DNA from: Anaerolineales bacterium
GTDB lineage: Bacteria; Chloroflexota; Anaerolineae; Anaerolineales; UBA6663
NCBI GenBank assembly: GCA_016789175.1
Contig: JAEURK010000012.1
Coordinates: 1-41,587 of the forward strand
DNA: 41,587 nt
Direction of reading: 5' to 3'
Positions 1 through 41,587 of this stretch are shown piece after piece. A model generated the notes under the pieces. The model was not told the DNA's origin. It made no database searches and saw only the letters and a list, made by a program, of their open reading frames with translations. The position numbers and the translations under genes are program-made. Position 1 is the stretch's first letter. Every line of letters starts with the position of its first letter.

Positions 1-282
1 GTTGTCGGGGTGCTGGAAGACCATGCCGACCGTGCGACGGACGTCGCGCAGATGGGCACGGTCGCGCGTGTTCCAGCCTTTGACCAGGACGTCGCCCTGG
101 GTCGGCGCCAGCAGGCCGTTCAGCAGGCGCGCCAGCGTCGACTTGCCGCAGCCGTTGTGGCCCAACACGGCCACGTACTCGCCGGCCGCGATCGACAGGC
201 TGACGCCGCGCAGCGCCTGCACCGGCTCCGCGCGCTCCGGCGTGTACGTGTGATGGACGTCGAGGACCTCAAGGAGAGACAT
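1..282 (-). CDS. ECF transporter energy-coupling ATPase, N-terminal part (runs off the window)
   Basis: Ninety-four N-terminal residues of an ABC ATPase; the rest lies beyond base 1. The Walker A motif GHNGCGKST is at residues 41-49, and the Q-loop VFQHPDN at residues 88-94 is the typical form of the ATPase (EcfA/CbiO) of energy-coupling-factor transporters, which drive vitamin or metal uptake with a membrane T subunit and a substrate-binding S component. The ATG at 282 gives the expected short lead ([13 protein letters not shown]) before the first strand, although no strong Shine-Dalgarno site is visible. It is the last of a minus-strand run after alr and the SDR gene, 62 bases past the SDR stop. 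Substrate cannot be inferred. The family call is firm; EcfA1 versus EcfA2 is not decidable from this fragment. Confidence 0.9.
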
Positions 283-344
283 GGGGATTGATGCTTGTTG
301 ATCGCTGATGGCTGATCGATTCAGCAAAAAAGCAATCAGCTTTC

Positions 345-1127
345 TCAGAGCGGTGGCGTGAACCGGCCGTCGATCGCGGTCCAGCCGCCGTCAACGAGCA
401 ACAGGGTGCCGGTCACATAGCTGCCGGCGTCGGAGGCCAGGAAGACCACGGCGCCGGCCATCTCCGAGGGCTGCGCCCAGCGGCCCAGGGCGTTCTTGGC
501 CGCGTAGGCGTTGTACCAGTCGGGCTTGGACTTGATCGGCGCGGTCAACGGGGTCTCGACCACGCCCGGCCCGATGGCGTTGACGCGCACGCCGCGCGGC
601 CCCAATTCGGCCGCGAGCGCCCGGCACATCTGCAACGTGCCGGCCTTGGTGGCCGCGTACACGCCCTGGCCGGGCTCGACCACCTGGGCTCGGATGCTGG
701 CGAAGGTGATGATGCTGCCGCGCCCGCGCTCGGCCATGCCGCGTCCGACCGCGCGCAGCAGCCGAAACGTGCCCTTGAGATTAAGCTCGATGACGCGGTC
801 GAACTCGTCGTCGGTGTAGTCGAGCAGGGGCTTGCGGACGTTGATGCTGGGCGTGCTCACCAGCACGTCCACGGTCCCGATCGCGGCCGCCGTCGCCGAG
901 ACATCCTCACTACGGCGCATGTCGAGCGCGCGCACGTCGGCGCTGCCGCCGGCGTCGGCGATGGCCTGGGCCGTCGCGGCCGCGCCCTCGGCATTCATGT
1001 CACTGACCACGACCCGCGCGCCAAAGGCAGCCAGCGCCTCTGCCGACGCGCGCCCGATCCCGCTCCCGCCTCCCACCACCCAGGCGGTGCGACCGTTCAG
1101 GTCAAACATGCTGGAATAGTTCGACAT
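345..1127 (-). CDS. SDR-family NAD(P)-dependent oxidoreductase
   Basis: A 260-residue classical short-chain dehydrogenase/reductase, the usual length. The cofactor motif GGGSGIG lies near residues 19-25, the catalytic Ser is in the [10 protein letters not shown] segment, and the YAATK (YxxxK) motif follows. The C-terminal [14 protein letters not shown] is the typical end of FabG/gluconate-5-dehydrogenase-like members. It should act in the cytoplasm as an alcohol/ketone oxidoreductase; the substrate cannot be read from sequence. The ATG at 1127 is preceded by an AGAAAGG ribosome-binding site. The gene follows alr with a 65-base gap holding an inverted repeat and may be co-transcribed with it. 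FabG itself is possible, but there are no fatty-acid synthesis genes nearby. Confidence 0.88.
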
Positions 1128-1161
1128 GGCGAGCCTTTCTGATTGTTGATTGTTGGTTTCC

Positions 1162-1191
1162 GATTGCTGATTGGCGGCGCAATCAGCAATC
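1162..1191. repeat. 12-bp inverted repeat GATTGCTGATTG / CAATCAGCAATC
   Basis: Perfect 12-base arms (1162-1173 and 1180-1191) around a GCGGCG loop, just after the alr stop and before the SDR gene. It can form an RNA hairpin but has no T tract. The same 12-mer recurs exactly twice at 39187-39212 and with one mismatch inside the large palindrome at 25302-25367. Confidence 0.8.
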
Positions 1192-1192
1192 C

Positions 1193-2284
1193 TCAGTCAC
1201 GATAGCGTCTCGGGACCCTGGCCAGGATGCCGCTCACGACGTCGTAGTTGTTGGTGCCCCAGCGCCGGGCCAGCTCCTCGGCGGTGAGGACTGCGGCGCC
1301 CTGGGCGCCGAGCACGACGACGTCGTCGCCGACGCGGACACCCGGGATGTGGCTGACGCCGACGATGACCTGATCCATACACACCCGGCCGCGCACCGGG
1401 GCGCGTTGGCCGCCGAGCAGGACTTCGTTAATGCCGAGCTTGCGACGATACCCGTCGGCATAGCCGATCGGCACCACGGCCAGGGTCTCGGCGTTGGTCG
1501 TGACGTATTGATGATCGTAGCTGATGCCGGTGCCGGCGGGCACGGTCTTGACCAGGGTGACGCGGGCCTTCCAGGCCAGTGCCGGCCGGAAATCGGCGGG
1601 CACCGGCACGTCGTCGGATGGGCTGAGGCCGTAGAAGGCGATGCCGGTACGCACCAGGTCGAAGCGAGCCTCGGGCAGCGTCAGAGCGCCGGCCGAGTTA
1701 CAGGCATGTACGAGACGCGGGCGCCGGGGCAGACCGGCCAACACCGCGTTGAAGCGATCCAGTTGTGCGCGCGCTGAAGTCTGGTTGGTGGAGTCGGAGG
1801 CCGCGAAATGCTGAAAAAGCCCGTCAAGCTCGAGATCGGGCGAGCCCAGGATCTGGGCGGCCAGTGCCGGCGCATCCTCGGGCCTGGCGCCCAGGCGGGC
1901 CATGCCGGTGTCGAGCTTCAGGTGCAGGCGGGCCCGCCGGCCGAGCGTCCGAGCCGCCGCCGCATAGGCCGCGATCGCGTCGAGGTCGAAAGCCGCCAGG
2001 GTGAGATCTCGACCAACGGCCTCCAGAGCCTGTTCGGGCGGCGTGTAGCCGAGCACCAGGATCTCGCACCCGAGACCGGCTTCGCGCAGAGCCAGCCCCT
2101 CATCGGCGCGCGCCACGCACAGGTAATCGGCCCCGGCTGACGTGATGGCACGCGCGACCGGGATCAAGCCGTGCCCGTAGGCGTTGGCCTTCACCACAGG
2201 CGCCACCCGCGTGCCGGTCAGCGCCTGCAGCCTCCGGAAGTTGTGCCGCAACGCATTCAGATCGACGTCGACCCAGGTGAGCAT
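1193..2284 (-). CDS. alr: Alanine racemase
   Basis: A 363-residue PLP enzyme interconverting L- and D-alanine for peptidoglycan. The PLP lysine is K32 in VVKANAYGHG, and the second catalytic base is Y256 in GISYDHQYV. The conserved VRGRVCMDQ segment and a C-terminal beta domain are present; length is normal. The open frame extends upstream to 2458 but that part is only Ser/Leu/Pro codons from a purine tract, so the start is placed at MLTWVDVDLNALRHNF (ATG at 2284). This is supported by a TACAAT box 8 bases upstream, implying an almost leaderless mRNA. The gene diverges from the SLC13 permease and heads the minus-strand run alr-SDR-ecfA. Confidence 0.95.
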   Translation of the reverse strand: MLTWVDVDLNALRHNFRRLQALTGTRVAPVVKANAYGHGLIPVARAITSAGADYLCVARADEGLALREAGLGCEILVLGYTPPEQALEAVGRDLTLAAFDLDAIAAYAAAARTLGRRARLHLKLDTGMARLGARPEDAPALAAQILGSPDLELDGLFQHFAASDSTNQTSARAQLDRFNAVLAGLPRRPRLVHACNSAGALTLPEARFDLVRTGIAFYGLSPSDDVPVPADFRPALAWKARVTLVKTVPAGTGISYDHQYVTTNAETLAVVPIGYADGYRRKLGINEVLLGGQRAPVRGRVCMDQVIVGVSHIPGVRVGDDVVVLGAQGAAVLTAEELARRWGTNNYDVVSGILARVPRRYRD

Positions 2285-2292
2285 GCGTCGGT

Positions 2293-2298
2293 ATTGTA
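2293..2298 (-). promoter_or_regulatory. -10 box TACAAT of alr
   Basis: Reading on the minus strand, TACAAT is followed by 8 bases and then the alr ATG, so transcription would begin at or next to the start codon. No convincing -35 box is visible; the upstream DNA is a pyrimidine tract on this strand. Confidence 0.55.
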
Positions 2299-2310
2299 AT
2301 CGGGATAGTC

Positions 2311-2434
2311 GGGGAGGAAGAGGGAAGCAGAAGGAGGGGGGAGAAGGGAGGAGCGAAGAGGGAGGAGAGAGGAGAGAGGAGAGAGGAGAGAGGAGAGAAG
2401 AGAGAAGAGAGAAGAGAGAAGAGAGAAGAGAGAA
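2311..2434. repeat. Purine tract with 7-bp tandem repeats between alr and the SLC13 gene
   Basis: About 124 bases almost wholly A/G on the plus strand. Its second half is tandem heptamers, first GAGAGGA (about 2364-2396) and then AGAGAAG (about 2394-2434). It lies in the divergent promoter region. Mirror-like homopurine DNA of this kind can form triplex or slipped structures, and its copy number may vary. It gives a spurious Ser/Leu-rich extension to the alr frame. Confidence 0.85.
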
Positions 2435-2495
2435 CGCTACCGCGCAAAGCAATCGCACTTCGCTCCTCCCACTTCCCTCCTCCCTCCTCCTATCC
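2433..2495 (-). repeat. Purine/pyrimidine element, copy A
   Basis: Read on the minus strand this has a GGAGGAGGGA-type purine arm, a core with GCGCGGTAGCGTTC, and runs into the CTCTCTTC tract. It aligns with 5431-5480 (core GCGCGCAGTAACCGTTC, then CCTCTTC), with about 12 extra bases here. This indicates a shared dispersed element, not chance low complexity. Confidence 0.55.
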
Positions 2496-2504
2496 CCCTC
2501 GCCG

Positions 2505-2510
2505 TATAAT
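2505..2510 (+). promoter_or_regulatory. -10 box TATAAT of the SLC13-tgt run
   Basis: A consensus TATAAT ending 9 bases before the ATG at 2520. Start of transcription should fall within about 3 bases of the start codon, suggesting a leaderless transcript. No -35 hexamer stands out in the pyrimidine-rich upstream DNA. Confidence 0.6.
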
Positions 2511-2519
2511 CCTCACCCT

Positions 2520-4325
2520 ATGACTCTCGAGATCGCGTTCGTGCTGCTCCTGGTCGGGGTGGTCGCGACGCTGATGATCACCGAACGGGTCCGACCGGAC
2601 CTGGCGGCGCTGGTCATCCTGGTGGTGCTCGGGCTCACCGGTCTGGTCGGACCGGACGAGCTCTTCAATGGCTTTAGCCGTCAGGCCGTGATTACGGTGC
2701 TGGCGCTGTCAATCATTGCCGAGGCGCTCGACCGCACCGGCGTGACGCACCAGCTGGGGCGGATCCTGCTGCACGCCTCGGGCGCCAGCCTGCGGCGCAC
2801 GATCCTGATCGTGACCTCGGCCTCGGCCCTGCTCTCGTTGGTGATGAACACGGTCGCGGCCGCGGCGGTGCTGCTGCCGGCTGCCGTCGGTGTGGCCCGT
2901 ACGGGCGGCCAGCGCACCTCGCGGCTGCTGATGCCACTGGCCTTTGGCGCGCTGCTGGGCGGCATGGCGACCCTGTTCACAACCGCCAATATCCTCGTGA
3001 GCAACGCGCTCAGCGAGAAGGGCTATCCGTCCTACGGCGTGCTCGACTTCCTGCCGCTCGGTCTGCCGATGGCGCTGGCCGGCATTCTGGTGATCACCGT
3101 GTTCGGACCGCGGCTGCTGCCCGATCGTGCCCGTGACGGCGAGCGCGACGCTCGTCCGGCGGGCACGTTGATGGATGCCTATCAGCTGCGCCAGGAGGTG
3201 CAGGCTGCCTACGTCAAACCGGGCTCGGTCATGGCCGGACAGTCGCTGGCTGATGGCGGCTGGGGCCAGCGACTGGGACTGAATATCCTCGCGATCTCAC
3301 GCGGCGGCTCGGTCACGCTGGCCCCGCCCCGCGCCGAACGGGTACGTGAGGGCGACATCGTGATGTACACCGGTCAGATCGACGAGGCCGAGTTGACTCA
3401 CTACGGGCTGGCGCTGACGCAGGATCCGGATTGGAACCGACAGCTGGCGTCCGATCAAGTCAGCCTGATCGAGGTCGCCCTGGCGCCGCGCTCGGGATTG
3501 GCCGGCAAGACCCTGCGCGAGATGCGCTTCCGCGATAAGTACAACCTGACCGTGCTTGCGATCTGGCGCGAGGGCAACACGCTCCGCGACGCCCTGGCCG
3601 AGATTCCTCTGCGGTTCGGCGATGCGCTCCTTATGCAGGGCACTCGCCGCCCGATCGAGTTGTTGCGGCGCGACCCGAATTTCCTGGTGCTGACCGAGGA
3701 CTTCGGCGAGACCGAGGCCCCGCTCTCGCCTCAGGCCTGGATCGTGCTGGCGCTGACGGCCGCGGCCGTGATCGTGCCAGCGCTCGGCCTGCTGCCGATC
3801 GCCGAAACGACATTCGCCGCCGCGGTGCTGATGGTGCTCCTGGGCTGTCTGACAATGGAAGAGGCCTATGCCGCCGTCGAGTGGCGCACGATCTTCCTGA
3901 TCGCTGGGATGCTGCCGCTTGGCCTGGCCCTGACCCAGACCGGGGCGGCGGCGCTGGTCGGCGAGCTCCTGGTCAATGCGATCGGCGGGTTCGGCCCGTT
4001 GGCCCTGGCCGGCGGGCTCTTCATCTTCACAGTGGCGCTGACGCAGATCATCGGTGGCCAGGTGACTCCGGTGGTGCTCGCCCCAATCGCGATCGCGGCC
4101 GCCGAGCACATCGGCCTGGGTGTCGACGGGGTGCGCGCCGTGGCGATGGCCGTGGCGCTGGGTTGCTCAACGGCCTTTTTGACGCCGATGAGTCACAGCG
4201 TCAACCTGCTGGTGATGGGTCCGGGCGCCTATCGCTTCAACGACTATCGCAAGTTGGGTGTTCCCGTGACTATCGCGCTCTTCATAGTGCTGCTGGTCGG
4301 CCTGGCGCTTTTCTGGGGGTTGTGA
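2520..4325 (+). CDS. SLC13-family permease with two TrkA-C (RCK_C) domains
   Basis: A 601-residue inner-membrane transporter of the SLC13/DASS (sodium:sulfate or carboxylate symporter) type. A hydrophobic N-terminal half (about residues 1-200, starting MTLEIAFVLLLVGVV) is followed by two cytoplasmic TrkA-C domains (about 215-300 and 305-395), then a second membrane half to the C-terminus. This hairpin-RCK-RCK-hairpin plan is common in YfbS/SLT-like permeases. The Asn-Thr region in SLVMNTVAAAAVLLP and the later TPMSHSVNLLVMGPG are typical of the transport core. The ligand (sulfate, dicarboxylate or other) cannot be determined. The start was moved to the ATG at 2520 because the upstream extension is repeat DNA. 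Its stop is 3 bases before tgt, so the two are probably co-transcribed. Confidence 0.9.
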   Translation: MTLEIAFVLLLVGVVATLMITERVRPDLAALVILVVLGLTGLVGPDELFNGFSRQAVITVLALSIIAEALDRTGVTHQLGRILLHASGASLRRTILIVTSASALLSLVMNTVAAAAVLLPAAVGVARTGGQRTSRLLMPLAFGALLGGMATLFTTANILVSNALSEKGYPSYGVLDFLPLGLPMALAGILVITVFGPRLLPDRARDGERDARPAGTLMDAYQLRQEVQAAYVKPGSVMAGQSLADGGWGQRLGLNILAISRGGSVTLAPPRAERVREGDIVMYTGQIDEAELTHYGLALTQDPDWNRQLASDQVSLIEVALAPRSGLAGKTLREMRFRDKYNLTVLAIWREGNTLRDALAEIPLRFGDALLMQGTRRPIELLRRDPNFLVLTEDFGETEAPLSPQAWIVLALTAAAVIVPALGLLPIAETTFAAAVLMVLLGCLTMEEAYAAVEWRTIFLIAGMLPLGLALTQTGAAALVGELLVNAIGGFGPLALAGGLFIFTVALTQIIGGQVTPVVLAPIAIAAAEHIGLGVDGVRAVAMAVALGCSTAFLTPMSHSVNLLVMGPGAYRFNDYRKLGVPVTIALFIVLLVGLALFWGL

Positions 4326-4328
4326 ACG

Positions 4329-5429
4329 ATGTTCGAATTCGAGCTTCAGGCGCGATCCGGGCGCGCGCGCGCCGGGCGGTTCCTCACCCCGCACGGCGAA
4401 CTTCTCACGCCGGTCTTCGCGCCGGTCGGCACGGCGGCCACGGTCAAAGCACTCACGCCGGCGCAATTGCACGAGCTGGGCGCCCAGCTCGTGCTCAGCA
4501 ACACCTATCACCTGTATCTGCGCCCGGGCGACGAGCTGGTGCGTGACCTCGGCGGCTTGCACCAGTTCATGCAATGGCCGGGCCCGATCCTGACCGACTC
4601 GGGCGGCTTCCAGGTCTTTTCGCTCTCCGATACGCGCAAGATCGACGACGACGGCGTGACATTCAAGAGCCATCTCGACGGCTCGCTGCACCGTTTTACG
4701 CCCGAGCGCTCGATCGCGATCCAGGAGAACCTGGGCGCCGACATCATCATGGCCTTCGACGAATGCCCGCCGCCGCTCGACCGCGCCTACAACGAGCTCG
4801 CGTTGCGGCGCACACACGCCTGGGCCGAACGCTGTGTGGCCGCCAAGACCCGCGCCGATCAGGCGCTCTTTGGCATCGTCCAGGGCGGGGTGTTTGCCGA
4901 CCTGCGGGCAGAGTCCGCGCGTTTTCTGACGGGCCTTGACCTGCCGGGCTACGCCATCGGCGGCCTGGCGGTCGGCGAGAGCAAGGCCGAGATGCACGCC
5001 GCGCTCGACGTGGTCGAGCCGCTCCTGCCCGCGCACAAACCGCGCTACTTGATGGGCGTCGGCTCACCTGAGGATCTGGTCAACGGCGTGGCACGCGGCG
5101 TCGACATCTTCGACTGTGTGCTCCCGACCCGCCTGGCGCGCAACAGCGCCGCGCTCACGCGCACCGGCCGGCTCAACATGGGCAACGCGGTCTTCGCCCG
5201 CGATCCAGGCCCGATCGAGGCCGGATGCACATGTTATGCTTGCCGGAACTTCTCACGGGCCTACGTCCGACACCTCATGCGCGCCGGTGAGATCCTGGGC
5301 GCGGTGCTGCTGACCCACCACAATGTGCATCTGCTCCTGACGATGATGCGCGAGATGCGCGCCGCGATCGAGCGGGATTCGTTCGCGAGTTACGCTGAAT
5401 CGTTCTTGCGGGCCTGGTCCCGCGTCTAG
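4329..5429 (+). CDS. tgt: tRNA-guanine transglycosylase (queuine tRNA-ribosyltransferase)
   Basis: A 366-residue Tgt that exchanges guanine 34 of GUN-anticodon tRNAs for preQ1 in queuosine synthesis. The substrate-binding D90 is in LTDSGGFQVFSLS and the nucleophile D262 is in VDIFDCVLPTR. The zinc site is C300, C302 and C305 in GCTCYACRN plus probably H331 in LLTHHNVH. Length matches bacterial Tgt. It starts 3 bases after the permease stop, so it is translated from the same message. No other queuosine genes (queA, queC-E) are in the window. The family and activity are secure. Confidence 0.97.
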   Translation: MFEFELQARSGRARAGRFLTPHGELLTPVFAPVGTAATVKALTPAQLHELGAQLVLSNTYHLYLRPGDELVRDLGGLHQFMQWPGPILTDSGGFQVFSLSDTRKIDDDGVTFKSHLDGSLHRFTPERSIAIQENLGADIIMAFDECPPPLDRAYNELALRRTHAWAERCVAAKTRADQALFGIVQGGVFADLRAESARFLTGLDLPGYAIGGLAVGESKAEMHAALDVVEPLLPAHKPRYLMGVGSPEDLVNGVARGVDIFDCVLPTRLARNSAALTRTGRLNMGNAVFARDPGPIEAGCTCYACRNFSRAYVRHLMRAGEILGAVLLTHHNVHLLLTMMREMRAAIERDSFASYAESFLRAWSRV

Positions 5430-5430
5430 C

Positions 5431-5501
5431 GGAGGAGGGAAGAGGGAGAAGTGAAGCGCGCAGTAACCGTTCCCTCTTCTCTCCTCCCTTTTCCCTCCTC
5501 C
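5431..5501. repeat. Purine/pyrimidine element, copy B, forming an imperfect hairpin between tgt and uppP
   Basis: A purine arm at 5431-5450 and a pyrimidine arm at 5470-5501 flank the core GCGCGCAGTAACCGT. The outermost 11 bases (GGAGGAGGGAA at 5431-5441, TTCCCTCCTCC at 5491-5501) pair perfectly. It may act as a weak transcription terminator or mRNA end after tgt. Its left half aligns with the element at 2433-2495. Confidence 0.6.
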
Positions 5502-5518
5502 GATAAAGGTATTTGGGC

Positions 5519-6346
5519 ATGGACTTCCTTCAGTCGTTGATCCTGGGCATCATCCAGGGTATCACCGAGTTTCTCCCGATCTCGTCGACCGCGCACCTGA
5601 TCCTCGTGCCGGCGTTGTTGGGTTGGGCGCTCGACGAGCAGGCGGTTTTCATCTTTGACATCCTGCTCCAGTTCGGCACCGTCATCGCCGTGGTCGTGTA
5701 CTTCTGGCGCGACCTGTGGGGGATCGCGCGCGCGGTCGTCGCCGGCCTGTTGGCGCGCGCGCCGCTCGCCACGACCGAGGCGCGCCTGGGCTGGATCATC
5801 GCGCTCGGGACGGTGCCGGCCGTGGTCATCGCACTGCTGTTTCGCGACGCGGTCGAGTCGCTCCATCGCCAGCCGCTCGTGGTCGCCGCGATTATGGGCG
5901 TGGCGGCGCTGCTGATCTTCGTCTCCGAACGCATCGGCCGGCGCGATCGTTCGGTTGACGCGCTGGATTGGAAAGACGCGCTGATCATCGGCAGCTTCCA
6001 GGCGCTGGCGCTCTTCCCGGGCGTCTCGCGCTCGGCGGCCACGATCTGTGGCGGGCTGGTGCGCGGCCTCGAGCGCCGCGCCGCTGCGCGCTTCAGCTTC
6101 CTCTTGATGGTGCCGGCCCTCACCGGCGCCAGCGTTGTCGCCGTCAAGGACTTGCTCGAGGTGCCGAACTTCGTCCAGTACCTGCCGCCGCTGGCCCTGG
6201 GCACCGCCGTCTCGCTGTTGGTCGGCCTGGCGTGCATCCACTGGCTGCTGGGTTTCCTGGCGCGCCAGTCGATGGCGGTGTTCGGGTGGTACCGCATCGG
6301 ATTCTCGATCCTGTGCCTGGTCACGCTCGGGTTGGCCTTGCAGTGA
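5519..6346 (+). CDS. uppP: Undecaprenyl-diphosphate phosphatase (BacA type)
   Basis: A 275-residue integral membrane protein of normal length that dephosphorylates undecaprenyl diphosphate to recycle the lipid carrier for peptidoglycan and other envelope polymers. The first signature GITEFLPISSTAHL lies near residues 15-28 and the second, PGVSRSAAT, near residues 168-176; both carry the acidic, Ser and Arg residues of the active site. The ATG at 5519 is chosen over the in-frame TTG at 5513 because AAAGG at 5505-5509 is correctly spaced. The last bases overlap the next gene (GTGA), so the two are translationally coupled. Confidence 0.96.
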   Translation: MDFLQSLILGIIQGITEFLPISSTAHLILVPALLGWALDEQAVFIFDILLQFGTVIAVVVYFWRDLWGIARAVVAGLLARAPLATTEARLGWIIALGTVPAVVIALLFRDAVESLHRQPLVVAAIMGVAALLIFVSERIGRRDRSVDALDWKDALIIGSFQALALFPGVSRSAATICGGLVRGLERRAAARFSFLLMVPALTGASVVAVKDLLEVPNFVQYLPPLALGTAVSLLVGLACIHWLLGFLARQSMAVFGWYRIGFSILCLVTLGLALQ

Positions 6347-7101
6347 GTCGCCGTTCCACCTGGCGGCTCAGGGCGCTTGGCGTCGTGGTCGTGTGGGCCG
6401 CGACGGCCTGCGCCGTTGCCCCGACCGGGACACCGACACCGCCTCCGACGCCGGCTGTAGTGCGTGTGGCGGCTTCCGATCTGGCGGCATCGTTGGTCGC
6501 CGATCTGGCCACGGCCTATCGCAGCGAGCGGCCCGATGTGGTGGTGGTGGTGGAACCCCTCGGCGCGGATACGTCGGAGATCGAGATCGGTGCGGATCTT
6601 GGCCGGGTGGCGGCGGGCTTCCGAACGCCACTGGGCGCCACGGCGCTGGCGGCCGTCGTCGCCGCCGACTTCTCGGCGCCGGCGCTCAGCGATCGCCAGC
6701 TGGCGGCGCTGTTGAGCGGTACCGTTGAGGATTGGTCGCAGCTGGGAGGCCCACCCGGCGCCGTCACCGTTTTCGCGCGCGATCGCGACACCGAAGCCGC
6801 AGCGGTCGTGGCGGCTCGTTTGGGTCTGGCCGCCCTGTCTCCTCAAGCCAGATTGGTGCCGAGCTGGGGCGATTTGCGTGTCGCCGTGGCGCAGACCCCG
6901 GGCGCCATCGGCATCCTGCCTTTGCCGGAGACCGATACCAGCGTAACCGTCGTGGCGACCGTCGACCTGGGCAGCGTTGCGATTGAGGCGCGGGCGCTCA
7001 ACGAGCCAACCGGTGCGGCCCGCGATTTCCTGGCCTGGGCCCAGTCGACTGCCGGCCAGGCGATCGTGGCGCAGCGGCACGAGCGCCTGGCAATCCCCTG
7101 A
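6343..7101 (+). CDS. PstS-like periplasmic binding lipoprotein
   Basis: 252 residues beginning with a GTG that overlaps the uppP stop by four bases. An Arg-rich start and hydrophobic stretch end in the lipobox WAATAC, followed by a Thr/Pro linker (PTGTPTPPPTP), so it is probably a lipid-anchored surface protein. The body resembles the phosphate-binding PBP_like family: RVAASDLAASLVADLATAY at the start and LSDRQLAALLSGTVEDWSQL in the middle, the latter matching the 'IFsGkitnWselGG' block of PstS. It is somewhat short for PstS and no pstCAB genes follow, so an orphan binding or sensing role is as likely as transport. The ligand is unknown. Confidence 0.75.
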   Translation: MSRRSTWRLRALGVVVVWAATACAVAPTGTPTPPPTPAVVRVAASDLAASLVADLATAYRSERPDVVVVVEPLGADTSEIEIGADLGRVAAGFRTPLGATALAAVVAADFSAPALSDRQLAALLSGTVEDWSQLGGPPGAVTVFARDRDTEAAAVVAARLGLAALSPQARLVPSWGDLRVAVAQTPGAIGILPLPETDTSVTVVATVDLGSVAIEARALNEPTGAARDFLAWAQSTAGQAIVAQRHERLAIP

Positions 7102-7290
7102 ATGGCTTCGAATGATGAAGGGTCGCCCCGCGAATGGACCATGACCAGCGGGCTATCATGGCTTTCCTACGCTTTCGATATGCTCTTACGGATGTGTCAC
7201 TACCGAGCGAAGTCCGCCCCGCCCCTGGCTGCCCTTTCACAGAACCTTGAGCCGTCCAGCCTGAGCCAAACACAGGTCGTCGAATAACGC

Positions 7291-8832
7291 ATGCGAACAC
7301 TGCCTCTGGCACGCTGGACGCCGCGCGTCGAGCCGCGCTTCTCGCTGCTGCCTTTGCCTCTGTTGGGCCTATATCTCCTGGCTCTTCCTTTGTTACTGTG
7401 GCGGCTCGATAGCGCTCCGGCGTTTTGGTTCGACGAAGGGTTCCGTGCGAACCAGGCGTACGTGCTCGCCACGACCGGCCAGTATGCAACGTCTGATCAT
7501 GATGCCGTGCGGCCGTTCGATCCGGCCGCCGGCACCGGCCCGGCCGACACGCTTCCGGTCGCTGCGCTTTACGCGCTGCTGGGGCCCGGCATCTGGCAAT
7601 CCCGACTGCCGACCGTGGTGTATGCCTTACTGGGCCTCACAGCTGCCTATTTCCTTGGCCGCTGGTTTGCGGGCTGGCAGGCCGGGTTCCTGGCGGCCCT
7701 ACTGGTGCTGGCCGCCCCGACCGTGGGCGACACCGGTTATGTGATGCTCGGCCGTCAGTTGATGGGTGAAGTGCCCGCCGTGGCGTTGATCCTGCTGGGG
7801 CTCTGGCTGTGGTTTCAGACCTGGGAGGCGGATCGGCCTCTGCCGGCGCCCTGGCGCGCAGCCCTGCCGGGCCTGGTCGTTGGCCTGGGGCTGCTGTCGA
7901 AGACCCAGACCGCCTTCGGCGTTCTGCCGGGTCTGGCCCTCATCACCGCGGCTCGTTGTTGGACGTTGCGTCGCCAGGGCCGGGCGACGCTGATCCGTGA
8001 AGTCGCGCCGCTGTTGGCTGTGGCAGCCATGCTGGGTTCCTGGCAGTTATTGACGCGGATCGCCGTCGATGACATCCGCCGGGCCGAATATGCGGCGATG
8101 CTGAGCGTGACGGTCGGCACCAACCTGCTGACGTCGCTGTTCGGTCGCGCCACGTCCAACAGCGCCTGGGCGATGTTCGGCCTGATGGTGACGGTGGCGG
8201 TGTTGGCCGTGATCGCAGCGGCCCGACCCGGGGGGGCGCGTTGGTCGGCGCGCGCGTGGGGGCAGTTGACGTTGGCCCTGATCGTGCTCTCACACGCGCT
8301 CTGGTTTGCGTATGTGTCGATCGGCTGGACCCGCTATGCCTTTCTGGGTTGGGTGACCGCCTGGTTGCTGCTGGGCGTCGGCGCGACTCGCCTGTTGCGC
8401 CAGCCCGAGGTCGGGCCCTGGCCCTGGCGTATCGCAGCGGTGGCGCTGGCGGCGCTCGCGTTTCTCTACAACGGCTACAGGATCGTCGCGACGGCCCGCG
8501 ACCCGCAAGTGGTCGCGGCTGCGGCATTCATCCGTCAGCAGATTCCGGCTGAGGCCGTGATCGAGAGCTGGGAGTGGGAGCTCGATGCGCTGGCATTGCG
8601 CACCGATATCAGCCGACCTGGCCAGACCGACCAGATGGACGCCATCCGCCGCGCGTTCTACCCGACCGGCGGCCCCGCCCCGACCTACGATACGCTGCGC
8701 AACGATCCCGATTACTTGATCGTGGGTCGGATGGCGGGCTTCACGGGCGTCTACCCGCCCGACATCATCGCCGACCATTTTGTGTTGCTGGTCGAGATCG
8801 GCGACTACGACATCTACAGTCGGGTGCGCTGA
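7291..8832 (+). CDS. GT39-like membrane glycosyltransferase (PMT/ArnT superfamily)
   Basis: A 513-residue polytopic protein, with about ten or more hydrophobic segments between residues 20 and 400 and a soluble C-terminal tail. The N-terminal loop has the acidic pair in PAFWFDEGFRANQAY, matching the first-loop catalytic DE of the dolichyl-phosphate-mannose/ArnT GT-C fold, and GYVMLGRQLMGEVPAVAL in the fourth-loop region fits the PMT_2 domain. It should transfer a sugar from a polyprenyl-phosphate donor outside the cytoplasmic membrane, which fits uppP upstream, but donor and acceptor are unknown. The 189-base gap before it (7102-7290) shows no clear gene or promoter. It converges on the MBL gene with only 10 bases between the stops. 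Confidence 0.8.
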   Translation: MRTLPLARWTPRVEPRFSLLPLPLLGLYLLALPLLLWRLDSAPAFWFDEGFRANQAYVLATTGQYATSDHDAVRPFDPAAGTGPADTLPVAALYALLGPGIWQSRLPTVVYALLGLTAAYFLGRWFAGWQAGFLAALLVLAAPTVGDTGYVMLGRQLMGEVPAVALILLGLWLWFQTWEADRPLPAPWRAALPGLVVGLGLLSKTQTAFGVLPGLALITAARCWTLRRQGRATLIREVAPLLAVAAMLGSWQLLTRIAVDDIRRAEYAAMLSVTVGTNLLTSLFGRATSNSAWAMFGLMVTVAVLAVIAAARPGGARWSARAWGQLTLALIVLSHALWFAYVSIGWTRYAFLGWVTAWLLLGVGATRLLRQPEVGPWPWRIAAVALAALAFLYNGYRIVATARDPQVVAAAAFIRQQIPAEAVIESWEWELDALALRTDISRPGQTDQMDAIRRAFYPTGGPAPTYDTLRNDPDYLIVGRMAGFTGVYPPDIIADHFVLLVEIGDYDIYSRVR

Positions 8833-8842
8833 CGCGCCGGGC

Positions 8843-9469
8843 TCAGTCCGTCGCCAGGAAGGGGTTCTGGCGGCGTTCACGCCCGATCGTGGTCGCCGGC
8901 CCGTGCCCTGGATAGACCGCCGTGTCGTCGGGCAAGGTCAGCAGCTGCTGGCGAATGCTCTCCATGAGCGTCGCGTAGCTGCCGCCCGGCAGATCGGTCC
9001 GCCCGATCCCATCCTCGAAAAGCACATCCCCGCTGAAGACGGCGTTGTGTCCGTGCTCGCAAAAGGCCACATGCCCGACCGTATGTCCGGGCACAAACAA
9101 CACCTCGAACGATAAGTCGCCGACGGCGACTGTCGCGATCGCATCCAGCGCGATCGCCGGGTCCGGCCCGATCTCGAACGTCAAACCGTAGTTGCGCCCG
9201 CCGCCGCCGGAGCGATAAAGCGGCAGATCGAGCGGATGCAATGCTACGGGCAGGCTGAGGGCCGTGTGCAGCTCGGCGACGGCGCCGATGTGATCGAAGT
9301 GGGCGTGGGTCAGGAGGATGTGCGTGGCACGCCACTGCCGGTCCGCGAGCGTGCGTAGCACCTGGTCGGCGTCGCCGCCCGGGTCGATCACGGCGGCCGT
9401 GCCGGCCGGATCCGCGACGATGTAGCAGTTGGTGCCCAGAGGGCCGAGCGGGAGGGTGAGGATGTTCAT
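8843..9469 (-). CDS. MBL-fold metallo-hydrolase (glyoxalase II-like)
   Basis: A 208-residue metallo-beta-lactamase-fold hydrolase. The metal motif THAHFDHIG (HxHxDH), the GHTVGH histidine, the SGDVLF aspartate and the YPGHGP histidine form the full dinuclear site of the GloB/YcbL group. Such enzymes hydrolyse thioesters such as S-lactoylglutathione or related metabolites. The start is set at MNILTLPLGPLGTNCY (ATG 9469), matching the family N-terminus; a longer frame to 9508 adds residues unlike the family. It lies alone, divergent from the alpha-2-macroglobulin gene and convergent with the glycosyltransferase. The true substrate is not predictable. Confidence 0.92.
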   Translation of the reverse strand: MNILTLPLGPLGTNCYIVADPAGTAAVIDPGGDADQVLRTLADRQWRATHILLTHAHFDHIGAVAELHTALSLPVALHPLDLPLYRSGGGGRNYGLTFEIGPDPAIALDAIATVAVGDLSFEVLFVPGHTVGHVAFCEHGHNAVFSGDVLFEDGIGRTDLPGGSYATLMESIRQQLLTLPDDTAVYPGHGPATTIGRERRQNPFLATD

Positions 9470-9534
9470 AGCGTCAATAAATGAAAACGATTGCCGGAAC
9501 CATATCACATCGGCGCACGACCCCGAAGGTTGGA

Positions 9535-9549
9535 ATATTGGGCCAATAT
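9535..9549. promoter_or_regulatory. Perfect palindrome ATATTGG-G-CCAATAT, possible operator
   Basis: Seven-base arms around one base, in the 242-base gap between the divergent MBL and alpha-2-macroglobulin genes. The symmetry and position suggest a dimeric regulator site, but no matching regulator is identified and it could be chance. Confidence 0.3.
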
Positions 9550-9677
9550 CTTTGAATAGGCTTTTTGAATGACCTTGTTTTCCCGAGAATCGTGGATGGA
9601 CCTGTCAGGTCGAAGGTTAGAATCCCCCGGGCCGCATGCCGCGTGGAGCCAATTCCCCCCATCCGGCGTCTTTCTCG

Positions 9678-9683
9678 TACAAT
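9678..9683 (+). promoter_or_regulatory. -10 box TACAAT of the alpha-2-macroglobulin gene
   Basis: TACAAT lies 28 bases before the ATG at 9712, leaving room for a short leader with an AGGAAGAG ribosome-binding site at 9701-9708. No good -35 element is visible. Confidence 0.45.
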
Positions 9684-9711
9684 AAACAGGTCCACCCATC
9701 AGGAAGAGAAG

Positions 9712-12700
9712 ATGATGATCAATATCCACCGGGCCGCTCGGTCGCGTGTGTCATTGGCGGTGTCCGCCCTGCTGGCGGCTTCACTGGCGTGTTCGTGGTT
9801 TACTCCGGCGCCGACGATGACGCCCCAACCGACCAACACGCCCGCTCCCTCTCCAACGCCGCTGCCGGCCGTCCCGCCGGCCGTGATCGATCGCCTGCCG
9901 GAGCCCGGCGCCGAACAGGCCCCGGCCGCGCCCGTGATCGTGTACTTCGACGCGCCGATGGATCCCAACAGCGTCGAGGGCTCGTTCAAGCTGATGGCCG
10001 CCGACGACGGCTCGACCGTGGCCGGCGATTTCACCTGGAGCGACAACAATTCCACGTTGACCTTCACACCGGCCGAACCGCTCGCCCATAGCCGCACCTA
10101 TCGGGCCGAGGTCGCGGCCGGCGTGCGCAACAGCGCCGGCCTGGCGCTCAACTCGGCTTTTGGATTCTCGTTTGAAACCGTCGGGGATCTGGCCGTGGCC
10201 CAGGTCTACCCGGGACCTGACTCGGGCGAGGCGGCCTCCGACAGCGTGATCTCGGTCGCATTCAATCGCCCGATCGTGCCGCTGACCGGCGTGGCCGATC
10301 AGGCTGATCTGATCAACCCGCTGATCCTCACGCCCGAGGTGCCCGGCACCGGCGAGTGGGTCACCACCAGTCTGTATCGCTTCCGCCCCGCGCAGCCGCT
10401 TGTCGGTGGCCAGACGTATACGGCCAGCATCGCGGCCGGGCTCGCGGACACGCTCGGGACGACGCTGCCGGCCGAGTACGCCTGGTCGTTCACGGTCGCC
10501 TTGCCGTCCGTGATCTTCACCTCTCCGGCGTTCGATGCCTTCAACGTGCCGCTCACGGCGCCGATCACGACGACGTTCAACCAGCCGATGGATCACGCCA
10601 GCACCGAAGCCGCCTTCGCGCTCTCCGGGCCCGCCGGGCTGGTCGCGGGCGATCTGCGCTGGTCGGACGACGACCGCAGCCTCGGTTTTGTGCCGTCGGC
10701 GCCGCTGGATCTCGGCACGACCTACCAGATCACCTTCGCCGATGGCGCGCGGGCAGCCGGGGCCACGGGCCCGGGCATGCCCGCCCTGTCCACGGCGTTC
10801 ACGACCGTGCTCCCGGCCCGTCTGGCCGCAATCGACCCGGACGAGGGCGGCACCCTCGATCCCTACGGCTCGATCACGCTCTTCTTCGACTCGCCGATGG
10901 ACGTGGCCACGATCAACGCCAACGTTTCAATTTCGCCCGAGCCGCAGGTGACCAGCGTCTACACGTATTGGAACGAGACCAACCTGACCTATTCGCTGTC
11001 GTACGATCTGCGTCCAGGCGCGACCTACACGCTCGCGCTCGAGCCCGGCATGCGCGACCCCTACGGCGCGCTGGCCTTCACCGAGCGCCGCACTGCCACG
11101 TTCACGACCGGCGACTATCCCGCCCAGGTGCAGCTCGGCGCCGACGGCCAGGTCAGCTATTACCGCGGCGAAGGCCCGACCGCGGCCACGCTGGCGACGC
11201 GCAACGTCGATCGGATCGATTTCAACCTGGCGGCTGTGGACGTGTTCACGTTCCTGACGTTCGCAACCGGTTATGACACGGCTCAGGTCCCGTTGAACTA
11301 CGTGCGTTCCTGGTCGGTGACGCCCGGCGGCGCGCGCAACGAGCGTGTGATCACGCCGGTGTCGCTCGCGGCGCAGGGCTCGCTGGCGCCCGGTCTGTAC
11401 GTGCTGCGGGCCTATCCCGGCGATTCGATCGGCGAGCTGTCCGAGGCCGTGGTGGTCTCCAACATCCAGCTCACGGTCAAGGCCGGGCTGCGCACCGCCC
11501 TGGCCTGGGCCATCGACGTGCGCACCGGCGATCCGGTGACGGACCTGCCGCTCAACCTGTGGCGCGCCGACGGCGTGCAGGTGACGTCGGCCCGCACCGA
11601 CGCCGACGGCGTGGCGCTCTTCACGTGGGACACCGATGTGCCGACCTACACCGAGTGGGTGGTGTTCTCGGATGATCCGGCCCGCGTGGCCGCCGCCTCG
11701 ACCGCCTGGAGCAACGACGTCGAGCCCTGGCAGTTCGGCATCGATCAGCGCTACGACGAATCGCCGCTGGTCGGCTATCTCACGACCGATCGGCCGATCT
11801 ACCGCCCGGGCGAGACGATCGAGGTCAAGGGCATCCTGCGCTCCGGCAGCGAAGCGCGCTACACGCTCCCGCCCTTCGAGGCCGTGAGCGTGCAGGTGTA
11901 CAGCCCGATGGGTGAGCTCCTCCGCGAAGAGACGGTGCCGCTCTCGGCCTACGGCTCGTTCGCGCTCTCACAACCCATCGACGAGATCGCCGAGCTCGGC
12001 ACCTATTCGGTCATCGCGCGCCGCGTCGGCGCGGACGAGTTCGAGCCCCAAATCGGCAGCGTGTATTTCAACGTGGCCCAGTATCGCAAGCCTGAGTTCA
12101 ACGTCACCGTGACGCCCGCCGCGGCCGATGCGATCATCGGCGACGAGGTCACGGCCGAGGTCGACGCGCGTTTCTTCTTTGATCTGCCGGTCACCGGCGC
12201 CAGGGTCGAATGGCGCGTGTTCAGCAATTCGACGTTCTTCGAGCCGGATGTGCCCGGCAACTTCAGCTTTACCGATCCCGACTACATCCGCAGCCAGACC
12301 ACGCCCGCCGGGCTGGGCCTGATCGTTGAACAGGTCGGCACGACCGATGCGAACGGCCGCGCGACGCTGCGGCTTACGGCGCCGCCAGCCGATCCTGGCC
12401 GGACCCTGAGTTACGAAATCCAGGCCGTGGTCACCGACCCGGCCGGCGATGTGCAGGTGGCCGGCCACGCAACGGTGACGGTCCATCCGGCGCAGCTGGC
12501 GGTCGGCATCGCGCCCGAGCGGTATCTGATCGCGGCCAACCAACCCGTCGCATTCGATGTGATCAGCCTCGATACCTCCGGCGCAGAAGCGCCAAACCGG
12601 GTCGTGCAGGCCAGCCTCGAGCGCGTCGACTGGAGCTGCGCCCAGAGCGTCGACCCGGTGTCGCGTGAAACCACCTGGAGCTGCGACGAGACGCGCACCC

Positions 12701-15669
12701 CCGTCGGCTCGCAGCGCCTGACGACCGACGCGCAGGGCCGGGCGACGGGTTCGCTCACGCCCGATGAGGCCGGCAGCTATCGCCTGGCCGTGACGATCAC
12801 GGACGCGGACGGGCGCGAGGCCCGCGCCGTGGCCTACGTCTATGCCATGGGCGCGGGCGCGTTCAACTGGCGCCGCGACCCGAATGCCAGGATCGAGCTG
12901 ACGACTGATCGGCGCGCGTATGAGCCCGGCGACACAGCCGAGGTGCTCATCCCCTCGCCGCTCGGTGCGGGCGCCCGCGCGCTGATCACGGTCGAGCGCG
13001 ATGGCGTGCTGCGCCACGACATCATCACCCTCGAGGGCGCCGCGACGACCTACCGGCTGCCGCTCACGGCCGACGACGCGCCCGGCGTATTCGTCTCCGC
13101 CGTCGTGATCCGCCCGGGCGAGGACCCGGACTATCGGCTCGGCTTGACCCGGGTGGCGGTGAGCGCCGCCCAGCAACTGCTGACCGTCACGGCCACGCCC
13201 GATCGCACGCGGGCCGGTCCGGGTGAGATCGTGCGCTATACGATCGACGTCCGCGATTCGGCTGGCGCGCCCGTTCAGGCCGAGGTGGCGGTCAGCGTCG
13301 CCGATCTGGCCGCGCTCAAGCTGGCCGAGCCCAACGCCCAGCCGATCGATCAGGCCTTCTATGGCCTGCCGCGGCTCGGGGTGCGGACCGGTCTGAGCCT
13401 CAATGTGGCCGGGGATACCGTGCCCGAGGACGTCTGGGCGCTCGGACGCGGCGGCGGTGGCGGCGGCGGCGACGGCCTCTTCGAGTTGCTCTCGCCGCGC
13501 AGCAACTTCAAGGACACGGCGTTCTGGAGCGCGCAATCCGTCACGGACGCCGACGGCAGCCTGGTGATCGAGGTGACCTTGCCCGATAACCTGACCACCT
13601 GGCGGCTGGACGCCCGCGCTGTCACGGCCGACACCCGGGTCGGCGCGACCCAGGTCGACCTCGTCGCCAGCAAGACCCTGCAGATCCGGCCGATCACGCC
13701 GCGCTTCTTGACGGCCGGCGATCGACTGACGCTCAAGGCCGTGATCGACAACGCCAACGCCGAGTCGCTCGACGTGCGCGTCTTGTTGGATGCCACCGGT
13801 GTCACGCTGACCGGCCCGGCCGAGCAGGCCGTGACCGTGCCGGCCGGCGGCCGGGTCGAGGTGGCCTGGCCGGTCGAGGTAGCGGAGTCCGCCGCCGCGG
13901 ACCTGACGTTCACGGTCCAGGGTGGCGGCCAGTTCGACGCCTCCAAGCCCACGCTTGGGCAGGGCGCCGACCAGCTGATCCCGATCTATCGCTATCTCGC
14001 CCCCGAGGTCGTTGCCACGGCGGGCGATCTATCCGAGGCCGGCGTGCGGGTCGAGGCGATCGGCGTGCCGCGACGCTTCGGTGCGGTGGCCGCCGACCTT
14101 GACGTGCGGGTAACGCCGTCGCTGATGGCCTCGTTCACGCCCGCGCTGGACGCGCTGGAGGATCCCGAGTCCCCGGACGATGAGAGCGCCGCGGGCTGGA
14201 CCGCGCGGCTGACGGCCAACACCGCCGTGCTGAAGGCCCTGCAGGTGGCCGATGCGCAGCCCGACCTGCAGCTGATCCTGCGCGGACGCATCCGGCGCGC
14301 GATCGTGTCGCTCAGTCAGATGCAGAACGCCGACGGCGGCTGGGGCTTTTGGAAGGATGGGCCGTCGGACGAGTGGTTGACGGCCAGCGCGGTGCTCGGG
14401 ATGCGCGCCGATCTCGACCTGGAGGCCGAGGACGCGCCGTCCGAGATCTCGTATGTGCTGGAACGCGCGCTGGAGTATCTCAACGGCATCGCCTTCCTGG
14501 TCGAGCCGGCGGCCGTGCCGGCCGAGGAGAGCTGGCGGCTCGACCGACAGGCCCTGGTCCTGTACGCCCTGGCCAACACCAGCTCCGACGTGACGGCCTT
14601 GGTCGATGCCCTCTACGACGCCCGCGATCGTTTGAGCGCGGAAGGCCAGGCCCTGATGGCGCTCACGCTCGGCGCCGAGGACCCACGGGCGCGGACCCTG
14701 ATCGACACGCTGGTCTCGAGCGCCGACGTCAGCGCGACCGGCGCGAGTTGGGTGGAAGGCGGGTCGGCGTTCCGGATGTTCGGGAGCCAGACCCGCGCGA
14801 CCTCGGTCGTGCTGGCGGCATTGATGCGCCTCGACCCCGAGAACCCGATCGCGCCCAACGCCGTGCGCTGGTTGATGATCGCGCGCCGGGCCGACGGCTG
14901 GGAGAGCAGCCAGGAGACCTCCTGGGCCCTGCACGCGCTCAGCGCCTGGGCCGAGCACACCGACGAGCTGAGCGGTGACTTCGACTACAGCGTGCGACTG
15001 AACGGCGCCGCACTGCTCGAGGGCGCCGTGAACGCCGAGAACCTGGCGGTCGTCGCCGAGGCGCGCACCGCCGAACTGATCCGGGTCCAGGCCAATCAAC
15101 TGCTCTTCGAGCGCACTGAAGGCGCCGGACGCCTGTACTACACGGCGGCGCTCAACGTGGTGTTGCCGGCGGGCGAGGCCCCGGCCGTCGATCGCGGTCT
15201 GAGTGTGAGCCGCAGTTATGCGCTCGAGAGCTCGACCTGCGGCGGCGACGCTCAGCCGCTCTGCCCGGCCGTCACCGAGGCTCAGGTCGGCACCACCGTG
15301 CGGGTCACGGTGAACGTCTCGACCTCTCGCGAGCGTCAGTTCGTTGTGCTCGAGGATCTCTTCCCAGCCGGCGCCGAGGCGATCGATACCAGCCTGTTGA
15401 CTGCGCCGCGGGTCGATGAGCCGCTTGGGCTGCGTCTGTCCGAACCCGATTTCTGGTGGGGCGGCTGGTGGTTTGCGCGTCAGACCGTGCGCGACGATCG
15501 CGTGCGCGTCGTCGCCGACGTGCTTCCGGCCGGCTCATACTCCTACAGCTATCTGCTTTACATGCAGACCGACGGCATCTTCCAGGTGCGGCCGGCGCAG
15601 GCCTACGCGCTCTATGCTCCTGAGGTCTTCGGGCGCAGCACCGGCGAGGTGTTTACGATTACCCCGTAG
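9712..15669 (+). CDS. Alpha-2-macroglobulin-like lipoprotein with Big_5 repeats, lacking the thioester motif
   Basis: A 1985-residue secreted lipoprotein. The signal peptide ends in the lipobox ASLAC near residue 25, followed by a Thr/Pro linker. Four SbsA-type Ig-like (Big_5) domains occupy about residues 57-480, with repeats of the 'FDxPMD' type. The MG2 signature GYLTTDRPIYRPGETIEVKG is near 688-707, a glycine run (bait-like linker) at about 1247-1253, and the A2M block AFWSAQSVTDADG near 1270. The helical toroid with ADGGWGFW is near 1540 and GWESSQETSWALHAL near 1728. The family traps attacking proteases at the cell surface. Where a CxEQ thioester normally sits (about 1464-1500) the protein reads LEDPESPDDESAAGW, with no Cys, so covalent capture is not expected. 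No pbpC partner is present. Start ATG 9712 follows AGGAAGAG. Confidence 0.9.
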   Translation: MMINIHRAARSRVSLAVSALLAASLACSWFTPAPTMTPQPTNTPAPSPTPLPAVPPAVIDRLPEPGAEQAPAAPVIVYFDAPMDPNSVEGSFKLMAADDGSTVAGDFTWSDNNSTLTFTPAEPLAHSRTYRAEVAAGVRNSAGLALNSAFGFSFETVGDLAVAQVYPGPDSGEAASDSVISVAFNRPIVPLTGVADQADLINPLILTPEVPGTGEWVTTSLYRFRPAQPLVGGQTYTASIAAGLADTLGTTLPAEYAWSFTVALPSVIFTSPAFDAFNVPLTAPITTTFNQPMDHASTEAAFALSGPAGLVAGDLRWSDDDRSLGFVPSAPLDLGTTYQITFADGARAAGATGPGMPALSTAFTTVLPARLAAIDPDEGGTLDPYGSITLFFDSPMDVATINANVSISPEPQVTSVYTYWNETNLTYSLSYDLRPGATYTLALEPGMRDPYGALAFTERRTATFTTGDYPAQVQLGADGQVSYYRGEGPTAATLATRNVDRIDFNLAAVDVFTFLTFATGYDTAQVPLNYVRSWSVTPGGARNERVITPVSLAAQGSLAPGLYVLRAYPGDSIGELSEAVVVSNIQLTVKAGLRTALAWAIDVRTGDPVTDLPLNLWRADGVQVTSARTDADGVALFTWDTDVPTYTEWVVFSDDPARVAAASTAWSNDVEPWQFGIDQRYDESPLVGYLTTDRPIYRPGETIEVKGILRSGSEARYTLPPFEAVSVQVYSPMGELLREETVPLSAYGSFALSQPIDEIAELGTYSVIARRVGADEFEPQIGSVYFNVAQYRKPEFNVTVTPAAADAIIGDEVTAEVDARFFFDLPVTGARVEWRVFSNSTFFEPDVPGNFSFTDPDYIRSQTTPAGLGLIVEQVGTTDANGRATLRLTAPPADPGRTLSYEIQAVVTDPAGDVQVAGHATVTVHPAQLAVGIAPERYLIAANQPVAFDVISLDTSGAEAPNRVVQASLERVDWSCAQSVDPVSRETTWSCDETRTPVGSQRLTTDAQGRATGSLTPDEAGSYRLAVTITDADGREARAVAYVYAMGAGAFNWRRDPNARIELTTDRRAYEPGDTAEVLIPSPLGAGARALITVERDGVLRHDIITLEGAATTYRLPLTADDAPGVFVSAVVIRPGEDPDYRLGLTRVAVSAAQQLLTVTATPDRTRAGPGEIVRYTIDVRDSAGAPVQAEVAVSVADLAALKLAEPNAQPIDQAFYGLPRLGVRTGLSLNVAGDTVPEDVWALGRGGGGGGGDGLFELLSPRSNFKDTAFWSAQSVTDADGSLVIEVTLPDNLTTWRLDARAVTADTRVGATQVDLVASKTLQIRPITPRFLTAGDRLTLKAVIDNANAESLDVRVLLDATGVTLTGPAEQAVTVPAGGRVEVAWPVEVAESAAADLTFTVQGGGQFDASKPTLGQGADQLIPIYRYLAPEVVATAGDLSEAGVRVEAIGVPRRFGAVAADLDVRVTPSLMASFTPALDALEDPESPDDESAAGWTARLTANTAVLKALQVADAQPDLQLILRGRIRRAIVSLSQMQNADGGWGFWKDGPSDEWLTASAVLGMRADLDLEAEDAPSEISYVLERALEYLNGIAFLVEPAAVPAEESWRLDRQALVLYALANTSSDVTALVDALYDARDRLSAEGQALMALTLGAEDPRARTLIDTLVSSADVSATGASWVEGGSAFRMFGSQTRATSVVLAALMRLDPENPIAPNAVRWLMIARRADGWESSQETSWALHALSAWAEHTDELSGDFDYSVRLNGAALLEGAVNAENLAVVAEARTAELIRVQANQLLFERTEGAGRLYYTAALNVVLPAGEAPAVDRGLSVSRSYALESSTCGGDAQPLCPAVTEAQVGTTVRVTVNVSTSRERQFVVLEDLFPAGAEAIDTSLLTAPRVDEPLGLRLSEPDFWWGGWWFARQTVRDDRVRVVADVLPAGSYSYSYLLYMQTDGIFQVRPAQAYALYAPEVFGRSTGEVFTITP

Positions 15670-15674
15670 TTCAA

Positions 15675-15714
15675 CGAAAGGCGAGGAGCGGCAGCGTTCA
15701 CTCCTCGCCTTTCG
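15675..15714. terminator. Bidirectional terminator hairpin between convergent genes
   Basis: Perfect 14-base arms (CGAAAGGCGAGGAG at 15675-15688, CTCCTCGCCTTTCG at 15701-15714) with a 12-base loop, lying between the stops of the alpha-2-macroglobulin gene and the MerR-type regulator. There is no strong T tract on either side. Confidence 0.7.
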
Positions 15715-15731
15715 CCCCGCGCTCCTGGCTC

Positions 15732-16553
15732 CTAAGCCTTCTCGACCGGGAACTGGACCTCGTTGACGGTGTTGGGGTCGTTCTGATCACCCATCGTATC
15801 GGGCAGCCGCAGATTGATCTCGCGCGCCGGACCGACGATGCGATAGCCGTTTTGATCGATCCATGCGGCCAGTGAGTCGTAGGCCGTGGGCAGTGTGGCG
15901 AACGGGCCGTGGTGGACCACGCAGGCCATCTTCTCGACGCGCGGCAGGTCGTAGACTTTGACTTTGTCGCTGGACGGCACCGCTTCGACAACCGGCTGGC
16001 AGACCTCGATATCCCAATCCTTTTCACGAAAATCGGGATCGTGATAAATCGCGAAGGGCGCGCCGGCCATGCGTGCCTTGTGCCGTTCCATGAACGCAAT
16101 GACCTCATCCCAAAGGATGTTCTGATCGGGCGGCTGCGGCACGATGCCCCGCATGGAAGCCACCTTGAAGGACTCCACAGTCTTGAGCACGACGGCATGA
16201 ACGGACATTGGTCTTTCCTCTTTAAGATGTTCGAGCCAGTTGGCCACGCGTTCCAGTCGGACCTCGTCTTCGCGCATTCGCTGGCGGATCTCGGCCTGTC
16301 GTAGCGCGAGCATGCCGCGCAAGTGCTCGACCGAGACCTCGTTCTCGAGCACGCTCCCGATCTCCTCGAGCGACAGCCCAAGATCCTTGAGGGCCAGAAT
16401 GCGGTACAGACGTGTGAGTTGACTGAACTCGTAGTAGCGATACGACGTGAACGTATCGACCAATACGGGCTTCAACAAACCCATCTCGTCGTACAGGCGC
16501 AGGGCTTTGACTGTGACGTGGCTGAGTTTCGAAAAATCCCCGATGCGGATCAT
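15732..16553 (-). CDS. MerR-family regulator with GyrI-like effector domain (BmrR-like)
   Basis: 273 residues. The N-terminal winged-helix domain (about 1-70) reads IRIGDFSKLSHVTVKALRLY then DEMGLLKP, the classic MerR recognition region. A helical linker (about 75-118) is followed by a GyrI-like small-molecule-binding domain (about 120-270) containing KVKVYDLPRVEKMACVVHHG and AWIDQNGYRIVGPARE. This architecture is that of BmrR/Mta-type regulators, which bind bulky, often cationic drugs and twist a promoter with a 19-base spacer into activity. Such a promoter lies immediately upstream of this gene (16571-16601), so autoregulation is likely. No efflux pump is adjacent; targets may be elsewhere. 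The ATG at 16553 fits the family N-terminus. Confidence 0.92.
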   Translation of the reverse strand: MIRIGDFSKLSHVTVKALRLYDEMGLLKPVLVDTFTSYRYYEFSQLTRLYRILALKDLGLSLEEIGSVLENEVSVEHLRGMLALRQAEIRQRMREDEVRLERVANWLEHLKEERPMSVHAVVLKTVESFKVASMRGIVPQPPDQNILWDEVIAFMERHKARMAGAPFAIYHDPDFREKDWDIEVCQPVVEAVPSSDKVKVYDLPRVEKMACVVHHGPFATLPTAYDSLAAWIDQNGYRIVGPAREINLRLPDTMGDQNDPNTVNEVQFPVEKA

Positions 16554-16570
16554 GTTGAGGCCTCGATGTC

Positions 16571-16601
16571 TTTATACAGTCTACCCATGCGGGAGAGTCA
16601 A
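16571..16601 (-). promoter_or_regulatory. MerR-type promoter/operator with 19-base spacer
   Basis: On the minus strand: -35 TTGACT (16596-16601), a 19-base spacer, and -10 TATAAA (16571-16576), 17 bases before the regulator ATG. The spacer holds an imperfect dyad (ACTCTCCC and GGGTAGACTGT), resembling the GACYCTCCCC-type operators known for BmrR and Mta. An over-long spacer plus dyad is the hallmark of MerR-activated promoters. Confidence 0.75.
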
Positions 16602-16609
16602 GCCTCGGC

Positions 16610-16660
16610 ACAAAAAGAGGCCCCGGCCAGTGCATTGCCTTGGCCGGGGCCTCTTTTTGT
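16610..16660 (-). terminator. Rho-independent terminator after the bactofilin gene
   Basis: Perfect 20-base arms (16610-16629 and 16641-16660) with an 11-base loop. The stem is GC-rich (GGCCCCGGCCA) and ends in TTTTTGT when read on the minus strand, 17 bases past the bactofilin stop. It is symmetric, so it would also work on the plus strand, and it insulates the regulator promoter. Confidence 0.92.
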
Positions 16661-16677
16661 AGGTGGGTCGGCGACGC

Positions 16678-17196
16678 TCAGCCGCGGTCTTTGGGCTGGG
16701 GCGGTTCGTCCACGTCCTCTTCGTCGATCGGTTCGGTGCCGTCGCGCATGGTGATCTGACCGCGCAGGAAGGCACCCTCTTCAGACGCGAAGCTGCCGGT
16801 TTTGAGGTCACCGTAGATGCGACCAGTCGACAGGATCTCGACCTTGTCAGCCACGATATTGCCCTTGACGGTGCCGGCCACCGATACGACGCCGGCCTGG
16901 ATCGAATCGGCCGTGACACGCGCGCCCTCGGCGATGATCAGCGCGCCCCCGATCTGGATCGAGCCGTCGAAGGAGCCTTCGATGCGCACGCCGCTGTTGC
17001 CGCTGAGCGCGCCGGTGTAATGCAGGCCGGGCCCGATCACGCTCTCGACCGGGCGCTGTGCCGAATGTCCATTGCCGTTAGGGGCGGCGCCGAAGGGGCT
17101 GGTTCCGGGTGCACGCGGCGCGCTGAAGGGCTGGGCGCCCGAGCCGCCGTTGTTCTTGCCGGGATCTTTGGATCGGCCAGGTCGGAAGCTGAACAT
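16678..17196 (-). CDS. Bactofilin-family cytoskeletal protein
   Basis: 172 residues. A Gly/Pro/Asn-rich, probably disordered N-terminus (about 1-52) leads into a bactofilin (DUF583) beta-helix from about 53 to 150 with regular repeats such as GSFDGSIQIGGALIIAEGARV and VKGNIVADKVEILSTGRIYG. An acidic tail (EPIDEEDVDEPPQP) closes it. Bactofilins polymerise without nucleotide and scaffold envelope enzymes or shape. It lies 40 bases downstream of the DUF4446-like membrane protein and is followed by a strong terminator, so the two probably form one transcript. Confidence 0.9.
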   Translation of the reverse strand: MFSFRPGRSKDPGKNNGGSGAQPFSAPRAPGTSPFGAAPNGNGHSAQRPVESVIGPGLHYTGALSGNSGVRIEGSFDGSIQIGGALIIAEGARVTADSIQAGVVSVAGTVKGNIVADKVEILSTGRIYGDLKTGSFASEEGAFLRGQITMRDGTEPIDEEDVDEPPQPKDRG

Positions 17197-17236
17197 GCAC
17201 GCTCCTTTCGATGGCGGGCCGGTGCCCGGAGGTGGG

Positions 17237-17656
17237 TTAGCTCTTGTGCTGTGTGCGAGCCTGCGCGACGGCCGTCTGCTCCGGCACGGAGAACGTATCG
17301 CCCTCGCCCCAGTTCTTGAGGGTGCGGGCCGCCACGCCGGAGTCGGCGTCGTTGGCGATCAGCAGGCCGTCGCCGCGGGCGTTGAAGACCGCCAACGCGA
17401 AGGCCGGCCGTCCGGTGTCGTCCGTGTACTGCTCAAGCCCCGCAAACTGCAGGGCTCGGCCGACCGAGGCCTGGATCACGGGCTGACTGTCGAGCAGGGC
17501 CTGCACGCGCTCGAGAACGGTTGGATCGATCTCCCCGCCGCCAGAGGCCTCTTCAGGCGCGAAGCTCATCCAGCCCAACCAGACCAGGGCGATGATCACC
17601 AGCAGGGTCGTGAGACCCCAGAGATAGAACCCGTAAGTAGTCCACAAAGCGTCCAT
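17237..17656 (-). CDS. DUF4446-like single-pass membrane protein
   Basis: 139 residues. One N-terminal membrane helix (about 7-30, YGFYLWGLTTLLVIIALVWL) is followed by a short acidic linker and a soluble domain. The segment PAFALAVFNARGDGLLIAND, a later KNWGEGDTFSVPEQTAV and the alanine-rich end match the general pattern of DUF4446 ('SFslAlLd..gnGvV' and a closing 'LSeeE..A'). The function of that family is unknown. The start at ATG 17656 is backed by a TATAAT box 13 bases upstream; a longer frame to 17755 is rejected. Pairing with bactofilin suggests an envelope-associated role, which is inference. Confidence 0.7.
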   Translation of the reverse strand: MDALWTTYGFYLWGLTTLLVIIALVWLGWMSFAPEEASGGGEIDPTVLERVQALLDSQPVIQASVGRALQFAGLEQYTDDTGRPAFALAVFNARGDGLLIANDADSGVAARTLKNWGEGDTFSVPEQTAVAQARTQHKS

Positions 17657-17669
17657 AAGCGATCTCTTG

Positions 17670-17675
17670 ATTATA
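17670..17675 (-). promoter_or_regulatory. -10 box TATAAT of the DUF4446-bactofilin pair
   Basis: Consensus TATAAT on the minus strand, 13 bases before the ATG at 17656, giving a leader of roughly 6 bases. No good -35 is seen at the right distance. Confidence 0.55.
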
Positions 17676-17735
17676 AGGCAAGGCGGGGTTGGAATATGAG
17701 TTTGACGTAATGTGATGCGTGGGGGTGAGGTGTCA

Positions 17736-17767
17736 GGCCGAGATCCCGTTGGCAAACCTGCTCGGCC
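17736..17767 (-). terminator. Weak hairpin after the metalloenzyme gene
   Basis: Seven-base arms GGCCGAG (17736-17742) and CTCGGCC (17761-17767) with an 18-base loop, about 20 bases past the metalloenzyme stop. It has no T tract; a terminator role is only suggested by position. Confidence 0.35.
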
Positions 17768-17786
17768 TTCGGCGAACGTGAACCTG

Positions 17787-18701
17787 TTACACCGTTTGCA
17801 GCAACACCCGCCGGATCCCGGGCACCAGCCCGGTGAGGTCGTGCAGGTCGTCGAAGGCCGCGCGCCCGGCCCCGATCAAAAACGTGGGCACCCGGTTGAG
17901 CGTGTGATGCCGATGGCCCAGATCCTCCAGGTTGCCATGGTCGGAGGTGATGATCACCAGGTCGCGGGCCAGATCCCAGCGGTCGAGCACGCCGGCCAGC
18001 ACCTGATCGATCTGCTCGACCAGAGCGATGCCGTCGCTCAACGCGCCGCGATGCCCGACGTAGTCCGTAACCCAATGCTCGAACAGGGCGAAGTCGTACT
18101 CGGCCGCGGCTGCCGCCAGCCGTTGGCCGGCTTCACGGGGGGTGTAAACCGGGACGTCGGAACCCAGTTCGCTGCGCCAGAAGGCGTTGGTGAAGTCGGC
18201 GCCCAGGGCGCGCCCGGCCCGGATATCGTCTTCGCCGGCCAGGTCCAGACCGGCCGCAGTGGCCGCCAGCGGGATGGCCGAGTAGCTCCGCCGTCCGGAA
18301 GCGATCGCGTCGAAGTAGCGCTGAGGGTAACCACTCAGCAGGGCCGCCCGGCGTCCGGCTGAACGCAATTCATGGAAGATCGAGCCGGCCCGCAGCACCT
18401 GGGCTACCGCGGCGTTGGGTTTCGGCCCCCAATGCCCGCCGATCTCGGCCGGGATGTTGCGGCCGGTCAGGAGCGCGGCCTGGCCGGTCGCCGATTGCGG
18501 CAAGCCATCCACACCGAGCCCGGCGTCGGTTGGGATGAACAGGGCGGAGGCGGTTTCGGTTCGGAGGGTGGCCGCCAACGGGCGGGCACCGGCCAACAGG
18601 GCGCTCAATGTCGGCAGGTCGGCCGCGGCCAGCGGGTTACGGGCCGGATCATCAGCGCCGAGGCCGACGCCGTCCAGAAACAGGAAAAGGATGCGCGGCA
18701 T
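17787..18701 (-). CDS. Alkaline-phosphatase-superfamily metalloenzyme (phosphomutase-like)
   Basis: 304 residues. It begins MPRILFLFLDGVGLG, whose Asp is the first metal ligand of the alkaline phosphatase/phosphopentomutase/iPGM superfamily. The nucleophile region is SATGQAALLTGRN, and later metal motifs are HWVTDYVGHRG and TSDHGNLEDLGHRHH. The protein is shorter than iPGM or phosphopentomutase and matches stand-alone 'metalloenzyme' proteins of unknown substrate. It begins 7 bases after the thioredoxin gene stop, so it is co-transcribed and probably coupled to it. A hydrolase or phosphomutase acting on a phosphorylated metabolite is likely; the exact reaction is open. Confidence 0.8.
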   Translation of the reverse strand: MPRILFLFLDGVGLGADDPARNPLAAADLPTLSALLAGARPLAATLRTETASALFIPTDAGLGVDGLPQSATGQAALLTGRNIPAEIGGHWGPKPNAAVAQVLRAGSIFHELRSAGRRAALLSGYPQRYFDAIASGRRSYSAIPLAATAAGLDLAGEDDIRAGRALGADFTNAFWRSELGSDVPVYTPREAGQRLAAAAAEYDFALFEHWVTDYVGHRGALSDGIALVEQIDQVLAGVLDRWDLARDLVIITSDHGNLEDLGHRHHTLNRVPTFLIGAGRAAFDDLHDLTGLVPGIRRVLLQTV

Positions 18702-18708
18702 GCGCCGG

Positions 18709-19206
18709 TCAACTGCTGCTGTCGAGCGCCGCGCGGACCGCGGTGTCGTCGAAGACGCCAAAGCCGCGCCAGAGCTCGTTACCTGCGGCGTCGAGCAGCA
18801 CAAACGACGGCGTGCGGTTCTCAACCTGGAGCTGCATGGCCAGTTCCTGTCCTGCTGTTGAAGCGACGTTGAGCCGAACGACCTTGAGCTGGTCGCCGAG
18901 TTCGCGCTCGAGGCTGTCGACCGCAGGGCGGGCCGCCAGGCATCCGGCGCAGTAGTCGGAGTAGAACTCCACCAGCACGGGCTGCTGAGCGTCCCGCAGG
19001 ACCAGCGTAGCCGTCTGGAGATCGGTTGCCGTGCCGGCGCCAGTGCGAAGCGTCGCCCAGGCGACGAAGAAAGCGAGCGCGGCGACGCCCAGCGCCAGCG
19101 CGCGCGTGCGCGTAAAGCCGCTCCGTGCGAAGAACACGCCCATCCCCACCAGCACGACGGTGGCCACGATGATGTATGAGAAGCGATTGATGAGCCAGAT
19201 ATCCAT
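18709..19206 (-). CDS. Membrane-anchored thioredoxin-like protein
   Basis: 165 residues. Two hydrophobic segments near the N-terminus (about 9-28 and 36-52) are followed by a thioredoxin fold with the redox motif YCAGC in VLVEFYSDYCAGCLAARP and the cis-proline segment NRTPSFVLLDAAGN. The domain is probably exposed on the outer face of the membrane, acting as a thiol-disulfide oxidoreductase, though topology is not certain. It sits between the truncated globin gene (57-base gap) and the metalloenzyme gene (7-base gap). A cytochrome-maturation or general redox role is equally possible. Confidence 0.85.
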   Translation of the reverse strand: MDIWLINRFSYIIVATVVLVGMGVFFARSGFTRTRALALGVAALAFFVAWATLRTGAGTATDLQTATLVLRDAQQPVLVEFYSDYCAGCLAARPAVDSLERELGDQLKVVRLNVASTAGQELAMQLQVENRTPSFVLLDAAGNELWRGFGVFDDTAVRAALDSSS

Positions 19207-19263
19207 ACGTTTTCAGGCCGCCCCCAAGCGACCAGATCCGGATCCACGCGCCGGTGCCGTCGG

Positions 19264-19701
19264 CTACCCGACGGTGCGGCGATTGACCATCCAGGCCGAG
19301 AACCCGCTCAAGAAGTGCCGGAACCCCTCCAGGTGCTCCGACGGGAAATTGTAATCCGAGCCAGCCTTTGCGAGAACCGGCTCCCAACAGCGGAGCCATT
19401 CCTGGCGGGCGGCCTCGTCGATCGGGAAGGGCAGGTGGCGAGCCCGCATCATCGGCGCGCCGAAACGCTGCTGATACAGCGGCGGCCCGCCCAACAGGCC
19501 GACAAAGAACGCCGCTGATCTTTCGGAGGCCGCCGCCAGATCGTCCGGGAACATCGACCGGATCGACGACCCCGCCAACACCTCGTAGAAATCGGCCAAC
19601 ATCCGGAAGATATTGGCTTCTCCCATCCGGGCGTAGATCTCGCGGCTTGGGGCCGGAGCGCTGTTTGGCCCGACCGGGGGGATGTAGACGTCGTCTGACA
19701 T
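19264..19701 (-). CDS. Truncated haemoglobin (group II, TrHbO-like)
   Basis: 145 residues of a 2-over-2 truncated globin. After a short Pro-rich leader, the sequence has the distal region IFRMLADFYEVLAG, and the Phe/Tyr-rich FFVGLLGGPPLYQQRFGAP. It then has the proximal haem-ligand histidine in MMRARHLPFPID, followed by the EWLRCW tryptophan typical of group II. These proteins bind O2, NO or peroxide and often serve in detoxification. It heads the minus-strand group glb-thioredoxin-metalloenzyme and diverges from the EF-G gene. Two tandem GCGGACCGC palindromes and a TACAAT box lie upstream. Confidence 0.9.
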   Translation of the reverse strand: MSDDVYIPPVGPNSAPAPSREIYARMGEANIFRMLADFYEVLAGSSIRSMFPDDLAAASERSAAFFVGLLGGPPLYQQRFGAPMMRARHLPFPIDEAARQEWLRCWEPVLAKAGSDYNFPSEHLEGFRHFLSGFSAWMVNRRTVG

Positions 19702-19709
19702 GAGCTAAC

Positions 19710-19733
19710 GGCGGACCGCTGTCGGCGGACCGC
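19710..19733 (-). promoter_or_regulatory. Tandem palindromes GGCGGACCGC in the globin leader
   Basis: The decamer GGCGGACCGC occurs at 19710-19719 and 19724-19733; each contains the small palindrome GCGG-A-CCGC. They lie between the globin -10 box and its ATG, a plausible place for a repressor. This is only a symmetry argument. Confidence 0.3.
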
Positions 19734-19773
19734 GGCGACTCCTGAACCGGATTAACGAGCGGAACGATCTTGA

Positions 19774-19779
19774 ATTGTA
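19774..19779 (-). promoter_or_regulatory. -10 box TACAAT of the globin group
   Basis: TACAAT on the minus strand, 72 bases before the globin ATG at 19701. No matching -35 is clear. The same hexamer precedes several other genes in the window. Confidence 0.4.
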
Positions 19780-19849
19780 GGCGAAATGACCCGAACTCCG
19801 CTACTCGCCGTTCGCGGGCGGCCAATTGCGGCCCTTTTGGGCTTTCGCG

Positions 19850-19878
19850 TTGACGTCCGGTAGGCGGCATGTTACCAT
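19850..19878 (+). promoter_or_regulatory. Sigma-70-type promoter of the EF-G-like gene
   Basis: TTGACG (19850-19855), a 17-base spacer and TACCAT (19873-19878), the best two-box promoter in the window. Transcription should start near 19885, leaving about 40 bases of leader with the ribosome-binding site AAAGGAGG (19907-19914), 12 bases before the ATG at 19927. Confidence 0.75.
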
Positions 19879-19926
19879 CCGGCCTGGCCGTCAGATAAAC
19901 GCTCCCAAAGGAGGCTTGTACAGCCG

Positions 19927-22002
19927 ATGCGAGAGTACGAATCTGGCAAGATCCGTAATGTGGCGCTGATTGGTCACAGCGGGTCGGGAAAGACTTCTTT
20001 AACTGAAGCCTTTCTTTTTGCAACCGGTGCCACCACTCGGCACGGTAAAGTCCTGGATGGGTCGACCGTCTCGGACTTTGAGGATGAGGAAAAGCGCCGA
20101 CAGATCTCGCTGTCGACCTCCGTCATCCCGATCGAGTTCCTGGATCACAAGATCAATTTGCTGGACGCCCCCGGCTTCACCGACTTCCAGGGTGAAGTGC
20201 GCTCGGCCCTGCACGTCTGCGAGGCCGCGATCGTCGTGGTTGATGCGGTGGGCGGCGTCGAGGTCGGCACCGAGCTGGCCTGGCAGATGTGCGACGAGTA
20301 CCACCTGCCGCGCTTTGTTGTGATCAACAAGCTGGACCGCGAGAATGCCAGCTTCGAGCGCACGTTGCAGCAGATCCGCGATACCTTCCATGCCAAATTG
20401 ATCCCGGTTCAGGTGCCGATCGGCGAGGAATCGGGTTTCAAGGGTGTGGTCGGCTTGTTGTCGATGAAGGCCCGGCTGGGCAAGGGCGATCAGATCGTTG
20501 ACATCCCGGAAAACTTGAAGGAAGCCGCCGCCAAGGCTCGCATCGAATTGATGGAGGCGGCGGCCGAGGGCGAGGACGCGCTGCTCGAGAAGTACCTGGG
20601 CGGCGAGGAACTGACCCCGGATGAGATGATCCGCGGCTTTCACGCCGCCGTGCGGGCGCGGACCTTTGTGCCCGTCTTCGTGGCCTCGGCCACGGGCGAC
20701 ATCGGCACCCTGCCGATCCTTGAGGGCATCGAGCGCTATCTGCCGTCGCCGTTGGAGGGCATGCCGTTCACACTGGAGGGCATGGAGGAGAAGCCGGGCA
20801 CCATCCACGCCGATGACACCGGTGACCTGGCGTTGTACGTATGGAAGACCACGGCTGACCCGTTCGTCGGCAAGGTCACCTACATCCGCGTCGTAGCGGG
20901 TGTGCTGCACTCGGACGCGCGCGTGTGGAACCACACCCGCGGCGCCGAAGAGCGCGTCGGCACGGTTCACGTCGCGCGCGGCAAGGAACAGATCAGCGTC
21001 AAGCACATGCATGCCGGCGATATCGGCACGCTGGCCAAGCTGACCGTCACGGCCACCACCGACACCCTGGGTGACAAGGCCCACCCGGTGCCGATGAAGA
21101 AGCCGGTGTTCCCGAAGGCCCTGTATGCGGTGGCGGTTTCGCCGCGCACGCAGGCGGATAGCACCAAGATCAGCCCGACCCTGACCCGTCTGTGCGAGGA
21201 AGATCCGACCCTGCACTGGCATCAGGAGCACTCGACCAAGCAGACGATCCTCGAGGGGCTCGGCGACCAGCACATCGACGTGGCCGTGCGCCGCGCCGAG
21301 GCCAAATACAGCCTGGGCCTCAACGTCGAGCTGCCGCGCGTGCCTTATCGCGAGTCGATCACGCGCAAGGGCGACGGGCATCATCGCCACAAGAAACAGA
21401 CCGGCGGCGCCGGTCAGTTTGGCGAGGTATTCCTGCGCATCGAGCCGCTGCGCAGCGGCGACTACGAGTTCGACGACGAGCTCGTGGGCATGAACCTCTC
21501 CAAGGGTTACCTCGCGCCGATCGACAAGGGCGTGCGCTCGGTGCTGGAGGGCGGCGTGATCGCAGGTTATCCGGTCTCGGGTGTCCGGGTCATCGTGTAC
21601 GACGGCAAGGAGCACGCCGTCGACTCGAAACCGATCGCGTTCGAAGTCGCCGGCCGCGAAGCCTTCAAGAAGGCGGTCGAAGCGGCCACGCCGGTGTTGC
21701 TCGAGCCGATCGTCAAACTCGAGGTCACGGTGCCCGAAGGCAACATGGGCGACGTGCTCGGTGACCTGAACACGCGCCGGGCGCGCGTCGCGGGCATGGA
21801 CCAGAACGGCGGCAAGAGCGTGATCACGGCCGATGTTCCGTTGGCCGAGGTGCAGCGCTACGTCACCGATCTGCGCTCGCTGACCGGCGGGCGCGGGGTG
21901 TTCGCGATGACGTTCGATCGCTATGAGCCGGTCCCGCCGCACATCGCGCAGCCGATCATCGCCGCGCACAAGAAGGATAAGGCGGCCGAGTCCGACGAGT
22001 AA
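19927..22002 (+). CDS. EF-G-like translation GTPase (divergent, EF-G2/FusA2 type)
   Basis: 691 residues with the five-domain layout of elongation factor G. The P-loop reads GHSGSGKTS (about 16-24) where canonical EF-G has AHIDAGKTT; G3 is DAPGF in place of DTPGH, and G4 is NKLD. These replacements mark the secondary EF-G paralogue group of Actinobacteria, Chloroflexi and others. Domain IV contains KGDGHHRHKKQTGGAGQFGE, and the C-terminal domain ends GRGVFAMTFDRYEPVP. Canonical EF-G drives translocation; characterised EF-G2 proteins bind GTP but may not do so, so the role here is uncertain. The missing His after DAPG(F) would affect GTP hydrolysis. A canonical fusA with rpsL/rpsG/tuf is not in this window. 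Confidence 0.88.
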   Translation: MREYESGKIRNVALIGHSGSGKTSLTEAFLFATGATTRHGKVLDGSTVSDFEDEEKRRQISLSTSVIPIEFLDHKINLLDAPGFTDFQGEVRSALHVCEAAIVVVDAVGGVEVGTELAWQMCDEYHLPRFVVINKLDRENASFERTLQQIRDTFHAKLIPVQVPIGEESGFKGVVGLLSMKARLGKGDQIVDIPENLKEAAAKARIELMEAAAEGEDALLEKYLGGEELTPDEMIRGFHAAVRARTFVPVFVASATGDIGTLPILEGIERYLPSPLEGMPFTLEGMEEKPGTIHADDTGDLALYVWKTTADPFVGKVTYIRVVAGVLHSDARVWNHTRGAEERVGTVHVARGKEQISVKHMHAGDIGTLAKLTVTATTDTLGDKAHPVPMKKPVFPKALYAVAVSPRTQADSTKISPTLTRLCEEDPTLHWHQEHSTKQTILEGLGDQHIDVAVRRAEAKYSLGLNVELPRVPYRESITRKGDGHHRHKKQTGGAGQFGEVFLRIEPLRSGDYEFDDELVGMNLSKGYLAPIDKGVRSVLEGGVIAGYPVSGVRVIVYDGKEHAVDSKPIAFEVAGREAFKKAVEAATPVLLEPIVKLEVTVPEGNMGDVLGDLNTRRARVAGMDQNGGKSVITADVPLAEVQRYVTDLRSLTGGRGVFAMTFDRYEPVPPHIAQPIIAAHKKDKAAESDE

Positions 22003-22036
22003 CCGGTCGGCATCGGCCCATCCGCATATCAAACGT

Positions 22037-22061
22037 AAGGGCGGCCCTTGTGGCCGCCCTT
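22037..22061. terminator. Terminator hairpin between the EF-G-like and DUF3179 genes
   Basis: Perfect 10-base arms AAGGGCGGCC (22037-22046) and GGCCGCCCTT (22052-22061) with a 5-base loop, between convergent stops. A short T run follows on the plus strand, and the complementary A run would serve the minus strand. Confidence 0.8.
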
Positions 22062-22089
22062 TCCGTTGTCAGACGCGTGGGCCTTCACA

Positions 22090-23166
22090 TCACATCGATC
22101 CGTAGGGCCGGGCGCTCGAAGCCTCCCAGACCTCGGTGTCCGGGTGGAACTCCTTCCAGCCCAGCCACCAATGCGATTGCAGGACCAGGCGCTTCCCGGT
22201 GGGTCGCTCCCAGCCCTCGATGTGATTCGTCGCCAAGTTGTAGCGGATCTCGATGTCGGTTGAGCCGACGCGATCGCCGAAAGACGAAACCCGGCGCAGT
22301 TGAGAGACCGGATAGGCCTTGGATCGATCGCCGACGGTGACACCCCAGACCGTTTCGCGCAGGCCGAGCCCGTCAAGGCCGGTGTAACCGGGCACCATGA
22401 GCGTTTTCGTCACCTCGAGCATCTTCAATAGCCTGTCTTTGGGGATCAATCCGCGTGGCGCGCCGGGGGCCTCGGCCGCAATCAGGCTGTCGGGATGACA
22501 GGACAGCCAATCATCCTGGCTCATTTGTTGAGCGGGCAGCATCTCCAATTGCCGACCTCGCAAAGCGCCATAGACGGCTTCGCCCGTGCCCTGCTGCCAG
22601 ATGGTGCCGGTCTCACGGTCGCGCAAGATCATGTTGCGCCGCCGGACGCCGATGACCTCAAAGCTGAGCACGCGTCCGGCGACGACGCGATCGTAGACGA
22701 GGCTGCTCCGGCAGGCTGCGCAAAACGAGATCAAGACGGGCCGCTCGCCGACGCTGTCGTTGAGCACGTGGCGCGGGATCACCATCGACTCCAGCGGATA
22801 GCAGACCGCGGGGATGCCCTCGGCGCACAGGCCCACGACGAGGTGTGCCCCGTCACCGACTGGCGCGCGGCGTTTGACGATGTGCTCGGCATCCAACGCG
22901 CGGAAGATGTTGGGATTGGCGTTGAGCAGCGAGAACACCCAGAAGAAAGCGGATGGCACAGCCGTCGCGCCGATGGCCCAGGCCGGCGGAGCGCTGGAGA
23001 GGAAGGCAACGAATGCGGCCAGCGCCGCGGCGCGCAGCACCCACCGCTTGGGGCCGAAGGCATGCGACCAGCCATAGCCCAACGCCAGGACAAACGTCGG
23101 GATCTGCAGGTACGCCGCCGCTGCAAAACTGAACAGGAGGGTCGCGATCGCCCAGATCACTGGCAT
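22090..23166 (-). CDS. DUF3179 membrane protein
   Basis: 358 residues. Three hydrophobic segments (about 1-80, starting MPVIWAIATLLFSFAAAAYL) precede a DUF3179 domain (about 110-350). Within it ISFCAACRSSLVYDR and RETGTIWQQGTGEAVYGAL are the characteristic blocks of this family, the CxxC being retained. DUF3179 has no established function; members are mostly exported or membrane-bound. The start at ATG 23166 follows GAAGGA; an in-frame extension to 23280 overlaps the loader gene and looks non-coding. It is the last gene of the minus-strand primosome run, 76 bases after the loader, but need not share its function. Confidence 0.85.
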   Translation of the reverse strand: MPVIWAIATLLFSFAAAAYLQIPTFVLALGYGWSHAFGPKRWVLRAAALAAFVAFLSSAPPAWAIGATAVPSAFFWVFSLLNANPNIFRALDAEHIVKRRAPVGDGAHLVVGLCAEGIPAVCYPLESMVIPRHVLNDSVGERPVLISFCAACRSSLVYDRVVAGRVLSFEVIGVRRRNMILRDRETGTIWQQGTGEAVYGALRGRQLEMLPAQQMSQDDWLSCHPDSLIAAEAPGAPRGLIPKDRLLKMLEVTKTLMVPGYTGLDGLGLRETVWGVTVGDRSKAYPVSQLRRVSSFGDRVGSTDIEIRYNLATNHIEGWERPTGKRLVLQSHWWLGWKEFHPDTEVWEASSARPYGSM

Positions 23167-23242
23167 CGAACTTGTCCTTCGACTGTCGGTCGAGTTGTAG
23201 TGTCCCTCTGCTCGGATCGCCGTGTTACGGCGAGCGGCCAGG

Positions 23243-24667
23243 TCAATTGCGCCGGCGCGTCGCTGCCTTCTTGCGCCCACGATAAGGGTCGACCTTGAGG
23301 ACGTGAACCTGACAGGCCTCGCTCAGGAAGATCCGCGATTTGATGCGAAGGTCGAGCTCTTTTTCATCCGCCGAGGTGGTCAGCACGGTCGCCAGACCGG
23401 CATCCCAACGATAGTTGAAAACCTGGAAGAACCGGTCGCGAAAGTACCCGGCCGTGTTGAGCGTTGGGCTGACGTCGTCGATCACCAGGAAGTCGACGCT
23501 GCGCACCAGCGACAGGGCCCGGCTGTTGCGATCGTCGGTCTCACGGTTGCCCGAGCGGAAGAGCTCCATCAGATCCTGATATCCGACAAACACGGCCGGG
23601 CGGCCCTGCGCGGCCTGGGCGTTGGCCATTGCCGACGCGAGGTGGGTCTTGCCCGATGCGTACGGACCGACGAGCACAAACCAGCCCTGCGGATCGTCCG
23701 AATACTCGCGCGCGGCGCGCACGGCGTTGAGGAACAGCTGCCGCCCCTCGCCGGTCAGGTCGCCGCGCAGATCGAAGGTCTCGAACGTCTGGTTGCGATG
23801 CAGACCGAGGGTCGAGACTTCGGCTCCGCTCTTGGCGCCGCCGGCCCGGTAGTCGGGCGCATGGATGTGCAGTTGATAGACCAGATTGATGTCGCCCAGC
23901 CGACTGCCGATACGCGGCTCAAGGTCCTCGAGCCGTTTGTTGGTGGTGATCACGGTCGGCAGCTGGGCGTTATAGCGCGCGTTGAGCAGCTGATACAGCT
24001 TTTCGACAGCCCAGGCGGTCGGGCTTTCGGTGCCGAGGTCGTCCAGGATGAGCAGCGGCGCATCCCGGATCTCTTCGAAGCGCTGGCTGTAGGTCTCGCC
24101 GACGGTCGGGCTGTAGGCCTCGCGCAGGTAGTCGAGCAGGTCGGGCGTGTTCAGGAAGAGCGCGGGCTTGCCGTCCCGCAGGCATTGATTGGCGATCGCT
24201 GCGGCCAGGTGGGTCTTGCCGGCGCCGTAGCTGCCCATGAGCAGCAGCCATTTGCGGTCGGGCTCATGCTCGTCGGGACGCGCCGGGTTCGAAGCGAACG
24301 AGCGGCAGCTGTCGAAGGCTTTGCGCAGCTGCGCCTGGACGACGGGGTCCGGGCTGGTGCCGCTGGGCATAAAGGTCTCGAAGGTCTTGTCGGCCAGCGC
24401 CGCGATGTTGCTGTCGGCGCGTAGCTTGGCGGCGCGTTGCGCGAGCAGATGATCGGCCTGACAGGTGCAGATCTGCACTTTGCCGAAGGCCGGGTCGGTC
24501 AGCGGCAGGTCGGCGCGACGGATGTAGCCGAGGCCGTGGCAGAGCGGGCAATCGGGATCGCCCAACCCCACCTCGACGCGGCGAGCCGCCGACTCAGGCG
24601 TCGTCGCGCTTGAGGTAGCCGGTGTATCGGTCGGGATCTTCGGGAGATGTCTTTTCAGTTCGCTCAC
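23243..24667 (-). CDS. DnaC/IstB-like helicase loader with two ATPase domains
   Basis: 474 residues, almost twice a normal DnaC or DnaI. An N-terminal zinc-binding-like region has CPLCHG and, about 25 residues later, CTCQ. Two P-loop ATPase modules follow. The first has Walker A GSYGAGKTH near 144-152 and Walker B LLILDDLG near 205. The second has GPYASGKTH near 334-342 and VDFLVIDDV near 390. Both resemble DnaC/DnaI/IstB AAA+ domains, about 190 residues apart, suggesting an internal duplication. The probable role is loading DnaB onto DNA with the DnaD-like protein encoded just upstream. The GTG at 24667 has a GAAGG site but overlaps the DnaD gene by 74 bases; a GTG at 24571 is an alternative. 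Confidence 0.82.
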   Translation of the reverse strand: MSELKRHLPKIPTDTPATSSATTPESAARRVEVGLGDPDCPLCHGLGYIRRADLPLTDPAFGKVQICTCQADHLLAQRAAKLRADSNIAALADKTFETFMPSGTSPDPVVQAQLRKAFDSCRSFASNPARPDEHEPDRKWLLLMGSYGAGKTHLAAAIANQCLRDGKPALFLNTPDLLDYLREAYSPTVGETYSQRFEEIRDAPLLILDDLGTESPTAWAVEKLYQLLNARYNAQLPTVITTNKRLEDLEPRIGSRLGDINLVYQLHIHAPDYRAGGAKSGAEVSTLGLHRNQTFETFDLRGDLTGEGRQLFLNAVRAAREYSDDPQGWFVLVGPYASGKTHLASAMANAQAAQGRPAVFVGYQDLMELFRSGNRETDDRNSRALSLVRSVDFLVIDDVSPTLNTAGYFRDRFFQVFNYRWDAGLATVLTTSADEKELDLRIKSRIFLSEACQVHVLKVDPYRGRKKAATRRRN

Positions 24668-25292
24668 GGGGCCCTTCGGCGCGCCGGCGCTCCAGCACGG
24701 CCAGGATGTAGTTTAGCTTGCGGATGTTATTGCGCACGGCGATCTGGATGGCCTCCTCGATCCAGGCACCGGGGTAGGTGGCCATCAGGTCGCGCAGGCT
24801 ATCGGCGATCATGGGCGTCAGCGGCCCGATGTTCTGCTCGTAGAGCACGAAGACGTTGGCCCGCACGTGGCTGAGCGTCAGTGTGCCGGTGGCGTCGCCC
24901 TCGCCCGGCCGCCAGACGCTGCCCAAACCGTCGATGGAGGCGCGCCCGCCCGGCGTGTTCAGGAAGAACAGGTCCAGCGCACCCTGGTCGTCCTCGATCT
25001 CGACCCGCAGCAACGTGCCGCGCGCGACCGCGCGCTCGAGCGCGTCGTCCAGCCGCTCCTGGGCCTGGCGCGGCGACGCCGCCAGCCCGGCCAGCAGATC
25101 GCTGTCGCCGGCGAAATCCTCGCGCCGCAAAAACGGATGCTCGCCCGTCAGGTGCGCGAAGCGCCAGAGCGCATAGAGCGTCACCTTCAACTCGCCCAGA
25201 TGATCGACGATCGGCAACAGCTCGGCGAAGAACGCCTCAGGGATGCCCGAAGTCGGGCCGTCGTCGGTGGGGAAGCCGGGGAAACCCTTCAT
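24594..25292 (-). CDS. DnaD-like replication initiation protein
   Basis: 232 residues. An N-terminal helical/winged-helix region (EAFFAELLPIVDHLGELKVT) is followed by a C-terminal DnaB/DnaD-family domain (about 150-205) containing YEQNIGPLTPMIADSLRDL and WIEEAIQIAVRNNIRKLNYI, the recognisable 'Y-N-I-G-x-x-T-P' and 'AI..A..NN...L.Y' blocks. DnaD proteins remodel origin DNA and help recruit the helicase and loader. The charged tail overlaps the start of the loader gene. ATG 25292 is preceded by AGGAAAA; a longer frame (to 25346) would be encoded by the large palindrome and is rejected. It lies between dnaB and the loader gene on the same strand. Confidence 0.85.
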   Translation of the reverse strand: MKGFPGFPTDDGPTSGIPEAFFAELLPIVDHLGELKVTLYALWRFAHLTGEHPFLRREDFAGDSDLLAGLAASPRQAQERLDDALERAVARGTLLRVEIEDDQGALDLFFLNTPGGRASIDGLGSVWRPGEGDATGTLTLSHVRANVFVLYEQNIGPLTPMIADSLRDLMATYPGAWIEEAIQIAVRNNIRKLNYILAVLERRRAEGPRERTEKTSPEDPDRYTGYLKRDDA

Positions 25293-25301
25293 GTTTTCCT
25301 G

Positions 25302-25367
25302 TTGCGGATGGTTGATCTCTGAATGCTGATTGGCGCCAATCAGCATTCAGAGATCAACCATCCGCAA
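25302..25367. repeat. Perfect 66-bp palindrome filling the dnaB-dnaD gap
   Basis: Arms of 33 bases (25302-25334 and 25335-25367) are exactly complementary with no spacer; the centre is GATTGGCGCCAATC. It begins one base past the dnaB stop codon and ends 9 bases before the DnaD-like start codon. In mRNA it would form a very stable hairpin; in DNA it could extrude a cruciform. It contains GAATGCTGATTG, one mismatch from the dispersed 12-mer seen elsewhere. Confidence 0.97.
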
Positions 25368-26951
25368 TCAATAATCTCTCAGGTCCACCCTGGCCGCGTT
25401 CTCGAACTTGGCGAGGCGGTCGAGGAAGACCAGCTCGACGCCGGAGTGGGTCGGGCCGTTGCGGTGTTTGGAGACGATGATCTCGGCGATGCCGGCCTTG
25501 CCGCCGCCTTCGCGCTCCGGGTCGGGCCGATGGATGAACATGACGATGTCGGCATCCTGCTCGAGCGAGCCGGATTCGCGCAGGTCGGAGAGCATCGGGC
25601 GCTTGTCCTGGCGCTGTTCGACCGCGCGTGAAAGCTGGGCGCCGGTCAGCAGCGGGACGTTGAGCTCGCGCGCCAGCTGCTTCATTTGGCGCGAGATGTA
25701 CGAGACCTCCTGCACGCGGTTGTCGCGGTTGCGGCCGTCGCCCTGCATCAGCTGGAGGTAGTCGACCAGCACCAGGTCGAGCCCGTGCTCCTGCTGGATG
25801 CGCCGGCACTTGGCGCGCAGTTGCAGCGGCGTGAGCGAAGGCGTGTCGTCGAGGTAGATCGGCAGGTCGCTGAGCACGTCGGTGGCGTGGGCGAAGAGCT
25901 GCAGTTCATCCTCGCGCAGCTGGCCCAGGCGCAGACGCTGGGCGTCGATGCCGGTCTCCTGCGACATGAGGCGTTGTACCAGCTGTTCATTGCCCATCTC
26001 GAGCGAGAAGATCGCGACCCGTTTGCGGTGCAGTTGGGCCGCGTTCTTGGCCAGGCTGAGCATGAAGCCGGTCTTGCCCGAGCCCGGACGGCCGGCGATG
26101 ATCAACAGGTCCGACTTCTGCAGGCCGCCAAGCACCTTGTCGAGGTCGTGGAAGCCGGTCGGGACGCCGAAGAGCTCGCCGTGGTGTTCGAGCCGGTACT
26201 CGACCTGCGCGTAGTAGTCGCGCAACACCTCGCCGATCGGCTTGAAATCCTTGGTCTGGTTGCGCTCGCTGACCGCGAAGACCGCGACCTCGGCCGCGTT
26301 GACCACGTCGGCGACCTCGCGGTCGTCGGCGTAGGCGAGCTTGGCGATCTCCGAAGCCGCCTCGATCAGGCGCCGCCGGGTGGCGTCGCGCTGGACCAGG
26401 CGGGCGTAGCCCTCGGCGTGGATCGACGTCGGCACCGACGTGATCAGCTGGGTCAGGTAGGCCTGTCCGCCGGCCTCGTCGAGCTGGTTATGGCGCTCGA
26501 GCTCGTGCGCCACGGTCAGAACGTCGAGCGGCTGGCGCGATTCGTTGAGCGCGATGAAGGCGTTCCAGATCCAGCGGTGCTTGACGAGGTAGAAATCCTC
26601 GGGCTGCAGATACGGGATCTCGAACAGCGCTTCAGCGTTGATCAGGATCGAGCCGAGCACGGCCTGTTCGGCCTCGGCCGAGTACAGGGCGACAGCGGTG
26701 CCGGGCAGGGTGGCGGTCAGCTCCTGGCGCACGCCGCGGTCGCCGGCCGGCGATTCATCCCGGCGCGACTCATCGCGGCGGTCGAGGCGCAGCGCGGCCG
26801 TGGCCTGAGAGGGCGGCGCGACCGGGGCCCCGGGCTCGTCGCCAAAGTCCTCCGGGCGCCAGGCGTCGTCGCCGGGCGGCGGCGGCTCGGGCTCAGGCGG
26901 CAGGGTGCCAGGCTCTTCGGCCTGGAGGGGCAAATCAACTGGATCAGTCAT
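25368..26951 (-). CDS. dnaB: Replicative DNA helicase DnaB
   Basis: 527 residues. A disordered Pro/Glu/Asp-rich extension (about 1-75) precedes the DnaB N-terminal domain (from about 80, AVALYSAEAEQAVLGSILIN) and the RecA-like helicase domain (about 250-515). The latter has Walker A GRPGSGKTG near 290 and Walker B-like LDLVLVDYLQLM. The arginine-rich segment SRAVEQRQDKRPMLSDLRES is typical, and no intein interrupts these motifs. The hexamer unwinds DNA at the fork. ATG 26951 lies 16 bases after a TAAAAT box. The downstream order dnaB-dnaD-like-loader makes a compact primosome cluster; the N-terminal extension is longer than in most family members. Confidence 0.96.
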   Translation of the reverse strand: MTDPVDLPLQAEEPGTLPPEPEPPPPGDDAWRPEDFGDEPGAPVAPPSQATAALRLDRRDESRRDESPAGDRGVRQELTATLPGTAVALYSAEAEQAVLGSILINAEALFEIPYLQPEDFYLVKHRWIWNAFIALNESRQPLDVLTVAHELERHNQLDEAGGQAYLTQLITSVPTSIHAEGYARLVQRDATRRRLIEAASEIAKLAYADDREVADVVNAAEVAVFAVSERNQTKDFKPIGEVLRDYYAQVEYRLEHHGELFGVPTGFHDLDKVLGGLQKSDLLIIAGRPGSGKTGFMLSLAKNAAQLHRKRVAIFSLEMGNEQLVQRLMSQETGIDAQRLRLGQLREDELQLFAHATDVLSDLPIYLDDTPSLTPLQLRAKCRRIQQEHGLDLVLVDYLQLMQGDGRNRDNRVQEVSYISRQMKQLARELNVPLLTGAQLSRAVEQRQDKRPMLSDLRESGSLEQDADIVMFIHRPDPEREGGGKAGIAEIIVSKHRNGPTHSGVELVFLDRLAKFENAARVDLRDY

Positions 26952-27105
26952 GCGGGATTGAGACGTTATTTTACTTCACCCGGCAAGGCAGAAGGACTCA
27001 GCGAGGAACGCTACAGCGCTTGGGATGGCATCCTGTGTTGGCCCACGCATCCCGCTCGAGGGGCCGCCGGGCGATCTCCCGCCAAAGCCATATCCGGGCG
27101 TAATC

Positions 27106-27141
27106 GCACCATCTTTTGGGGGCTGGCGCAGCCCGTGGTGC
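27106..27141 (-). other. Structured leader or small RNA candidate upstream of dnaB
   Basis: Between the nuclease-gene terminator and dnaB (26952-27171) there is no gene. On the minus strand a two-part stem forms here: GCACCA pairs with TGGTGC at the base, and GGGCTG pairs with CAGCCC around a CGC loop. It could be part of a dnaB 5' leader or a small RNA. No known RNA family was recognised. Confidence 0.35.
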
Positions 27142-27171
27142 TGGCCCTCATGTGGTTTAGGCACAACAAAA

Positions 27172-27195
27172 CGGGCCGGGGAATTCCCCGGCCCG
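27172..27195 (-). terminator. Rho-independent terminator of the bifunctional nuclease gene
   Basis: A perfect 24-base palindrome (CGGGCCGGGGAATTCCCCGGCCCG broken into two 12-base arms, 27172-27183 and 27184-27195) followed on the minus strand by TTTTGTTG. It lies 29 bases past the nuclease stop. Confidence 0.88.
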
Positions 27196-27224
27196 CTGCA
27201 AGTTCGTACGGTCTGCCTCGAGGG

Positions 27225-27746
27225 TCAGTCGTCTTTTCCGCCGCGCTTGGGATTGTCGAGGTCGTCCATATCGAGCGAGTCGAGGAAATCGGCAAAGGCG
27301 TCGAGCTTGCCGGAGGCGTCGCCGGCGGCGCCCTCCTCGCCGACCTCTTCCTCGGGCTGCACGGCCTTCTCCATCACGTTCTCGCTCACATAGATCGGCA
27401 CGCGCACGCGCACGGCCAAAGCCAACGCGTCGCTGGGACGTGAGTCGATTTCAACAGTCTGGCCGTTGACATCGATCACGATCTTGGCGTAAAACACCTC
27501 GTTCTTGAGGTCCGAGATCACGATCTGCTCAACCGTGCCGCCCAAGTCGCTGATGATCGATTTCATCAGGTCGTGCGACAGCGGTCGCGGCACTTCGACC
27601 TCCTGCAGCGTGACCGTAATGGCGTCGGCCTCACACGGACCGATCCAAATCGGCAGGTAACGCTCGCCGGAGACGTCTTTGAGGATCACCACCCGATGTT
27701 GGGACATCAGGCTGACTCGGATGCTGTCGATCGTGACTTCTACCAT
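27225..27746 (-). CDS. Bifunctional nuclease (BFN/DUF151) family protein
   Basis: 173 residues. The BFN domain (about 1-130) carries [30 protein letters not shown] and [16 protein letters not shown], all hallmark blocks. An acidic tail (about 132-173) follows, with [19 protein letters not shown] typical of Chloroflexi and actinobacterial members. Some homologues show RNase/DNase activity; the physiological role in bacteria is unclear. The gene has its own extended -10 promoter and terminator, so it is monocistronic and separate from dnaB downstream. Confidence 0.93.
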
Positions 27747-27797
27747 GGGCCCTTGCTCGTGGCGGCCAAAGCCTGTCTCGCGCAGTTCATCTGAAAG

Positions 27798-27803
27798 ATT
27801 GTA
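27798..27803 (-). promoter_or_regulatory. Extended -10 box TGC-TACAAT of the nuclease gene
   Basis: On the minus strand TGC directly precedes TACAAT, forming an extended -10, which can work without a -35. The box is 51 bases from the ATG at 27746. It shares the 242-base divergent gap with the ppk promoter. Confidence 0.55.
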
Positions 27804-27949
27804 GCACAGCCCGACGACGGATCGCAGCCAGGGCCGATGGGGTGTCAGGGCAAGCGCCGCGCCAGTGGTCCAGATCCGTGTGATCCCTGGTCCGGCCGTC
27901 CGTCCGAGAATGGCCCGCCATTCGCTCGGTCGCCCCAGCTTAAGCCGAA

Positions 27950-27980
27950 TTGACCGTCTGCGGGCTGGATTTGTTAGAAT
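27950..27980 (+). promoter_or_regulatory. Promoter of the polyphosphate kinase gene
   Basis: TTGACC (27950-27955) and TAGAAT (27975-27980) with a 19-base spacer, slightly long. The -10 ends 8 bases before the ATG at 27989, implying a leaderless message, in line with the lack of a ribosome-binding site. Confidence 0.6.
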
Positions 27981-27988
27981 AACGGATC

Positions 27989-30244
27989 ATGGCCATCACG
28001 CAGCGCGCCTCCCGGTCGGTCCGGTCCACCAAGAACGGCTCCCCGAAGCTCGTCCCGCCTCAGGCCGAGCCGGCGCGCCCCGAACCTGACGAAGCCCCTC
28101 CCGTTGAGGCGACGGCCACACCGCCGCTCGGCCTCGATCTGGACGACCCGCGCCTGTATCTCAACCGCGAGATCGGCATGCTCGAGTTCTTCCGGCGCGT
28201 GCTCGAAGAGGCGCGCGACCCGTCGAACCCGCTGCTCGAGCGCGCCAAGTTTCTGGCGATCGTCGGCTCGAACATGGACGAGTTTTTCATGGTGCGCGTC
28301 GCCGGCCTGAAGCAGCAGGTCAAGGCGGGCGTGGTCGACCCCAGCGATGAGTTAACGCCGGCCGAGCAACTGGCTGCCATTCGCAAGGTCGTGGTCGCCC
28401 TGATGCAGGAGTCGCGGCAATGCTGGGAGCGCGATCTGCGCCCGCAGTTGGCCGAGACGGGCATTCACGTCCTTGCTTACACCGAGTTGTCGCCCAATCA
28501 GCGCCGCAAGGTGGAGGCCTACTTCCAGGAGTTGGTCTTCCCGGTGCTCACGCCGCTGGCCTTCGACCCCGGTCGGCCCTTTCCGCACATCTCGAACCTG
28601 AGCCTGAACCTGGCCGTGCTGATCCGCGGCCGCGATGGCGAGGAGCGTTTCGCGCGGGTCAAGGTGCCGAACACGCTCCCGCGGCTGGTGCCGATCAAGC
28701 GCAGCTCGGGCGCGACCCGCAAAGACGGCACGGTGCCGCGCGAGCACTACTTCGTCTGGCTCGAGCAGGTGATCGCGGCCAACCTGCATTTGCTCTTCCC
28801 GGGGATGGAGATCGTCGAGGCCCATCCCTTCCACGTCACCCGCGACGCTGACATCATCATCCAGGAACTCGAAGCCGAAGACCTGCTCGAGACGATGGAG
28901 GAGAGCGTGCGCCAGCGCCGGTTCGGGTCGGTGGTGCGTGTGCAGGTCTCGGATCGCATGCCCGAGCGGATGCGCGAGATCCTGGTGGACAACCTCGAGG
29001 TGACTCCGCTGGACGTGTACTCCGGCGACGGCCCGATCGACCTCAGCCGGCTGATGGGCCTGATGGGCGTCGACCGCCACGATCTGAAGGACCCGCCGTT
29101 TGTGCCCGGCGTGCCGGCCGGCCTGCGCGAAGCCATCCACGAAGGCGATATCTTCAGCGCGATCCGGCAGGGCGATGTGCTTCTGCATCATCCGTACGAT
29201 TCGTTCACGCCCGTGCTGCAATTCCTGCAGGCGGCCGCCGACGACAACGATGTGTTGGCCATCAAGCAGACGCTGTATCGGGTCGGGCGCAACTCGCCCG
29301 TGGTCGAGTCGCTGCTCGAGGCGATCGAGAACGACAAGCAGGTCGCGGCCTTGGTCGAACTTAAGGCCCGCTTCGACGAAGAAAGCAACATCGGCTGGGC
29401 CAAGCGACTGGAAGCCGAGGGTGTGCACGTCGTGTACGGCCTGCCCGGGTTGAAGACCCACTCCAAGGTGGCGATGGTCGTGCGCAAAGAAGGCACGGGC
29501 ATCCGACGCTATGTGCACCTGGCGACCGGGAATTACAACCCGGTGACGGCCGGCATCTACACCGACCTCGGCCTGTTCACGGCTGACGACGAGATCGGGG
29601 CCGACTGCACCGATCTGTTCAACTTCCTCACCGGCTATTCCGCCAAGGCCGAGTACCGGAAACTGCTGGTCGCGCCGATCAACCTGCGCGCCCGCATGCA
29701 GGATCTGATCTGCCGCGAGATCGAGATCGCCCAGCGCGGCGAACCGGCCCACCTGATCTTCAAGATGAACGCCCTGGTCGACAAGCCGATGATCAAGCTG
29801 TTGTACGCGGCCTCGCGGGCCGGCGTGCAGGTCGACCTGATCGTGCGCAGCATCTGCTGCCTCAGGCCCGGCATCCAGGGGCTGAGCGAGAACATCCGGG
29901 TGCGCAGCATCGTCGGACGATTCCTCGAGCACAGCCGCATCTACTGGTTCGGCAACGCCGGGCAGCCCGAGATCTTCGTCGGGAGCGCCGACCTGATGCC
30001 GCGCAACATCGACCGCCGGGTGGAGGTCCTGTTCCCGGTCAGCGATCCGCGCCTGGGCAAGGTCATCCGGGACGACATCCTGGGTGTTTACCTGAGCGAC
30101 AACGTCAAGACCCGGGCCCTCAAGGCGGACGGCAGCTACCTGCGGGTGGTGCCGACCGGCGAGGCGCCGGCCGTCAATGCGCAATCCATCCTGCTCAAAG
30201 GGCGTTCGGGCAGTTCGGCCGCGTCTACGCCCGCTGCAGGGTGA
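27989..30244 (+). CDS. ppk1: Polyphosphate kinase 1
   Basis: 751 residues. A disordered, basic/Pro-rich start (about 1-48) precedes the PPK N-terminal domain (RAKFLAIVGSNMDEFFMVRV near 85-105), the middle domain, and the two phospholipase-D-like catalytic domains. The phosphorylated histidine is H491 in GLKTHSKVAMVVR, followed by HLATGNYNP. The late segment SRIYWFGNAG and GSADLMPRNIDRRVEVLFPV are also typical. It makes polyphosphate reversibly from ATP. It is transcribed from its own promoter just before the ATG. No exopolyphosphatase gene is adjacent. Confidence 0.96.
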   Translation: MAITQRASRSVRSTKNGSPKLVPPQAEPARPEPDEAPPVEATATPPLGLDLDDPRLYLNREIGMLEFFRRVLEEARDPSNPLLERAKFLAIVGSNMDEFFMVRVAGLKQQVKAGVVDPSDELTPAEQLAAIRKVVVALMQESRQCWERDLRPQLAETGIHVLAYTELSPNQRRKVEAYFQELVFPVLTPLAFDPGRPFPHISNLSLNLAVLIRGRDGEERFARVKVPNTLPRLVPIKRSSGATRKDGTVPREHYFVWLEQVIAANLHLLFPGMEIVEAHPFHVTRDADIIIQELEAEDLLETMEESVRQRRFGSVVRVQVSDRMPERMREILVDNLEVTPLDVYSGDGPIDLSRLMGLMGVDRHDLKDPPFVPGVPAGLREAIHEGDIFSAIRQGDVLLHHPYDSFTPVLQFLQAAADDNDVLAIKQTLYRVGRNSPVVESLLEAIENDKQVAALVELKARFDEESNIGWAKRLEAEGVHVVYGLPGLKTHSKVAMVVRKEGTGIRRYVHLATGNYNPVTAGIYTDLGLFTADDEIGADCTDLFNFLTGYSAKAEYRKLLVAPINLRARMQDLICREIEIAQRGEPAHLIFKMNALVDKPMIKLLYAASRAGVQVDLIVRSICCLRPGIQGLSENIRVRSIVGRFLEHSRIYWFGNAGQPEIFVGSADLMPRNIDRRVEVLFPVSDPRLGKVIRDDILGVYLSDNVKTRALKADGSYLRVVPTGEAPAVNAQSILLKGRSGSSAASTPAAG

Positions 30245-30388
30245 TCCACACCGCACTCGATGACGTCGGGGAGTTACCTCCGCTTTACGGGGCGTTGACC
30301 CCATTCTTACGGACTTAGTCGGCCTTGTTCGATTACAACTGAATACGAGCTAAACCCTCCTGCGCGAGGGTAAGAAGGCAGGCAAGGC

Positions 30389-33300
30389 ATGTCAGGTCTC
30401 TTCAAGACGCTCGATGCTGCGGCAACGGGCAACGCATCCGCCCGGCGGCATGTGATCATCGGCTTCGCCCGGTTTTATCTGGTCATTGCGGTCATCCTCG
30501 GCGCCATGATCGCGGTCACCGGTTGGCAGGCCAATACTCCGATGCTGGCCGTGTTGCTGTTTCTGCTGGCGATGTGCGTGGGGGCGGAGGGGCTGGCGCG
30601 ACGCGGGCTGTTGGATGCGGCAGCCACGCTGCTGCTGGCAGCCGTGTTGATCACCTGTGTGGCTGCGCAATATGCGTTGGGCGGCATCGACACCGCGCTT
30701 GCGCTGGCGCTGAACGCGATCGTCGCCGGGATGGCGATGAGCGGCCCGACGCTGCAGCTGCGCTGGCGCCGCTGGGGGATGCTGGCCGCGGTCTGGGCTG
30801 CGGCCACGGTCTGGGCGGTCCGAGTGTGGTTCCCGTCTGCGGATCTGTCCATCAGCGGCGTGCGGATCTGGACGGATCTGGCCTGCGTGATCTCGGTGCT
30901 GGTCGGGTCGGTGCTTCTCGTCCGCGGCTGGCCGGCTTATGACCTGAGTGCGAAGTTGATCGCGGCCTTCAGTGGGGTGGTGGTCGTGGCCGTCGGGGCT
31001 TCGGCCGGCGTGCACTTCTTTACGAGCGTTCAGAGCGAAGCCGAAGATGCCGGGATCACCATCCGCGCCACGGCCGGAGAGCTGGCGCGCGTGACCGGTG
31101 AGGCACTGCTGGGCAACATGCGCACCCTGACAGCGTATGCGCAAGGCGCCGGTCTGCCGGCGCAGATCGACGCTCTGAGCCGCGCCACGCTTGATCCGAT
31201 GCTCTCGCCGACCGAGCGCGAAGCCGCCATCGAAGCCAAGGACCAGGAATGGCGGGCCGCAGACGCCGAAGATGACGATTCAGCCCCGCTGGTTCAGGCA
31301 GCGCTCACGAACAACCTCTCAGCCAGTCTGACCCAACTCAAGACCGAATTCGCATCGGCGGCTGAGCTCTTCATGACCGACCGCTTTGGCGTCGTCGTGG
31401 CGACGACCGGGCGCACATCGGACTTCATGCAGGCCGACGAGACCTGGTGGCAGCGAGCCTATTCCGACGGCACGGGCGCCGTATACATCGGCGAACCCGA
31501 ATTCGATGCCAGCACCGGCGTCCTGGCGACGAATATCGCGGTGCCGGTGCGCGCTGAGGACGGCGAGATCGTCGGCGTGTTGCGCGGGACGTACGATCTG
31601 ACCGGCGTCGGTCGGCTGCTCAACGACAAGCGCGAAAGTTTTTCCTATCGGATCTTCATGTATGTGCAGTCGGGCGATCTGATCAACACCTACGACGGCC
31701 TCACCCAGCCGGCCCCGGACGGGTTCGCCGAGATGCTGGCGCAGCGGCCGTCCGATGGCATTCTGATCGATTTCGAGGATCGCCCGCGCCGCACGGTAGT
31801 CACGCCCGTGACCTCCGCGGCACAAGACGCCGTTCACCTGGTGCCGCTGCAGTGGCGGCTGGTGATCGCGCGCGACCAGGCTCCGGAGTTCACCCGAATC
31901 GCCAAAGGCCTGGATGCAGCATTGTTAGGCGGCAGCCTGGCTCTGGCGCTCTCGGCTGTGATCGGGCTGGCCGCCGCGACCCTCCTGATCCGACCGATTT
32001 CCACCTTGATGCGGCAGGCCGAGCACATCGCGGAGACAGGCGATCTTCAGGCCAGGGTCGAGTCGGGCTCGCAAGACGAAATCGGGCATCTCGCCGCGGC
32101 CTGGACGGCCGTGCTCGACCACATGCGCCGCTTGAGCGCCGTCGCAGACGATCTGACGGCCGGCCGCCTGAACGTGTCGGTCGCGCCACGGTCGAGCGAC
32201 GATCAGCTCGGCCAGGCCTTCGCTCGCATGATCGACCAGCAACGCGGTCTGCTCAAGGAGCTCAGCGCCGGCATCCGCACCCTCGAACAGGCCTCGCAGG
32301 CCCTGTCGGCTGCGGCCGGCACATCGGACCTGACCACGCGCATGGTCGCGGAAGGCATGGCCCAGTTCACTGAGGGCGCCAACCGTCAGAGCGCCTCTGC
32401 CACGCAGACCGCGCACACCATGGAGCAGATGCGCCGCGCGATCGACGGTGTGGCGCAGGGCGCCCAAGAACAATCCGCGGCGATCACCCGGGCTGCGGCG
32501 CTGGTTGTGAAGATGAACGACTCGATCCAGAGCGTGATGGAGACCCTGGTCGACAACTCGCTGTCGGCCTCCGGCACCGTCGACACCGCGCGGGACGGCG
32601 TCGCCCGGGTCGAGGAGACGCTGAACGGCATGCAGGGCATCCACGGTCGCGTGCGCCAGGCTGCCGGAAAAGTGCAACTGCTGGGCGCCAGCTCCGAGCA
32701 GGTCACGGCCATGGCCGACACCATCGCCGACATCGCCGATCAAACCAATCTGCTGGCGCTCAACGCCGCGATTGAAGCGGCCCGCGCCGGCGAGCACGGC
32801 CGCGGCTTTGCCGTTGTGGCGGTCGAAATCCGAAAACTAGCCGAGCAATCCGCTTCGGCCGCCCATGAAATCGAAGCGACGGTGCGCGAGATCCAGGGCA
32901 GCCTGGGCGAGGTCGCCGGTGCGATGACCGACGCCAACCAGGCTGTCGAATCCGAAGTGTCGCGCGCCGGAGCGGCCGGCGAGGCGTTGCAGAAGATTCT
33001 GGCTGCTGTGGATGGGGTGCGGGCCCGCCTGGACGACACGCTGTCGGTGGCCGAACAGGCCAGCCAGGACGCCGCGAGCCTGACCGCGGAGATGGATGCG
33101 GTTTCGGCTGTGGTCGAAGAAAACACCGCGGTGACGGAAGAGATGGCAGCGGGCGCCAACGAGATCAATCACGCGATCAACGATATCGCCTCGATCAGTG
33201 TGGAAAGCGGCGCGTCGGCCCATGAGATCCAGGTGTCGACCAACGATATGGCTGCCCAGGCCACGGGGATCTCGAACTCGGCCCAACAGTTGGAGCACCT

Positions 33301-33415
33301 CGGACAGGGGCTGCAAACCTTGATTGCACGTTACATGCAAGACGAGCCGGCGGCGGCCGCAACAGCCGCGGCGGCCACGGTGGCCGTACGGGCCCGAGTG
33401 CCCGAGCGCGTGTAG
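30389..33415 (+). CDS. Methyl-accepting chemotaxis-like sensor with multi-helix N-terminus
   Basis: 1008 residues. About five or six membrane helices (residues 15-210) replace the usual single N-terminal helix. A periplasmic Cache-like sensor (about 212-500), another helix (about 508-530), a HAMP domain (about 531-585) and a long methyl-accepting signalling domain (about 640-985) follow. The conserved hairpin tip [20 protein letters not shown] lies near 783-802, followed by [18 protein letters not shown]. It should signal through a CheA/CheW array, none of which is encoded here. A short hairpin (ACCCTC/GAGGGT, 30354-30371) lies just before its ribosome-binding site. The ligand is unknown. Confidence 0.92.
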
Positions 33416-33438
33416 CGTCGCCAGCCTTCACAAGCCGT

Positions 33439-33485
33439 CCAACGCCCGCGGCCGATGATCCGGGATCATCAGCCGCGGGCGTTGG
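33439..33485. terminator. Bidirectional terminator between convergent MCP and oxidase genes
   Basis: Arms CCAACGCCCGCGGC (33439-33452) and GCCGCGGGCGTTGG (33472-33485) pair perfectly; after one C-A mismatch the inner GATGATCC and GGATCATC continue the stem. A short GTTT tail follows on the plus strand. Confidence 0.85.
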
Positions 33486-33502
33486 GTTTGCAGGGAGTCG
33501 AC

Positions 33503-34612
33503 TCAGGTGAGGGCAAAGCGCGGGCGCCAGTGCGGGCTGGCACCCGTGAGCGCCAGATCGGCCGCGATCCGTCCGACGAGCGGCACGAACTTGAAACCGT
33601 GTCCGGAGCAGGGTGAGGCCACGACGACGTTGGGCGCACCGGGCAACCGATCGAGGATGAAGTCCTCGTTCCAGGTGTTGGTGTACAGGCAGGTCTTGGC
33701 CAGCATCAGCGGTCCGGCGGCCTCGGGCAACCGTTCGGCCAGATAGGCCCCCAGCCGTTCGAGCACCTCGGTGCGTGGCAGGTCGCGACGCTGCTCGGGC
33801 GTCACCACCAGGCCGTCGTGATGGAAACCGATCTTTACGCCGGGGTGTCCAAAGACCGGAAAGCCGTACGCGCTTGAGGCGTGCTCGATGAAGATCGGGA
33901 AGTTCTCGGGTGTGAAGCGCTCTGGTTGTTTCGGCCGGAAGTACGCCACACACTCCTCGGTCACCGTGAAGCGCGCCGCCAGATCCGGCAGCAGTTTTCC
34001 CACCCAGGCGCCGGCCGCGACGATGACATGCGCGGCGCGATAGGTGGCCTCCGCCGTGCGGACCTGCGGCAAAGCCGGTGTATCGAGGTCGAGAGTCAGA
34101 ACGGGGGTGTGTTCACGCAGCTCGGCCCCGTGGGCGCGCGCCAGGCCGGCCAGGGTCTCCACGGCCTGGGTGCTATTGACGATGCCGGCATCCGGAGACA
34201 CGATCGCGGCCCAATCGTCAGGGACGTTCCAGACCGGCCAGCGACGACGCAGTTCACGTCCGTCGACGACCTCATGGGCCGCCTGGATCTGGCTCAGGAC
34301 CCGCGCGGCCTCCAGCAGGGCCGGCTGCTCGGCCGGGCCCAGATCCAGTCCGCCGGTGCGGTGCAGCAGGCTGAGCCCGGCATCCCCTTCGAGATCACGC
34401 CACTCGTCCAGCGCCGCCATCGCGAGCCGGGCATAGTCGAGCTCACCGTAGGCAAATCGAAAGATCCGCGAATGGCCGTGGCTTGAGCCGCGATCGTGCC
34501 CGACCGCGTATTGTTCGAGGGCCAGCACCCGCCGGCCGTCGCGGGCCAGAGCATAAGCCGCCGCCGCGCCGACCCCTCCGGCTCCGATGACGATCACATC
34601 ATAGGTCTTCAT
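33503..34612 (-). CDS. Sarcosine oxidase / N-methyltryptophan oxidase-like FAD enzyme
   Basis: 369 residues of a monomeric FAD-dependent amine oxidase (MSOX/MTOX). The N-terminal dinucleotide fold is VIVIGAGGVGAAAAYALARD; GSSHGHSRIFRFAY matches the conserved SSHG block near FAD; and C335 in SPCSGHGFKF is the position of the covalent flavin cysteine. It would oxidise a secondary amine such as sarcosine, releasing formaldehyde and H2O2; which amine is uncertain. The start is at MKTYDVIVIG (ATG 34612), seven codons inside the longest frame. It begins 23 bases after the esterase stop, so the two are probably co-transcribed, though no metabolic link is evident. Confidence 0.9.
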   Translation of the reverse strand: MKTYDVIVIGAGGVGAAAAYALARDGRRVLALEQYAVGHDRGSSHGHSRIFRFAYGELDYARLAMAALDEWRDLEGDAGLSLLHRTGGLDLGPAEQPALLEAARVLSQIQAAHEVVDGRELRRRWPVWNVPDDWAAIVSPDAGIVNSTQAVETLAGLARAHGAELREHTPVLTLDLDTPALPQVRTAEATYRAAHVIVAAGAWVGKLLPDLAARFTVTEECVAYFRPKQPERFTPENFPIFIEHASSAYGFPVFGHPGVKIGFHHDGLVVTPEQRRDLPRTEVLERLGAYLAERLPEAAGPLMLAKTCLYTNTWNEDFILDRLPGAPNVVVASPCSGHGFKFVPLVGRIAADLALTGASPHWRPRFALT

Positions 34613-34635
34613 AACGCTCCGCTGCTGTGCCACGG

Positions 34636-35613
34636 CTACTGTAAGACGCCCTTGAGAAACTCCAGCTTCGCGCTGTCGTGGAACCCCTGCCCGCCCTCGT
34701 GGTTGTTGTACGGATAGACCCGGATCTCCTTGCGCTCCTGCGCATAGTGGTTGAAAGCCGCGAAGACCGTCGACGGCGGGCAGATGTCGTCCATCAGGCC
34801 GACCGAGAACAGCGCCGGGGCCTTGGCACGCGCAGCGAAGTTCCAGCCGTCGAAATACGAAAGCGTGTTGAAGACCGTGTCGACCTGATCGCGGTGGATG
34901 CGGCAGTAGAGCGAGATCTCGAAGTAAGGGTGCTTATCGGTGATCTCGGTCGCGCGCCGGTAGCCGCACAGAAAGGGCACGTCGGGCAGACACCCGGCCA
35001 GGTCGGGCACCAGGCCGGCCGCCGCGAGCGCGATGCCGCCGCCCTGGCTGCCGCCGGTCACGGCCACGCGAGCCGCGTCGACGTCCGCGCGCGAGCGCAC
35101 GGCCTCGACCGCGCGCACGGCGTCCGTGAACAGCCGGCGGTAATAGTACGTGCGCGGGTCGAGCACGCCGCGGGTCATGAAGCCCGGGTGCTGCGGGCTG
35201 TCGCCGTCGGGCGCGATATCGGGCGTGTGTCCGCCCGAGCCCCAGGCGCTGCCCTGGCCGCGCGTGTCCATGAACAGATACGCGTAGCCGGCGGCCGCAT
35301 ACAGCATGCGCTCGAAAGCGAAACCGCGTCCGCCGCCGTAGCCGTTGTATTCGACCACGCAGGGAAGCGGGCCGGTCGCGCCGCTCGGTTTGAGGAACCA
35401 GGCCTTGATCGGCTGGCCGCCGTACCCGTTGAAGGTCACGTCATAGGTCTCGATCAACTGGAGGCCGCTGTCGATGGAATCGAAGCGCGCGTCGAGCGGA
35501 TGCTGCCGCGCGGCCGTCAACGTGCCGGACCAAAACGCGTCGAAATCCGCGGGCTCGGTGCGGGTCGGTCGATAACTCTCGAGTTGGTCCTGGGGCAGGT
35601 CGAAGAAGGCCAT
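34636..35613 (-). CDS. Acetyl xylan esterase / cephalosporin-C deacetylase family
   Basis: 325 residues, matching the AXE1 family. The triad is nucleophile S189 in TGGSQGGGIALA, the Asp in VGLMDDICPPSTVFA, and the His in YPYNNHEGGQGF. The family entry segment AFFDLPQDQLESYRP and the FMDTRGQGSAWG motif are present. Members remove acetyl groups from xylan, xylo-oligosaccharides or small esters; no signal peptide is seen, so it is probably cytoplasmic and acts on imported oligosaccharides. The start is the ATG at 35613; upstream in-frame codons belong to the 91-bp repeat and are rejected. A TATCAT box lies beside that repeat. Confidence 0.92.
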   Translation of the reverse strand: MAFFDLPQDQLESYRPTRTEPADFDAFWSGTLTAARQHPLDARFDSIDSGLQLIETYDVTFNGYGGQPIKAWFLKPSGATGPLPCVVEYNGYGGGRGFAFERMLYAAAGYAYLFMDTRGQGSAWGSGGHTPDIAPDGDSPQHPGFMTRGVLDPRTYYYRRLFTDAVRAVEAVRSRADVDAARVAVTGGSQGGGIALAAAGLVPDLAGCLPDVPFLCGYRRATEITDKHPYFEISLYCRIHRDQVDTVFNTLSYFDGWNFAARAKAPALFSVGLMDDICPPSTVFAAFNHYAQERKEIRVYPYNNHEGGQGFHDSAKLEFLKGVLQ

Positions 35614-35659
35614 GAGATTTCCTCGTAAGGTGGGAGGCGATTGGCGCAATGATACAACC

Positions 35660-35750
35660 AAGACACCGGGAGTGCCCCGATGTCGGGCGACGCTCGACAT
35701 CGGGGCACATCGGGGCACATCGGGGCACATCGGGGCACTCCCGGTGTCTT
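35660..35750 (-). repeat. 91-bp palindromic element, copy 1
   Basis: Terminal inverted repeats of 24 bases (35660-35683 and 35727-35750) begin AAGACACCGGGAGTGCCCCG. Between them is CGGGCGACGCTCG, then the 10-base unit ACATCGGGGC repeated so that four copies end in the right arm (35697-35736). The reverse complement equals copy 2 (40534-40624) at 90 of 91 positions. It encodes nothing. It separates the esterase promoter from the upstream lipoprotein gene. Confidence 0.95.
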
Positions 35751-35754
35751 TCCC

Positions 35755-36333
35755 TTACGGCGCCGGCTGGCATTCGGTGCTGGCGCCCAGGATGGCGCAC
35801 CGCCAGGTGGCCTCCGGCGTCACAAAACGCACCTCCACGCGCCCGATGTTCGGGATCCCGCTGACCGGCAGCGTCTCTTCGATCCGGCTCATGACCAGCG
35901 CGGTGACCTCCGAGAAGGCCGCCTCATGCCCGGCATCGGCGACGGCGAGTTCGACCGTCACGTCGAGGCTCATCGCGTGGAAGCTGCCGTTGCAGAGGTT
36001 GTTCTCGCCGAAGGTGGAGGACGCTACCGAGCGAACCGTCTGCCCCAAATCGGTCAGGGCGGATGTCAGGGCCGTATCGAATTCGGTCGAACCCGGCCCG
36101 TAGGCCCAGGACCAAGCGGTCGGGCAATCCGTCGCGGTCGGGCTGGCGACGACGGTCGGGGCGACGATGGTCGGGCCGACGACGAGGGTTGGCGGAACCG
36201 CCGTGATCGGTGCGGCGATCAGGGGTTCTGCCGGCGTTGTGGCTAGAGTCGGCGCCGCCAACGGCGAGCAGGCGGCGCTGACGCTGACGGCGATGAGGGT
36301 TGTGACGAAGGCAAACAGCCGGCGAGAAAACAT
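35755..36333 (-). CDS. Predicted lipoprotein of unknown function
   Basis: 192 residues. The signal peptide MFSRRLFAFVTTLIAVSVSA ends in the lipobox SAAC near residue 22. A long Thr/Pro/Val-rich linker (about 25-68) leads to a domain of about 120 residues with four further Cys (in TDCPTAW, NNLCNGSF, TWRCAI and TECQPAP), which could form disulfides. I do not recognise the domain. The ribosome-binding site CAGGAG, 8 bases before the ATG, lies in one arm of a perfect 14-bp inverted repeat, so translation may be limited by RNA structure. It follows valS by 91 bases and may be in the same transcript; the 91-bp repeat begins 4 bases after its stop. Confidence 0.75.
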   Translation of the reverse strand: MFSRRLFAFVTTLIAVSVSAACSPLAAPTLATTPAEPLIAAPITAVPPTLVVGPTIVAPTVVASPTATDCPTAWSWAYGPGSTEFDTALTSALTDLGQTVRSVASSTFGENNLCNGSFHAMSLDVTVELAVADAGHEAAFSEVTALVMSRIEETLPVSGIPNIGRVEVRFVTPEATWRCAILGASTECQPAP

Positions 36334-36336
36334 GAT

Positions 36337-36382
36337 CGGGCTCCTGTACGAGATGTTTCCACCTTAGCCGTACAGGAGCCCG
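36337..36382 (-). promoter_or_regulatory. Hairpin hiding the ribosome-binding site of the lipoprotein gene
   Basis: Perfect 14-base arms CGGGCTCCTGTACG (36337-36350) and CGTACAGGAGCCCG (36369-36382) with an 18-base loop. On the minus-strand mRNA the 3' arm contains the AGGAG of the lipoprotein gene, so the site would be paired. It lies about 43 bases after valS and might also serve as its terminator. Confidence 0.65.
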
Positions 36383-36391
36383 CTGCCTTGA

Positions 36392-36420
36392 CGGGCTGCT
36401 GATACGAAGCTGACAGCCCG
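36392..36420 (-). terminator. Small hairpin directly after valS
   Basis: CGGGCTG (36392-36398) pairs with CAGCCCG (36414-36420) immediately past the valS stop at 36425. There is no T tract. With the next hairpin it makes a pair of stems at the valS mRNA end. Confidence 0.4.
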
Positions 36421-36424
36421 GGCT

Positions 36425-39217
36425 TTACAACGATTCGAGCTGAGCCACCAGCTTCGCGCGACCGGCCTCGGCCTCCGCCAGCCTGGCGCGTTCCTTGTCG
36501 ACCACGGCCGCGGGCGCGCGTTTAGCAAAGTCGGAGCCAAGCAGGCCCTGGCTCTTGGCGATCACGCGCTCCAGTTCGGCCAGCTCCTTGGTCAGGCGTT
36601 CGCGCTCGGCGCCGGCGTCGATCACGCCCTCGAGGAGCAGAAAGGCCTGCGTGCCGCCCTCGATCACCGAGATCGATTGGGCCGGGGCTTCGACGCTTGA
36701 CACAATCCTCAGCGCTGCCGCTTCGAGACCGGCCAACGCGGCCAGCACGTCGCGCTGCTCGGCCAGCCAACCGGCGCGCTCGCCGGCCGCGATGACGGCC
36801 CCCAGACGCTTTTTGGGCTCGATCTTCTTCTCGGTGCGCGCATTGCGGATTCCGCGCACCAGGGCGCGCAGGTGCTCGAATTGCTCGAGCGCCTCGCCGT
36901 CGGTGGCGCCCGCAGTCGGCCAGCTCGCCACGATCAGGGCCGGGCCCTCGTCCGCGAGACGCGGCAGCTTCTGCCACACGGCCTCGGTGATGTAGGGCAC
37001 GTACGGGTGCAACAGACGCAACGTCTGGTCGAGCACGTGCAGCAGGATCTGGCGGGTCGAATCGGCTGTGTCCTGGGCGCCCGCGTCCGCGGCCTTGAGT
37101 TGCAGCTTTGCGATCTCGACGTACCAGTCCGCGAAGTCGCCCCACAGGAAGTCGTAGATCTGGTTGCCGGCCTGGCCGAACTCGTAATCCTCGATGAAGC
37201 GCGTCGCGTCAGCGATCACGGTGTTGAGGCGCGAGAGGATCCAGCGGTCTGAGAGGGAGGGAGAAGGGAGAAGGGATGAGCGAACGAATCCCTCGGGCAG
37301 GTTCCCCACGATGAAGCGCGCGATGTTCCAGATCTTGTTGGCGAAGTTGCGGTTGGCCTCGACGCGCGCCAGGCTGAGGTTGAGGTCATTGCCGGGCGTG
37401 CCCGAGGTCAGCAGCGTGAAGCGCAGCGCGTCGGTGCCCATCGAGGCGATTCCGTCCGGGAACTGGTTGGCGATCACGGCGCTGCCGGCGGCGCGCACGG
37501 TGTCGCCCGAGGCGCCGTCGATGATCCAGCGCGGGTCGACCACGTTGCCCGTCGTCTTCGACATCTTGTGGCCGTGCTCGTCGCGCACCAGGCCATGCAG
37601 GTACACGGTGTGAAACGGCGCCGCGCGCGTGAACTCGAGGCCGGTCATGATCATGCGCGCCACCCAGAAGAACAGGATGTCGTAGCCGGTCTCCATGACG
37701 CTGGTCGGGTAGAAGTACTTGAGGTCCGGCGTGTCGTGCGGCCAGCCGAGCGTGCTGAACGGCCACAGACCCGAGCTGAACCAGGTGTCGAGCACGTCGG
37801 GATCCTGCTGCAGCTCGACCGACTTGCCGTGTTTGGCGCGCGCCAGGTTATAGGCGGCCGACTCGGTCCGGGCGACGAAGTATTCCTCGGTGGGCAGGCC
37901 GTCGGTGCCAACCACGTACCAGACCGGGATGCGGTGCCCCCACCACAGCTGGCGGCTGACCGTCCAGTCTTTGATGTTGTCGAGCCAGTTGAAGTACACC
38001 TTGCCGAAGCGCTCGGGCACGATGCGGATGCGCCCGTCGCGCACGGCGTCGAGACCGGCGGCGGCCAGGCCTTCCATCTTGACGAACCACTGCACCGAGA
38101 CCATCGGCTCGACAATCTCACCGCCGCGTTGCGAGCGGGGCGTGTTGCGCAGATACGGCTCGACCTTGAGTGTCAGCCCATCGGCCAGCATGTCGGCCCA
38201 GAGCTTCTCGCGGGCGGCGAAGCGGTCGAGGCCCTTGTAGGGCCCGCCGGCCGCCGTCACTTTGGCCTCGCGGTCGAGCATCGAGATGATCGGGAGCTTG
38301 TGGCGCGCGCCGACCTCGTAATCGGTGAAGTCGTGGCCGGGCGTAATCTTGAGCGCGCCGGTGCCGAAAGTGCGGTCGACAGCTTCGTCGGCGATCACGG
38401 GGATGCGCCGGTCAAGCATCGGCACGAGCACATCGCGGCCGATAAAGCGCTGGTAGCGCTCATCCTCGGGGTGCACGGCCACGGCCGTGTCGCCCAGGAT
38501 GGTCTCAGGCCGAGTCGTGGCCACCGGGATGAAGGCATCCTCGTCGGCCAGGCGGTACTTGAAATAGTAAAGGCTCCCGGGCTCCTCGCTGTACTCGACC
38601 TCGAGGTCGCTGACCGCGGTCTTGAGGCCCGGGCTCCAGTTGATCAGGCGCGGGCCGCGATAGATCAGGCCCTTGTCGTGCAGGCGCACGAAGGCCTCGC
38701 GCACGGCCACGCTCAGGCCCTCATCGAGCGTGAAGCGCACCCGGTCCCAATCGCAGCTGGCGCCGAGCCGGCGTAGCTGGTCGTAGATGATGCCGCCGTA
38801 TTTCTCCTTCCAGGCCCAGGTGCGGCGGAGAAATTCCTCACGGCCGAGTTCCTCACGCGTGACCTCGTCCTCGCGCAGCAACATCTTCTCGACCTGGAGT
38901 TGGGTGGCGATGCCGGCGTGGTCGGAGCCCGGCACCCACAGCGTCGGGTCGCCCTTCATGCGGTGGTAGCGGATCATCAGGTCCTCGACCGACACGAACA
39001 TAGCGTGGCCGAGGTGCAGCTCGCCCGTGACGTTCGGCGGTGGGATCGAGATCACAAACGGCTTCTTGGCCGGGTCATGGCCGGGCTTGTTCGGATCGTT
39101 GGACGGCTTGAACCAGCCGTTCTTCTCCCACCACGCGTAGAGCTCGCGCTCGGTCGCGGCGTGATCGTAAGTCTTGGGAAATTGCGGATTGCTGATTGCA
39201 GATTGCTGATTGGTCAT
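36425..39217 (-). CDS. valS: Valyl-tRNA synthetase
   Basis: 930 residues, a class I synthetase charging tRNA-Val. The HIGH-type motif is PPPNVTGELHLGHAM (near 60-75), the KMSKS motif is HKMSKTTGNVVDP (near 550), and the editing domain has PVATTRPETILGDTAVAV. The C-terminal coiled-coil arm begins after about residue 860. Two stretches come from dispersed repeats: residues 2-11 (TNQQSAISNP) are encoded by the GATTGCTGATTG word, and a linker SSLLPSPSLS before DRWILSRLN is encoded by a purine-rich segment. It lies 91 bases after the amidase gene, which is preceded by a GUC-specifier T-box, so it is probably valine-regulated. The start at 39217 has no clear ribosome-binding site. Confidence 0.97.
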   Translation of the reverse strand: MTNQQSAISNPQFPKTYDHAATERELYAWWEKNGWFKPSNDPNKPGHDPAKKPFVISIPPPNVTGELHLGHAMFVSVEDLMIRYHRMKGDPTLWVPGSDHAGIATQLQVEKMLLREDEVTREELGREEFLRRTWAWKEKYGGIIYDQLRRLGASCDWDRVRFTLDEGLSVAVREAFVRLHDKGLIYRGPRLINWSPGLKTAVSDLEVEYSEEPGSLYYFKYRLADEDAFIPVATTRPETILGDTAVAVHPEDERYQRFIGRDVLVPMLDRRIPVIADEAVDRTFGTGALKITPGHDFTDYEVGARHKLPIISMLDREAKVTAAGGPYKGLDRFAAREKLWADMLADGLTLKVEPYLRNTPRSQRGGEIVEPMVSVQWFVKMEGLAAAGLDAVRDGRIRIVPERFGKVYFNWLDNIKDWTVSRQLWWGHRIPVWYVVGTDGLPTEEYFVARTESAAYNLARAKHGKSVELQQDPDVLDTWFSSGLWPFSTLGWPHDTPDLKYFYPTSVMETGYDILFFWVARMIMTGLEFTRAAPFHTVYLHGLVRDEHGHKMSKTTGNVVDPRWIIDGASGDTVRAAGSAVIANQFPDGIASMGTDALRFTLLTSGTPGNDLNLSLARVEANRNFANKIWNIARFIVGNLPEGFVRSSLLPSPSLSDRWILSRLNTVIADATRFIEDYEFGQAGNQIYDFLWGDFADWYVEIAKLQLKAADAGAQDTADSTRQILLHVLDQTLRLLHPYVPYITEAVWQKLPRLADEGPALIVASWPTAGATDGEALEQFEHLRALVRGIRNARTEKKIEPKKRLGAVIAAGERAGWLAEQRDVLAALAGLEAAALRIVSSVEAPAQSISVIEGGTQAFLLLEGVIDAGAERERLTKELAELERVIAKSQGLLGSDFAKRAPAAVVDKERARLAEAEAGRAKLVAQLESL
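37251..37290 (+). repeat. Purine-rich element fragment inside valS
   Basis: The plus-strand run GAGAGGGAGGGAGAAGGGAG followed by AAGGGATGAGCGAACGAATC resembles the purine arm and core start of the element at 5431-5480. It encodes the low-complexity linker SSLLPSPSLS of ValRS in frame. The resemblance is partial. Confidence 0.45.
39187..39212. repeat. Two exact copies of GATTGCTGATTG in the first codons of valS
   Basis: Copies at 39187-39198 and 39201-39212, separated by CA, identical to the arm of the inverted repeat at 1162-1173. They encode valS residues 2-11 on the minus strand. Confidence 0.85.
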
Positions 39218-39263
39218 TTGCGTATTGCGATAGCTGCCTGATGATGGGTTGATGTTCGAGCCC

Positions 39264-39285
39264 GAGGCTCAGTCCGCTGAGCCTC
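39264..39285 (-). other. Hairpin between the amidase gene and valS
   Basis: GAGGCTCAG (39264-39272) and CTGAGCCTC (39277-39285) pair perfectly around TCCG. It lies in the 91-base gap and has no T tract, so it may be an mRNA processing or stabilising structure, not a terminator. Confidence 0.5.
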
Positions 39286-39308
39286 AGGTGGGTCGTTGAT
39301 CTGTCCGG

Positions 39309-40265
39309 TCATGGCGTGCTCCGTGAGGGCGGGTTCAGGATGGCGTCGTCGGCCAGCACGGCATGGACGCCGCGCACGCCGTTCACGATCTGGGTCACCC
39401 GCAGATCGACAACGACGCCGGCCAGCGCCAGGGCGCGCCGCTTGTCGAAACCGTGCAGGGTGCCCAGCAAGGTCACCATGGCGGCGAGCGCCCGATGCGC
39501 GGCCTGGGTCAGATCCTCATCCAGCCCGAACGTGATCCACCCGGCCGGTGTGCGCGCGTAGGGTGTGCTCAGGAGCGGCTGCGGCTCAAGCGACAGACGC
39601 AGCACCACGCGCTCGAGCGGGCACTCGACGGCGGTCACCGAGGCCTCACCGTCGCCCTGCGCGGCGTGGCCGTCCCCGAACGAGAAGAGCGCCAGCGGCA
39701 CCTCGATCGGCAGCACCAGCCGGCTCCCGGTGATCAATTCGCGACAATCCAGGTTGCCGCCGGTGTTGCGCGGTGGGATCGTCGAATGTCGGCCGGGCGC
39801 GGCCGGGGCGACGGCCAGTTGACCCAGGAAGGGCCGCAGACGGATTATGTCGCCGAATTGATTGCGCCCGATGCCGGCCGCGGCATCCAGGCTCCAGTCG
39901 AAGTCGTACAGCCCGTCGACGATGCCGAAGGCCCGGTTGATCGGATGATCCCAACCGCCGGCGACCGTCCAGCCCCAGGCGCCGACCATGATCTCATCGA
40001 TATCGATTGCCAGACCCATGCCGGGCTCGGCGCCGCGCACGGCAACCGGGCCAAGCAGCGCATGGCCGTTGTCGCGTGCGCGATCGCGGTCCGTGAACGG
40101 CGGCCGTTCCATCCCGGCTGTGGGCCGCGGGCCGATGCTCCAGCCCGCGTCGAGCGTCCGCGCGACGATCGTGTCGCCCGGGTCGATCGTCAGGATCGGA
40201 GCCAGATCGCGCGAGAAGTGGCCGTGCAACGTCGCGCGCTCGGGTTGAAGGGTGTGTGTCGCCAT
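39309..40265 (-). CDS. Acetamidase/formamidase family protein
   Basis: 318 residues of the FmdA/AmdA family, which hydrolyses formamide, acetamide or similar short amides to ammonia and the acid. Typical blocks are GDTIVARTLDAGWSIG near the N-terminus, GAEPGMGLAIDIDEI, the Asn-Gly rich TGGNLDCRELITGSRLVLPI and the metal-site motif FSFGDGHAAQGDGE. It should be cytoplasmic. ATG 40265 is preferred to the in-frame TTG at 40271, which lies in the T run of a terminator. The gene starts only 4 bases after the T-box terminator, whose descending arm contains GAGAGGG, the likely ribosome-binding site. Its control by a valine T-box, together with valS downstream, is unexpected for an amidase. Confidence 0.9.
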   Translation of the reverse strand: MATHTLQPERATLHGHFSRDLAPILTIDPGDTIVARTLDAGWSIGPRPTAGMERPPFTDRDRARDNGHALLGPVAVRGAEPGMGLAIDIDEIMVGAWGWTVAGGWDHPINRAFGIVDGLYDFDWSLDAAAGIGRNQFGDIIRLRPFLGQLAVAPAAPGRHSTIPPRNTGGNLDCRELITGSRLVLPIEVPLALFSFGDGHAAQGDGEASVTAVECPLERVVLRLSLEPQPLLSTPYARTPAGWITFGLDEDLTQAAHRALAAMVTLLGTLHGFDKRRALALAGVVVDLRVTQIVNGVRGVHAVLADDAILNPPSRSTP

Positions 40266-40269
40266 AAAC

Positions 40270-40305
40270 AAAAAAGCCCTCTCGTCCGTGTGAGGACGAA
40301 AGGGC
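40270..40305 (-). terminator. Terminator of the T-box leader
   Basis: On the minus strand a 12-base stem (40294-40305 with 40276-40287, one non-Watson-Crick pair) ends in TTTTTT (40270-40275), 4 bases before the amidase ATG. The alternative antiterminator would use the T-box sequence just upstream. Confidence 0.92.
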
Positions 40306-40523
40306 CTGCCTTCCGTGGTACCACCTCAGTTCCCGGCCGGGCCGGGCGCTTGGTTGCGCGGTAGCGGGCGCACCCGGGCGGGTCTAGTACTCGGTTTAGC
40401 CGAGGTTCTTCCGCCGTGTCACCGGGCGACTTTCCGCGCTGGTCGTCGGGGCGGGCTTGCACCACTGGGCCCATCCTCGCTGTCGACGTTGGAGCGCGTA
40501 CTCCTCCCGGTCGATGAAAGAAT
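40270..40523 (-). promoter_or_regulatory. T-box riboswitch leader, GUC (valine) specifier
   Basis: On the minus strand, stem I is anchored by CCGGG/CCCGG. The 5' side has the loop-E AGUA (in GAGGAGTACGC), the AG-bulge AGCGAG, and the distal loop TGGTGCAAGCC. The descending side has GGAAA followed by GUC (40428-40430), a valine codon in the specifier position. Further down, GAGGTGGTACCACGG (T-box core 40313-40323) is the conserved antiterminator sequence; its UGGU pairs with an ACCA tRNA end. The rho-independent terminator follows. Uncharged tRNA-Val should permit read-through into the amidase gene and valS. Confidence 0.93.
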
Positions 40524-40529
40524 ATTGTA
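40524..40529 (-). promoter_or_regulatory. -10 box TACAAT of the T-box transcript
   Basis: TACAAT on the minus strand, about 12 bases before the first stem I pairs, so transcription would begin just ahead of the T-box fold. The 91-bp element lies 4 bases upstream. Confidence 0.6.
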
Positions 40530-40533
40530 CAAC

Positions 40534-40624
40534 AAGATACCGGGAGTGCCCCGATGTGCCCCGATGTGCCCCGATGTGCCCCGATGTCGAGCGTCGCCCG
40601 ACATCGGGGCACTCCCGGTGTCTT
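40534..40624 (+). repeat. 91-bp palindromic element, copy 2
   Basis: Arms 40534-40557 (starting AAGATACCGGGAGTGCCCCG) and 40601-40624 flank four GCCCCGATGT units (40548-40587) and CGAGCGTCGCCCG. Identical to the reverse complement of copy 1 except one base in the left arm (T for C). It fills the space between the T-box promoter and the lysA promoter, which point away from each other. Confidence 0.95.
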
Positions 40625-40628
40625 GCCT

Positions 40629-40634
40629 TACAAT
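40629..40634 (+). promoter_or_regulatory. -10 box TACAAT of lysA
   Basis: TACAAT, then 6 bases, then the lysA ATG at 40641, so the message would be leaderless. It starts 4 bases after the end of the 91-bp element, so any -35 lies inside that element. Confidence 0.55.
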
Positions 40635-40640
40635 CCCGGC

Positions 40641-41587
40641 ATGTCTTCCTTTGCATACACCGATGCCACCCTCGCCTGCGACGGCCTGCCACTGCCGGCG
40701 TTGGCCGAGCGCTTCGGCACACCGCTCTACATATATTCTGCCGCCACGATCCGCGAACGGGTCGCGCGCATCAAGGCCGCGTTCCAGGCGCTTAAACCCG
40801 AACTATATTTCGCCGTGAAGGCCAATGGCAATCTGTCGATCCTGAAGCTGTTGCGCGTCGAAGGCGTCGGCTTCGATATCGTCTCGGGCGGCGAATTGGC
40901 CCGCGCGCTGGCGGCCGGCGCCGACCCGGCTCGGATCGCGTTCGCCGGAGTCGGCAAGACGGCCGCCGAGATGGCTGCGGCGCTCGACGCCGGAGTCGGT
41001 TGGTTCAATGCCGAGTCGGCCGACGAACTTGGCCGGCTGAATGCCCTGGCCAGCGCGCGCGGACGTCGCGCCCGAGTGGCCCTGCGTCTCAACCCGGACG
41101 TCGAGCCCGACACCCACCGCCATATCCGCACCGGCGGGGCCGCCAGCAAGTTCGGGCTGCCGCTCGATCAGGCTCACGCCATTGTGCACGGGTGGGGCGT
41201 TTACCCTGCGCTCGATCTGGCCGGCGCGCATATCCACATCGGCTCGCAGATGGCCGGTGCCGGTCCCTGGCGGGCGGCGCTGGATGCCATGCTCGCGTTC
41301 GTGGCAGCCTATCCATCGATCACGCACGTCGATCTGGGCGGCGGGCTCCCGGTGAGCTACGCCGATGCGCCGGCGCCCGAACCGGCGATCTTTGCCGGAC
41401 CGATCGTCGAGCGGCTGCAGCCGTTGGTTGGGCGCCTGTCGATCGGGCTCGAGCCGGGGCGCTATCTGGTGGCCGAGTCGGGAGTGCTGGTCACCGAGGT
41501 GCAGGCGTTGAAGACGATGGGCGGCCGCCGCATGGCCGTGGTCGATACGGGCATGCACCACCTGATCCGGCCCATGCTCTATGAGGC
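40641..41587 (+). CDS. lysA: Diaminopimelate decarboxylase, N-terminal part (runs off the window)
   Basis: 315 complete codons of a fold-type III PLP decarboxylase; the C-terminus is beyond the window. The PLP lysine is K60 in YFAVKANGN; HIHIGSQ near 196-202, DLGGGLPVSY and the PLP-phosphate-binding EPGRYLVAESG are the expected blocks. It converts meso-diaminopimelate to lysine in the cytoplasm. The start MSSFAYTDATLACDGLPLP fits the family, with ATG 40641 only 6 bases after a TACAAT box and no ribosome-binding site. It diverges from the T-box transcript across the 91-bp repeat. A related decarboxylase (ornithine/arginine type) is unlikely given the family blocks. Confidence 0.93.
   Translation, partial: MSSFAYTDATLACDGLPLPALAERFGTPLYIYSAATIRERVARIKAAFQALKPELYFAVKANGNLSILKLLRVEGVGFDIVSGGELARALAAGADPARIAFAGVGKTAAEMAAALDAGVGWFNAESADELGRLNALASARGRRARVALRLNPDVEPDTHRHIRTGGAASKFGLPLDQAHAIVHGWGVYPALDLAGAHIHIGSQMAGAGPWRAALDAMLAFVAAYPSITHVDLGGGLPVSYADAPAPEPAIFAGPIVERLQPLVGRLSIGLEPGRYLVAESGVLVTEVQALKTMGGRRMAVVDTGMHHLIRPMLYE

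What the first reader, a model, noticed from the sequence alone, without database searches (positions are those of the whole stretch)
39309..40523. A valine T-box placed in front of an amidase gene, with valS behind it
The sequence directly shows a complete T-box leader with a GUC specifier, the UGGUACCACGG core and a terminator ending 4 bases before an acetamidase/formamidase ATG. valS follows 91 bases later on the same strand. T-boxes are known for synthetase, amino-acid biosynthesis and transport genes; an FmdA/AmdA-type amidase as first gene is not something I know to be described. Either the amidase joined a valS transcript, or its ammonia or amide substrate relates to branched-chain amino acid supply. 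The ribosome-binding site appears to lie in the terminator stem, adding translational control.
Basis: partly seen in the sequence, partly recalled or inferred. Interest (0 to 1): 0.75.

Follow-up and report, generated by a model that had tools for sequence, protein, structure and literature searches.

The report
Passenger amidase in a valine-tRNA-controlled operon
A standard RNA switch that senses uncharged valine tRNA and normally sits directly before the valine-tRNA ligase gene here has an unrelated amidase gene between the two; sister genomes carry other unrelated genes in the same slot, so the amidase is most likely a passenger and the switch itself is ordinary.

Summary
A complete transcriptional T-box (RF00230, 62.2 bits, E 2.9e-13, 40289-40523, minus) has a GUC specifier, a UGGU core and mutually exclusive antiterminator and terminator. 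The terminator tail ends 4 bases before an FmdA/AmdA-family ORF, and valS follows 91 bases later. A matching tRNA-Val(GAC) with discriminator A is in the genome, and the structure covaries across 22 relatives.

The suggested valine-amidase link is not supported. In 32 of 42 genomes of the order with a recognisable valS T-box, the T-box lies directly before valS. In 10 something lies between: Mrp ATPase plus lipoprotein (same family), PhzF, YCF48-like, PIN toxin, BioY, an unnamed ORF, an antisense HicA, and here the amidase. Twelve amidase relatives elsewhere show no T-box within the kilobases examined, and none lies beside valS. In this same genome the isoleucine T-box is followed by AlaX-like and another ORF before ileS.

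Best reading: the amidase is a passenger captured between an ancestral Val T-box and valS, read through when tRNA-Val is uncharged. T-box operons whose ligase is not the first gene are already reported (PMC2494555). The recurrent slot is a modest new point. Transcription and regulation are inferred, not shown.

The parts
40289..40523 (-). T-box leader, tRNA-Val type, transcriptional
   Evidence: RF00230 62.2 bits, E 2.9e-13; covariation in 22 relatives
40428..40430 (-). Specifier triplet GUC (Val) in the specifier loop of Stem I (GAAA-GUC-G)
   Evidence: Falls in the specifier columns of the Rfam alignment; GUC in 20 of 22 aligned valS T-boxes, own included, GUA in one, no Val triplet in one; tRNA-Val GAC present
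40309..40327 (-). 5' half of the antiterminator with T-box bulge UGGU (pairs with ACCA of tRNA-Val) and core UGGUACCACGG
   Evidence: tRNA-Val(GAC) discriminator base A
40276..40305 (-). Intrinsic terminator hairpin, 12 bp, followed by UUUUUU; its 5' arm is shared with the antiterminator
   Evidence: conserved in relatives
40277..40283 (-). Only Shine-Dalgarno-like stretch (GAGAGGG) before the amidase, inside the terminator 3' arm, 11-12 nt from ATG
   Evidence: sequence; function inferred
39309..40265 (-). FmdA/AmdA-family amidase, 318 aa, interposed passenger gene
   Evidence: PF03069 E 4.3e-28; PDB relatives 2ii1, 3b9t, 2f4l
39218..39308 (-). Amidase-valS gap: a 12-bp hairpin (core 39264-39285) without U tract; no promoter- or terminator-like site found
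36425..39217 (-). valS, valine--tRNA ligase, 930 aa
   Evidence: NF004349 1122 bits

Best explanation
The T-box is the ordinary, inherited regulator of valS in this order of (probably) Chloroflexota. In this lineage an FmdA/AmdA-family amidase gene, of a kind that is scattered and has no fixed neighbours, came to lie between the T-box terminator and valS on the same strand. Uncharged tRNA-Val(GAC) pairs with GUC by its anticodon and with UGGU by its ACCA end, stabilises the antiterminator, and lets RNA polymerase read into amidase and valS. Charged tRNA leaves the terminator to form just before the amidase ATG, so both genes are off together. The amidase is a passenger that falls under valine control because it tolerates this regime, not because it serves valine metabolism. 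Shown: RNA anatomy, gene order, ancestral arrangement, recurrent filling of the slot. Inferred: transcription across the operon, response to tRNA, lack of a valine role.
For: T-box by covariance model. 34 of 47 pairs with two-sided changes; covariation score 0.435 against 0.181 in shuffles and at most 0.141 when slid. tRNA-Val(GAC) with A73. T-box directly before valS in 32 of 42 genomes of the order (core to valS match 63-216 nt), with intervening sequence of 0.6-2.4 kb in 10. Occupants differ: Mrp/NUBPL ATPase + lipoprotein in G002, remnant + same lipoprotein in G005 (same family), PhzF in G043 and G012, YCF48-like in G012, G025 and G060, PIN-domain gene in G025, BioY in G053, an unnamed ORF in G040, antisense HicA in G007. 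Nine of the ten have the ORFs on the valS strand. No T-box in 12 amidase loci, no valS in 15; neighbours not conserved. Own Ile T-box: an AlaX-like gene and another ORF precede ileS. No promoter or terminator found in the amidase-valS gap.
Against: No transcript data. A strong 12-bp hairpin lies in the amidase-valS gap and could mark processing or a different 3' end. valS might have an own promoter that the simple sigma-70 scan does not recognise. The same-genus genome G001 has a contig end inside valS, so whether the amidase is shared cannot be seen. The genome is a fragmented assembly (460 contigs).
Confidence: 0.82

Rival explanations
1. The amidase is a functional member of the valine-starvation response: it frees ammonia or an acid from amides when Val-tRNA charging falls, and was kept under the T-box for that reason.
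For: Position as first gene directly after the terminator; ORF intact and similar in composition to its neighbours.
Against: No association of homologues with valS, or with T-boxes in the flanks examined; the slot holds quite different genes in sister genomes; family substrates are short amides by name, none tied to valine.
Confidence: 0.07
2. Only the amidase is under this T-box; valS has its own promoter in or near 39218-39308.
For: A 91-base gap with a strong hairpin.
Against: No promoter-like or terminator-like site found there; the T-box precedes valS directly in 32 relatives, so it is the valS regulator by descent.
Confidence: 0.08
3. The order is an assembly artefact.
For: Fragmented assembly; inverted 92-bp repeats (98.9% alike) lie on both sides of the valS operon.
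Against: T-box, amidase and valS all lie inside the repeat pair, so a wrong join at the repeats would not change their order; the Val T-box and valS belong together, so a false amidase would need two joins.
Confidence: 0.03

Closest known systems
T-box riboswitch of valS (RF00230), transcriptional type
   Same: Stem I with specifier GUC, conserved apical loop, IIA/B helix, stem III, UGGN core, antiterminator/terminator
   Different: Nothing essential; below Rfam's gathering score like all T-boxes found in this genome; first gene is an amidase
[quoted passage not shown] 2008, PMC2494555)
   Same: T-box specificity matches the ligase, a different gene lies first (e.g. spr0489, 'Val-tRNA ligase related hypothetical')
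   Different: There the examples are from Firmicutes and were read as ligase-related; here the first gene is an FmdA/AmdA amidase and the occupant changes between related genera
FmdA/AmdA acetamidase/formamidase family (PF03069; PDB 2ii1, 2f4l, 3b9t, 2wkn)
   Same: Family match well over the curated cut-off, solved relatives over most of the protein
   Different: Short form (318 aa); 61 bits against a cut-off of 500 for the FmdA formamidase equivalog NF045496, so substrate not assigned

Membership tests
T-box riboswitch (RF00230) | Match to the covariance model over its full length | tested here: met
   62.2 bits, E 2.9e-13, positions 1-219; under the curated gathering score of 93
T-box riboswitch (RF00230) | Specifier codon that matches the downstream synthetase and a tRNA of the genome | tested here: met
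   GUC; valS downstream; tRNA-Val(GAC) found
T-box riboswitch (RF00230) | UGGN core pairing with tRNA NCCA, N matching the discriminator base | tested here: met
   UGGU against A73 of tRNA-Val(GAC)
T-box riboswitch (RF00230) | Mutually exclusive antiterminator and terminator | tested here: met
   Both share CCUUUCGUCC; conserved in relatives
T-box riboswitch (RF00230) | Read-through induced by uncharged tRNA | not testable with these tools
   needs an in vitro or in vivo assay
FmdA/AmdA family (PF03069) | Pfam gathering score | tested here: met
   98.7 bits against 27
FmdA formamidase (NF045496) | Equivalog cut-off of 500 bits | tested here: not met
   61.4 bits
Functional valine-amidase regulon | Conserved linkage of this amidase with valS or a T-box in other genomes | tested here: not met
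   no valS in 15 loci, no T-box in 12

The most novel reading that the evidence does not exclude
In this order the stretch between an aminoacyl-tRNA synthetase T-box and its synthetase is a recurrent capture site, where unrelated genes are repeatedly placed under control of uncharged tRNA and some, such as this amidase, are kept because induction on amino-acid shortage is useful (nitrogen scavenging).
Probability: 0.12. Interest if true: 0.55.

Novelty: new member of a known kind. Interest (0 to 1): 0.3.

Why it matters
T-box specificity is used to guess the function of the gene behind it (as in PMC2494555). Here that inference would wrongly assign the amidase to valine metabolism. The comparison shows that the gene between T-box and synthetase turns over between related genera, so annotation by T-box specifier needs a check of the ancestral arrangement first.

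Tried and rejected
Rfam at gathering threshold finds nothing; a lowered threshold was needed. Searching the same-genus genome G001 for the leader or amidase gave nothing, but its valS contig starts inside the gene; undecided, not counted as absence. The T-box hit in G004 (C593) proved to lie before a leuS-like gene, not valS. Two of the main T-box surveys (PMC2271356, PMC2650889) are not held, so precedent there is unchecked. No paper found joining T-boxes with acetamidase or formamidase. The idea that the amidase replaced the Mrp-lipoprotein pair of sister genera is possible (this genome has no clear copy of the lipoprotein) but independent gains cannot be excluded. The amidase tree places the window among Chloroflexota with a Solirubrobacter protein as nearest row, without support for the exact place. 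The hairpin in the amidase-valS gap is not a dispersed repeat: one copy in the genome.

Full report
What is there. On the minus strand a full T-box leader lies at 40523-40289. Its Stem I has a specifier loop reading GAAA-GUC-G and an apical loop with GGUGCAA; the IIA/B helix, stem III, the core UGGUACCACGG and a 12-bp terminator with six U follow. The antiterminator (GAGG-bulge-ACGGAAGG with CCUUUCGU-CCUC, -11.4 kcal/mol) and the terminator (-22.7 kcal/mol) use the same stretch and cannot coexist. The ATG of a 318-aa FmdA/AmdA-family protein comes 4 bases after the T run, and valS starts 91 bases after its stop codon.

More than chance. The covariance match has E 2.9e-13. It falls under Rfam's gathering score, as do all seven T-boxes of this genome. 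On an alignment of 22 valS T-boxes of the order, 34 of 47 pairs show changes on both sides, with a covariation score of 0.435 against 0.181 in shuffles and at most 0.141 for slid structures. The structure was derived from the window's own sequence, which favours it on the fraction paired but hardly on two-sided changes. The genome has three tRNA-Val genes among those read (CAC, GAC, TAC); the GAC one ends ...CCGCCC-A, so anticodon and ACCA end fit GUC and UGGU.

Ancestral state. valS was located in 48 of 61 genomes, nearly all of the same order. A valS T-box could be recognised in 42, counting the window, by the core motif and its position, with Rfam confirmation for many. In 32 the core lies 63-216 nt before the start of the valS match. 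In 10 there is a longer gap with ORFs. The BioY case (G053) rests on motif and specifier alone; Rfam did not report it at E 0.01. Two genomes of one family (G032, G044) showed no T-box near valS.

What fills the slot. Same family: G002 has an Mrp/NUBPL-type ATPase (PF10609, 226 bits) and a lipoprotein-like ORF; G005 has a fragment resembling the ATPase start and a homologue of that lipoprotein (57% identity). Other families: PhzF-like (G043, G012), YCF48-like (G012, G025, G060), Arc-like plus PIN (G025), BioY (G053), an ORF without Pfam match (G040), and HicA on the opposite strand (G007). The occupants have nothing evident in common with valine. In nine of ten cases the genes run with valS.

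Same thing for isoleucine. In this genome the T-box on C75 has AUC in the specifier columns. Behind it lie an AlaX-like editing protein (PF07973 match), whose ATG follows the terminator nearly as closely as the amidase's does, a short ORF that I read as GxxExxY-type from its sequence (not tested by profile), and then a long ORF whose sequence looks like ileS (ileS identity read by eye, not by profile).

The amidase elsewhere. It is patchy: 11 of 61 genomes including the window's, with the closest other at 50% identity; 20 loci in the GTDB genomes by pattern search, the nearest from Solirubrobacter at 57%. None of 15 loci examined holds valS within the stretch read, and 12 of them hold no T-box at E 0.01. 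Neighbours differ from locus to locus. The pattern search finds close relatives only, so this is a sample.

Mechanism. By established T-box biology: uncharged tRNA-Val stabilises the antiterminator, giving amidase and valS together; charged tRNA leaves the terminator and stops both. The only SD-like stretch for the amidase lies in the terminator's 3' arm, 11-12 nt from the ATG. It is free when the antiterminator forms. Translation control on top is possible, but since termination precedes the ATG it adds little.

Judgement. Observation correct; T-box ordinary; amidase most likely a passenger. Precedent for ligases that are not first in T-box operons exists (PMC2494555). The identity of the first gene and the turnover of the slot are the new details. 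Interest 0.3.

Noticed in passing
window 35659-35750 and 40534-40625: A 92-bp palindromic repeat, 98.9% alike and in inverted orientation, lies on both sides of the valS operon; related palindromes occur at about six other places in the genome. It could allow inversion of the segment or mislead an assembler.
   Followed up: partly
G000:C75:4646-4904 (L002, L176): Ile-type T-box (AUC) followed by an AlaX-like tRNA-editing protein and another ORF before a long ORF that looks like ileS: the same kind of interposition in the same genome.
   Followed up: partly
G000:C197:11799-12036 (L005): A T-box starts about 160 bases after the tRNA-Val(GAC) gene, at a contig end; its specifier and target gene are unknown. 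The stretch after it is a long palindrome built of ATTGCTGATTG-like repeats.
   Followed up: no
G022 valS T-box (L033): The specifier columns read GGC rather than a valine codon although valS follows; possibly a misalignment or a decayed leader.
   Followed up: no
G005 (L102:4200-4390): After the valS T-box lies a short fragment resembling the start of an Mrp ATPase with a GKGGVGK-like motif, as if the gene kept whole in G002 had decayed here.
   Followed up: partly
G032 and G044 (L085, L096): valS follows an ABC transporter pair and shows no T-box, suggesting loss of the leader in that family.
   Followed up: no
window 40554-40640: The listed lysA ORF starts inside the repeat (MCPDVPRCAP...); the likely true start is the ATG at 40641.
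   Followed up: no
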